From Nitrospirota bacterium (lineage in GTDB: Bacteria; Nitrospirota; Nitrospiria; Nitrospirales; Nitrospiraceae), in the NCBI GenBank assembly GCA_028876065.1, contig JAGWTI010000017.1, positions 1 through 44,368 of the forward strand: a stretch of DNA of 44,368 nucleotides, given 5' to 3'. The notes under the pieces were generated by a model. It worked only from the letters and a program-made list of their open reading frames with translations, did no database searches and was not told the DNA's origin. This document shows, piece by piece, positions 1 through 44,368 of the stretch (position 1 is the stretch's first letter; every line of letters starts with the position of its first letter). The translations under genes and the position numbers were made by a program.

Positions 1-641
1 CGCATACCTTCGAAGACGTGCGCCGCCGGATTGGCCTGGGCAATGACTTGCAACCATCGGGGCAGGATATCGATCGGATAGAACACGCAGGAAATCGGCT
101 GGAAGAGAAAGACCATGCCCCAGGCCAGCACCTCCGCCTCCTGGCCGAAGCGCATGATCAGCGACGTCGTGAGCACCCCGATGATCCAGCCGGTGACGAT
201 CAGGTTCAACACGAAGGGCACGAGCGAGAGGCCGATCATGAACACATTGTAGGAGTAGAAGAAATAGGCGGCGGCCACCATCACGCACGACACCATCGCC
301 ACTTTCAACACGCTCAAGACCATGGTCGCCGCCAGAAACTCGCTGGGCTTCAAGGGGCTGGCGAAGAGGTTCATCAGGTTCCGGGACCAGATTTCCTCCA
401 GAAACGAGATCGTGATGCCCTGCTGGGCGCGGAACAGGACGTCCCAGAGGATCAAGGCCCCGAGGAAAAAAGTCACGACGCCGGGCAACTGGCCCTGGAA
501 CTTCATCAGATAGACCGTAATGAAGCCCCAGACGACCAGATCCAGGAAGGGCCAGTAAAAAATTTCCATCAGCCGCGGCAGGCTGCGCTTGTAGAGAAAC
601 AGATGTCGCGTGATCAAGGCTTGAGTGCGATGAATCTTCAT
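1..641 (-). CDS. ABC-2 type transporter permease (partial, 3' end outside window)
   Basis: This frame is open from an ATG at 641 down to the left edge, giving 213 residues without a stop. The protein is strongly hydrophobic with about five membrane segments. The last visible stretch (NPAAHVFEGMR) is typical of the late cytoplasmic/periplasmic loop of ABC-2 permeases of the DrrB/NodJ type, so perhaps 40-50 residues are missing. It lies about 90 bp downstream of the ATPase gene on the same strand, so the two would form one exporter (two half-transporters, or homodimers of each). The substrate cannot be read from the sequence; drug, polysaccharide or lipid are all possible. Start choice: first ATG after a repeat-rich gap, with no strong ribosome binding site seen. 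Confidence 0.85.
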   Translation of the reverse strand, partial: MKIHRTQALITRHLFLYKRSLPRLMEIFYWPFLDLVVWGFITVYLMKFQGQLPGVVTFFLGALILWDVLFRAQQGITISFLEEIWSRNLMNLFASPLKPSEFLAATMVLSVLKVAMVSCVMVAAAYFFYSYNVFMIGLSLVPFVLNLIVTGWIIGVLTTSLIMRFGQEAEVLAWGMVFLFQPISCVFYPIDILPRWLQVIAQANPAAHVFEGM

Positions 642-644
642 AAA

Positions 645-735
645 AAATTCAGGGTGCGCGGTTCGAGGTACCGGGTGCTGGGCAAGAACCCCTTCTTGTT
701 TTGATTCCCCGAACCTCGCAACCCCGAACCTCTTA
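645..735. repeat. Degenerate tandem word repeat at gene junction
   Basis: The gap between the ABC ATPase stop and the permease start contains iterated variants of GGTTCGAGGT / CCCCGAACCTC, with copies in both orientations (around 655-680 and 707-733). Together they could fold. The last copy reaches the ATPase stop codon. It is one of several unrelated repeat families of the same style in this window. Confidence 0.5.
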
Positions 736-1458
736 TTGTTCTCGTGCCAATTTCAAAAACACTTCTTCGAGGTCCCGCTGGCCGAACCGCTCCGTGATCT
801 CCCGGGCCGTCCCTTGCGCCACCACCTTGCCGCGCTGGAGAAAGACGATCCGGTCGGACATTTCCTCCATCTCGCGCATGTTGTGCGAGGTGTACAGCAC
901 GCTCAACCCGGCCGACCGGCGCACGTCTTTCAACAGCGCACGAATCTTGTGCGCGATGTCCGGGTCCAAGCTGGCCGTGGGCTCGTCCAGGAACAGAATT
1001 TTCGGCTCCGTCAGAATCGCCTTCGCCAACGTCAGCCTGGTCATCTGTCCTGACGACAGCTTGCGCGTGAGCTTGTGGCGGAACTCCTCCATCTCCAGTT
1101 TCTTGACCACCTCGTCGATGCGCCGCGCAATGTCCGAGAGGCCGTAGAGCTTGGCGACCACCCAGAGGTTTTCCTCGGCTGTCAGCGAATAGGGCATGGA
1201 AATGTACGTGGAGGAAAAGTTGACCTGGCCCAGGATCTCTTCCCGGTGCGTGGCCAGGTCTTTGCCGAACATCCGGATCGAGCCGGCCGTCGGCGTGACC
1301 AGCCCCAGCAGCATCTGGATCGTAGTGGTCTTGCCCGCCCCGTTGGGGCCGAGCAAGCCCAAAATCTCTCCCTGCCCGATCTCGAAGGAGACTCCGTCCA
1401 CGGCGGTAAAGTCGCCGAATCGCTTGGTGAGGCCGCTGACTTCGACAATAGGAAGCAT
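733..1458 (-). CDS. ABC transporter ATP-binding protein (ABC-2 exporter type)
   Basis: A 241-residue nucleotide-binding subunit. Walker A is GPNGAGKTT at about residues 37-45, the signature LSSGQ lies in the middle, and Walker B plus D-loop reads FLDEPTASLDP. The final H-loop region (TSHNMREMEEM) is also present, so it should be active. It pairs with the downstream permease. I choose the ATG at 1458 because the upstream in-frame ATG at 1479 lies inside a repeat and inside the preceding gene's 3' end. With 1458, the four-helix-bundle stop (1466-1468) sits 7 bp upstream. Family resemblance is to CcmA/NodI-like exporters; the cargo is unknown. Confidence 0.92.
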   Translation of the reverse strand: MLPIVEVSGLTKRFGDFTAVDGVSFEIGQGEILGLLGPNGAGKTTTIQMLLGLVTPTAGSIRMFGKDLATHREEILGQVNFSSTYISMPYSLTAEENLWVVAKLYGLSDIARRIDEVVKKLEMEEFRHKLTRKLSSGQMTRLTLAKAILTEPKILFLDEPTASLDPDIAHKIRALLKDVRRSAGLSVLYTSHNMREMEEMSDRIVFLQRGKVVAQGTAREITERFGQRDLEEVFLKLAREQ

Positions 1459-1486
1459 ACAGCTATCAGCCGTCAGCACTCAGCTT
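1459..1486. repeat. Left arm of inverted repeat flanking the four-helix-bundle gene
   Basis: Three copies of a TCAGC-containing word occur here. The stretch 1461-1484 matches the reverse complement of 1845-1868 at 20 of 24 positions. It contains the stop codon of the four-helix-bundle gene and abuts the start codon of the ABC ATPase. Confidence 0.6.
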
Positions 1487-1825
1487 CCGAACGAAAGCTG
1501 TGAGCATCTGCTTAACTTCGGCCACTTGGCCCGTAAACTTTCTGTGATCCAGATTACCCAATAAACCAAGGTCGCGAGCAAGTAACAGATGGTATTCCAA
1601 TTCACTGGCAGAACCCATTGCGATGTGACAGAACCGCATAAAATCCGACTTCCCGTTTCTCCCACATCCTTCTGCGATATTCGCCGGAACTGAACTTGCT
1701 GCCCGCCTGATCTGGCTTGTTAACCCGTAGAGCTCCTCCTTGGGAAACGAGGCGGTAGCTTTGTAGATTACCAGGGCAAGATGGTGTGACTTTTCCCAGA
1801 CCTTGAGTTTTTTGAAATCCCGCAT
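1466..1825 (-). CDS. Four-helix-bundle protein (23S rRNA intervening-sequence type)
   Basis: A 119-residue protein with the hallmark motif SSVPANIAEG near the end of helix 2 and an N-terminal KVWEKSHHLAL helix. Both are diagnostic of the family first found inside intervening sequences of 23S rRNA genes and related to the Avd accessory proteins of diversity-generating retroelements. In those relatives the bundle forms basic pentameric barrels that bind nucleic acid. Here it is not in an rRNA gene but between a cytochrome and an ABC transporter. Imperfect inverted repeats flank it, so a transcript could fold with the ORF in the loop. Its last codons are encoded by the repeat. The function of this copy is unknown; no reverse transcriptase is in the window. 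Confidence 0.85.
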   Translation of the reverse strand: MRDFKKLKVWEKSHHLALVIYKATASFPKEELYGLTSQIRRAASSVPANIAEGCGRNGKSDFMRFCHIAMGSASELEYHLLLARDLGLLGNLDHRKFTGQVAEVKQMLTAFVRKLSADG

Positions 1826-1836
1826 CTCATGATTCC

Positions 1837-1876
1837 GGCTGATTGCTGAAAGCTGATGGCTGACAGCTCTTCACAG
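1837..1876. repeat. Right arm of inverted repeat flanking the four-helix-bundle gene
   Basis: Iterated GCTGA-containing words lie between the start codon of the four-helix-bundle gene and the stop codon of the cytochrome gene. The reverse complement of 1845-1868 matches 1461-1484 at 20 of 24 positions. Confidence 0.6.
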
Positions 1877-2581
1877 TCAGTTGAAGAGGAAGTCGCCGAT
1901 TTTATCCGGAATGTGGCAGGTCTCGCATTTCTTGCTGAGGACCTTGCCTTCGTGCTCGGTCGTGCCGTCGTGGCAACGGAAGCAGTCGTTCATGGCCGAG
2001 GCGCGCAGCTTGGAGCCCTCCGGATGGTCCGGGTAATAGGGCTTCCCGTCCACGGCGACGTGGCCGCGCGGGATCACGACCGGGTAGCCCTTGATCGGCT
2101 GCTCATGAACGACGCGCGCATGGCAGGTCGTGCAGCCTTCCCCTTGGCCCCGCTTGGCGAAGGCTTCCATATGTGTCTTGTGGCCCATGACCAAGCCGAC
2201 GTCTTTGACCGGCGGGGGCAGGTCCCTGGTCGCCACTTCGGACACGCGCAAGATCGCCCGGTGGCAGCCGATACAAACCTCCGAGGAGACGGTGGCTTGC
2301 AGATTGTGGGCGTCTGTGGGCGTCCCGAACAGGTAGATGGACACGTCCTTGAGGCCGGCGTAGGCCTTGTCGCGGATGAACCCTTCCACGCCGGGGCGCA
2401 CATGGCAGGCGACGCACTCCACCTCCTTGTGCGAGGACTTCACCCAGGAGTCGTAGGAGGGACGGATGTTGTGGCAGCTGGCGCAAAACTGAGGATGGTT
2501 GGTGAGCGGCACGGCGGCCCCGCCCAGGGCCGCAGCGCCGAGGAAAATCGCCACCAGGACGATGGCTTTGGGCTTCTTCAT
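1877..2581 (-). CDS. Six-haem NapC/NirT/NrfH-like cytochrome c
   Basis: The 234-residue protein starts with a membrane anchor (about residues 5-24). It then shows six CxxCH haem sites at 33-37, 56-60, 103-107, 150-154, 200-204 and 219-223. The N-terminal half, with haem 1 just after the anchor and a SSHKEVEC spacing to haem 2, is NapC/NirT/NrfH-like. Such proteins take electrons from quinol and pass them to periplasmic oxidoreductases. Classical members have four haems; this one has two more. The start ATG overlaps the mobB stop in an ATGA arrangement, so it is probably translationally coupled to the molybdenum-cofactor genes. That suggests service to a molybdoenzyme, but the partner is not in the window. 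Confidence 0.88.
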   Translation of the reverse strand: MKKPKAIVLVAIFLGAAALGGAAVPLTNHPQFCASCHNIRPSYDSWVKSSHKEVECVACHVRPGVEGFIRDKAYAGLKDVSIYLFGTPTDAHNLQATVSSEVCIGCHRAILRVSEVATRDLPPPVKDVGLVMGHKTHMEAFAKRGQGEGCTTCHARVVHEQPIKGYPVVIPRGHVAVDGKPYYPDHPEGSKLRASAMNDCFRCHDGTTEHEGKVLSKKCETCHIPDKIGDFLFN

Positions 2582-3084
2582 GCCTCCGTGCGCCGCTTGG
2601 GAAAATGTTTGACGATCAGCTCGCTCAAGCTCTTGATGTCGTCCGGATCGATGCACGGCACCGTGAGTTCCACCGGCTTGTTGGACACGACCGCGAGCAG
2701 GTTTTCCTGCGACACGGGCACTTCGCCGAGTTGGTCCCGCAGGACGACGATTTTCGGATAGCCTTCGTTCTTCCACCCTTCCGCAATGACCAGATCGATC
2801 GACCGATCCAGGAACCGGTCCCGCAGCTCTTCCACTTTGATGTCGTCCGACACGTCGGAGAACATGGCCAGGCTCCCCTTGGAGAGCACCATCACCGTGC
2901 TGGCCCCGGCCCGCTTGTGGCGCCAACTGTCCTTGCCTTCCGTATCCAGATCGAACCCATGCCCCGTGTGCTTGACGGTGGCCACACGGTACCCGGCCAG
3001 CACCAGTTCGGGAATCAGCCGCTCGATCAGCGTCGTCTTCCCGCTGTTGGACCGTCCGACGAAACAGAGGATGGGAATCGCCAT
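2578..3084 (-). CDS. mobB: Molybdopterin-guanine dinucleotide biosynthesis adaptor MobB
   Basis: The 168-residue P-loop protein has Walker A GRSNSGKTT at residues 9-17 and a VKHTGHGFDLD segment typical of MobB, plus the late IAEGWK motif. MobB binds GTP and assists MobA in attaching GMP to molybdopterin; mobA itself is not in this window. Start: the ATG at 3084 matches the family N-terminus, and the longer open frame upstream reads as antisense of moeA. It lies 20 bp after moeA and its stop overlaps the cytochrome start. Confidence 0.92.
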   Translation of the reverse strand: MAIPILCFVGRSNSGKTTLIERLIPELVLAGYRVATVKHTGHGFDLDTEGKDSWRHKRAGASTVMVLSKGSLAMFSDVSDDIKVEELRDRFLDRSIDLVIAEGWKNEGYPKIVVLRDQLGEVPVSQENLLAVVSNKPVELTVPCIDPDDIKSLSELIVKHFPKRRTEA

Positions 3085-3104
3085 GGCCAACGTCTCTTTC
3101 GCGC

Positions 3105-4385
3105 TCAGCAACAGGACTGCCGGTGACCGGTCGAGGGCGCCGCGCCCCCCTCTCGGTCCCACAGCGGCTCGCCCAGGACCTGCACCGTCACCGTGTCGCC
3201 CGGATTCAGCCGTTCGATGTCCTGCGGAATATCGATCAGACAATTGGCCTTGACCATGGAGGTCAGGATACCGGACCCCTGGTCGCCCGTCGTCCGCACG
3301 GTGAAGCCTCCCCCGTCGCGCATCAGGATGCCGCGCAGGAAATGCCGCCGGTCGGTACGCTTGGAGAACTTTTCCTGGAAGGCCGCCTGCACCACCGGCC
3401 GGCCGTAGCTGCGGTGGCCGGACATCTTCAACATGGCCGGCCGCACGAGTTGCTCGAAGGTCACCATCGAGGAGACCGGATTGCCGGGCAGCCCGAAGGC
3501 CAATTTGCCTTGAATCTTTCCGAAGGCCAGGGGCTGGCCCGGGCGGATCGCCAGCTTCCAGAAATTCATCTCCGCGCCCAGTTCCTTGAACACGGCCTTG
3601 GTGAAATCGTAGTCGCCCATCGAGACGCCGCCGGACAGCACGAGGATGTCGGCGTTCAGCCCGTGTGAAATTTTTTCCTTCAGCGCGGCCGGCTGGTCTT
3701 TGGCGATGCCCAGCAGGATCGGGACGCCGCCCGCTTCCTGCACCGCGGCGGCGATGCCGTAGCTGTTCGAATTGATGATCTTGTCCTCGTCGAAGCGCTC
3801 GTCCAAATCGGCCAGCTCGTCGCCGGTGGACAGGATGGCGACCCGGGGCCGTTGATAGACAAAGACAAAGGGTTTGGCCAGGATGGCCAGCATGCCCACT
3901 TCACCCGGTCTGAGCTGCGTGCCCTTGGGAATGATGCAGTCGCCCTTGCGCACGTCCTCGCCCTGCGGACGGATGTTGGCCCCTTGCGGCTCCGGCTTGA
4001 AAATCTTGACCGAGTCCGGGGCATGTTCCGTGTCCTCCACCTTGATGACGACGTTGGCCCCTTTGGGCACCGGGGCGCCGGTCATGATCCGGATCGCCTC
4101 CCCCGGTCCCACCGACTTGGTGGCCACCTTGCCGGCCGGCACATCCTCGACGACCTTCAGCACGACCGGCTTGGCGATCGCATGGTCCTGCTTGATGTCC
4201 TCGTAACGCACGGCGAAGCCGTCCATCGCCGAGTTGTCCCAGGGCGGATTGTCCCGCAGCGCGATCAGGTCCTCGCCGATCACGCGCCCGAGGGATTCCA
4301 CCAGCCCGACTTTTTCCAGCCCCAGAATCTGGGTGGCGGCCAGGACGATCTTCTGCGCTTCGTGAAGTGGCGTGAGTCCTTGCAT
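3105..4385 (-). CDS. moeA: Molybdopterin molybdenumtransferase MoeA
   Basis: 426 residues, full length for the family. MoeA inserts molybdate into adenylated molybdopterin. Visible motifs are NSAMDGFAV in domain I, TGDEL and SGGVSMGDYDF in the MoaB-like catalytic domain, and GLPGNPVSS. The C-terminal beta-barrel domain ends with a short non-conserved tail. It is part of a minus-strand run with mogA, the Mrp-like ATPase and mobB, so the late steps of molybdenum-cofactor synthesis are co-transcribed. Confidence 0.95.
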   Translation of the reverse strand: MQGLTPLHEAQKIVLAATQILGLEKVGLVESLGRVIGEDLIALRDNPPWDNSAMDGFAVRYEDIKQDHAIAKPVVLKVVEDVPAGKVATKSVGPGEAIRIMTGAPVPKGANVVIKVEDTEHAPDSVKIFKPEPQGANIRPQGEDVRKGDCIIPKGTQLRPGEVGMLAILAKPFVFVYQRPRVAILSTGDELADLDERFDEDKIINSNSYGIAAAVQEAGGVPILLGIAKDQPAALKEKISHGLNADILVLSGGVSMGDYDFTKAVFKELGAEMNFWKLAIRPGQPLAFGKIQGKLAFGLPGNPVSSMVTFEQLVRPAMLKMSGHRSYGRPVVQAAFQEKFSKRTDRRHFLRGILMRDGGGFTVRTTGDQGSGILTSMVKANCLIDIPQDIERLNPGDTVTVQVLGEPLWDREGGAAPSTGHRQSCC

Positions 4386-4430
4386 GGTTCTCCGAACCGA
4401 TACCTGATGACCGATGAGCGATAACTTCTT
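4386..4430. repeat. Short degenerate repeat between the Mrp-like gene and moeA
   Basis: The 45-bp gap holds variants of GATNNNTGATGA / CCGATGAGCGATAA in tandem. It is the same style as other junction repeats here, but short and weak. Confidence 0.3.
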
Positions 4431-5381
4431 CTAATGCCGCTTGGGGCCGACTTTCAACAGCGACCCGCTCTTCTTGCAGAAGGCCTCCACCCTGTTGGCG
4501 ATCTGGTGGTAGGCCTCGGCCGTGGGCGAATCCGAATAGAACATGGCGAAGGGCTCGCCCGCGTCGCACTGGGTGACCACGTCCGGGTCCAGCGGGATGC
4601 GCCCGAGGAACGGCACGCCCATGTCGCCCGCGGAGGCTTCGCCCCCGCCCTTGCGGAACACTTCGATCGCCTGGTGGCAGTGGGGACATTCCAACCCGCT
4701 CATGTTCTCCACGATGCCGATGATCGGAATCTCGCTGTCCTTGGCGAAGGTGACCGACTTGCGCGAGTCCAGCAACGCGACTTCCTGCGGGGTCGTGACG
4801 ATCACGCAGCCGCTCACGTTGCCGATCAGGTCGATGGTCGTCACCGACTCGTTGCCGGTCCCCGGCGGCAGGTCCACGAGCAGGAAATTCAAGTCCGCCC
4901 ACTCCACCCCGCCCAGGAGTTGGTTGATGAACTCGTACTTGTAGGCGTCGCGCCAGATGATCGGGTCGTCCGGGTTCTGCAGCAGGAACGACATGGAGGC
5001 GATTTTGAGGTTATAGGCCTGGAACGGGATGATGCCGCCCGAGGTGCTGATCTTGAGCTTCTGCCCTTCGGCGCCGACCATCTTGGGAATGTTGGGTCCG
5101 TGGATGTCCATGTCGCAGATGCCGACTTCGTAGCCCTTCAAGGCGAGGCTGGCCGCCAGGTTGGTGGTGACGGTGCTCTTGCCCACCCCGCCTTTGTTGC
5201 TCATCACGAGGACCTTGTACTCGATCCGCTCCATCCGCTTGTTGACGAGCCAGCGGCTGTGGCCTTCCTTGTCCTTCTGGCAGGTTTCGTTTTCGTCGCA
5301 GATGGCGCAGGCCCACATGTAGGTGCAGGCGTCCCCGCTTCCGGACCCTGGCTGCTGAATGATGTTCAGTTCTTTGGGCAT
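4431..5381 (-). CDS. mrp: Mrp/ApbC/NBP35-family Fe-S cluster carrier P-loop ATPase
   Basis: 316 residues. A deviant Walker A (KGGVGKST) lies at residues 63-70, with the DLPPGTGN switch region and a C-terminal CPHC pair that in this family bridges a 4Fe-4S cluster at the dimer interface. Unusually for a bacterial Mrp, the N-terminus carries four cysteines at 19, 25, 28 and 34 (CxxxxxCxxC then C), resembling the ferredoxin-like N-terminus of eukaryotic NBP35. It sits between mogA and moeA, so it probably loads Fe-S clusters into the molybdoenzyme or cytochrome system this operon serves. That role is inferred from position. Confidence 0.9.
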   Translation of the reverse strand: MPKELNIIQQPGSGSGDACTYMWACAICDENETCQKDKEGHSRWLVNKRMERIEYKVLVMSNKGGVGKSTVTTNLAASLALKGYEVGICDMDIHGPNIPKMVGAEGQKLKISTSGGIIPFQAYNLKIASMSFLLQNPDDPIIWRDAYKYEFINQLLGGVEWADLNFLLVDLPPGTGNESVTTIDLIGNVSGCVIVTTPQEVALLDSRKSVTFAKDSEIPIIGIVENMSGLECPHCHQAIEVFRKGGGEASAGDMGVPFLGRIPLDPDVVTQCDAGEPFAMFYSDSPTAEAYHQIANRVEAFCKKSGSLLKVGPKRH

Positions 5382-5399
5382 AGGGGCTATCGGCTCCTT

Positions 5400-5879
5400 C
5401 TAGGCCGGCTTTTTGCCCGGCCGTATTTTCTCCACCGTATGTTCCAGAATCGGGGCCAGCACCGCCAAGTTCTCTGTGGCCCCCGTGGGACTGCCGGGCA
5501 GGTTCACGATCAACGTGCCGCCCCGCAGACCCGCCGTCCCGCGCGACAACATCGCGGTCCGGACTTTCTTCAGACTCTCCTGCCGCATCGCCTCGCCGAT
5601 GCCCGGTATTTCTTTTTCAATCACGTCACGGGTGGCTTCGGGCGCCCAATCGGTGGGCCGCACCCCCGTCCCGCCCAGCGTGACAATGACATCGGGCGAC
5701 TCGATCCCGCACAGGAAGAGCAGCCGATCACGGATGGCGTCGCGCTCGTCCGCTACGACCTCGTAGGAGACCAGCGTGGCCGGCAACTCGGCGATCATCC
5801 GTTCGATCGCCGGCTGCCCTTCATCCGGCTCTCGCCCGGACAGAATCTTGCTGCTGATGACGACCACGGATACCCGCAT
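5400..5879 (-). CDS. mogA: Molybdopterin adenylyltransferase (MogA/MoaB family)
   Basis: 159 residues. The motifs TLGGTGVRPTDWAPEAT and NLPGSPTGATENL are the molybdopterin-binding signatures of MogA/MoaB, which activates molybdopterin with AMP before MoeA adds molybdenum. A GGAG ribosome binding site lies 6 bp before the ATG. It is located 20 bp downstream of tatC and 18 bp upstream of the Mrp-like gene on the same strand. MogA and MoaB2 cannot be separated by eye. Confidence 0.9.
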   Translation of the reverse strand: MRVSVVVISSKILSGREPDEGQPAIERMIAELPATLVSYEVVADERDAIRDRLLFLCGIESPDVIVTLGGTGVRPTDWAPEATRDVIEKEIPGIGEAMRQESLKKVRTAMLSRGTAGLRGGTLIVNLPGSPTGATENLAVLAPILEHTVEKIRPGKKPA

Positions 5880-5899
5880 GGGAGTCTCCGATGCTCGCG

Positions 5900-6832
5900 C
5901 TATCGCGGCCGCCCTTGCGGCACGCCCACATATTCGCCCTCGGCCGCCATGGCCGGCTTGGGCACCACGGCAGGCGCGGGGCCGGCCTTCGCCGGAGCCT
6001 CGGCCTGGGGTTCGGCCGGCCGGCGTTTCTTCCCGAAGATGCCCGCGCTCACGATCCCGACTTCATAGAACACATACATGGGCAGGGCCATCAGACATTG
6101 GTTGAAGGGATCGGGCGTCGGCGTCAGCAAGGCGGCAAAGATAAACGCGCCCAGGAACGCCCATTTGCGGTACTTCTTCAAAAACGGCGCGTCCACCCAG
6201 CCGATTTTGGCCATCAACGTGATCGCCAGCGGGACCTCGAAGATCATCCCGAACACCAAGAGGAACCACAAGGCGAACCCGACGTACGCTTCGATGGAAA
6301 TCTGAGGGATAAACCCCGCGTTGACGCCGTAAGAAACCAGGAAGTTCAGGGCGAAGGGCAGGACGAAGAAGAAGGAAAACAGGATACCGGTATAGAAGGC
6401 GGCGGTGCTGATCAGCACGAACGGGCCGACGAACCGCCGTTCATGGACGTGCAGGCCCGGCACCACGAACTGCCAGATTTCCCAGAGCACGTAGGGCGTG
6501 GACAGGACCAAGGCAAACAGGCCGGCCACCTTGACGTTTTGCCAGAGCGCCTCGGCCGGGGCCAGAAAGACGAACGGCACCGTGGGCAGGTCCGTCGGCA
6601 CCCATTGCAGTCGGCCGGGAATGAACGCGTTCTGCAGCGGGACCCGGAGCCACTGGACCAAGGTGTCGGCAAAGAAGAACGTGCCGACAAACACGATCCC
6701 GACGACAATGACCGTGCGGGTCAGCCGGACCTGGAGCTCCACGAGGTGCTCCATGACCGGCATCTTTTTGTCTTCCAGCGGCGTGAAGATCGTATCTTGC
6801 AGCCACTGTGTGAACTGACCCCTGTCAGCCAT
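5900..6832 (-). CDS. tatC: Twin-arginine translocase subunit TatC
   Basis: 310 residues with six predicted membrane segments. The N-terminal EHLVELQVRL is the conserved TatC signature (EHLxELRxRL) that binds the twin-arginine signal. It is somewhat longer than the usual ~250 residues because of a 25-residue N-terminal extension and an Ala/Pro-rich cytoplasmic tail of about 45 residues. No tatA/tatB is adjacent. Position directly before the molybdenum-cofactor genes fits export of folded cofactor-containing enzymes. A start at the internal MPVMEHL methionine is possible. Confidence 0.95.
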   Translation of the reverse strand: MADRGQFTQWLQDTIFTPLEDKKMPVMEHLVELQVRLTRTVIVVGIVFVGTFFFADTLVQWLRVPLQNAFIPGRLQWVPTDLPTVPFVFLAPAEALWQNVKVAGLFALVLSTPYVLWEIWQFVVPGLHVHERRFVGPFVLISTAAFYTGILFSFFFVLPFALNFLVSYGVNAGFIPQISIEAYVGFALWFLLVFGMIFEVPLAITLMAKIGWVDAPFLKKYRKWAFLGAFIFAALLTPTPDPFNQCLMALPMYVFYEVGIVSAGIFGKKRRPAEPQAEAPAKAGPAPAVVPKPAMAAEGEYVGVPQGRPR

Positions 6833-6883
6833 GCTGGCGCGACTTCCTGCGGCGCGGAGCCTGCGCCCCGCGCCCTCTCGGTT

Positions 6884-8452
<1,569 letters not shown>

Positions 8453-8532
8453 AATTGCCCTCAATTCTTCTTGCGGTTGCTGATTATTCCGGACGAGTGC
8501 CGCGACACCGAAGCCCGGCGCATGGTCCGGTC

Positions 8533-8562
8533 ATTCTACACCATCCCCGCTCGCTGCTTCAA
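8533..8562 (-). promoter_or_regulatory. Candidate sigma70 promoter for htrA-tatC-moco operon
   Basis: On the minus strand TTGAAG (8562-8557) and TAGAAT (8538-8533) are separated by 18 bp. This would start transcription near 8526, about 75 nt before the htrA start. The 8465-8673 gap contains nothing else recognised. Confidence 0.4.
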
Positions 8563-8673
8563 AGACAAAAACGTCCCGCTTGGAGCCTCGTTCACGCGCT
8601 CGGAGGAGGAACCGATGGGGGCAGGTTGGGGGCTGAACCGTGCTGCGGCCGGCAGAAGCGCAAGGCTCGGCGG

Positions 8674-9462
8674 TCACCCTCGGAGGGCTGCGGATTCCGC
8701 CTCCCGTTTCCTGAGCCAGGCGTCCTGGAAATTGATGACCAGCCGTTTGACCGCCTCGTGCATCGCGATCACCCGCAAGGTATGGGGCGCGCTTTCATAC
8801 GTCGGCGGCCACCATCGCCAGTTCGGCTCCAGGGGACGTTTCCAGATCACCGGGTACCATTGGTTGATATCCGGCGTGGTGGGCCGATCCAGCGTGGCCC
8901 ATCCCCGCCCCTCGGCATGGACCAAGACCTGACTGTTCTTCACGTCCACGAGCGCCACTTCGACCAGGGACCAGTTGTCCCGCCGCAGACCCGGCACGAC
9001 GTGGGTCGTCCACCCGACCGCCACATAAAAGGGATATTCCTGTTCCGTCGCCGACGCGATCACCAGGACCAGGTAGTCCAGGCCGTGCTTCCGGCCGATC
9101 TCGGCGAACAGCTTCGGATCGCGGCCGGGGCTGATTCCATCGGCCGGGATGATCTTCTCGATGGACAAGGGGAGATACTGGGTCAACTGCTGTTGCAACT
9201 GTTCCGCCATCTGAACCAGGGCTTGATCGGGCAAGCTGGGCGAGGCGTCTGGGTCCAAGGTGTCGTCGATCAGCAGAAGACCGGCTGCGAGAGGCCGTTT
9301 ATCCGGCAGGACCGCCTCAGGAGGAGGGGCGCCGACCGCTTGTTGCCCGACATAGTCGGCCAGCCGGCTCGGCGGCGCCAACGCCACGCAACCAGACAGG
9401 CCGAGCACCGTCGGAGAGGAGCAAGCCAACAAGAACCAGACCGTGGCTCGTCGCACCCGCAT
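8674..9462 (-). CDS. Hypothetical outer-envelope lipoprotein
   Basis: 262 residues. The start at 9462 gives a short basic n-region, a hydrophobic stretch and an LSGC lipobox, so it should be a lipoprotein. The body has no motif I recognise: an alpha/beta-looking middle (HGLDYLVLVIAS) followed by a Trp- and Pro-rich segment (NWRWWPPTYES) and a helical C-terminus. The middle segment recalls lipoproteins that test a TolB-N or CsgG-like fold, but this is only an impression. It is divergent from the glycosyltransferase gene across about 145 bp. Confidence 0.75.
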   Translation of the reverse strand: MRVRRATVWFLLACSSPTVLGLSGCVALAPPSRLADYVGQQAVGAPPPEAVLPDKRPLAAGLLLIDDTLDPDASPSLPDQALVQMAEQLQQQLTQYLPLSIEKIIPADGISPGRDPKLFAEIGRKHGLDYLVLVIASATEQEYPFYVAVGWTTHVVPGLRRDNWSLVEVALVDVKNSQVLVHAEGRGWATLDRPTTPDINQWYPVIWKRPLEPNWRWWPPTYESAPHTLRVIAMHEAVKRLVINFQDAWLRKREAESAALRG

Positions 9463-9607
9463 ACGGCCCCCCGGCAAAACGGTTGGCGCTCCTCTCATGG
9501 TTTACGATCTCTCCAAGGAGGCGGGTTTGTCAAGCGCGCGCCACCGGACAAATCGTCTTGCAATCCACCGGCTCGCCGGGTAGGCTGACGCCACATCCGG
9601 AGCCCGC

Positions 9608-10375
9608 GTGACGGCATCTCCCCAGAACCAGATTCTTTCCCTCTCCGTCATCATTCCGGCCTACAACGAGGCCCAACGGATCCTGCCCTACGTGCAGCAC
9701 ATCACCGCCTATCTGGACCAAAGGAACCAGCCTTACGAAATCCTGGTCGTGGACGACGGGAGCCACGACGAAACGGCTGCGGTTGTGGAGCAGTTCCAGG
9801 CTCAACACCAGGCGGTCCGGCTCGTCAGGCTCCCGACGAACAGAGGCAAGGGCCATGCGGTACGCACCGGGATGCAACAGGCCCAGGGCGAGCTTCGCCT
9901 CATGGCCGACGCGGACGGAGCGACGCCGATCCAGGAGTTGGAACGGCTGGAAGCGGCCATTCACAATGGCGCCGATCTGGCAATCGGCTCCCGTCCCCTG
10001 GCCTACAGCGATGCCCGCTACAAAGTCCAAGTACGCTGGCACAGGTCCTGGGCAGGAAACTTGTTCAACTGGTTCGTGCAACGCCTGGGCATTCCCGGTA
10101 TCCGAGACACGCAATGCGGCTTTAAACTGTTTCACGCCAACGTGGCCCGGGACTTATTCAGCGTCTCCCGCATCGACGGCTATGGCTTCGACCTGGAACT
10201 GCTCTACGTCGCGCAGCGACGCGGCTATCAGATCGCCGAAGTGCCCATCAATTGGGCCGACCAGCCAGGCTCAAAAGTGCTGGTGCTACGCGACGGGTTC
10301 CGGATGTTCCGGGAATTGTTGGCCGTGAAGCGCAACGACGCCAAGGGACTGTATGAGCGACAAGGAGGCCACTGA
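9608..10375 (+). CDS. GT2 family glycosyltransferase, dolichyl-phosphate glucosyltransferase (ALG5/DPM)-like
   Basis: 255 residues with a GT-A fold. Visible motifs are SVIIPAYNEAQRI, EILVVDDGSHDET, the ADADGATP catalytic metal site, a DTQCGFKLF segment and EVPINW, all characteristic of ALG5-like polyprenyl-phosphate sugar transferases. No transmembrane domain is present. It starts with GTG at 9608, preceded by GGAG at 5 bp. It would make a polyprenyl-phosphate sugar donor, which matches the GT-C-like membrane protein across the island. Its last 34 codons before the C-terminal five recur in degenerate form at 11305-11406. Confidence 0.9.
   Translation: MTASPQNQILSLSVIIPAYNEAQRILPYVQHITAYLDQRNQPYEILVVDDGSHDETAAVVEQFQAQHQAVRLVRLPTNRGKGHAVRTGMQQAQGELRLMADADGATPIQELERLEAAIHNGADLAIGSRPLAYSDARYKVQVRWHRSWAGNLFNWFVQRLGIPGIRDTQCGFKLFHANVARDLFSVSRIDGYGFDLELLYVAQRRGYQIAEVPINWADQPGSKVLVLRDGFRMFRELLAVKRNDAKGLYERQGGH
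10259..10360 (+). repeat. Intact copy of the glycosyltransferase 3' repeat
   Basis: These 34 codons (starting DQPGSKVLVLRDG) are repeated at 11305-11406 with 76/102 identical bases and 26/34 identical residues. They flank the two-gene module between them. Confidence 0.8.
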
Positions 10376-10425
10376 ACGGAGGGCGCGGCGTGCATGCGCC
10401 AAGACGAGCCGAGCTCGTCGGCAAG

Positions 10426-10454
10426 TTGGCATCTCCGCCCGATCCGTATACAAT
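10426..10454 (+). promoter_or_regulatory. Promoter of the nucleotidyltransferase module, leaderless transcript
   Basis: TTGGCA (10426-10431) and TACAAT (10449-10454) are spaced 17 bp. The expected start of transcription is about 10461, only two bases before the ATG at 10463, which has no ribosome binding site. A leaderless mRNA is therefore likely. Confidence 0.5.
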
Positions 10455-10462
10455 CGGTACCC

Positions 10463-10789
10463 ATGTCTACACCGCCTCCTTCAGAGCCGTTGAAATTGTT
10501 ACCCGCCTACCTGGGAGTGGCCTCGCTCGACGAAGCGCTCCAACACCCTCGCGTGACTCGCGTCCTCTGGCTCGAAATTCTCGTCAACGATGCCATCGCA
10601 TGGGAAACGCTGTCGCATCCGCTGATCCATGAGGCGTATCGGACGGCCTGTCGGTGGCACACAAAATACCGCACCCTCATCTCCACGCTGGTGCCTCGCA
10701 AACCGCTCCCCGAAGATACCGGCCCTATCGACGACCGTTTGTACCGCCAATTTGCGGAGGCCCTCGACTTTGCCCACGCTCACGCTTGA
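10463..10789 (+). CDS. Small protein upstream of nucleotidyltransferase; possible HEPN-like partner
   Basis: 108 residues, predicted mostly helical, not clearly matched to a family I know. Residues 60-66 read R-x5-H inside a helix (HEAYRTACRWH), which fits the Rx4-6H motif of HEPN RNases, the usual partners of minimal nucleotidyltransferases. It overlaps the downstream nucleotidyltransferase by 20 bp, a common toxin-antitoxin arrangement. The HEPN reading is tentative: the motif is short and no other HEPN feature can be verified by eye. It has its own promoter 10 bp upstream of the ATG. Confidence 0.6.
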   Translation: MSTPPPSEPLKLLPAYLGVASLDEALQHPRVTRVLWLEILVNDAIAWETLSHPLIHEAYRTACRWHTKYRTLISTLVPRKPLPEDTGPIDDRLYRQFAEALDFAHAHA

Positions 10790-11300
10790 TCGCCTCACCG
10801 CCCTCTTGAGACAGTACACGGTCCAAACTGGACACCCCATCGACTTGTTGCTGATCGGCGGCTTGGCGATAGCGGCCTACGGCCATGCCTCCCGGGCCAC
10901 CATCGATATCGACGGGGAACTTCGTGAAGGCGTCCGCCTCCTGAAAGAGTTCCTGAGCGATCACGGCATTCCGGCGAACTTGGGACAAAGCCTGTCCGGC
11001 TGGTCCGTGGTGGCAATGCCTCCCGGCTACCGAGACCGCACCACGACCCTGATCGACGAACCAAAACTGCGCGTGACGCTCCTGGCGCCGGTGGATTTTA
11101 TCGTGGCCAAACTCCGTCGCGGGACAGACGAGGATCTGGAAGACGCAGCCTGGATGGCCGCGCGCTATCAAGTCACGGCACAACAGGTCCGTGCTTCGGC
11201 AGAGGCAGCCCTGGCCGCCTCGCTCGAAGACACGGCTCTCTTGCTCTTCGAGCGCACGGTGGATCGATTCTGTCAAAACCTCACCTCAACCGATCGCTGA
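10770..11300 (+). CDS. Nucleotidyltransferase-fold protein (DUF6036/AbiEii-like)
   Basis: 176 residues. The core GG-x6-YGHASRATIDID (GG at 30-31, Asp46 and Asp48) is the nucleotidyltransferase signature seen in AbiEii/MenT and DUF6036 toxin-like proteins. The body then has a KLR segment and an acidic helix (RRGTDEDLEDAAWM) typical of that group. I start at TTG 10770, just before the conserved N-terminus and overlapping the upstream stop; the longer frame from 10629 is antisense-like. It probably forms a toxin-antitoxin or regulatory pair with the upstream gene by modifying RNA or protein. Its stop lies only a few bases before the displaced glycosyltransferase tail. Confidence 0.75.
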   Translation: MPTLTLDRLTALLRQYTVQTGHPIDLLLIGGLAIAAYGHASRATIDIDGELREGVRLLKEFLSDHGIPANLGQSLSGWSVVAMPPGYRDRTTTLIDEPKLRVTLLAPVDFIVAKLRRGTDEDLEDAAWMAARYQVTAQQVRASAEAALAASLEDTALLLFERTVDRFCQNLTSTDR

Positions 11301-11301
11301 A

Positions 11302-11421
11302 ACCGACCAGCCAAGCCCAAAAGTCCGGGTATTACGCGACGGACTGCGGATGTTCTGCGAGCTACTGGTGGTGCAGCGCAATGATGCCAAAGGCCTATAT
11401 GCGAGGCGAGCAACCGAATAA
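11302..11421 (+). pseudogene. Displaced 3' end of a second glycosyltransferase gene
   Basis: Reading frame from 11302 gives DQPSPKVRVLRDGLRMF and so on, matching the last part of the intact glycosyltransferase (26/34 residues) and ending in its own stop at 11421. No upstream coding part of a glycosyltransferase remains; the preceding sequence is the nucleotidyltransferase gene. Most differences are synonymous or conservative, so this copy evolved in a functional gene elsewhere before truncation, not by decay of a recent duplication. Confidence 0.8.
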
Positions 11422-11442
11422 TGAAGATCCTGACGAGAGAAG

Positions 11443-11850
11443 TCAGCCCTGACTCGGCAATAGTCTGATCCCTTCGACCATCTCAAAATGACGACGGTTA
11501 TTGGTACAGAGGGTTAGCTCGTTCCGGATGGCGGTACAGGCGATAAAGAGGTCGCAATCACCGACGGTCCGGCCCAATTGTCTCAAGCGACCACGTTCCT
11601 TCCCAAATAAACTGCACACTTCCTCGTCAAGGGGAAGGACGACGAGACCCGCCATGAACCGCTGCAGCGCAGCCAAACTGTGGAGGGGATTGCGTGAATA
11701 GTGTGCGCCCTCGTAGAGTTCGGCTAGGGAAATGACACTGACGGCCAGCCCTTCGGGTTCGAGATCACGAAGCTTCCGTGTGACAAGCTCAATGCCGCAG
11801 AGATGGTCGATGATCCAGTCAGTATCGACGAGATAGGAGGGGCGTGGCAC
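11443..11850 (-). CDS. vapC: VapC-type PIN-domain ribonuclease toxin
   Basis: 135 residues with the PIN-domain acidic set: VDTDWIID near the N-terminus, the Glu in SLAELYEGA, Asp residues in GDCDLFIA, and a late CTNNRRHF. PIN toxins cleave tRNA or rRNA. GTG at 11850 begins one base after the antitoxin stop; an ATG at 11880 would overlap it by 29 bp and adds ten non-conserved residues. It pairs with the DUF104-like antitoxin. Confidence 0.88.
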   Translation of the reverse strand: MPRPSYLVDTDWIIDHLCGIELVTRKLRDLEPEGLAVSVISLAELYEGAHYSRNPLHSLAALQRFMAGLVVLPLDEEVCSLFGKERGRLRQLGRTVGDCDLFIACTAIRNELTLCTNNRRHFEMVEGIRLLPSQG

Positions 11851-11851
11851 G

Positions 11852-12091
11852 TCAGAAGGAAACCGGCGGACGGGTGGCAACCAGGCGGTCGGCGTAAATA
11901 TTCCGCTTCAGTTCCTCGGCATCCAGCAGACCTTTCCATAAACCAGCGGTCTCCCGGACGAGGGAGCCGGAAGGCGACACAATCGGAGACACGGCCAACA
12001 GGACCTCCTCGCCTTCGTGGACCAAATCAGGCGGTGGAGGGTCGAGTGGGGTAAAGGTTCCGCGTGAGAATCTAGCCTTGATTGTCTTCAC
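11852..12091 (-). CDS. VapB-type antitoxin, DUF104/AF2212-like
   Basis: 79 residues. The N-terminus (KTIKARFSRGTFTPLDPPP) and the following GEEVLLAV are the characteristic beta-strand of DUF104 antitoxins, here with GTG start at 12091. The C-terminal helix region (GLWKGLLDAEELKRNIYADR) is the usual toxin-binding arm. Immediately upstream of vapC on the same strand. Confidence 0.85.
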   Translation of the reverse strand: MKTIKARFSRGTFTPLDPPPPDLVHEGEEVLLAVSPIVSPSGSLVRETAGLWKGLLDAEELKRNIYADRLVATRPPVSF

Positions 12092-12185
12092 CGTCGTTAA
12101 CCTCGTGGCGATGGTAGCAAGGTTGCTCGGTTCCGTCAATGACTCAGCAGGGAGCGGGAAGACGTGCAGACGTCGAGGAGGAATT

Positions 12186-12455
12186 TCATGCCGGCTTGGT
12201 GACGGCCAGCCGGTCATGCACATGCTCACCGCTCAGGGATCGGTGGGCAAACAAGAGGCAGGCTTGGATATCTTCTCGCTCCAGAAAGGGATATTCCCGC
12301 AAAATGGTTTCCGGCTGGTCCCCGGCGGCCAACATGCCGAGGACATGTTCCACCGCGATCCGCAACCCGCGAATAATCGGCTTGCCCCCGAAAATCTCGG
12401 GATTCACAACGATCCGCTCCAGTAATTGCTGTTCGTTTAATTGCTGCTCACTCAT
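12186..12455 (-). CDS. DUF433 family protein (antitoxin-like)
   Basis: 89 residues. The segment IVVNPEIFGGKPIIRGLRIAVEHVLGML is the DUF433 signature, a winged/helix-turn-helix-like small protein normally paired with a PIN-like DUF5615 toxin. No DUF5615 gene follows it, so it may be an orphan antitoxin. Its ATG overlaps the stop of an upstream gene fragment (ATGA), suggesting it was once second in a pair. Confidence 0.8.
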   Translation of the reverse strand: MSEQQLNEQQLLERIVVNPEIFGGKPIIRGLRIAVEHVLGMLAAGDQPETILREYPFLEREDIQACLLFAHRSLSGEHVHDRLAVTKPA

Positions 12456-12611
12456 GAGAGCCTCCGTTGCCGAACACGGACGCGAACGAGATCACCCTGC
12501 ACCAACCGGAAACGAATGACAAACCAGCCGATGTTCTCGGCACCCGGCCCCTTTTCTCCTTCGTCCAAACTCTGAAGAGACAAGCGCGTTTGCGCTTGGA
12601 GTTCATCCGCG
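12452..12611 (-). pseudogene. Orphan 3' gene fragment upstream of DUF433
   Basis: A frame with no usable ATG runs about 52 codons into a TGA that overlaps the DUF433 start (ATGA). It encodes a charged, strand-like C-terminus (NIGWFVIRFRLVQGDLVRV). The tight coupling and protein-like composition suggest the remains of a real gene, family unknown. Confidence 0.3.
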
Positions 12612-12914
12612 ATCTACGAGATAGCCGACGTAAAGAAGCAGGGCCACAATGGCACCGGAGGGAACGAAACCCATTCCGACGAGCCCTAGGACGGATACCC
12701 ACTTCGGTACAATTCGTCTTCCGGCAGTTCGTTCCCATGTTCCGTCTATAAGCGTAGATGGTGCACGCCGGGAAATGAAGAACCGAATGAGAAAGATGTT
12801 CGTAAAGTACATTGCGCCCCCGGCGCCCATCAGACTGAGCGCAAACGAATACGTAGTGCCATCCTGCCAGGCCACAAAGATCGGAATTACGAATGCGAGG
12901 ATCAACCAGGACAT
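12603..12914 (-). CDS. Small membrane protein, hypothetical
   Basis: 103 residues with three hydrophobic segments (about residues 3-15, 22-48 and 73-98) separated by a basic loop (RFFISRRAPS). No family recognised. Base composition is visibly lower in GC than neighbouring core genes, as in the adjacent integron-like cassette, so both were probably acquired together. No attC-like site follows it. Confidence 0.55.
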   Translation of the reverse strand: MSWLILAFVIPIFVAWQDGTTYSFALSLMGAGGAMYFTNIFLIRFFISRRAPSTLIDGTWERTAGRRIVPKWVSVLGLVGMGFVPSGAIVALLLYVGYLVDRG

Positions 12915-13020
12915 GGCTTCGTCTCTGTCCCGCCGCCGCTAGCCATACGCGAAAACGATGGCGAACCCATAGCGGCTTGACGCTTCACGCCTAATGTTCA
13001 TAGCAGGCCATTGGTGCGCT

Positions 13021-13084
13021 TCCTAACGTTTGAGATCAGGCCACGGCCCGTCAGGACCGTCGCGTCTGCAGCGAAGGGTTAGGG
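13021..13084 (-). other. attC-like integron recombination site
   Basis: Read on the minus strand, a 64-nt element starts with CCCTAAC (R'' box), has a central hairpin (ACGGTCC, loop TGAC, GGGCCGT), and ends with CTGATCTCAAACGTTAGGA (L' and R' boxes). The outer CCTAAC/GTTAGG boxes are exact complements. The stop codon of the upstream gene lies inside it and the gene's last residues (NPSLQTRRS) are encoded by it, as is usual for integron cassettes. Confidence 0.7.
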
Positions 13085-13512
13085 ACATTTGCCTTCATAT
13101 GCTTGAAGTCTAGCGCACCCAATTCCGTATAACGCACAAGGCGGCGTGAAAGAAGATCCTGACGAATTGCCACCATGAGTTCTCCTAACGCCCTCTCCCT
13201 AACATCATCTGGTTGAACATTTCCGGTATGAACCGAGCTTAGAAACGCATATGCCTTGCGAATTACATCATCTGGACAGTAGAGCCAACTTTGATTGAGC
13301 TGGTTAATGAATTCGTTCCGCAGGTCCAGGGCGTTCTGCTCGCCCTCGTAAAACCCTCGGACGCACCTAACAAGCTCCTTGTACTTTTCTTCCTTTCGAA
13401 GGTATTGCTCCCAACGTAGTTTTCTCCACTCATTGAAGAACCACGCGAAAATCGCCCCAAGCGCAGGGACAGCAAATTTAAGAAATTCGATCGATGCAAG
13501 TGAATCTAACAC
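13051..13512 (-). CDS. Integron cassette-type gene, single-TM hypothetical protein
   Basis: 153 residues starting at GTG 13512. One N-terminal membrane anchor (FLKFAVPALGAIFAWFF) is followed by a basic, coiled-coil-prone helical domain (RKLRWEQYLRKEEKYKELVR); no known family. It fills a 510-bp unit (13027-13536) bounded by a GTTAGGG core 24 bp before the start codon and the attC-like site at the 3' end, exactly the layout of an integron gene cassette. GC is lower than the genome. No integrase gene is in the window. Confidence 0.65.
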   Translation of the reverse strand: MLDSLASIEFLKFAVPALGAIFAWFFNEWRKLRWEQYLRKEEKYKELVRCVRGFYEGEQNALDLRNEFINQLNQSWLYCPDDVIRKAYAFLSSVHTGNVQPDDVRERALGELMVAIRQDLLSRRLVRYTELGALDFKHMKANVPNPSLQTRRS

Positions 13513-13530
13513 GGCACTCTCTATGCCCCC

Positions 13531-13537
13531 CCCTAAC
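13531..13537 (-). other. 5' boundary core site of the gene cassette (GTTAGGG)
   Basis: A GTTRRRY-type core on the minus strand lies 18 nt before the cassette gene's GTG codon. It would be the crossover site left by the preceding attI, attC or secondary site. No full attC is recognisable upstream of it. Confidence 0.45.
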
Positions 13538-13707
13538 TACTGAGCATACTGACCGGTATATCCTGCCCCTACCAGATTGGGAACGATTGCGCGATTCTTA
13601 TCTGATCTCAACGGCTTGTCAAGAATCTCTATAGCACAGGGCCGACTTGATATGCCGATCGGCCGTGTCTTCCAAGGGATCAGTCTGCCTGCCCAGCCCC
13701 CGCGCTT

Positions 13708-13743
13708 CACGAAAATTAACACCCGATAGACCTCGCGCCAGTC
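13708..13743 (-). pseudogene. Remnant of the 3' end of a homologue of the 14050-15606 gene
   Basis: On the minus strand this reads DWREVYRVLIFVK, against DWREVYLDSKVAIFVR at the end of the intact neighbour. 18 of the first 19 bases are identical (13725-13743 against 14082-14100). The fragment has lost the stop and about three codons. Short, so moderate certainty. Confidence 0.5.
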
Positions 13744-13745
13744 GA

Positions 13746-14049
13746 GGCCTGATCAAGGGACAGGTCCCTCAGGGACCTGTCCCGCCCACTTCTCTCCCTC
13801 CCATCGGGCGCAACTTAGCCTTCTTCTGAGACAGCCTGGTTGATCGCCACTGCGCGCATCGCTTCTCCCATCCTTCTTCGCAGCGGGTGCCCTGCTGGTC
13901 CGACTGCGGCCGTCGAGCGAGCACATTTTTACTGCGTGCTCCGGGAGCAAAGGACCGCAGGGCATCCGCTCATCTCCACTTCTGCAAGCAAGGTGATTAA
14001 CCAGGCTGCCCATCCCTTCGTTATCCTCTTTTTCCCCACCTCTTCATTT
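13746..14049. other. Non-coding segment, no gene recognised
   Basis: 304 bp between the remnant tail and the intact membrane-protein gene. Apart from the hairpin at 13757-13783 I see no convincing gene. An 86-codon minus-strand frame (13753-14013) has low-complexity Arg/Ser/Gly composition and is probably not translated. Confidence 0.4.
13757..13783. repeat. Perfect 12-bp inverted repeat hairpin
   Basis: GGGACAGGTCCC, loop TCA, GGGACCTGTCCC. Each arm is itself nearly palindromic. No T-tract follows on either strand, so it is not a standard terminator; it resembles dispersed REP-like palindromes. Confidence 0.65.
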
Positions 14050-15606
14050 CTACCTGACGAAAATCGCCACCTTTGAATCCAGATAAACCTCGCGCCAGTC
14101 TGGCTGCCGAGCCAGCGTCTGGCTGAGCGGCGTGCCGACCGAGACGATGGCCCAGTCCACTTGGTATTTGTCAAGCACGGTCACATCAGGCAGATTCCCA
14201 TTCGCCAGCGCCATATAGTCTTTGAAGATCCACCGGTCGCCGATCCGGAACGCGGGCATGCGGCCGTCGATGAATATCTTCTCCCCCGGCAACCACCAGA
14301 GCAAAAACCCTCCATAGCCATAGTCGTTGTACATCCGCTGACCGAGCTGAGTTCGATGTTCCTTGATCCATGCGACCGCCTCGATCGGATATTCGGTCTG
14401 GCGAAAATACTCCTGCGGTGACAAGCCGGACTGGACGACATGCTGGAGATGCTCGGCTCCGAGCGACCCCACCCACAGAGCCGCGGCCACGGTGAGCGCA
14501 AACCAGCATCGCTTCTGCCAGGCCAGACTTAACTGGAAGCGCACACAGAGTTTTCCCCAGGCTCCATCCAACAGCTCGGCCCAGAGAGGCGCACTCAACA
14601 AGAGAAAAAACAGGACATTGCGCCAATGACGCAAGGACAGGACCAGAAAGACGAGCAGGATGGTGCAGCGGACCGGTTCGAGGCGGCGATAGCCGGCCAG
14701 CATCGCCAATCCCAACGCAACCAAGTAGACCACATAGGTCAGGCCCGCTTGCTTTTCCAGCGAGACTGGATGCCACTCGTCCAGGGTCTGGATCATGAAG
14801 GTATCGTTCAGCGAGGCGATGATTTCCCCATAGAGCCGCCAGCCATAGGGATTCAGGAACGTGGCGCAGACGGCCAGCAGCAGCACCAGCCCCAGATGGG
14901 CAATCTGTTGCCAACTCAACACCGGCTCATCAAGCCGGTCGGTGAACGGAAGTCGGCGGTCCATCGCCACACGCATCACAACGGAGACCGCGAAAACCAA
15001 CCCCAGGACAAACAACCCGGCGGTGAATCCTCCGTGAAGGTTGGCCCAGAGCAGGAACAGCAGGGGCACAGCCCAGAGATGCGACCACTGATCTTTGTGA
15101 TACAGGCCGATCCATCGGAGCAACAAGGCCAAGCCCAACAAGGTGATCAATTGGGTTCTCGCGCCTAGGAAGGGCAGCGCCACCCACAGCGAACCGGAAA
15201 GGGCCAGCAGCTTGCCGGTCCGGCTTGCTTGCACCGTGCCGGCCATGATCCAGAACGCACCCAGGGTCACCGTCGCAAACAAGCCGATCACAGCCAGGGG
15301 GCCGACAGTGCCCAGCCTTTGATAGAGCAAACCCAAGAGGCCGTCCGTCAGCCAGGCATGGTCCACCCAGGGCCAGTCGGGCATCGTGTGGGAGTAGGGA
15401 TCGGTGGCCGGCATCCGCCAGCCGTTCTGCAAGAGATCGAGGCCGGTCCGCAGGTGCCAGCCGAAATCCGGCTCGACCAAAGGTTGCAGCGCGAGGTTCA
15501 GGAGGAAAAACGCCAGGAGGGCATCGAGGGCGGAAGAGGTGACGTGAGGGATAAGGCGTGAGGGGTGATACACATCGCGAGCCTCGTCCCGCGCTTCACG
15601 CGTCAC
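14050..15606 (-). CDS. Polytopic membrane protein, GT-C glycosyltransferase-like
   Basis: 518 residues with about ten hydrophobic segments and a soluble C-terminal domain. The first outside loop reads EPDFGWHLRTG, then ATDPYSHTMPDWPWVDHAWL, the acidic/His loop pattern shared by many uncharacterised GT-C-like proteins that use polyprenyl-phosphate sugars. That fits the ALG5-like gene on the other side of the island, but activity is inferred. The GTG start overlaps the carbamoyltransferase stop (GTGA). The first ~15 residues are encoded by a tandem repeat, so the true start may be a later GTG at about 15573. Confidence 0.7.
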   Translation of the reverse strand: MTREARDEARDVYHPSRLIPHVTSSALDALLAFFLLNLALQPLVEPDFGWHLRTGLDLLQNGWRMPATDPYSHTMPDWPWVDHAWLTDGLLGLLYQRLGTVGPLAVIGLFATVTLGAFWIMAGTVQASRTGKLLALSGSLWVALPFLGARTQLITLLGLALLLRWIGLYHKDQWSHLWAVPLLFLLWANLHGGFTAGLFVLGLVFAVSVVMRVAMDRRLPFTDRLDEPVLSWQQIAHLGLVLLLAVCATFLNPYGWRLYGEIIASLNDTFMIQTLDEWHPVSLEKQAGLTYVVYLVALGLAMLAGYRRLEPVRCTILLVFLVLSLRHWRNVLFFLLLSAPLWAELLDGAWGKLCVRFQLSLAWQKRCWFALTVAAALWVGSLGAEHLQHVVQSGLSPQEYFRQTEYPIEAVAWIKEHRTQLGQRMYNDYGYGGFLLWWLPGEKIFIDGRMPAFRIGDRWIFKDYMALANGNLPDVTVLDKYQVDWAIVSVGTPLSQTLARQPDWREVYLDSKVAIFVR

Positions 15607-15622
15607 GCGTCACGCTTCACGA
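15541..15622. repeat. Degenerate tandem repeat spanning a stop/start overlap
   Basis: Variants of CGTGAAGCGTGACGCGTGA and GTGAGGGATAAGGCGTGAGGGG are iterated across the overlap of the two genes. They encode the last residues of the carbamoyltransferase and the first of the membrane protein. Confidence 0.55.
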
Positions 15623-17309
15623 GAAGGTTCCCCAGCACCAGCCAGTCCACCTCGGTCCTGAGGAAACAGTTCACTGCTTCGTCCGGGGTGCAGACGATGG
15701 GTTCGTTCACATTGAAGGAGGTATTCAAGAGGACCGGGACGCCCGTCCTCCGTTCAAAGGCTTCAATCAACTTGCGATAGCGGGGGTTGGCCTCCCGATC
15801 CACGGTCTGGACGCGCGCCGTGCCGTCCACGTGGATCACGGCGGGGATCACGCCCTTCGCCGAGGGCCTGGCCTTGTGGGTGAACAGCATGAACGGCGAG
15901 GACTCGGTCAATTCAAAATAGTCCGCCGCCCGCTCTTCCAGCACCGAGGGGGCAAAGGGCCGGAACGGCTGCCTGAGCTTCACCTTGCTGTTGATGAGCT
16001 CGCGCATGTCCTCCCGGCGCGGATCGGCCAGCAGGCTGCGGTTGCCCAAGGCCCTGGGCCCCCATTCCATGCGGCCCTGGAACCAGAACACCAATCGGCC
16101 ATGGGCCAGTTCCTCGGCCACCCGGTCGCAGAGGACGTCCTCGGACAGGGCTTGCACGGACAAGCCGGTCCGTTCCGCCGCCTGCCGACAGTTCGCCTCG
16201 CTGAACTGAGGCCCGAGGTAGGCGCTGCGCATCGCCTCCCGTTCGCGGAGCGCGCCGCGGCGGCTGGAGAGCCAGAGGGCTGAGCCCAGGGCCGCGCCTG
16301 CATCGCCGGCCGCCGGCTGCACATAGACCTGCCGGAAGCCTGCTTCCTGTCTCAGGCGGCTGTTCGCCACGCAGTTGAAGGCCACGCCTCCGGCCAGACA
16401 CAGGTTGTCCGCGCCGGTCGCTTGCTTCAGATACCGGGCCAGGTGCAGCAACGTTTCCTCCAAGACCAGTTGCGCGCTGGCGGCGATGTCGCGATGGCGC
16501 TGGGCGATCTCTTCGTCCTGCTTCCGGTTCGGCCCAAGCAGCCGCAGCAGCTCCGGCACGAAGAGCCCCACCCGCGCCAGATGAAAATCCAGCAGCCTGG
16601 TATTGAGGCGGAATGCCCCCTCCGGCTCCAGCGCGAGAATCTGCCGGCGCAGCGTTTCGGCATAGCGAGGCTCCCCGTAAGCAGCCAGGCCCATGACGAT
16701 ATACTCATCCTGGTCCGGCGTGAATCCGAGGTAAGCGGTGAGCGCCGCATAGAACTGGCCGAGCGAATGGGGAAGGTCGGTGCGCTTCAGGACGGCGATC
16801 TGTTGCCCCTCGCCCAGCCCCAGCATCGAGGTGTGGGCTTCCGACGCCCCGTCGACGACCATGATCGCCGCCCGCTCGAAAGGCGAGACGAGAAACGTGC
16901 TGGCGGCATGGCAGAGATGATGGTCCAGAAAAACCGGGGTCGCCCGGCAGCGGCCGAACGCCGCCTTGAGTTTGGAGGCAAGCAGGACTTGCTCGGCCCA
17001 TTCCCGACTGAGCCGTTCGGCGCTCCGCTGCGCCTTGACCCGGCAGAGCTGGGGCGAGCGGACCATGGAACCGAGGGCGAGCGCGGCGCGGCGGCCAATC
17101 ACCCAATACTTCCAGGGCACGGCGATCGCATCGACATCCTCCAGGCCGACCCCGGCTTCTTCCAGGCAGGAACGGATGGCGCGAAGAGGGAGCGCCGTGA
17201 CATGCTTGATGCGGACGAACCGCTCTTCCTCGGCCGCCGCCAGAATCCGTCCATCCTGGAGCAAGGCCGCCGCCGCATCCCGCAAATTCAACAAGCCCAG
17301 GACCAACAT
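15603..17309 (-). CDS. NodU/CmcH-family O-carbamoyltransferase
   Basis: 568 residues. The N-terminal Kae1/HypF-like ATPase fold begins MLVLGLLNLRDAAAALL, with EEERFVRIKH, the metal-binding HHLCHAAS, and VDGASE. The C-terminal YrdC-like/NodU domain has GRMEWGPRALGNRS and LLNTSFNV, so all signature motifs are intact. These enzymes transfer carbamoyl from carbamoyl phosphate to a sugar or antibiotic hydroxyl. With the glycosyltransferase-like neighbours it probably decorates an envelope glycan. I start at ATG 17309, where homology begins; the frame upstream to 17423 is not family-like. Confidence 0.92.
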   Translation of the reverse strand: MLVLGLLNLRDAAAALLQDGRILAAAEEERFVRIKHVTALPLRAIRSCLEEAGVGLEDVDAIAVPWKYWVIGRRAALALGSMVRSPQLCRVKAQRSAERLSREWAEQVLLASKLKAAFGRCRATPVFLDHHLCHAASTFLVSPFERAAIMVVDGASEAHTSMLGLGEGQQIAVLKRTDLPHSLGQFYAALTAYLGFTPDQDEYIVMGLAAYGEPRYAETLRRQILALEPEGAFRLNTRLLDFHLARVGLFVPELLRLLGPNRKQDEEIAQRHRDIAASAQLVLEETLLHLARYLKQATGADNLCLAGGVAFNCVANSRLRQEAGFRQVYVQPAAGDAGAALGSALWLSSRRGALREREAMRSAYLGPQFSEANCRQAAERTGLSVQALSEDVLCDRVAEELAHGRLVFWFQGRMEWGPRALGNRSLLADPRREDMRELINSKVKLRQPFRPFAPSVLEERAADYFELTESSPFMLFTHKARPSAKGVIPAVIHVDGTARVQTVDREANPRYRKLIEAFERRTGVPVLLNTSFNVNEPIVCTPDEAVNCFLRTEVDWLVLGNLLVKRDA

Positions 17310-17533
17310 AACAAGCTCGGCGTGAACCGTCCGTTTCGATCGGATGCGGGCGGATAAGTACCTTCCCGCCAGTACGCTAAGAGGAGTCGCCGCTAGAATA
17401 GACGAGACCAGGGGGACTGGCAAGCGTCTGCCTCCCCTTATCCGGCTGTTGCATTTCCGCAGAGGTTCCGGTACGGTGCGGCTGAACCTTGCACAGGCTC
17501 ATTCCGCTCATCTTTTCCGGAGGGTTCAACTCG

Positions 17534-19486
17534 GTGACAGGGGCCAGGCCCACCGCGGCATCGGATCCGGCTATCGCACAGCCCGGGGGCAGCCTCCGCA
17601 TCGTCACGCTGCTCACCCTCCTCCTATGCCTGGCGGCAGCCGGAACCGGCTGCCAAAAAATCTCCAAAGCCTTCACCAAAACCCCGATTCCCAGCCTGGG
17701 CAATCCGCTTCCCTACACCGTGAAGATGGAGTTCGACCCGACGCTGACCAAGGCCCGGTTGCAATACACCAATGCCTGCAACTCGCCTCAAGAGTTGCTG
17801 GTGGGCGATGACTTGGAATCCACCCTCCTGCAGGCCGCCCATCAAACGTTCAAAGCGGTGTACTTTAGCACCCAGTCCCCTCCGTCCGGGACCAATCCGG
17901 ACCTCACGATACGGATCGGCCTGCTTCAATCGGGCCTGGAAATTCAAACCGACGGAGTGTATGACCGGCTGCCGGCGGATTTGACCCTGGAACTCGGGAC
18001 CGTGTTTCGCGATTCGACCGGCAAGCTCGTGTCGGAAAAGAACTTTCCGATCCGGCGACAGGAAAAACTCATCCTCGAGCCGACCCAGCATCGGTGCGCC
18101 TATATGAACAGCGAGTCCTTGATACACGATGCCTCCGTGTCCCTCTCGATTCAGTTCATCAAGCACGCCCGCGCCTTGCTGGACCCGGACGGCCAATATG
18201 CCGTGGCGGCCGCGCCGGGCGGCCAGCCGGCGGCTCCGGACGTACCGGAGGTCATCCCGACTCCGCCCCCCGCTCCGGTTCAGACGCAACCGGGCGCTTC
18301 GGGCCTTTCGTTCAAAGCGACGGTCCTGGACGAGAACAGTAACGCGATCTTGGAAGGGGGCGAACGGGTCAAAGTCCGGGTGGACTTGGTCAATGCCGGA
18401 CGCACCGCGGCCCGGGACGTGGCCGTCACGTTGACCGGCACCCCGGCCTTGCTCGGACAGTTTCCGGCCACCACCTTGCCGGTCGGTCTGTTGCAACCGG
18501 GCGAGTCCCGCTCGCTCGAATTTGTGGCGACGATTCCTCCGGCGCTGCCCGCGCAGCAGGCCCAATTGCAGGTCGCCGTGACCGATGCCTCCGGAGTGGG
18601 CGCCCCGGCTCCCCAATCGTTCACGACCTCCTTGCGCGCCGGCGGCGCAGCGGGAACCGCCGCGGCGGCCGGCGCCGCCATGCTGTTCCCCGACGTGGAT
18701 CAGGTCCCGGGATCTCCCGCCGGGTTTCAGCATCCCCAGACGCATGTGCTCGCGATCGGCATCGGCAGCTACCGGGACCCGCTGGTCCCGGCCAGAAAGT
18801 TCGCGGCGCAGGACGCGGAGCTGGTCGCCGCCTACTTCAAAGCCATCGGCGGCGTCCCGGCTTCGAATGTGCGGATCTTGCAAGACCGCAAAGCCCTGCG
18901 GCCGGATATCGAAGAAGCCATTTTGGACTGGCTGCCGCCTCGCTTGACGACGGACTCCGTCGTGATCGTGTACTTCGCCGGCCAGGCGTTGGTGGCGCCG
19001 GGCGGCGAGACCTTCCTGCTCCCCTATGAAGGCGGCACCGCGTCCACCACCAGGCTCTACCCGCTGAAGGATCTGCAGGCGGCCCTGGCGAAGCTGAAAG
19101 CCCAGCAGGTGGTGTTGATCTTCGACGGAGCTTTATTGCGGCTCGGCAAGGACGCCAACAAGGCCAAAGCCCCGCAATGGGATGCCGGCGGCGGGACGCT
19201 CGTGCGGTTGATCGGGACCAGCGGCCTGCAGTCCGGCCTCGAGCCGGATCAGCTCAAGCACGGGCTGTTCACCTATTACCTCTTGCGGGGGTTGAAGGGC
19301 GACGCGGACGCCAACCGCGACGGCGAAGTCACGTTAGGCGAACTGGCCACCTATGTGCGCCAGACGGTTCCGGCCACGGCCAAATCCCAGTTCAAGCAGG
19401 ATCAACGTCCGTCCGTCTTCCCCGCCCTGACCCAGACCAGCAAGGCCGCCTCGGTGCCATTGGCCAGAACCGCCGCCAGGCCCTGA
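17534..19486 (+). CDS. Lipoprotein with CARDB-like domain and inactive caspase-like domain
   Basis: 650 residues starting at GTG 17534 with GGAGGG 9 bp upstream. A signal ending in the lipobox AGTGC (Cys40) is followed by a ~190-residue unknown domain, a Pro-rich hinge (residues ~232-255), an Ig-like CARDB domain (~257-370) and a C-terminal caspase/p20-like fold (~402-600). The caspase motifs are altered: where YFxGHG is expected it reads YFAGQA (Gln484 for His), and where DxCxSG is expected it reads DGALLRLG (no Cys). So the fold is kept but both catalytic residues are lost. It probably acts as a binding or scaffold protein in the outer envelope. Confidence 0.8.
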   Translation: MTGARPTAASDPAIAQPGGSLRIVTLLTLLLCLAAAGTGCQKISKAFTKTPIPSLGNPLPYTVKMEFDPTLTKARLQYTNACNSPQELLVGDDLESTLLQAAHQTFKAVYFSTQSPPSGTNPDLTIRIGLLQSGLEIQTDGVYDRLPADLTLELGTVFRDSTGKLVSEKNFPIRRQEKLILEPTQHRCAYMNSESLIHDASVSLSIQFIKHARALLDPDGQYAVAAAPGGQPAAPDVPEVIPTPPPAPVQTQPGASGLSFKATVLDENSNAILEGGERVKVRVDLVNAGRTAARDVAVTLTGTPALLGQFPATTLPVGLLQPGESRSLEFVATIPPALPAQQAQLQVAVTDASGVGAPAPQSFTTSLRAGGAAGTAAAAGAAMLFPDVDQVPGSPAGFQHPQTHVLAIGIGSYRDPLVPARKFAAQDAELVAAYFKAIGGVPASNVRILQDRKALRPDIEEAILDWLPPRLTTDSVVIVYFAGQALVAPGGETFLLPYEGGTASTTRLYPLKDLQAALAKLKAQQVVLIFDGALLRLGKDANKAKAPQWDAGGGTLVRLIGTSGLQSGLEPDQLKHGLFTYYLLRGLKGDADANRDGEVTLGELATYVRQTVPATAKSQFKQDQRPSVFPALTQTSKAASVPLARTAARP

Positions 19487-19487
19487 A

Positions 19488-19558
19488 CAGAGCTGACAGT
19501 TGTCAGTCATCAGTTATCAGTTTCCGGAACTGAATACTGAGAACTGTTGACCGAGAAC
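19488..19558. repeat. Degenerate tandem word repeat
   Basis: Variants of CAGTTGTCAGTCATCAGTTATCAG and GAACTGAATACTGAGAACTG follow the lipoprotein stop. The same word family (TCAG plus spacer) occurs beside the four-helix-bundle gene. Confidence 0.55.
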
Positions 19559-19579
19559 TTCTCTCTCATCTTGCGGAAA

Positions 19580-19612
19580 TAAAAAAAGGGCGGAGGGGAT
19601 CGCCCTCCGCCC
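19580..19612 (-). terminator. Rho-independent terminator of the cytochrome c gene
   Basis: On the minus strand a perfect 10-bp stem (GGGCGGAGGG / CCCTCCGCCC) with a 5-nt loop is followed by seven T residues. It lies 26 bp after the stop of the cytochrome gene. Confidence 0.9.
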
Positions 19613-19637
19613 TTCGACGCACACCCGCTGAAAAAAC

Positions 19638-20090
19638 TTATTCCGCGTCTTTCTTGCAGAAGCTCCGCTCGTAGTTGATGATCGTCCAGGCTTCTTCTTC
19701 GTTGATCGCGGCCGGGATCAGAGGCACCATGCCGGTCCCCGCGCTTCCGTTCTTGATCACCCAGAAGAGCTCCCCGTCCTTCCGCTTCTTGTGGAACTTG
19801 CAGTTCGTGAAGTTCCGCGGGCTCGGGTTCAGGATCGCGCCGGCAGGGCCGTCGCCCTTGCCTTCCTTACCATGGCAATTGAAACAGGTGCCCTTGCCCT
19901 CGAACAGCGCCTTCCCCTTGGCGATGTTCTCGGGGGTGGCCGCAACCGGGTTCTTCAGCGCCTTCGCTTCGGCGATTTGATCCGCCGGAACGCGGGGCTT
20001 GAGCGGATCCCGTTCCTCGGCCACAGCCGCCGTGGCGGCGACAAACATCAGGGCAGTCAACAGACCCAGTGACTTCGACACATACCGCAT
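19638..20090 (-). CDS. Periplasmic class I cytochrome c (monohaem)
   Basis: 150 residues: a cleavable signal peptide (ending ATAAVA), one haem site CFNCH (69-73) and a likely axial Met in GMVPL (121). Two further cysteines (97, 145) may form a disulphide. It is a small electron carrier; the donor and acceptor are not indicated by neighbours. ATG 20090 has GGAGGAG a few bases upstream and is preferred to a longer frame. Apparently a single-gene unit with its own terminator. Confidence 0.9.
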   Translation of the reverse strand: MRYVSKSLGLLTALMFVAATAAVAEERDPLKPRVPADQIAEAKALKNPVAATPENIAKGKALFEGKGTCFNCHGKEGKGDGPAGAILNPSPRNFTNCKFHKKRKDGELFWVIKNGSAGTGMVPLIPAAINEEEAWTIINYERSFCKKDAE

Positions 20091-20209
20091 CTCGACTCCT
20101 CCTTTTGTTGAATCACCCACAAGTCCGTATGAAGACTGTGGCCCCGGTAAAACGGGCGAAATATAGCAATGCGCCCTGTGGTTGTCAAGCGACGGCCGTC
20201 GCGCACGGC

Positions 20210-21046
20210 CTATGCCGAGAGTCCGTCCAGGACCCCGTCCAGCCAGACGCCGACGGTCTCCGCCCGGCTTGCCGCCATGGCCAGCACCTGCCGATGGCCG
20301 ATCTGGCGATCCAATGGAGCGCCGGACCGGTTGGTGATCAGCGCCAACCCCAACACCCGCAGACCCAACGCCCGCGCCGCCATGACTTCAGGCACCGTGG
20401 ACATGCTGACGGCCTGGGCGCCCAAACGTCCCAGCATCGCGGCTTCCGCCCTCGTTTCGTAGGTCGGCCCGGCCACCGCCGCCAGGACGCCTCGCGTCAT
20501 CGGGATACCGGCCGTCCTGGCCACCTGTTCGGCCAAAGCCAGCAAGACCGGATCGTAGGCCTCCGCCATTTCGACGAACCTGCCGAACCAGCCCCCGCCC
20601 GGGGCCGGTCCGATCAGAGGATTATCGCCCATGAGGTTCAGATGGTCCTCGATCAACATACAGGCACCTGGCTGTGCCTCGTCCAGCGCCCCGGCCGCGC
20701 AGGTGACAATCAGCGTGGTCACGCCCAGCCCGGCCAAGACCCGCACCGGCCTGGTGACCATTTCGAGTGTATAGCCTTCGTAGCGATGCACCCGCCCCTG
20801 CAAGATCGCGATGCAGACTCCCGCACGTTCCGTCAGCACGAGCCGCCCTGCATGGCCTTCGACCGAACAGTGGGGGAACCCGGGAATCTCCCGGTAGGGA
20901 ATCGTCGCCGACGCCTTGGCCCGGTCGGCATAGGCTCCCAACCCGGACCCGAGGACGATGCCGACGGACGGCCGCCCAGGGAGACGGGAACGGAGAGCCT
21001 GAACCGCCGCCTCAAGCGGGCCTTGCCAAAACTCATCCTGGACCAT
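20210..21046 (-). CDS. Purine-nucleoside phosphorylase (family II, inosine/guanosine type)
   Basis: 278 residues. Visible motifs: GIVLGSGLGAYAD (phosphate loop), the GRVHRYEGY segment, TCAAGALDE, the AGPTYETRAEAAMLGRLGAQAVSMSTVPE block and an ITNRSG segment where many relatives have ITN. It cleaves purine nucleosides with phosphate to base and ribose-1-phosphate. Together with the MTA phosphorylase and PfkB kinase nearby it forms a purine-salvage neighbourhood, though about 70 bp separate it from rodZ. Confidence 0.92.
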   Translation of the reverse strand: MVQDEFWQGPLEAAVQALRSRLPGRPSVGIVLGSGLGAYADRAKASATIPYREIPGFPHCSVEGHAGRLVLTERAGVCIAILQGRVHRYEGYTLEMVTRPVRVLAGLGVTTLIVTCAAGALDEAQPGACMLIEDHLNLMGDNPLIGPAPGGGWFGRFVEMAEAYDPVLLALAEQVARTAGIPMTRGVLAAVAGPTYETRAEAAMLGRLGAQAVSMSTVPEVMAARALGLRVLGLALITNRSGAPLDRQIGHRQVLAMAASRAETVGVWLDGVLDGLSA

Positions 21047-21121
21047 GAGTCACACTCGTGGGGGAAACAAGAAGGATTCGGCCGCGTCAGCAGTCCGGCG
21101 GGCCGGCGGACAAGCGATCGC

Positions 21122-22045
21122 TCACCGTTTCAACACGATCTCCCGGGCCACCCCGCCGCGCGTGCCGAACGGACCCTGTTGCTTGCCGTTGAGCAAGACC
21201 CGGACGCCGCCGGCATTGCCCAAAGTCAGGGTGAAGCGATCGGACGCTTTCCATTGCACCCGGTCGCCGGGCCGCATCAGCGCCTCATGAGGGCTGGCCC
21301 CGTCCACCTGGACCACGACCCAGCTGAGTTCCATCGCCTCCAAGTCCAGCACCAGCGGAGCCGATCGGGTCGAATCGGTCTGGCCGGGCAAGCCGGCCAG
21401 GGGCGCAGCGGGCACCGTCGACAACGGCGCCATGGACTCCTGCTCCCCCGCCGCGGCGCCGAGCCCCGGCGCCGCGTCCTGGGGCTTGGCCTCGCCGACG
21501 GGCGGGGAACCGGTTTCGCTCCGTTCCGGCCCACGGCGGACCGGCGCGCTGTCGGCCGGCTTGCGCTCGGATTGGCCGCGCGCCGCTCCGTTCGCCGGCC
21601 CTGGCTGCGCGGTGCCGACAGCCGACGGCTCCGCATCGCCGGCCGGCCGATGCCGGCTCATCGTCGATTGCTCGCGCCCGAGCAACAGGATCAACGCGAG
21701 GACCGCCACGGCGGCGGCGGCAAAGATCACTTTGCGGTTCGCCTGGCGCTGGCGCTCATCCGCGGCCTGCCGCACCCGCAGCAGTTCGAGCTCCGACTGC
21801 TTGTTGTAAAAGGCTCCGGCGGATTCGGTGAAGCGCCGCATGGCATCCTCTTCGTCCAGCCCCAGGGACCGGGCGTAGGATCGGACGAAGCCCTTGGCGA
21901 ATACCTGATCCGGAAGCCGGGCATAATTGCCCTCTTCCAGCGCCATCAGGAATTCGGGATGAATGCGGGTCTTCGACGCGACATCGTCGAGCGTCAGCCC
22001 CTTGGTTTCACGGACCTGTCTAAAAAAATCCCCGACCGATTCCAT
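21122..22045 (-). CDS. rodZ: RodZ-like cytoskeletal/HTH protein
   Basis: 307 residues: a Cro-type helix-turn-helix (about 8-70, LTLDDVASKTRIHPEFLMALEEG), a basic linker, one membrane segment (about 106-121), a long Pro/Ala/Gly-rich periplasmic stretch, and a C-terminal beta domain (DUF4115-like, about 225-307). This order is that of RodZ, which links MreB to the cell-wall elongation machinery. No mre genes are nearby. It lies 8 bp after the TPR lipoprotein gene. Confidence 0.9.
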   Translation of the reverse strand: MESVGDFFRQVRETKGLTLDDVASKTRIHPEFLMALEEGNYARLPDQVFAKGFVRSYARSLGLDEEDAMRRFTESAGAFYNKQSELELLRVRQAADERQRQANRKVIFAAAAVAVLALILLLGREQSTMSRHRPAGDAEPSAVGTAQPGPANGAARGQSERKPADSAPVRRGPERSETGSPPVGEAKPQDAAPGLGAAAGEQESMAPLSTVPAAPLAGLPGQTDSTRSAPLVLDLEAMELSWVVVQVDGASPHEALMRPGDRVQWKASDRFTLTLGNAGGVRVLLNGKQQGPFGTRGGVAREIVLKR

Positions 22046-22053
22046 GTCCCCCC

Positions 22054-22728
22054 TTACGGCCTGAGCCGCTCCAACAACTGGTTGGCCTCGGCGGTGAACT
22101 GACCTTCCTTGTCCAGCGCGGCCACGCGTGTCAGCAAATCGCGGGCTTTGGCATCATACCCCAGACGGTAGTAGGCCCGGCCCAATTCCAAGTGGACCAT
22201 CGCCGGGGACACGTTGGACGGACGGACCAGCAAGGCGTCCTCGAAGGCTTCGGCGGCCCCTTGCATGTCGCCTTGATGGGCCAACGCCCGCCCCAGATTC
22301 ACCCGGGCCACGTCCGGCGTCTCATACAAGGGATTCGCCAGCGCGCGGCGGTAGGCTGCGATGGCTTCCTGCCAGCGATCCTGCTCCTTGAGGACCTGGC
22401 CCAGATAATTATAGGCCTCGGAGTAGTCCGGGTCGATTCGGACCGCTTCGCGGAACTCCCCCTCCGCCTGCGCATACTTGCCCTGGATGGCGTAGATATG
22501 CCCCGAATAATAATGGGCATCCCGATGTTTGGGGTTCTCCTGTATGGCTTTCTGAAAGGAGACGAAGGCCTTCTGGCGATCGCCGTCCAAGTTGGCCAAT
22601 CCCTCCGTGTAGTACCCGTCCGCGCGCTTGAACGCTTCTTCCGAACTGCAGCCCGACCATCCCCCCATCCAGCAGAGGAGGCAGGTCAGCACGATTCTCC
22701 CGACACGCTGAAGCAAGGGCTGCCTCAC
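22054..22728 (-). CDS. TPR-repeat lipoprotein (PilF/BamD-like size)
   Basis: 224 residues with a lipobox WSGC (Cys27) and four to five tetratricopeptide repeats (AYNYLGQVLKEQDRWQEAIAAYRRAL is one; VNLGRALAHQGDMQGAAEAFEDAL another). GTG start overlaps the PfkB stop (GTGA). Could serve as an assembly scaffold for pili or cell wall, in view of rodZ next to it, but no specific partner is evident. Confidence 0.85.
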   Translation of the reverse strand: MRQPLLQRVGRIVLTCLLCWMGGWSGCSSEEAFKRADGYYTEGLANLDGDRQKAFVSFQKAIQENPKHRDAHYYSGHIYAIQGKYAQAEGEFREAVRIDPDYSEAYNYLGQVLKEQDRWQEAIAAYRRALANPLYETPDVARVNLGRALAHQGDMQGAAEAFEDALLVRPSNVSPAMVHLELGRAYYRLGYDAKARDLLTRVAALDKEGQFTAEANQLLERLRP

Positions 22729-23639
22729 GGCAAATCGTTAAAATGCGTGAGCCGCTTGAATTCCCGGAAGCGGGCTTCGATCTCTTTGTAATCCAGCGCG
22801 CGCAATCGGTCAAGGCTGAAGGCCTCAACCGTAAAGGAAGCCATCACGCTGCCGAAGATGATCGCCTGCCGGATGGCCTCCTCCGACAGGTTGCCGGTCG
22901 CCGCCAAGTATCCCATGAACCCTCCCGCGAAGGTATCCCCGGCCCCGGTGGGGTCGCGGACTTGTTCGAGCGGGAAGGCGGGGGCGCCGAAGGTCTGCTT
23001 GTGGTTGAAGAACAGGACTCCGTACTCGCCGCGCTTGATGATCAGGTGCTTCGGGCCTTTGGCCAGGATCTTCTGCGCCACCTGCACGAGGTTCGGCGAG
23101 TCGCCCAAGGCCCTGGCCTCGCCGTCGTTGATCACCAGCACGTCCACCTGCGCGAGCGTGCGCCAGAGCGCGTCCCGCTTGCCGTTGATCCAAAAATTCA
23201 TCGTGTCGCAGGCCACCAGCTTGGGCCGCTTGACCTGCTGCAGGACATCCAGTTGGAGTTCCGGATCGATGTTGCCGAGAAACAGCAAGTCCGGCGACCG
23301 GTACGACTCGGGGATCTTGGGCCGGAAGGTCTCAAACACGTTCAGCTTGGTGTCCAGCGTGTGCGCTTCGTTCAACTGGTGCGTATACTCGCCCTTCCAG
23401 CGAAAGGTCTGCCCCGGCCGCCGTTCCAATCCGGCCAGATCGATGCCGCGGCTCTTGAGGAACTTCAGGTGGGCCTCCGGAAAATCTTCGCCCACCACGG
23501 CGATGAGATCCACGCCGGTGAAGTAACTGGCTGCGGTCGCAAAATAGGTGGCCGACCCGCCCAACACCTCGGTACCCTCGCCGAACGGCGTCCGGACCGT
23601 ATCCAGCGCCACCGATCCGACGACCAACAACTTGCCCAT
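22725..23639 (-). CDS. PfkB/ribokinase-family sugar or nucleoside kinase
   Basis: 304 residues. The N-terminal MGKLLVVGSVALDTV and GGSATYFATAASYF are substrate-lid features; DPTGAGDTFAGGFMGY is the PfkB signature with the catalytic Asp. It directly follows the MTA phosphorylase gene on the same strand, with GGAGG before the ATG, so a nucleoside such as adenosine or a thioribose derivative is a plausible substrate. The exact substrate cannot be read. Confidence 0.9.
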   Translation of the reverse strand: MGKLLVVGSVALDTVRTPFGEGTEVLGGSATYFATAASYFTGVDLIAVVGEDFPEAHLKFLKSRGIDLAGLERRPGQTFRWKGEYTHQLNEAHTLDTKLNVFETFRPKIPESYRSPDLLFLGNIDPELQLDVLQQVKRPKLVACDTMNFWINGKRDALWRTLAQVDVLVINDGEARALGDSPNLVQVAQKILAKGPKHLIIKRGEYGVLFFNHKQTFGAPAFPLEQVRDPTGAGDTFAGGFMGYLAATGNLSEEAIRQAIIFGSVMASFTVEAFSLDRLRALDYKEIEARFREFKRLTHFNDLP

Positions 23640-23640
23640 C

Positions 23641-24543
23641 TCAGCGGCCTCCTTTCGTCGGCGCCGCGCGCCGGCCCAGCAACAGGCTGAGCCGCGTGCG
23701 CGCCGCTTTGCTGATCTTGTCCGGCGCCGTCAGCACCGCATACTCCAAGGCCGTCCCGCAGGCGCAGGTGCGCGGCTCCTCGGCCACCGGCAAGGTGGCG
23801 CGCAAGATGCGCTTGGCCATGGCCACGTTCTTGTGCAGGGTCGCCAGGATGGCCTCGACCGTCACGGACTCCTCGCTGGAATGCCAGCAGTCGTAGTCGG
23901 TCGGCAACGCCAGCGTGGCGTAGCAGAGTTCGGCCTCCCGCGCCAGCTTGGCCTCCGGCATGTTGGTCATGCCGATCACGTCCACGCCCCACTGCCGGTA
24001 AAGGAACGACTCTCCCCGCGTGGAGAACTGCGGCCCTTCGATGCAGAGATAGGTCCCGCCGCGATGCACGGCGGCGCCGGCCGCTTGGGCGGCCTCGGCC
24101 AGCGCGCCCGAGAGACTCAGACAGATCGGGTCGGCAAAGGCCACATGGGCCACGATACCCCGGTCGAAAAAGGTGCTGACCCGGCGTTTCGTGAAGTCGA
24201 TGAACTGATCGGGCAACAATACGTCGCCCGGCCGCACCGATTCTTTCATGCTCCCCACCGCGCTGACGGCAATCACCCGCGTCACCCCCAGCGATTTGAG
24301 CGCATAGATGTTGGCCCGATAGTTGATGTCGCTCGGGCTGATGCGGTGCCCCCGGCCATGGCGGGAGAGAAAGGCCACGGAGCGCCCGTCGATCCGGCCG
24401 AGGATGATGGCGTCGGACGGCTTTCCGAACGGCGTATTGACCCTCACCTCGCGGACTTGCTCCAACCCGTCCATTTCATACAGGCCGCTGCCGCCGATAA
24501 TGGCAATGGCCGCTTGTGCTCGTTTGGTCCGCTGACGTGCCAC
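23641..24543 (-). CDS. mtnP: S-methyl-5'-thioadenosine phosphorylase
   Basis: 300 residues, GTG start with GGAGG upstream. Visible motifs: AIIGGSGLYEM (phosphate loop), SRHGRGHRISPSDINYRANIYALK, the IEGPQFSTRGES substrate motif and GMTNMPEAKLAREAELCYA. These separate MTA phosphorylase from inosine phosphorylases. It recycles methylthioadenosine to adenine and methylthioribose-1-phosphate. A Cys-rich C-terminal patch (CACGTALEYAV) is common in bacterial members. Confidence 0.93.
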   Translation of the reverse strand: MARQRTKRAQAAIAIIGGSGLYEMDGLEQVREVRVNTPFGKPSDAIILGRIDGRSVAFLSRHGRGHRISPSDINYRANIYALKSLGVTRVIAVSAVGSMKESVRPGDVLLPDQFIDFTKRRVSTFFDRGIVAHVAFADPICLSLSGALAEAAQAAGAAVHRGGTYLCIEGPQFSTRGESFLYRQWGVDVIGMTNMPEAKLAREAELCYATLALPTDYDCWHSSEESVTVEAILATLHKNVAMAKRILRATLPVAEEPRTCACGTALEYAVLTAPDKISKAARTRLSLLLGRRAAPTKGGR

Positions 24544-24557
24544 GCTGCTCCTTCCTC

Positions 24558-25595
24558 CTATCCTAAGATTGCGACGGCCTTACGCCGACGCTCGGTTGCA
24601 TCCGCCCCGGCCACGCCGGCCAGGAACCGATGGACGAGCTCGACGAGACGACCCGTCACCGCTTCGAACGTGTCCCGCTCCTCGATCGTCACCCATTGGA
24701 CTCCCGGCTCTTTGCGGAACCAGGTCAGCTGCCGCTTGGCGAAATGGCGTGTGTCGCGCTTGAGTCGGCGCACCGCCTCGTCGTAGGGATACTCGCCGGC
24801 CAGGTAGCCGGCCATCTGCCGGTACCCCAGCCCCTTCATGGACCCGAGCTGCCGGCCGTAGCCCTTGGCCAGCAGGTTCCGTGTTTCCTCCAGCAACCCC
24901 TTGGCCAACTGCTCGTCCACTCGCGCCTCAATCCTCCGGTAGAGCGACTCCCGCTCCCGTATCAGTCCGATCACGAGCGGCAAGAAGGGCGACTCCCCGA
25001 AGGCATGTTCGTGAATCGCGTCGGAGAGCGGACGGCCGGACAGCCGGTACACCTCCAAGGCCCGAATGATTTTCACATGGTCGTGCGGGTGCAGCCGCTG
25101 CGCCGAAGCCGGGTCCACGCGGGAGAGTTCCCGGTAGAGCGCATCCGATCCTTGTTCGCGCGCCTCCGCTTCCAACCGCCGCCGCAAGCCCCAATCGGCC
25201 GACGGCCCGTCCCACAAACCCCGCAGCAAGGCGCGCACGTAGAGGCCGGTTCCGCCGACCAGCAAGGGGAGCCGTCCCGTTCCGTGCAGTCGCGCGATCT
25301 CTTCCAGCGCGTGCCGGCGGTAGAGGCCCACGTTGAACGGCTGGTCCGGCTCGACCAGATCGATCAGCCGGTGCGGCACCCCCTGCCGTTCTTCCGGCGT
25401 CGGTTTGTCCATGCCGATGTCCATCCCGCGAAAGACCTGGCGCGAGTCGGCTGTGAGCACCTCCATGCCCAACGCCTTGGCCAGCAAGACCCCGACCCGG
25501 CTCTTGCCCACGGCGGTCGGACCCACCAGGACGACGAGGGGCTTTGCCTTCAGAGAAGGCTCAATGTTCAATGGTGAATGTTCAATGGACGTCAT
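24558..25595 (-). CDS. miaA: tRNA dimethylallyltransferase MiaA
   Basis: 345 residues. Motifs: VVLVGPTAVGKSRVGVLL (P-loop), TADSRQVFRGMDIGMDKP, VGGTGLYVRALLRGL and the late KRDTRHFAKRQLTWFR. It prenylates A37 of tRNAs reading U-initial codons. It follows mutL, the same order as in many bacteria, but the gap carries a degenerate repeat. The N-terminal ~14 residues (MTSIEHSPLNIEPS) are encoded by that repeat, so the real start could be later. Confidence 0.95.
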   Translation of the reverse strand: MTSIEHSPLNIEPSLKAKPLVVLVGPTAVGKSRVGVLLAKALGMEVLTADSRQVFRGMDIGMDKPTPEERQGVPHRLIDLVEPDQPFNVGLYRRHALEEIARLHGTGRLPLLVGGTGLYVRALLRGLWDGPSADWGLRRRLEAEAREQGSDALYRELSRVDPASAQRLHPHDHVKIIRALEVYRLSGRPLSDAIHEHAFGESPFLPLVIGLIRERESLYRRIEARVDEQLAKGLLEETRNLLAKGYGRQLGSMKGLGYRQMAGYLAGEYPYDEAVRRLKRDTRHFAKRQLTWFRKEPGVQWVTIEERDTFEAVTGRLVELVHRFLAGVAGADATERRRKAVAILG

Positions 25596-25640
25596 AGTCT
25601 GTTTTTAATTGAAAATTAACGCTTCAACATTGAGAATCGT
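25556..25640. repeat. Degenerate tandem repeat across the miaA start
   Basis: Variants of TTCAATGGTGAATGTTCAATGG are iterated from 25560 to 25590, with an inverted-like copy (TTCAACATTGAGAATC) at about 25621-25637. It covers the miaA start codon and reaches the end of mutL. Confidence 0.5.
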
Positions 25641-25644
25641 CTCG

Positions 25645-27468
25645 TCATGCGCGGCCAAAAATCTTGTTCAACTCTTCGTCCGTCAACCGAAGCGCCACCC
25701 GCCGCCCATGCGGGCAGGTCATCGGCAGCCCCTCGCGCACCCAGTCCTCGATCAACTGTTTGCTCTCCGACAAGGCCATCGCCCGGCCGGCTTGCACCGC
25801 GCTGTGGCAGGCCAATGTCGCCAAGATGGGCCGCACCTTGGATTCCAGCGACGAAGCGGCGTTCCACTCGGACAGGTCGTCCACCAGGTCCTGCACGAGC
25901 GCCACATAGTCCACCTGCGCCAACTGGGCCGGGACGGCCCGCACCATGAAGGAGCCGGCCCCGAACGGCTCGATGGAGAGCCCCAGCTTGTCCAGCTCCG
26001 GCAGGTGACGCGTGAGCAGCGGCGCGCGCTGAAGCGGCACCTCGATCGGCTCCGGTATGAGCAAGGGCTGGGACACCACACGCTGTTCCAGCCAGGCCCG
26101 CCACAAACGCTCGAACAGGACCCGCTCATGCGCCGTGTGCTGATCGATCACCTGCAATTCCGTGCCCACCTGCGCGACCAAAAACGTCCGGCTGACTTGG
26201 CCCAGCGGAACGACGTCGCGCTCCGTTTCGACCAGATAGGCCGGCGAGGCTTCCCCCATCCCGGGAACCGCCAGTTGTTCAGGCCCAGACAAGGCGGACG
26301 CCGCATCCGATCCCATGGCATGCGCCAGGCCTGCAACCGTCCCCGGGCCTTCCCCTCGAACGGTCGGGGGGCGCTGCGGCTGCCATCCGACTGCCGTGCC
26401 CGGCCAACCGGCCGCCTGTTCACGCGGCCGCTGAGAGGGCTCGTCCAACCGGATGCTCTGCGGACTGCCTCCCAAGGCCGTTCGGACCGCGCGCCGGACC
26501 GTTTGATGAACCAGGTCCTGATCGGCAAACCGCACTTCCCGCTTCGCGGGATGCACGTTCACGTCCACCCGCCCCGGATCGACGTCCAGGAATAACACAT
26601 ACTGAGGATAGCGTCCCTTGGCCAGAAAAGACCCGTAGCCGTCGGCGATGGCGTGGGCCACGGTCGGGCTCTTGACGGCGCGGCGGTTGACGAATAATTC
26701 TTGCGGGGTCCGCCCGGCCCGCGTCTGGGCTCCGTGCACCGTCATACCGGTCAGGCTGAGCCCGGGTCCCTCGCCCCTCACCTCGACCACCTGCTCCAGC
26801 CAGCGCTGCCCGTAGAGTTGCAGCAGCCGGTCGCGCAGCGAGGCGGCGACCGGATAGTCCAGCACCTCCTGCCCGTTGTGGAGCAATCGGAACCGGACCT
26901 TCGGCCAGGCCAGCGCCGCTTGCTGCACCACCTGGCAGACGTGCGACAATTCGGTCGGGGTCGCTTTCAAGAATTTCTTCCTCGCCGGGGTGTTGAAAAA
27001 CAGGTCCGCCACTTCGATCTGGGTGCCGGGAGCCACGGCCGCCTCGTCCCGTTGCTCCAGGACCCCGCCCGTCAGGACCATCTTCGTGCCGACCGGTTCA
27101 TCCCTGGTGGCGGTCGCCAGCGTCAACCGGGACACGGAGGCGATGCTGGGCAGCGCCTCCCCGCGAAACCCCAGGGTCCGGATGGACCAGAGGTCTTGCT
27201 CGGAGCGGACCTTGCTGGTGGCGTGGCGTTGCAGGGCCAGCGGCGCATCCTCCCGGTTCATCCCTTCTCCGTCGTCGGTCACCTTGATCAGGGTGCGCCC
27301 TCCGTCCCTCACCTCCACGGTGATTTTCGTCGCGCCGGCATCCAGGCTGTTGTCCACCAGTTCGCGCACGACGGAAGCCGGCCGTTCCACGACCTCTCCG
27401 GCGGCGATCTTGCTGACGACGTCGCCGGGCAGAATATGAATCTTGCCGGGACGGCTGACCACGTTCAC
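25645..27468 (-). CDS. mutL: DNA mismatch repair endonuclease/ATPase MutL
   Basis: 607 residues from GTG 27468. GHKL ATPase motifs are intact: VVRELVDNSLDAG, TDDGEGM, LGFRGEALPSI. Then comes the transducer domain with LFFNTPARKKFLK, a variable linker, and a C-terminal dimerisation domain with ACHSAVQAG and CPHGRRVALRL. The CPHGRP-like motif and an ACHxA segment suggest a MutL with endonuclease features, though the DQHTAHERVLFE motif should be compared with DQHAx2Ex4E. I prefer 27468 (GGAGG upstream) over an ATG at 27549 that has no ribosome binding site and a poor N-terminus. Confidence 0.95.
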   Translation of the reverse strand: MNVVSRPGKIHILPGDVVSKIAAGEVVERPASVVRELVDNSLDAGATKITVEVRDGGRTLIKVTDDGEGMNREDAPLALQRHATSKVRSEQDLWSIRTLGFRGEALPSIASVSRLTLATATRDEPVGTKMVLTGGVLEQRDEAAVAPGTQIEVADLFFNTPARKKFLKATPTELSHVCQVVQQAALAWPKVRFRLLHNGQEVLDYPVAASLRDRLLQLYGQRWLEQVVEVRGEGPGLSLTGMTVHGAQTRAGRTPQELFVNRRAVKSPTVAHAIADGYGSFLAKGRYPQYVLFLDVDPGRVDVNVHPAKREVRFADQDLVHQTVRRAVRTALGGSPQSIRLDEPSQRPREQAAGWPGTAVGWQPQRPPTVRGEGPGTVAGLAHAMGSDAASALSGPEQLAVPGMGEASPAYLVETERDVVPLGQVSRTFLVAQVGTELQVIDQHTAHERVLFERLWRAWLEQRVVSQPLLIPEPIEVPLQRAPLLTRHLPELDKLGLSIEPFGAGSFMVRAVPAQLAQVDYVALVQDLVDDLSEWNAASSLESKVRPILATLACHSAVQAGRAMALSESKQLIEDWVREGLPMTCPHGRRVALRLTDEELNKIFGRA

Positions 27469-27576
27469 CGGGCTACGCGCCTCCGTCTGGCGGCGTCGCG
27501 GGGGACTGTTGACGCGGAGGCGCCGCGCGACGAGCACGGCACCGCGCATGCGGCGTGCTGGGTGGCCTGGAGCGAC

Positions 27577-28422
27577 TCATCGAAGTTCGGCCAGTTTGTT
27601 CTTGGCCAGTTTGGCTTCGTTGGAGGAGGCAAACTCCTCCAGCACCCGCTTGAGGTAACTGCGCGCTTTCAGAGGATCGCCGGTCTCCGCCGACGACAGC
27701 CCCAGCTTAAACAGGGCGGCGGGGACTTTTTCGCTTTTCGGATAGTCCTGAACGACCAGGTCGAACGCCTGCATCGCGTGTGGATAGTCTCTCAAGCTGT
27801 AGTAGGATTCCCCGATGAAATAGTGGGCGTCGGGGGTTTTCGAGGTCGAGGGGAAATCTTTCAGAAACCGCTCGAAGCCCCGAATGGCCAGCTCGTACCG
27901 CCCGTTGAGGTAATCGTTCTGCGCCAGGTTGAACGCGCTGGTGGGAGAAATGTCCGGCGTGCCCGGCAGCACAGCCGGAGGCTCCGGCAGTTTGGCCGGC
28001 CTGGACTGTCTGGACGGTTCGCCGGACGGCGGACCGGGCGCCGTGTCGGACTTGGACGGCGCGGGCGGCGGCGCGGCATACTGGCTGTCTTGCAGCCGGG
28101 CGACCCGTCGATCCACATCGTTCAACCGATCCGTCAGCTCTTCCATCTGCCGCCGGAGCGCGTCCACGTCCTTCGGCAGCCCTTTGACCGCTTGATCCGC
28201 CGCGGGCGCTTTGCTGCCTTTGGCTTCCAAGGCCTGGAGCCGTTTCTGGGTCTCTTCGTCGCGCTGCCGATCCTGTTCTTGCTGTTTGGCGACGGCCCGG
28301 ATTTGTTCCTGGGTCTTCACAAAATCGGCATGGGCGGCGCAACCGGACAGCACGAGCCCGCTTCCGGCCAGGACGGCCGCGCAGAGGGCGGCCTTTCCGT
28401 ATGGCGTCAGATTCATGTGCAT
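27577..28422 (-). CDS. cpoB: Tol-Pal system protein CpoB (YbgF)
   Basis: 281 residues: lipobox-like LSGC at residues 25-28 instead of the plain signal usual for CpoB, a coiled coil (about 35-115), a Pro-rich linker and a C-terminal TPR domain (AFNLAQNDYLNGRYELAIRGFERFL, then DAHYFIGESYYSL). CpoB coordinates peptidoglycan synthesis with outer-membrane constriction. It is the last gene of the Tol-Pal run before mutL. Confidence 0.9.
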   Translation of the reverse strand: MHMNLTPYGKAALCAAVLAGSGLVLSGCAAHADFVKTQEQIRAVAKQQEQDRQRDEETQKRLQALEAKGSKAPAADQAVKGLPKDVDALRRQMEELTDRLNDVDRRVARLQDSQYAAPPPAPSKSDTAPGPPSGEPSRQSRPAKLPEPPAVLPGTPDISPTSAFNLAQNDYLNGRYELAIRGFERFLKDFPSTSKTPDAHYFIGESYYSLRDYPHAMQAFDLVVQDYPKSEKVPAALFKLGLSSAETGDPLKARSYLKRVLEEFASSNEAKLAKNKLAELR

Positions 28423-28426
28423 GGTG

Positions 28427-30025
28427 TTATCGGCCTTGGTTGAGTTGGGCTAACTTCTCGCGGGCCTTGCCTGCTTCCGGACTCTTCGGAAACACCTCGA
28501 CTACCTGCGTCAAGGCCACCGAGGCCTTCTTGCGATCCTTGAGGGCCAGATAGGCCAGCCCCTTCTTCAAGAGCGCGGCCGGCACCTTTTCGCTCGCGGG
28601 ATCGATGACCCGCACCTGTTCGTAGGCGGCAATGGCCCGATCATACTCGTTCTTGCCGAAATAGCATTCGCCGATCCAGTACTGCGCGTTCGGCGCCAGT
28701 TTGCTCGTGGGGTGCTGGGTCAGGAATTCCGAGAATCCCTCCAGGGCCCCGTCGAAATCCCGTTGTTTGAACCGCTGGAACGACCGGTCATACGCCGCTT
28801 TGGCTCCCCCCGCCCGTTCCCCCTCGGCCTGGGGCGACGCTTCTCCTGCTGGCGGCGCCACGACCGGGGAAGGGCTCTCCGACGTCGAACCGGGAGCTGT
28901 CGCGAGACCGACCGATGGAGGCTCGTCCGCCGAGGCCGCCGGCGCCGGCTCAGGAGCTCCTGCTTCTGGCTCGGGGATCACCGGGGTGGGCTGAGGCTCG
29001 GCTTTCGGTTCCGGCGCAGCGGGAGCCTGACCGCTAGCCGGCCGTCCCGCCTTGACCTCCGTCTTCCCTTTGACGCCCTTGCCTTGCAGCTTGGCGACCG
29101 TATGACTCAGCGCCTGCATCTGAGCGGTGGCCGCATGGAGCGACTTCGCCACATCGTCCAAGCGACGGTCCTGCGCCTCATCTTGAGCCAGAAGTTTGGC
29201 GCCGACCGCCTCCAGCGTTTTGGCCACGGTGCCCACGCTCTTGGTCACCTTGTCCAGATGGTCGCTTGTCGCCTTGGCATCGGCCTGGAGCTTGGCCGAC
29301 ACGTCGTTGGTCCGTTGCTCTTGGGCCTTGGCATCGGCCTGCAGCTTGGCCAACATCTCGTTGGTCCGCTGTTCCTGACGGACCAGCTTGTCGCCCAGCC
29401 CGGCCAGCGCCTGACGAAAATCCACCAAGGAGCGGTTCAGCTGGGCCGTCTGTTCATTCAACGTGCGGATCTGGGCCTGAGTCGCCGCAGCCACCTTGTC
29501 GTGATCGTCCAGCCTCCCGTCGACCGCCTTCGCCATGGAGGTCAAGGCCGTCGTCTGATCGCTCACGGTCTTTTCCAGCGAACCCGCGCGCTTCTCCAAT
29601 TCGCCGGCGCGTTTCTCCAGCTCGGCGTCGCGCTTGGCCATCACTTGTTCGATCCTGGTGGCCCGGTCTTCGACTCGCGCATCCAGCGCCTTGACCTTGT
29701 GGTCGTTTTCCTCGATTTTGCCCTGGATTTTTGGCTGGTCCTCCTCGCGTATTTCGCGGATGGCGCTGAGCGCCCTCGCCCGGGCCTCATTGATGAGGGT
29801 GTTGGTCTGCGCGATTCGCTCGTCGAGATCCTTGTTCTTCGCCTCAATGTCCTTTTCCCGCTGATCCAGCCGGGAGATCTTCTTGTCCAGATCCTGGCTG
29901 ACCTGAAGCAGCTCGGCCTTTTGCGCCAGACAGCCGGTGAGCAGCAGACACAGGCCGGCACAGGCCGCGGCCGTCAGGACAGCCGGCACGGACAGGAACC
30001 GCCTGGCTTCATGTGACGCTCTCAC
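28427..30025 (-). CDS. Large coiled-coil lipoprotein with C-terminal TPR (second CpoB-like protein)
   Basis: 532 residues from GTG 30025, which has AGGAGGG 6 bp upstream. Lipobox LLTGC is followed by about 290 residues of heptad-rich coiled coil containing near-repeats (EKRAGELEKRAGSLEK; LVRQEQRTNEMLAKLQADAKA and QEQRTNDVSAKLQADAKA). A Pro/Ala/Glu-rich segment follows and then a CpoB-type TPR tail (AAYDRSFQRFKQRDFDGALEGF; LAPNAQYWIGECYFGKNEYD). It sits between pal and cpoB, 4 bp from cpoB, so it looks like an enlarged CpoB paralogue that could span the periplasm. This architecture is not standard for Tol-Pal. Confidence 0.8.
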   Translation of the reverse strand: MRASHEARRFLSVPAVLTAAACAGLCLLLTGCLAQKAELLQVSQDLDKKISRLDQREKDIEAKNKDLDERIAQTNTLINEARARALSAIREIREEDQPKIQGKIEENDHKVKALDARVEDRATRIEQVMAKRDAELEKRAGELEKRAGSLEKTVSDQTTALTSMAKAVDGRLDDHDKVAAATQAQIRTLNEQTAQLNRSLVDFRQALAGLGDKLVRQEQRTNEMLAKLQADAKAQEQRTNDVSAKLQADAKATSDHLDKVTKSVGTVAKTLEAVGAKLLAQDEAQDRRLDDVAKSLHAATAQMQALSHTVAKLQGKGVKGKTEVKAGRPASGQAPAAPEPKAEPQPTPVIPEPEAGAPEPAPAASADEPPSVGLATAPGSTSESPSPVVAPPAGEASPQAEGERAGGAKAAYDRSFQRFKQRDFDGALEGFSEFLTQHPTSKLAPNAQYWIGECYFGKNEYDRAIAAYEQVRVIDPASEKVPAALLKKGLAYLALKDRKKASVALTQVVEVFPKSPEAGKAREKLAQLNQGR

Positions 30026-30068
30026 CGCGTCCCTCCTGCAGCCCCATTGCGCGGCCGGCTCGTGTCGC

Positions 30069-30767
30069 TTACTTCTCGCTGACGACCAGATGGCCGCGAC
30101 GATTCTGCCGATAACAGGACTCATTGGACTCCCTGCAGAACGGCCGGTCTTTGCCATACGACACAACCGTGATGCGGTTGCTGGCTACGCCGAGCTCGAC
30201 CAGATAATTGCGCACCGCCTTGGCCCGCTTCTGCCCCAGCACCAGATTATAGGCCTGAGTACCGCGGTCGTCGCAATGGCCTTCGACCGCCACGTTGCGC
30301 GATCCATTGTTCTTGAGCCATTCCGCATCCCTGGACAACGCCTGCTTGCCGTCATCGCTCAACTTCCACGAATCGTAGGCAAAGAAGACGTCGTCGAGCC
30401 CGGCCACAGCGGTCGCGGCTTGCTCCCGCTGCATCTGCTGCTGAAACGCCTCTTGCGCGGACGAATCGGTCGGGGCCGCTTTCGCGACGGCCACGCCTTC
30501 CGACACCCGTTCTTCGCCGGATCCCTTCCCCGTAGCCCCCCCGTTGGCATCGCCGGGCAGCGACCCGAACTGGGGGCCGGGCGACTCCTGAACCGCGCCC
30601 GACCCGGCCCCGGCGCCGTTGCCCGAGCCGGACTTCGCCTGGCTGGGAGCCGGCTCGAACGACTTGGATCCCGCATCCCCCTGGATGGACTTGCTGCACC
30701 CGGCACCGGCGAACGCCACAAGCCCCAACAATCCAACCAACGTCGCGACTCGTGTGTGTGTAGACAT
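30069..30767 (-). CDS. pal: Peptidoglycan-associated lipoprotein Pal
   Basis: 232 residues from ATG 30767, which has AGGAGG 9 bp upstream. Lipobox AGAGC (Cys24), then a long disordered Ser/Gly/Pro-rich linker (~90 residues, longer than usual), then the OmpA-like peptidoglycan-binding domain (VFFAYDSWKLSDDGKQAL, VEGHCDDRGTQAYNLVLGQKRA). Binds peptidoglycan and TolB. The domain ends with a Cys pair (CRESNESC) common in bacterial Pal-like relatives. Confidence 0.95.
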   Translation of the reverse strand: MSTHTRVATLVGLLGLVAFAGAGCSKSIQGDAGSKSFEPAPSQAKSGSGNGAGAGSGAVQESPGPQFGSLPGDANGGATGKGSGEERVSEGVAVAKAAPTDSSAQEAFQQQMQREQAATAVAGLDDVFFAYDSWKLSDDGKQALSRDAEWLKNNGSRNVAVEGHCDDRGTQAYNLVLGQKRAKAVRNYLVELGVASNRITVVSYGKDRPFCRESNESCYRQNRRGHLVVSEK

Positions 30768-30823
30768 CGACCTAGTCCTCCTCATATAGTTAACAGATTG
30801 AACCCGCGCGAGCCCCCCAACGC

Positions 30824-32125
30824 TCACGCCGGCGACCAGGACGGAGCACTGTGATGGGCTCCGCCCGACGTCAACCGTTCGAGGTCGGCGCCGTCGCTGT
30901 TGATCATATAGATGTGGCTTTTGCCCTCCGCGGTCGAACTGAACACCAGATGGCGCCCGTCCGGGGACCAGGAGGGCGAGTCATCCACCCCCTGGCCGGA
31001 CGTGATTTGCACCCGTTTCTGTCCGTCCGGAGTGATCAGGCACAGCTTATACTGGCGGTCCGGGCCGCGGCATACGTAGGCGATCCAATTGCCGCGCGGA
31101 GACCAAGCCGGGGCGGCATTGTAGTCTCCCTCGAACGTCAGGCGGCGCACGTTGGAACCGTCCGCGCTCATCAAGTAAATCTGCGGGCTGCCTCCCCGGT
31201 CGGAGACGAAGGCCAGCTCGCGACCCGACGGGGCCCAGGCCGGCGACAAGTCCCCGCCGTTGTTGGCGGTCAATCGGGTCAGCCCCTTGGTGCGCACGTT
31301 GTACTTGTAAAGTTCGGCGTTGCCCTCGTTGCTGGAAGCAAAGGCCAGTTCCGTCCCGTCCGGCGAGAAAGCGGGGGTGATATTCAATCCGGCCATGGAC
31401 ACCAACGTGGCCCGCTTTCCCGTGGCCAGTTCGATGGCATCGATATCCTGTCTCGTCCGGCCCCGATAGGTGGTAAACACAAGGTACCGCCGATCCGGCG
31501 ACCAATGCGGCATGAGACTGAGGAACCCATCGGCCGTCACTTGGCGAGGGCCGTACCCATCGTAGTCCATGACGTAGAGCTCGCGGCTGCCTCCCTGTTC
31601 CGACACGAACACGATCTTGGTCTTGGCGATCCCCGGCTCTCCCGTATAGCGGTAGACGAGCTCGTCGGCCAAACGATGCGCCATCTGGCGCAACACGGGC
31701 GGCGCCCCGACATACCGTTTGCTGGCGATCGCTTCCTGTTTGACCCCGTCATAGATCAGCCCGTCCAACACCAAGTCCGGCTGACGGGCCGCAACCTGCC
31801 CCCACACCAGCACGGAGATGCCGTTGTCCGCCGCCTGCTTGAACAGCACGTTTTGGGCCCCGTAGGCCCCATCCAGCGTCAGGCCCAGCTTCGCCGGATC
31901 GGTCACCGAGAAAATCAGCGAGCGGCGGAGGTCGTCTTTGAGGACTTGGGTCAGCCGCGCGCCGGGGTTGTCCGGCAGCTGCCCGTCGCGAAAGCCGAGC
32001 ACGGCGATCGGAATTTTCTGGAAGTCCGGCCTCGTCGCCTCCAGGAACACATCCGCTGCGCCGGATTCCAGAATCGCCCCGAGCCCGGCCCCCAGGAGCA
32101 ACGTGATGATGAGCAGATATCGCAT
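30824..32125 (-). CDS. tolB: Tol-Pal system beta-propeller protein TolB
   Basis: 433 residues: signal peptide, N-terminal alpha/beta domain (FQKIPIAVLGFRDG, LVWGQVAARQPDLVLDGLIYD) and a six-bladed PD40 propeller with repeated SPDG/SPDGR tags (WSPDRRYLVFTTY, FSPDGTELAFAS, WSPRGNWIAYV, WSPDGRHLVFSS). It links Pal to TolA. Between tolA (4 bp upstream) and pal, as expected. Confidence 0.96.
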   Translation of the reverse strand: MRYLLIITLLLGAGLGAILESGAADVFLEATRPDFQKIPIAVLGFRDGQLPDNPGARLTQVLKDDLRRSLIFSVTDPAKLGLTLDGAYGAQNVLFKQAADNGISVLVWGQVAARQPDLVLDGLIYDGVKQEAIASKRYVGAPPVLRQMAHRLADELVYRYTGEPGIAKTKIVFVSEQGGSRELYVMDYDGYGPRQVTADGFLSLMPHWSPDRRYLVFTTYRGRTRQDIDAIELATGKRATLVSMAGLNITPAFSPDGTELAFASSNEGNAELYKYNVRTKGLTRLTANNGGDLSPAWAPSGRELAFVSDRGGSPQIYLMSADGSNVRRLTFEGDYNAAPAWSPRGNWIAYVCRGPDRQYKLCLITPDGQKRVQITSGQGVDDSPSWSPDGRHLVFSSTAEGKSHIYMINSDGADLERLTSGGAHHSAPSWSPA

Positions 32126-32129
32126 CCGT

Positions 32130-33179
32130 CTACCCGACCTCTTCGCCCACCACGAAACTGAAATGCGCGTCCAGGGACGACTCGGCTAAATCCTTCGGAA
32201 ACGGCGGCAGCGGGTCGGCCTTCAGCACCGCACGGGTGGCCGCATCATCGAAATAGCCGTTGCCGGACGAGGTTTCGACCGCCACCGCATTCACGCTCCC
32301 GGACTGATCGAGCCGGAACTTGATCACGACCCTGTACATTCTGCCGGTCAAGTCCACCGGCGGCGCGATCCACTGGGCGCTGATCTGGCGTTGGACTTGC
32401 GCGAGATACCAATTGAATCCCGTTGCGACGCCGAGCACCTGCATCTTGGTGGCGGGAATTTTGGCCGCCGCTTTGGCCTGTTGTATTGGCGCCGGTCGTT
32501 TCAGCAGGTCGTCGTCCTGAACCGGCTTCAACGCTTGGGACGTCAAGTTCTGCATCTGCTGGCTCAACGTCTGTTTGGCCTGAACTTCCTTGGGTATGGC
32601 CGGCCCGACGGCGGCCGGCTGGGACTCGGGCACGGCAATGTTTTTCAGCAACTCATCGATCTCTTGTTTGAGCTTCTGCTGCGACGGGTCGGTCTTGGCC
32701 GGTTGCACCCGCTGGATCGGGGCCGTTTTCGGCGCCGGCGCCACATCGCCCAATGCGGGCGCCTGCGGCGGCAACTTGATTCCCCGCAAAAGGTCCTTGA
32801 GTTGCGACTGGGGTTTGGAGGGCGCAGGCACCGTCGGCGGTTTGGGCGCCACCGGCGCCGGCGTCACATTCGGCTTCACCACGCGGGGCGTCGGAACCGG
32901 AGGCGGGGCCGCGGGCGCCGGCGGCGGAGCAATGGGCACGTCCGCTTCCACGGTCTGCTGAACCGGCGGGGCCGCGGGCGCATGGGGCAAGGTGACCAGC
33001 GACACCTGATATGACGCCAGCGGCCGCTCCATCTTGGCCGGCAACTTGAGGCCGCCGGCGACGATCAGCACCGCCAGGTGCAGCGCCAGCGACAAGACGA
33101 GCATCCGGCCCAACCGCGAGGGGTGCGGCGCCGTCCCCTGCCACCAGAGCGACGAATAGGGGCCCGCGTCCGCCGTCAT
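32130..33179 (-). CDS. tolA: TolA/TonB-like energy transducer
   Basis: 349 residues with GGAGG 5 bp before ATG 33179. One N-terminal membrane segment (about 26-44), a very Pro/Ala-rich periplasmic span, a helical stretch (SQQKLKQEIDELLKNIAV) and a C-terminal TonB-like domain (YLAQVQRQISAQWIAPP, VVIKFRLDQSGSVNAVAV, AATRAVLKADPLPPFP). The C-terminus is of the TonB type, so the gene functions as TolA by position rather than by close sequence match. Confidence 0.9.
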   Translation of the reverse strand: MTADAGPYSSLWWQGTAPHPSRLGRMLVLSLALHLAVLIVAGGLKLPAKMERPLASYQVSLVTLPHAPAAPPVQQTVEADVPIAPPPAPAAPPPVPTPRVVKPNVTPAPVAPKPPTVPAPSKPQSQLKDLLRGIKLPPQAPALGDVAPAPKTAPIQRVQPAKTDPSQQKLKQEIDELLKNIAVPESQPAAVGPAIPKEVQAKQTLSQQMQNLTSQALKPVQDDDLLKRPAPIQQAKAAAKIPATKMQVLGVATGFNWYLAQVQRQISAQWIAPPVDLTGRMYRVVIKFRLDQSGSVNAVAVETSSGNGYFDDAATRAVLKADPLPPFPKDLAESSLDAHFSFVVGEEVG

Positions 33180-33228
33180 GCCCGCCTCCGCGCACCCTTC
33201 GGCGCGTGCGAACCCAACCGGACGCGCC

Positions 33229-33672
33229 TCATTTTCCCGGCTCCTTCGCCAGGGAATCCGTGACGCGCTCCGGCCCGACCGGGTCCGTCACCATCCCCAG
33301 TTTGTCGATCCCGGCCTGCTTGACTCCATCCATCACCTGGACGACCGTGCCGTAGGGCACATCGCGGTCCGCCCGCAAAAACACCGACACCTCGTTGTTC
33401 CGTTGCTTCGCCGCCCGCAGGCGCGCCCCCAGTTGCGCCGGAGATACCCGATCCTTGTCGAGGTAGAGCGTCTGATCCCGCTCGATGGTCAGGACCATCC
33501 GCTCCTCCGGCTTGATCGTATTGCTGGCGGACGTCGGCAGTTTGATGTCCATGCCGCGGTACAACATCGGGGCCGTGACCATGAAAATGATCAGCAGCAC
33601 GAGCACCACGTCCACGAGCGGGATCACGTTGATCTCGGCCATGAACCGGCGGCGCCTGGTCTCGAAGATCAC
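33229..33672 (-). CDS. tolR: ExbD/TolR family proton-channel protein
   Basis: 147 residues. Single membrane segment with the proton-carrying Asp in INVIPLVDVVLVLLIIFMV (about residue 22), then the periplasmic domain (EISVFLRADRDVPYGTVVQVMD in similar form). The start overlaps the tolQ stop by 4 bp. Works with TolQ to energise TolA. Confidence 0.95.
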   Translation of the reverse strand: MIFETRRRRFMAEINVIPLVDVVLVLLIIFMVTAPMLYRGMDIKLPTSASNTIKPEERMVLTIERDQTLYLDKDRVSPAQLGARLRAAKQRNNEVSVFLRADRDVPYGTVVQVMDGVKQAGIDKLGMVTDPVGPERVTDSLAKEPGK

Positions 33673-34379
33673 CCGCGCACCCCCGTCGTTTTGGACCGGG
33701 CCTGAAGCTGGTGCACGAGTTCGATGCTGAACGCCTCCGCCCGGAACGCGGACTTGCGGATGCGATTCAAGAAATAATTGTACGCGATGACCGCCGGAAT
33801 CGCCGTAAAGAGGCCGGCGGCCGTGGCGACCAAGGCTTCCGCCACGCCCGGCGCCACCGCGGCGATGCTGGCGGTCCCTTGCTTGCCGATTTCCCCGAAC
33901 GCGTCGATGATGCCCATGACCGTGCCCAGCAACCCGACGAACGGCGTGATGTTGCCGGTCGTGGCCAGAAACGGCAGGTACGCCTCCTGTCTGGCGATCT
34001 GATCCTGCACCAGGTGCGCTACGACTCGATCCAGATACTGGCGATCCGCGAGCGTGGATGCCTCAGCCGACTCGGCGGAACCGACCCCCGACCCGTCTCG
34101 GGGCGTCTCTTGCAACCGATCGGTCACACCCACAAAGAGCATGGCGGTCGGACTGGCGGGCAGCCGGCGCGCCTGCCGGCGCAACTCTTCCTGGTCCTTG
34201 CTGCGCGCAAAGGCGTTCAGGAAGCGTCGGTCGTCCCCGTCCCCGGCATGGAACGTCCGCCATTTGACGAGAATAATGGTCCAGGAAACGACCGAGAAGA
34301 GGAGAAGCACCAGCAGAACGACTTTCGATACCGTCCCAAGCGAACCGATGAGTCCAAAAGGACCGGTCTGAGACATCAT
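33669..34379 (-). CDS. tolQ: ExbB/TolQ family proton-channel protein
   Basis: 236 residues with three membrane segments; conserved features are the TTGNITPFVGLLGTVMGIIDAF loop-helix and the PGVAEALVATAAGLFTAIPAVIAYNYF helix. First gene of the Tol-Pal operon; start ATG 34379 (two adjacent ATGs). The two tRNA genes upstream are on the same strand and may share transcription. Confidence 0.95.
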   Translation of the reverse strand: MMSQTGPFGLIGSLGTVSKVVLLVLLLFSVVSWTIILVKWRTFHAGDGDDRRFLNAFARSKDQEELRRQARRLPASPTAMLFVGVTDRLQETPRDGSGVGSAESAEASTLADRQYLDRVVAHLVQDQIARQEAYLPFLATTGNITPFVGLLGTVMGIIDAFGEIGKQGTASIAAVAPGVAEALVATAAGLFTAIPAVIAYNYFLNRIRKSAFRAEAFSIELVHQLQARSKTTGVRG

Positions 34380-34451
34380 CAGGCTAGTTCGTCTCCTCCC
34401 GCGTCACGCAGGGCTTGCACTACCGGGAACACTCAACCCATTGGGGGAAAT

Positions 34452-34530
34452 TGGCGGGGCCGACGGGATTTGAACCCGCGACCTCCAGATTGACAATCTG
34501 GCGTCCTAAACCAAGCTGAACGACGGCCCC
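34452..34530 (-). tRNA. tRNA-Asp (anticodon GTC)
   Basis: The minus strand folds as a cloverleaf with acceptor GGGGCCG/CGGCCCC. The anticodon stem-loop CCAGA-TTGTCAA-TCTGG gives anticodon GTC. T-loop TTCAAAT. Discriminator G and an encoded CCA (34454-34452) are present. Confidence 0.92.
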
Positions 34531-34626
34531 ATAGTTCGGAAAGATGATGTGCTGATGAATGTATAGGTACAGGCTCCTCGATCTGGATCGTTCGACTTTT
34601 CTTACCGTCCTGTCGCGCCACAGGGC

Positions 34627-34702
34627 TGGTAGGCGGAACAGGGATCGAACCTGTGACCTCTGCCTTGTAAGGGCAGCGCTCTCCCAACTGAGCTATCCGC
34701 CC
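34627..34702 (-). tRNA. tRNA-Val (anticodon TAC)
   Basis: The minus strand folds with acceptor GGGCGGA/TCCGCCT (first pair G-U), D-arm AGCTCAGTTGGGAGAGC, anticodon stem-loop CTGCC-CTTACAA-GGCAG (anticodon TAC) and T-loop TTCGATC. Discriminator A and encoded CCA are present. Confidence 0.92.
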
Positions 34703-34797
34703 GAATTCTCAAGCTTGCTGAGCAGTTGCGAAAGAGTCGTCGGATGGTATCAAGTCTGCATCCGGTTGTCAACCGCGCGACAAGCAACGATGAAGTA

Positions 34798-34880
34798 TAA
34801 ATGATAGACGATGAACGACCTGGCCACGGAGTTGCTGCATGTCCCGTCATCCGTTCATCGTTCAGCATTCATCATTTCGC
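34798..34880. repeat. Degenerate tandem repeat at the xerD 3' end
   Basis: GATAGACGATGAACGA and, 40 bp on, GTTCATCGTTCAGCATTCATC are iterated words in opposite orientations. The second block reaches into the xerD stop codon (34872-34874). Confidence 0.5.
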
Positions 34881-35792
34881 CTTGACGCCGCGCCGTTGCT
34901 TCCGCGGGAACAGGGTCGTGTGCACGCGCTTCAGCCGCTCGCGCTCGACATGCGTATAAATCTGCGTGGTGGTGATCCGGGCATGGCCCAACATGGTCTG
35001 CACGGAACGCAGATCGGCCCCGCGATCCAACAAGTGGGTGGCGAACGAGTGGCGGAGCATGTGGGGCGAGATCGGTTTCGTGATCCCGGCGCGCCGCGCC
35101 CGCGCCCTGAGCGCTTTCCAGAATCCCTGGCGCGTGAGCTTCCTGCCGCGCCGGGTGACGAACACGTGCCGCACCGGGCGGCCCTTGGCCAACATCGAAC
35201 GGGCCTGGGTGAGATAGGCCTCCACCCGCTGCCGCGCCACTTCTCCGATCGGCACCACCCGCTGCTTCGCGCCCTTGCCCGACGCCAGCACATAGCCCAC
35301 AGCCAGGTTCAGATGCGCCAGTTCCAGATTCACCAACTCGGAGACCCGCAACCCCGTCGCGTACAACAATTCCACCATCGCCGCATCGCGCTTCCCCTCC
35401 GGCTGCGTCTCTTCCGGAAGCTCGAGCAGCCGGGAGACCTCGTCTTGCGAAAGCACTTTGGGCAACCGCACCCACGGACGCGGCGTTTTCAAGTTCACCA
35501 ACGGATTGTCCTGGAGAAACCGTTCGCGGCAGAGGAACCGGAAGAATCCCCGCAGCGCCGCCATGCACCGGGCCGTGGAGGCCGGCGAGAGATTGCTGCG
35601 CCGCAAGTGCGCCAGGAATTCGGACATGACCGGACGAGTCGCGCCCGTCGGATCATGGACCCCGCGGGCCGTCAAAAAATCCTGCCACTTCTGCAGATCC
35701 CGCCGGTAGGCCTCGAGCGTGTTGCCCGCCAACCCAGCCTCGACCCGCAAATCGGCGAGGTAGCGCTCCACCAACCCGTCAAGTCTTTCCAT
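34872..35792 (-). CDS. xerD: Site-specific tyrosine recombinase XerD/XerC
   Basis: 306 residues, the normal size. The catalytic set is complete: Arg149 (ATGLRVSEL), Lys173 (SGKGAKQR), His244 and Arg247 (SPHMLRHSF), His270 (LGHA) and Tyr279 (TTQIYTHV). The N-terminal SAM-like DNA-binding domain has NTLEAYRRDL. This is the housekeeping dimer-resolution recombinase by size and motifs; it is not linked to an element boundary. Divergent from the LpoA-like gene. Confidence 0.93.
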   Translation of the reverse strand: MERLDGLVERYLADLRVEAGLAGNTLEAYRRDLQKWQDFLTARGVHDPTGATRPVMSEFLAHLRRSNLSPASTARCMAALRGFFRFLCRERFLQDNPLVNLKTPRPWVRLPKVLSQDEVSRLLELPEETQPEGKRDAAMVELLYATGLRVSELVNLELAHLNLAVGYVLASGKGAKQRVVPIGEVARQRVEAYLTQARSMLAKGRPVRHVFVTRRGRKLTRQGFWKALRARARRAGITKPISPHMLRHSFATHLLDRGADLRSVQTMLGHARITTTQIYTHVERERLKRVHTTLFPRKQRRGVKAK

Positions 35793-35869
35793 TAGCCCAC
35801 CCTGCTGGACATTTTCCGACTATACGCATGAACATCTGTGAAAACAATATGATACGCTTCGTCGTTGCC

Positions 35870-35898
35870 TTGACAGTCCAGGACACGCCCCCTATAGT
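35870..35898 (+). promoter_or_regulatory. Near-consensus sigma70 promoter of the LpoA-like gene
   Basis: TTGACA (35870-35875), 17-bp spacer, TATAGT (35893-35898). Expected transcription start about 35905; AGGAG ribosome binding site at 35932-35936 just before ATG 35940. Confidence 0.8.
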
Positions 35899-35939
35899 AC
35901 GGATACTCTCGGGATGAGCCTCCGCAATGTCAGGAGACG

Positions 35940-37940
35940 ATGATCGTTTCACCAGTTGCACAGCACCGCCGCCCTTGCCCTAGGTGCGCCTCGGCTCGCT
36001 CCCTCGCTTCTCGCAGCCTGTTTGCCGGACTCGTTCTCGCGTTCATGGCCGCGACGGCGGCAGGCTTCGCCCCCACAGTGCATGGCGCGGACCCTGAGAC
36101 TCCGCCGCCTCAGCTGAAGAATGCCCCGCCTCAGAAACTCGACGACGGCCCCTTGGCCAAAGCCAAGGCCCTGCTCGACAGCCAGCAAGACGACGAGGCC
36201 CTCGACGTCCTCAAACCTCTGTTGGGCACGGCCAAGGGGGACGCCTTGGCCCAGACCTACTTCCTCACGGCCAGCGCCCTCAACCGGAAGAAGAATTATG
36301 CGGATGCAGCCGCCTACTTAGACCGCCTCCACACGGAATTCCCCACGGCCGAGGTGACCGACAAGAGCCGCATACTCCTGGCCACCGTACAGGCCAACCT
36401 GGGGAAAACGGACCAGGCCCTCTCCCTCCTCTCCGAAGTGCGCACGCAGGCGGAGGACCCCGACGCCAAACGCGACGTGCTCAAGGCGATCGGTGACGTC
36501 CAGGCCATCAAGAAGGATTACGTCCGGGCCATTCAAGCCTGGCTGGAGGAGATGACCGTCGGCCCGGCCGAGCGCGCCGCCGAGGCGCAAGAACGCATCC
36601 GGCGTCTGGTGCAGGACCAAGCCGACCGCACGGCGCTCGCGCACATCCGCGATGCCTACCCGACGACGTTTCCCGGCGACCTCGTCTTGATCCGCCTGAT
36701 CGAACTGCATCAAGCGCGAGGGGAAGAGCACTTGGCCGAGCGCAACCTGCGCCTCTTTCTCACGCATTTCCCCACGCACGACTATGCCCCGTCCGCCACG
36801 GAGCAATTGCGCGCGCACAAGACGAAACTCAAGACCAGCCAGTACGTGCTGGCCGCGGCGGTTCCGACATCGGGACGCCTGAGCACCTTCGGCACCGAGG
36901 CATTGAACGGCATCCGGCTGGCCGTCGAGAAAGGCAAAGAAGCGGGACTCGCCTCCGTCGGACTCGTCGTGAAAGACACGGCCGGCCTGGAAAAGACGGC
37001 GCTCCGCACGGAGCTGCTGGAGTTGATCGCGGAATACCATCCGCAAGCGGTGATCGGCCCCCTGCTCTCGCGCCACCTGCCGGCCGCCGCCGCCGTAGCG
37101 GACGAGACCGACACGCCGTTCCTGGCCCCCGCCGCGACGACGGCGGACGTGCGCCGCCTCGGCACCTACCTGTTCACCACGGCGCTCACCTATCCGCAGC
37201 AAGCCCACCGCCTTGCCGACTATGCGGTCGGACGGCTGGGGTACAAACGCTTCTGCATCCTCCACCCGGACACCCTCTATGGGCAGGAATTGGCCCGCCT
37301 GTTCAGCCAGGAGGTCCGCCAGCGGGGCGGCGAGATCATCGCCATCGAATCCTATCCGGAACATGCCACCGACTTCGGCCCGCAGATCAAGCAACTCAAA
37401 GCCGAAGACCTGAAACGGTACGGAACCGCGACGACGAGTCAGACGAGCAAAGGCGCCACGAAGGTTACCTATACCGCCGGCTTCGACGCCTTGTTTCTGC
37501 CCGGCAGCGCCGGCCAGATCTCTCTGCTCGCCCCCCAACTGCGCTTCTACGATATCAAGGCGCCGCTGCTGGGCAGCAATACCTGGAACACGCCGGACTT
37601 GTTGCGCCTGGCGGACCGGTCGCTCGACGGCGGCGTCTTCGTGGACGGCTGGTTCCAAGACAGCCCGGACCCGGCCATGCGCGAGTTCGTCGAACGGTAC
37701 CGGCAGAAATACCAAAGCAGCCCGACCCTGTTCGCCGCCCAGGCCTACGACGCGGCGCGGCTGGCCTTGGAGGCCATCCGCAGAGGGGCCACGAACGGGA
37801 AGGGCCTGCGCGAACAGCTGCTGCGTGGCCAGGACCTGCCGTCGCTGGGCGGGCTGGCCTCCTTCGGCCCGGGCGGCGCGCTGGAGCGCCGGGTCTTCCT
37901 CATTCAAGTGAAACAAGGCAAACTGGTCCAGCTCGAATAA
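35940..37940 (+). CDS. LpoA-like/penicillin-binding protein activator with LivJ-type fold
   Basis: 666 residues: signal peptide (about 1-49), N-terminal TPR-like helical repeats (about 70-290; one reads AQTYFLTASALNRKKNYADAAAYLDRL), then a type-1 periplasmic binding fold (about 298-660) beginning YVLAAAVPTSGRLSTFGTEALNGIRLAVE. This two-part layout is that of LpoA, the outer-membrane activator of PBP1a, and of related LivJ-like envelope proteins. No lipobox cysteine is evident, unlike LpoA. Transport of amino acids is less likely because no ABC permease genes are adjacent. Ten bp upstream of trpS, so probably co-transcribed. Confidence 0.85.
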   Translation: MIVSPVAQHRRPCPRCASARSLASRSLFAGLVLAFMAATAAGFAPTVHGADPETPPPQLKNAPPQKLDDGPLAKAKALLDSQQDDEALDVLKPLLGTAKGDALAQTYFLTASALNRKKNYADAAAYLDRLHTEFPTAEVTDKSRILLATVQANLGKTDQALSLLSEVRTQAEDPDAKRDVLKAIGDVQAIKKDYVRAIQAWLEEMTVGPAERAAEAQERIRRLVQDQADRTALAHIRDAYPTTFPGDLVLIRLIELHQARGEEHLAERNLRLFLTHFPTHDYAPSATEQLRAHKTKLKTSQYVLAAAVPTSGRLSTFGTEALNGIRLAVEKGKEAGLASVGLVVKDTAGLEKTALRTELLELIAEYHPQAVIGPLLSRHLPAAAAVADETDTPFLAPAATTADVRRLGTYLFTTALTYPQQAHRLADYAVGRLGYKRFCILHPDTLYGQELARLFSQEVRQRGGEIIAIESYPEHATDFGPQIKQLKAEDLKRYGTATTSQTSKGATKVTYTAGFDALFLPGSAGQISLLAPQLRFYDIKAPLLGSNTWNTPDLLRLADRSLDGGVFVDGWFQDSPDPAMREFVERYRQKYQSSPTLFAAQAYDAARLALEAIRRGATNGKGLREQLLRGQDLPSLGGLASFGPGGALERRVFLIQVKQGKLVQLE

Positions 37941-37950
37941 CAGGAGTACG

Positions 37951-38946
37951 ATGACGACCCACCCCGCAAAGAAACGCGTATTGAGCGGCATGCAGCCCAG
38001 CGGACTCCTGCACCTGGGCAATTGGCTCGGCGCGTTGGACAACTGGAAGGCGCTGCAGGAGCAATACGACTGCTTCTTCTTCGTGGCCGACTGGCACGCC
38101 CTCTCCACCAACTATGCCGACACCAGCCGCATCAAGGAATTCTCGCGCGAGCTGCTCATCGACTGGCTCGCCGCCGGCATCGATCCGCAGCGCGCCACGG
38201 TCTTCATCCAGTCGCGCATCCCCGAACATGCGATCCTGCACCTGCTGTTGTCCATGATGGTGCCGATTCCCTGGCTGGAGCGGAACCCCACCTACAAGGA
38301 GAAGCAGGACGAGATCAAGGAGAAGGACCTCTCCACCTATGGGTTCCTCGGCTACCCGGTGCTCCAGGCCGCCGACATTCTGATCTACAAGCCCGACTTC
38401 GTCCCGGTGGGCAAGGACCAGCTCCCGCATTTGGAGCTGACGCGCGAGATCGCCCGCCGCTTCAACAGCCTCTACAAGCCGGTGTTTCCCGAGCCGATGG
38501 AGCACCTGACGAAGTTCCCCAAAGTCCTGGGCACCGACGGCCGCAAGATGAGCAAGAGCTACGGGAACACGATCAACCTGTCCGACGCAGAGCCGGTGGT
38601 CCGCCAGAAACTCAAAACCATGGTGACCGACCCGGCGCGGGTCAAGCGCACGGACAAGGGCAACCCCGACATCTGCCCCGTCTACGACTTCCACAAGATC
38701 TATTCGACCGCAGAGGTGCAGGCCCGTATCAACACCGAATGCCGCACGGCGGCTATCGGCTGCATCGACTGCAAGAAGCTCGTCGCCGATGCGATGGTGG
38801 AACGGCTCGTGCCGATTTGGGAGAACCGGGCCAAGCTGACCGCCCAGCCGAATCAGGTGGAAGAAATCGCGCAGGAAGGCAGCCACCGCGCCGCCAAAGT
38901 CGCCCACCGGACGCTGGAAGAAGTCAAAGAAGCCATGAAGATTTAG
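37951..38946 (+). CDS. trpS: Tryptophan-tRNA ligase
   Basis: 331 residues, full length. Class I signatures: PSGLLHLGN (HIGH-like, residues 16-24) and KMSKS (199-203). Middle-domain motifs YGFLGYPVLQAADILIYKPDFVPVGKDQLPHLEL are typical of bacterial TrpRS. The last 20 codons are repeated after the downstream vapBC pair, so its 3' end has been part of an insertion event, though the gene itself is intact. Confidence 0.96.
   Translation: MTTHPAKKRVLSGMQPSGLLHLGNWLGALDNWKALQEQYDCFFFVADWHALSTNYADTSRIKEFSRELLIDWLAAGIDPQRATVFIQSRIPEHAILHLLLSMMVPIPWLERNPTYKEKQDEIKEKDLSTYGFLGYPVLQAADILIYKPDFVPVGKDQLPHLELTREIARRFNSLYKPVFPEPMEHLTKFPKVLGTDGRKMSKSYGNTINLSDAEPVVRQKLKTMVTDPARVKRTDKGNPDICPVYDFHKIYSTAEVQARINTECRTAAIGCIDCKKLVADAMVERLVPIWENRAKLTAQPNQVEEIAQEGSHRAAKVAHRTLEEVKEAMKI
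38887..38946 (+). repeat. trpS 3' repeat, copy in the intact gene
   Basis: 60 bp ending exactly at the trpS stop codon, identical at 58 of 60 positions to 39695-39754. Differences: T/C at 38900 (Val to Ala) and T/A at 38943 (synonymous Ile). Confidence 0.95.
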
Positions 38947-39029
38947 AACCGAGGCACGAGTGAGCACTCCGCCACGGCATTCCCATTGCATCCACGCCAC
39001 GCGACAAGCTCCGCATACACCATCTCGCC

Positions 39030-39058
39030 TTGACTTCTACACCATCTTCCCCTAGCCT
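39030..39058 (+). promoter_or_regulatory. Candidate promoter of vapBC behind trpS
   Basis: TTGACT (39030-39035), 17-bp spacer, TAGCCT (39053-39058); ribosome binding site GGGAGG at 39065-39070, ATG at 39079. The -10 box is weak. Confidence 0.4.
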
Positions 39059-39078
39059 ATCGCAGGGAGGATTTCATC

Positions 39079-39279
39079 ATGGGACGAACCAATATCGAAT
39101 TAGACGACAGGCTGGTACGGCAGGGGCTCAAGACGTACAAGTGCAGGTCCAAGCGGGAATTGGTGCACCTCGCGCTGACCGAACTGCTGCGGCGCGCCAA
39201 ACAACGGGACATCCTCGCGCTTCGCGGCCACATCACGTGGGAGGCCGACCTGGCTGAGCTTCGGGGCCGCCGCACATGA
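39079..39279 (+). CDS. vapB: VapB-type antitoxin
   Basis: 66 residues. Ribbon-helix-helix-like N-terminus (RTNIELDDRLVRQGLKTYKCRSKRELVHLAL) and a short toxin-neutralising tail (ITWEADLAELRGR). Stop overlaps the vapC start (ATGA). Matches the type II antitoxins with TNIELDD at the start. Well placed ribosome binding site. Confidence 0.92.
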   Translation: MGRTNIELDDRLVRQGLKTYKCRSKRELVHLALTELLRRAKQRDILALRGHITWEADLAELRGRRT

Positions 39280-39674
39280 TCGTGGTGGACACCACGGTGT
39301 GGATTGATTTTCTTGAAGCGAGGAACACCCGCTATGACCGCAAGCTGCAGGCGCTGATCGAAGAGGGGACCTCGGTGGGGCTGACCGACCTCATCTATGG
39401 CGAAATCCTGCAAGGCATCCGCGACGACGAAAAGTTTTCACAGATTCGGGACATACTCCAGGCTTTCCCCATCCTGCGCGTCCGCGGCCTCAGGACTTTC
39501 GAGCATGCCGCGTCGATCTACCGGGCTTGTCGCAAGCGAGGGTTGACCATCCGCAGCACGATTGATTGCCTCATCGCGGCCACCTGCATCGAGTCCGGGG
39601 CGGAGCTGTACCATCACGATCGAGATTTTGAGACTATTGCGAAACTGCACGACCTTAGAATCTACCGCCCATGA
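39276..39674 (+). CDS. vapC: VapC-type PIN-domain toxin
   Basis: 132 residues. PIN acidic residues: VVDTTVWIDFLE (Asp), LIYGEILQGI (Glu), STIDCLIAATC (Asp), HHDRDFETIA (Asp). Intact, so likely an active RNase. Its stop overlaps the start of a 27-codon ORF (ATGA at 39671-39674) that carries the duplicated trpS tail. Confidence 0.93.
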   Translation: MIVVDTTVWIDFLEARNTRYDRKLQALIEEGTSVGLTDLIYGEILQGIRDDEKFSQIRDILQAFPILRVRGLRTFEHAASIYRACRKRGLTIRSTIDCLIAATCIESGAELYHHDRDFETIAKLHDLRIYRP

Positions 39675-39754
39675 ACGTACTCATGAAGCTTAAACGCGCC
39701 GCCAAAGCCGCCCACCGGACGCTGGAAGAAGTCAAAGAAGCCATGAAGATATAG
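39671..39754 (+). pseudogene. 27-codon ORF carrying the displaced trpS 3' end
   Basis: An ATG inside the vapC stop overlap opens a 27-codon frame (MNVLMKLK followed by the last 19 residues of TrpRS). It is in frame with the duplicated trpS tail and shares its stop. Most simply it is a leftover of insertion at the trpS end. The coupling to vapC means that it may still be translated into a basic amphipathic peptide. Confidence 0.7.
39695..39754 (+). repeat. trpS 3' repeat, displaced copy
   Basis: 58/60 identical to 38887-38946, offset 808 bp. Similarity begins at CGCGCC and stops at the TAG stop; flanks on both sides are unrelated. Confidence 0.95.
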
Positions 39755-39761
39755 GACGTGG

Positions 39762-40045
39762 ATGAACCTTCGTTTCTATCTCGATCCAGAAACAGGTCAA
39801 CCGCATATCTACGGCCATCAGGTTGACGAGCAAGAGGTCGAGGCTGTATTGATGAAGCCTGGGAGGATCGTCCGGGACGAGAAGGATCGCGGGTCGCCAT
39901 TGGCCAGACACGAGCGGGACGATACCTGCGGGTCATTTATGTTCCTGATCCTGAACCGGACAGCGTCTTCGTCGTCACAGCATACGAATTGCAAGGCAAG
40001 CCATTAACCGCCTATCGGCGCCGCAGGCGGAGGAAACTATCATGA
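39762..40045 (+). pseudogene. Frameshifted DUF4258-type toxin gene
   Basis: The first frame (39762) reads MNLRFYLDPETGQPHIYGHQVDEQEVEAVL, the N-terminus of small DUF4258/BrnT-like toxins. After about 39861 the family-like sequence continues in another frame (DRPGREGSRVAIGQTRAGRYLRVIYVPDPEP) to a TGA at 40043-40045. One missing G in the GGGAGG run at 39861-39866 would restore a single ~94-residue protein. Its end overlaps the start of the next gene (ATGA), the usual pair layout. Broken gene or sequencing error. Confidence 0.7.
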
Positions 40046-40239
40046 AGAAGCAAAGCAAATTTCCTCCCGGTTGGAACGAAGCGCGAGTTCGCAAGATTCT
40101 AGCTCATTATGAGCAACAGACAGAGGAAGAAGCCGTCGCGGAGGACGAGGCGGCGTTTGAAAATCGAACCCAAACGGTCATGGAAGTTCCAAATGAACTC
40201 GTACCCGCCATCCGCGAACTCATCGCCAAGCACAAGTGA
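40042..40239 (+). CDS. Antitoxin-like partner of the DUF4258 toxin
   Basis: 65 residues, acidic middle (EQQTEEEAVAEDEAAFE) between basic ends, beginning MKKQSKFPPGWNEARVRKILAHYE. It resembles the small proteins that follow DUF4258-type toxins. Translationally coupled to the broken toxin. If the toxin is dead this is an orphan antitoxin. Confidence 0.7.
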   Translation: MKKQSKFPPGWNEARVRKILAHYEQQTEEEAVAEDEAAFENRTQTVMEVPNELVPAIRELIAKHK

Positions 40240-40265
40240 TGCGCTAAATATCTCGCAAGCCTGAG

Positions 40266-41709
40266 GTGATAATGCCTCGATCGGCTCAACGCTTCCTGGT
40301 CCTTCCCATCCTGTGCATTCTCGCTGTCCCTTTTCCTGCCCTCGCTGAAACCAAAGTCCTGACCGCCGAAGGCACCTACACAATGGGCGAGGGGGAAACC
40401 ATGGCCTTCGCCGAATCCATGGCCCTCCAGAAGGCCAAGCAGATGGCGCTGGAGCAAGCCGGGACCTACGTGGAGAGTTACACCAAGGTCCAGAATTATC
40501 AGCTCACAGCCGATGAGATTCAGACCATCGCGGGCGGAGTCTTGCAGGTCGAGGTCCTGGACAAAACCCGCACACTCGTCGGCGACAGCCTGAAATTCTT
40601 CGTCAAGATCAAAGCCACCGTCACCACCGACAAAGTGTCCGAACTCGCCCAGCGCATCAAGGGCAAGAACGTTGCCGAGGAATACAAGAAACTCCAAGAG
40701 GACTATGCGAGACTTAGCAAGGAAATTGAAACCTATAAACAGATCATCGCCAAGACTCCAACCGGTCCAGAACGTGAGGCAGTGTTGGATCAGATTCGAG
40801 AACGAGAAAAAGCGTTTGAAGTGGTTCGAAAGAGCGAGGAAGTATTTCTTCAGCGCTTGTTTTCTGGACAGACTTTAGTTCGTGAAGCGTTAGATGAGCG
40901 GGCTACGGTCGATCGACTACTCCAAACCATTAAGGACCAGGGCCATGTTGCTGAACTCGGAAAGCCGACTGCACATATATCTTCCAATTCTGACTTCTAT
41001 ATTGTGACGGTTCCGATTACGCTTAGAATTTCCGACAGCCTGCCGATGACGATTGCGAGTATCACCGAGTCACTCGGCGGAGTTTTTAGTAGTGTTGTAT
41101 TCCGGACCCGGATAGATTCAAAGCCCAGTCTAAGATACCTGATTCCCAACGACACGCTCGCGATGCTTAATTTTGCGTCCGGAAGACGATACGACAATTA
41201 CTATTACAAAGGCGACACAAACGTCGGTGAACCAAGAGGAATTTACTATGACCAAGCGCCTGCGGGTAGTTTGATCCGCCTTTCGATTGCTCAGCAAACA
41301 GATCAGTACTTCTTCGAAAGGCTGGGCGAGCTTTTGCTCATCATAAGCCTGCTCCTTGAAGACAACCAGCCACTGAATTGTAAGACACCGTTTATTGTGA
41401 ACCGCATCTTCCCCGTTAAGAACGGTATATGGCTCTGGGCTTTATTGGCCTAATGATTTGTATGCCGATTCATTGTACTTACCTCTGACCGATAACGAAA
41501 CAGTCCGACAAGAATTGAAGAAGCTTGAGCCTAAACAAATCGAAGACCTTGTTGCAGTTCTGCACACGCAGATTACATTTCGAGTTCACTTTACGCTGTC
41601 ACCACAAGCGGTCAAAAAGCTGCGAGGGGTAACGGCCATATTTTCCAAGCAGGATGAACCAGGCGGCAAACATGCATTAGCGTGCAACACGCTTCTAGAT
41701 GACCGCTGA
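40266..41709 (+). pseudogene. FlgT-N-like exported protein, mosaic and frameshifted
   Basis: The first frame (40266-41453) encodes a signal peptide (ending PALA) and a FlgT_N-like domain (VLTAEGTYTMGEGETMAFAESMALQKAKQMALEQ, then VTIKA-type strands), a coiled coil (EEYKKLQEDYARLSKEIETYK) and an unrecognised C-terminal half. Around 41400-41450 the frame changes: the protein-like sequence continues in frame +1 (VYGSGLYWPNDLYADSLYLPL) through 41709. The first ~440 bp look like core-genome composition; after about 40700 the sequence is much AT-richer. A fused and broken gene. Confidence 0.6.
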
Positions 41710-41756
41710 GCTGTTATCGCAACGAGTATTCGAACCAATTTGAGAAGACCCTACTT

Positions 41757-42029
41757 GTGGTAGAAAAAAGCTGTAAACACGGGCACCGGCACCCACCTAG
41801 AGAGGTAATCGCAGCCTCCGAAAACCGTACTCGCGAACCACATGGCAAGCCTCGTCCTTACCACTGCCCTGACTGTCGGGAAGCAAATAAGACCGGAGTC
41901 GTGACCGCGAACTGGGTGGAATATCCCAATATCGAGAGTGCTGAAACTACGCACCCAAAAGCTTGTAAAATTTGTTTTCCTAAATTGCCCTTGTGCTCGT
42001 TCCCCCCTCTTTCTTCACCCCAGGACTAA
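41757..42029 (+). CDS. Small Cys/His-rich ORF, unrecognised
   Basis: 90 codons from GTG 41757. It shows CKHGHRH near the start, CPDC in the middle and CKIC near the end, a spacing compatible with a zinc-binding fold. Composition is protein-like up to about residue 78 and then poor (SFPPLSSPQD). No family recognised and no clear ribosome binding site. It may be a fragment of a longer gene. Confidence 0.35.
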   Translation: MVEKSCKHGHRHPPREVIAASENRTREPHGKPRPYHCPDCREANKTGVVTANWVEYPNIESAETTHPKACKICFPKLPLCSFPPLSSPQD

Positions 42030-42380
42030 GTGAAGCAGAAATGTGCCAGGAGTCTTTTCCCTTGCCTCCTTGCTCTCTTCCCCCACTCCTCCCCACGAAG
42101 GCTGGGCAGGAGCCCCAGCCGCCCATCACCGGAGGGGGCGGGACACAACTCGCCGCAGGCCGCGGCCCTTGCGTTTTTTGCAAGGGCGAAGACCGCACTG
42201 TGTGAGGGCGCACGGTGCGACGAATAAGGAGCACCACGTTTGTGCGCGCCGCCGAGACGGTGAGGCGGCCGGTTCTTATTTCGCCGAGTTTGCGGACTTC
42301 GAGCGGGCCAGGCTTAGTTGGGTGCCCCCGTAGGTGTCTTGTGCGGCTGAGGCTCCTGCCCGCCTTCATCCCCCGCTCCT
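42030..42380. other. Non-coding stretch with a hairpin
   Basis: About 350 bp with no convincing gene. At 42165-42187 there is a perfect 8-bp inverted repeat (GCCCTTGC, T-rich 7-nt loop, GCAAGGGC). Several overlapping short frames here have low-complexity Arg/Pro/Ala composition and are probably untranslated. Confidence 0.4.
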
Positions 42381-42381
42381 C

Positions 42382-42427
42382 TTGACGCCCATACCGATCC
42401 CATCATACGATATGGGCGTTCTATACT
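42382..42427 (+). promoter_or_regulatory. Candidate promoter and operator of vapBC (42.4 kb)
   Basis: TTGACG (42382-42387) and TACGAT (42406-42411) are spaced 18 bp; a second -10-like TATACT is at 42422-42427. An inverted repeat GCCCATA (42387-42393) / TATGGGC (42411-42417) overlaps them and recurs as ATATGGGC at 42433-42440, as expected for an autoregulated toxin-antitoxin operator. Confidence 0.45.
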
Positions 42428-42460
42428 GACTTATATGGGCTCACAAGAGGGCAACGGATT

Positions 42461-42682
42461 ATGAAGACCACGCTGGAAATCGACCGCAAGCTGCTCCGGG
42501 AGGCGCAACGGACGTTGGGGACCGCGTCGTTCAAGGAGACCGTGGATGCCAGCCTCAAGTCGGTTGTCCGGCAAAAGCAACTCCAAGCGCTGGCTGACGC
42601 GCTGGGCACCATTCCTCTGGACTTGACGCCCGCGCAGCTTCGCCGACAACGCACGAAGCGGCCCGCTCATGTATCTCGTTGA
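42461..42682 (+). CDS. vapB: VapB-type antitoxin (DUF2191-like)
   Basis: 73 residues. MKTTLEIDRKLLREAQRTLGTASFKETVDASL is the ribbon-helix-helix N-terminus of VapB proteins, followed by a basic tail. Overlaps vapC by 14 bp. Autoregulation through the upstream inverted repeats is likely but inferred. Confidence 0.9.
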   Translation: MKTTLEIDRKLLREAQRTLGTASFKETVDASLKSVVRQKQLQALADALGTIPLDLTPAQLRRQRTKRPAHVSR

Positions 42683-43076
42683 CACCTCGGTCTGGATTCA
42701 CGCCCTCCGCCCATCGGGCCAAACCGCCATCCGCTCTCTCCTCAAGCCGTTGATCATCAACGGAGACACCGCCATCACCGACTGGATCGTTCTGGAACTG
42801 ATGACCGGACTCCGCACCTCGGAACGTCAAGAGAGTCTGCTTGAATGGCTGACTCCGATCACCGGCCTGGCGTTCGATCCTTCATGGTGGCCCATTGCAT
42901 GGGGACATGCAGCGCGGTTACGGCAACGAGGCGTGACACCCGCTGCTGCGGATTGCCTGATCGCCACCGTGGCCCTTCAACATAAGATCCCGCTGATTCA
43001 TTGCGACAAAGACTTCGAGGCGATGAAACCGATCCTATCGCTTCAAACCCTCGATTGGGCCCCCCATCTTCGCTAA
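42669..43076 (+). CDS. vapC: VapC-type PIN-domain toxin
   Basis: 135 residues. YLVDTSVWIHALR (Asp), IVLELMTGL (Glu), AADCLIATVA (Asp) and HCDKDFEAM (Asp) give a complete PIN site. ATG 42669 lies inside the end of vapB. Probably an active tRNA/rRNA-cleaving RNase. Confidence 0.93.
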   Translation: MYLVDTSVWIHALRPSGQTAIRSLLKPLIINGDTAITDWIVLELMTGLRTSERQESLLEWLTPITGLAFDPSWWPIAWGHAARLRQRGVTPAAADCLIATVALQHKIPLIHCDKDFEAMKPILSLQTLDWAPHLR

Positions 43077-43140
43077 CGGCAGCCGGCCTATTGAACCGTC
43101 GCGTTCCTCTTCTGTTTTCGCCTTCTCCCACACTCAGCGC

Positions 43141-43352
43141 GTGAAGGTCGGGCCACTGGAGCGAGCATCAGAGCCCTGTTGTGTTCCGCCGTTGCCGATC
43201 CGACGCGGCCCGCGAAAGCGGGTGGCGAGGACTGTCCGAAGTCCTGTTCGAGTAAAGCTCGGGACAGGACGAGTTCCGCAGCCAAGCAGAGGCGAGGCTT
43301 ACGGCGGACCAACAGGGGTCTGGCCTCTGAGCGACAGCGGTCCGACCTTCAT
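43141..43352. repeat. 212-bp inverted-repeat element with internal hairpins (MITE or structured RNA)
   Basis: The left 50 bp (43141-43190) and the reverse complement of the right 50 bp (43303-43352) share TGAAGGTCGG, CCNCTG, CAGANCCCTGTTG and TCCGCC. Inside are a GAAA-loop hairpin (CCCGC/GCGGG at about 43209-43222) and a longer stem (GTCCTGTTCGAG / CTCGGGACAGGAC at about 43241-43270). No ORF in it looks real. Possibly a miniature mobile element or an RNA gene. Confidence 0.5.
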
Positions 43353-43368
43353 GGCCCCTTCAATCTCC

Positions 43369-44368
<1,000 letters not shown>

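Follow-up and report, generated by a model that had tools for sequence, protein, structure and literature searches.

A first-position gene cassette at an attI site with a promoter-like sequence as the probable remnant of a Nitrospiraceae chromosomal integron

The window, that is, the whole 44,368-nucleotide stretch of contig JAGWTI010000017.1 that was analysed, carries on its minus strand a short gene that ends in an attC site and is preceded by an attI core and a promoter-like site. The features are as follows (window coordinates; the caret marks the crossover).

11443-11880: PIN/VapC toxin-like gene, beside the cassette
12186-12455: DUF433 gene, beside the cassette
12603..12914, minus: gene for a 103-aa membrane protein, downstream of the attC site
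13021..13084, minus: attC site, 64 nt (from the covariance model and identity to known attC sites)
13084-13078, 13072-13064, 13041-13034 and 13027-13021, minus: attC boxes R'' (CCCTAAC), L'', L' and R' (GTTAGGA), respectively
13027..13536, minus: gene cassette, 510 bp from crossover to crossover (TTAGGG...G; crossover points read from the sequence)
13051..13512, minus: cassette gene starting with GTG and coding for 153 aa, with a predicted membrane helix at the N-terminus and a predicted helical domain
13531..13537, minus: 5' core GTTAGGG, exact complement of R''; crossover between G13537 and T13536
13533..13554, minus: attI core GGTCAGTATGCTCAGTAG^TTAG, 2 mismatches to the family consensus and 0 matches in 100 shuffles
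13537..13690, minus: remainder of the attI/promoter module, with a repeat-like segment upstream (from the alignment of 27 modules)
13594..13622, minus: promoter-like (Pc-like) site TTGACA-17-AAGAAT, directed into the cassette; agrees with the consensus at 10 of 12 positions, hexamers conserved across modules

An earlier note on this DNA had described a 510-bp unit with a GTTAGGG core 18 bp before the start codon, and reading the minus strand from 13536 to 13027 confirmed this: the GTG start at 13512 lies 18 bp after the core (13537-13531), and the gene is oriented toward its own attC. The 5' core complements R'' perfectly, while the integrated R' differs from it in the last base; an exact complement of R'' is what a circular cassette with a perfect R''/R' pair would leave. 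The GC content of the coding part was below that of its surroundings, as had been stated (47.5% vs 62.5% for the window, within the lowest 1% of equal-sized stretches). The codons for the last 11 residues of the protein (VPNPSLQTRRS) and the stop codon fall within the attC or at its edge, again in line with the note, and this tail was absent from the relatives of the protein.

The attC assignment was examined with a covariance model trained on 13 attC sites that did not include the window site. The alignment of these 13 sites shows the canonical attC structure with its extrahelical base, 94% of the pair cells being paired, compared with 13-46% in slid controls. The window site scored 53.9 bits (E 1.5e-13), and the next best place in the window reached 12 bits; the model thus found only one attC in the window, the other attCs of the genome lying on other contigs. 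This search had been put forward in the earlier note as the check on its proposal of a single integron cassette, with a lack of any score counting against it, and the strong score bears the proposal out. The complementary outer boxes that it had described were present, and the central hairpin (ACGGTCC/GGGCCGT), which it had also named, and a 6-bp outer stem were predicted. The fold energy of the site was no better than that of shuffles (z -1.07), so that structure alone is insufficient as proof of an attC, and fold energy was dropped as an argument. An Rfam search, also at a relaxed threshold, returned no attC family among the matches listed. A Python scan by attC structure alone did not report the window site at its threshold, owing to the L boxes, in which two bases are substituted with respect to the OXA-10-type consensus; the sequence-plus-structure model detected it. 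These substitutions may also have reduced the recombination efficiency of the site.

In blastn searches, OXA-10-family beta-lactamase cassettes in 15 plasmid records had an attC that matched the window site with 90% identity over 60 bases. The record that was read in context carries intI1, aac(6')-Ib, blaOXA-101 and qacEdelta1, a class 1 integron, and the blaOXA-101 attC showed 90% identity to the window site. Length and architecture of the two sites are equal, whereas the OXA gene is unrelated to that of the window, and class 1 integrons have a divergent intI and a different attI. Related attCs were also found in four Nitrospiraceae genomes that do not carry the cassette gene (G111, 92% identity; G060, 84%; G073, 82%; G144, 77%). 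In G111, the near-identical attC follows an unrelated NAD-dependent epimerase-like gene in a single cassette (L103, G111:C143:1402-2139); in G060 the attC shares a contig with a full intI, ca. 3.6 kb apart, and G144 has a row of attCs. The range of OXA-10-type attC sites is thereby extended to an environmental nitrifier lineage.

The cassette protein had no match in Pfam, NCBIfam or PADLOC. Seven relatives with 50-61% identity were found in scattered taxa, and those in Aliivibrio finisterrensis, a Methylomonas MAG and a gammaproteobacterial MAG are flanked by attC; in loci L018, L020 and L016 the relatives lie between attC sites, and the Aliivibrio finisterrensis gene has long Vibrio-type repeats on both sides. 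Since relatives flanked by attC occur in such scattered taxa, the gene is a travelling cassette gene. The earlier note had held that occurrence of the gene outside any integron context in many genomes would speak against a cassette; the relatives are few, and several lie between attC sites. The gene was found in 0 of the 146 other family genomes, and searches of phages and IMG/VR gave no matches. An AlphaFold model of modest confidence (pLDDT 71, pTM 0.53) shows a long N-terminal helix, which is probably membrane-anchoring, followed by further helices, with no significant match in the PDB and no convincing solved relative. From this model, the product may at most be described as small, helical and membrane-anchored.

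Before the cassette, ordinary chromosomal sequence had been expected, and the earlier note mentions no attI or promoter there. Comparison of the left flanks of several family cassettes showed that they share a sequence ending in ACTCAATAG^TT, which also occurs just downstream of intact intI in G060, G138 and G144. The 27 aligned copies define a module of ca. 150 bp with a conserved TTGACA-17-AAGAAT pair and, downstream of it, the attI core (family consensus GGTCAGTATrCTCArTAG^TTAG). Beyond G^TTAG, identity among the modules drops, which would be expected of insertion points that received different cassettes. The core match, the module alignment and the flanks of intact intI together place an attI site at the window locus. 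Its promoter-like site lies 58 bp upstream of the crossover and is directed into the cassette gene, which is probably transcribed from it. Judged by its sequence, the 510-bp unit passed every test for an integron gene cassette, and it is a genuine one, occupying the first position at an attI site that has a promoter-like sequence. Since the insertion point is such an attI, the locus is better seen as an integron platform remnant than as a randomly dropped cassette.

The distribution of the attI core was then surveyed among 147 family genomes. With up to 3 mismatches allowed in a pattern search, which is not a calibrated profile, the 22-base core was found at 107 places in 58 genomes, and the reversed-pattern control gave 0. 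The promoter-attI module occurs in up to eight copies per genome, mostly without a full integrase gene: a full intI above the TIGR02249 cut-off was present in 15 of the 147 genomes and in only 8 of the 58 that bear the module, leaving 50 without. In the intact family integrons examined, the order was intI, attI and cassettes, all in one direction. A profile of family IntI proteins detected truncated intI remnants upstream of 9 of 30 modules (E <= 0.0012), mostly the last 20-60 residues, and in none of 30 downstream control stretches. Searches for the module on plasmids and in viral contigs gave no matches. The earlier statement that integron cassettes are poorly known in Nitrospira-like bacteria is only partly right, since two CALINs were reported for Ca. 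Nitrospira inopinata with IntegronFinder 2.0 (PMC9024848) and full intI occurs in the 15 genomes mentioned above. In the literature searched, which left subscription papers mostly outside, no description of dispersed orphan attI modules in Nitrospiraceae was found, and we claim no priority. These orphan platforms are the more interesting part of the finding than the window cassette. By means of the conserved promoter-attI sequence, integron relics can be looked for that appear as lone sites in searches for attC alone, and the origin of single-cassette elements, by intI loss or by off-target insertion, becomes testable.

At L175 (G146:C126), an attC runs directly into a second attI copy (GTTATGCCGGTCAGTATACTCAATAG), an arrangement similar to that of the delta-attI-type cassettes known from class 1 and 2 integrons. 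In G018:C48 9638-13476, an intI C-terminal fragment occurs three times with a spacing of ca. 1830 bp, which suggests tandem repetition of an intI-tail/attI unit.

In the source genome, which is a 158-contig draft rated 100% complete, no integron integrase above the TIGR02249 cut-off was found; no intI adjoins the window cassette, and the family IntI profile detected no remnant next to the window module. The earlier claim that the cassette has no integrase thus holds for the assembled genome, but the insertion point is an attI with a promoter-like site, and the locus is what is left of an integron platform. Elsewhere in the same genome (G000), C22:5581-7019 (L124) carries an attI module, a possible 16-residue intI tail and an attC, and in C13:3-1221 (L123), at the edge of the contig, two attCs accompany methyltransferase-like and SnoaL-like ORFs. 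Since the assembly is a 158-contig draft and this cassette array runs off contig C13, it is possible that an intI lies in unassembled sequence.

Based on these results, we consider it highly probable that the feature is the remnant of an atypical chromosomal integron of the Nitrospiraceae, with intI upstream and in the same direction, which lost intI and kept the promoter, the attI and a single cassette in first position. An integron integrase that the cell line possessed at the time, or that was supplied in trans, would have recombined a circular cassette, whose attC carried the perfect R''/R' pair CCCTAAC/GTTAGGG, into G^TT of the attI. Such an insertion would place the circle's own R' half, GTTAGGG, at the 5' end, and the 3' site would be completed by the former attI half to the hybrid R' GTTAGGA; this accounts for a 5' core that complements R'' while the integrated R' differs by one base. 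The same insertion signature with another gene was seen in G111 (R'' GTCTAAC, 5' core GTTAGAC, integrated R' GTTAATG). Deletion of intI would have followed the insertion, and the cassette gene would now be read from the platform promoter. We infer this order of events, as well as the loss of intI at the window copy, the transcription and the present immobility; for the loss, the ground is the intI tail relics at sister modules, none being detectable locally. Loss of intI with retention of the promoter, attI and cassette would be the parsimonious history. The two L-box substitutions and the missing integrase suggest that the cassette is now fixed. The locus would, thus, show a route from cassette to fixed chromosomal gene, in which the integrase goes and the promoter and first cassette stay.

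An alternative is that the platform is alive and that an integrase, unassembled elsewhere in the genome or arriving on mobile DNA, serves the window and other dispersed attI sites in trans. The further attCs of the genome, including the two at the edge of C13, the several attI modules per genome in relatives and the reported mobilisation of CALIN cassettes in trans (PMC12444791) are consistent with it, but the completeness rating of a genome without an integrase match above the cut-off, the 50 of 58 module-bearing genomes without full intI and the partly decayed L boxes of the window site make it rather unlikely. Equally doubtful, as a broader proposal for the family, is that cassettes land and are expressed at the many dispersed promoter-attI platforms, on which a single integrase or transient integrases would act in trans; the integron would then be a genome-wide set of single-cassette sockets instead of one array.

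The reading considered first was that an integrase acting in trans put the single cassette at a non-classical genomic (attG) site and that the locus never held an integron. Cassette insertion at attG is on record (Loot et al. 2024, cited in PMC11023631 and PMC12690207), likewise as a single cassette away from a full integron, and neither intI nor an intI relic lies beside the window copy. An attG site is unlike attI or attC, however, whereas ca. 150 bp of the left flank can be aligned to the promoter-attI module that accompanies intI in the family, and the attI core has no match in shuffles; unlike the attG insertions as described by the citing papers, the window insertion point is attI-like and has a promoter. 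This reading was dropped once the flank matched attI, and we now regard it as quite improbable. A chance inverted repeat without any integron feature, which the fold energy and the lack of an attC family among the listed Rfam matches would allow, is refuted by the covariance score (53.9 bits vs 12 for the next best place) and the 90% identity to the OXA-family attC of a known mobile cassette, and the matching 5' core and attI add to this, so that its probability is negligible.

Among described elements, the window feature would best be filed as a single-attC, integrase-less element (SALIN) that retains attI and promoter: like SALINs and CALINs, it has one genuine attC and a cassette gene, with no integrase nearby, in a genome without full integrase, whereas a recognisable attI with promoter lies outside the requirements of the SALIN/CALIN definition. 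The Treponema-type atypical chromosomal integrons, in which intI is transcribed toward attI, are a parallel to the integrons examined in Nitrospiraceae, where attI lies downstream of intI and the cassettes run in the same direction, and Treponema phagedenis is a precedent for loss of intI with attC kept (PMC3607928). Unlike that type, the window locus has no intI, and the Nitrospiraceae attI module recurs at several places per genome.

The toxin-antitoxin neighbours mentioned in the earlier note correspond to the PIN/VapC toxin-like gene and the DUF433 gene, which adjoin the cassette; the stretch at 12602-12448, before the DUF433 gene, is presumably a remnant of a DUF5615-type toxin gene, in line with the pairs that such genes form. 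The 103-aa gene was considered as a second cassette and rejected, since its relatives, found only in G066 and G080, have no attC. The 3' end of a glycosyltransferase gene is repeated (77% identical) at 11303-11402 and 10257-10355, and the island from this repeat to ca. 14060 is missing or replaced in three genus relatives. An exact empty site was sought in the genus, and G001-G003 lack the whole region, which leaves no clean junction. Directly upstream of the attI module, 13693-13745 appears to repeat the 3' end of the neighbouring 518-aa gene (DWREVY..IFVK) in decayed form, the match at the DNA level being weak (22 bases at 91%); the event that removed intI may have left it as a scar. At 13756-13786, a palindromic GGGACAGGTCCCT...AGGGACCTGTCCC repeat was found, which also occurs at the junction of the variable region in G003:C1.
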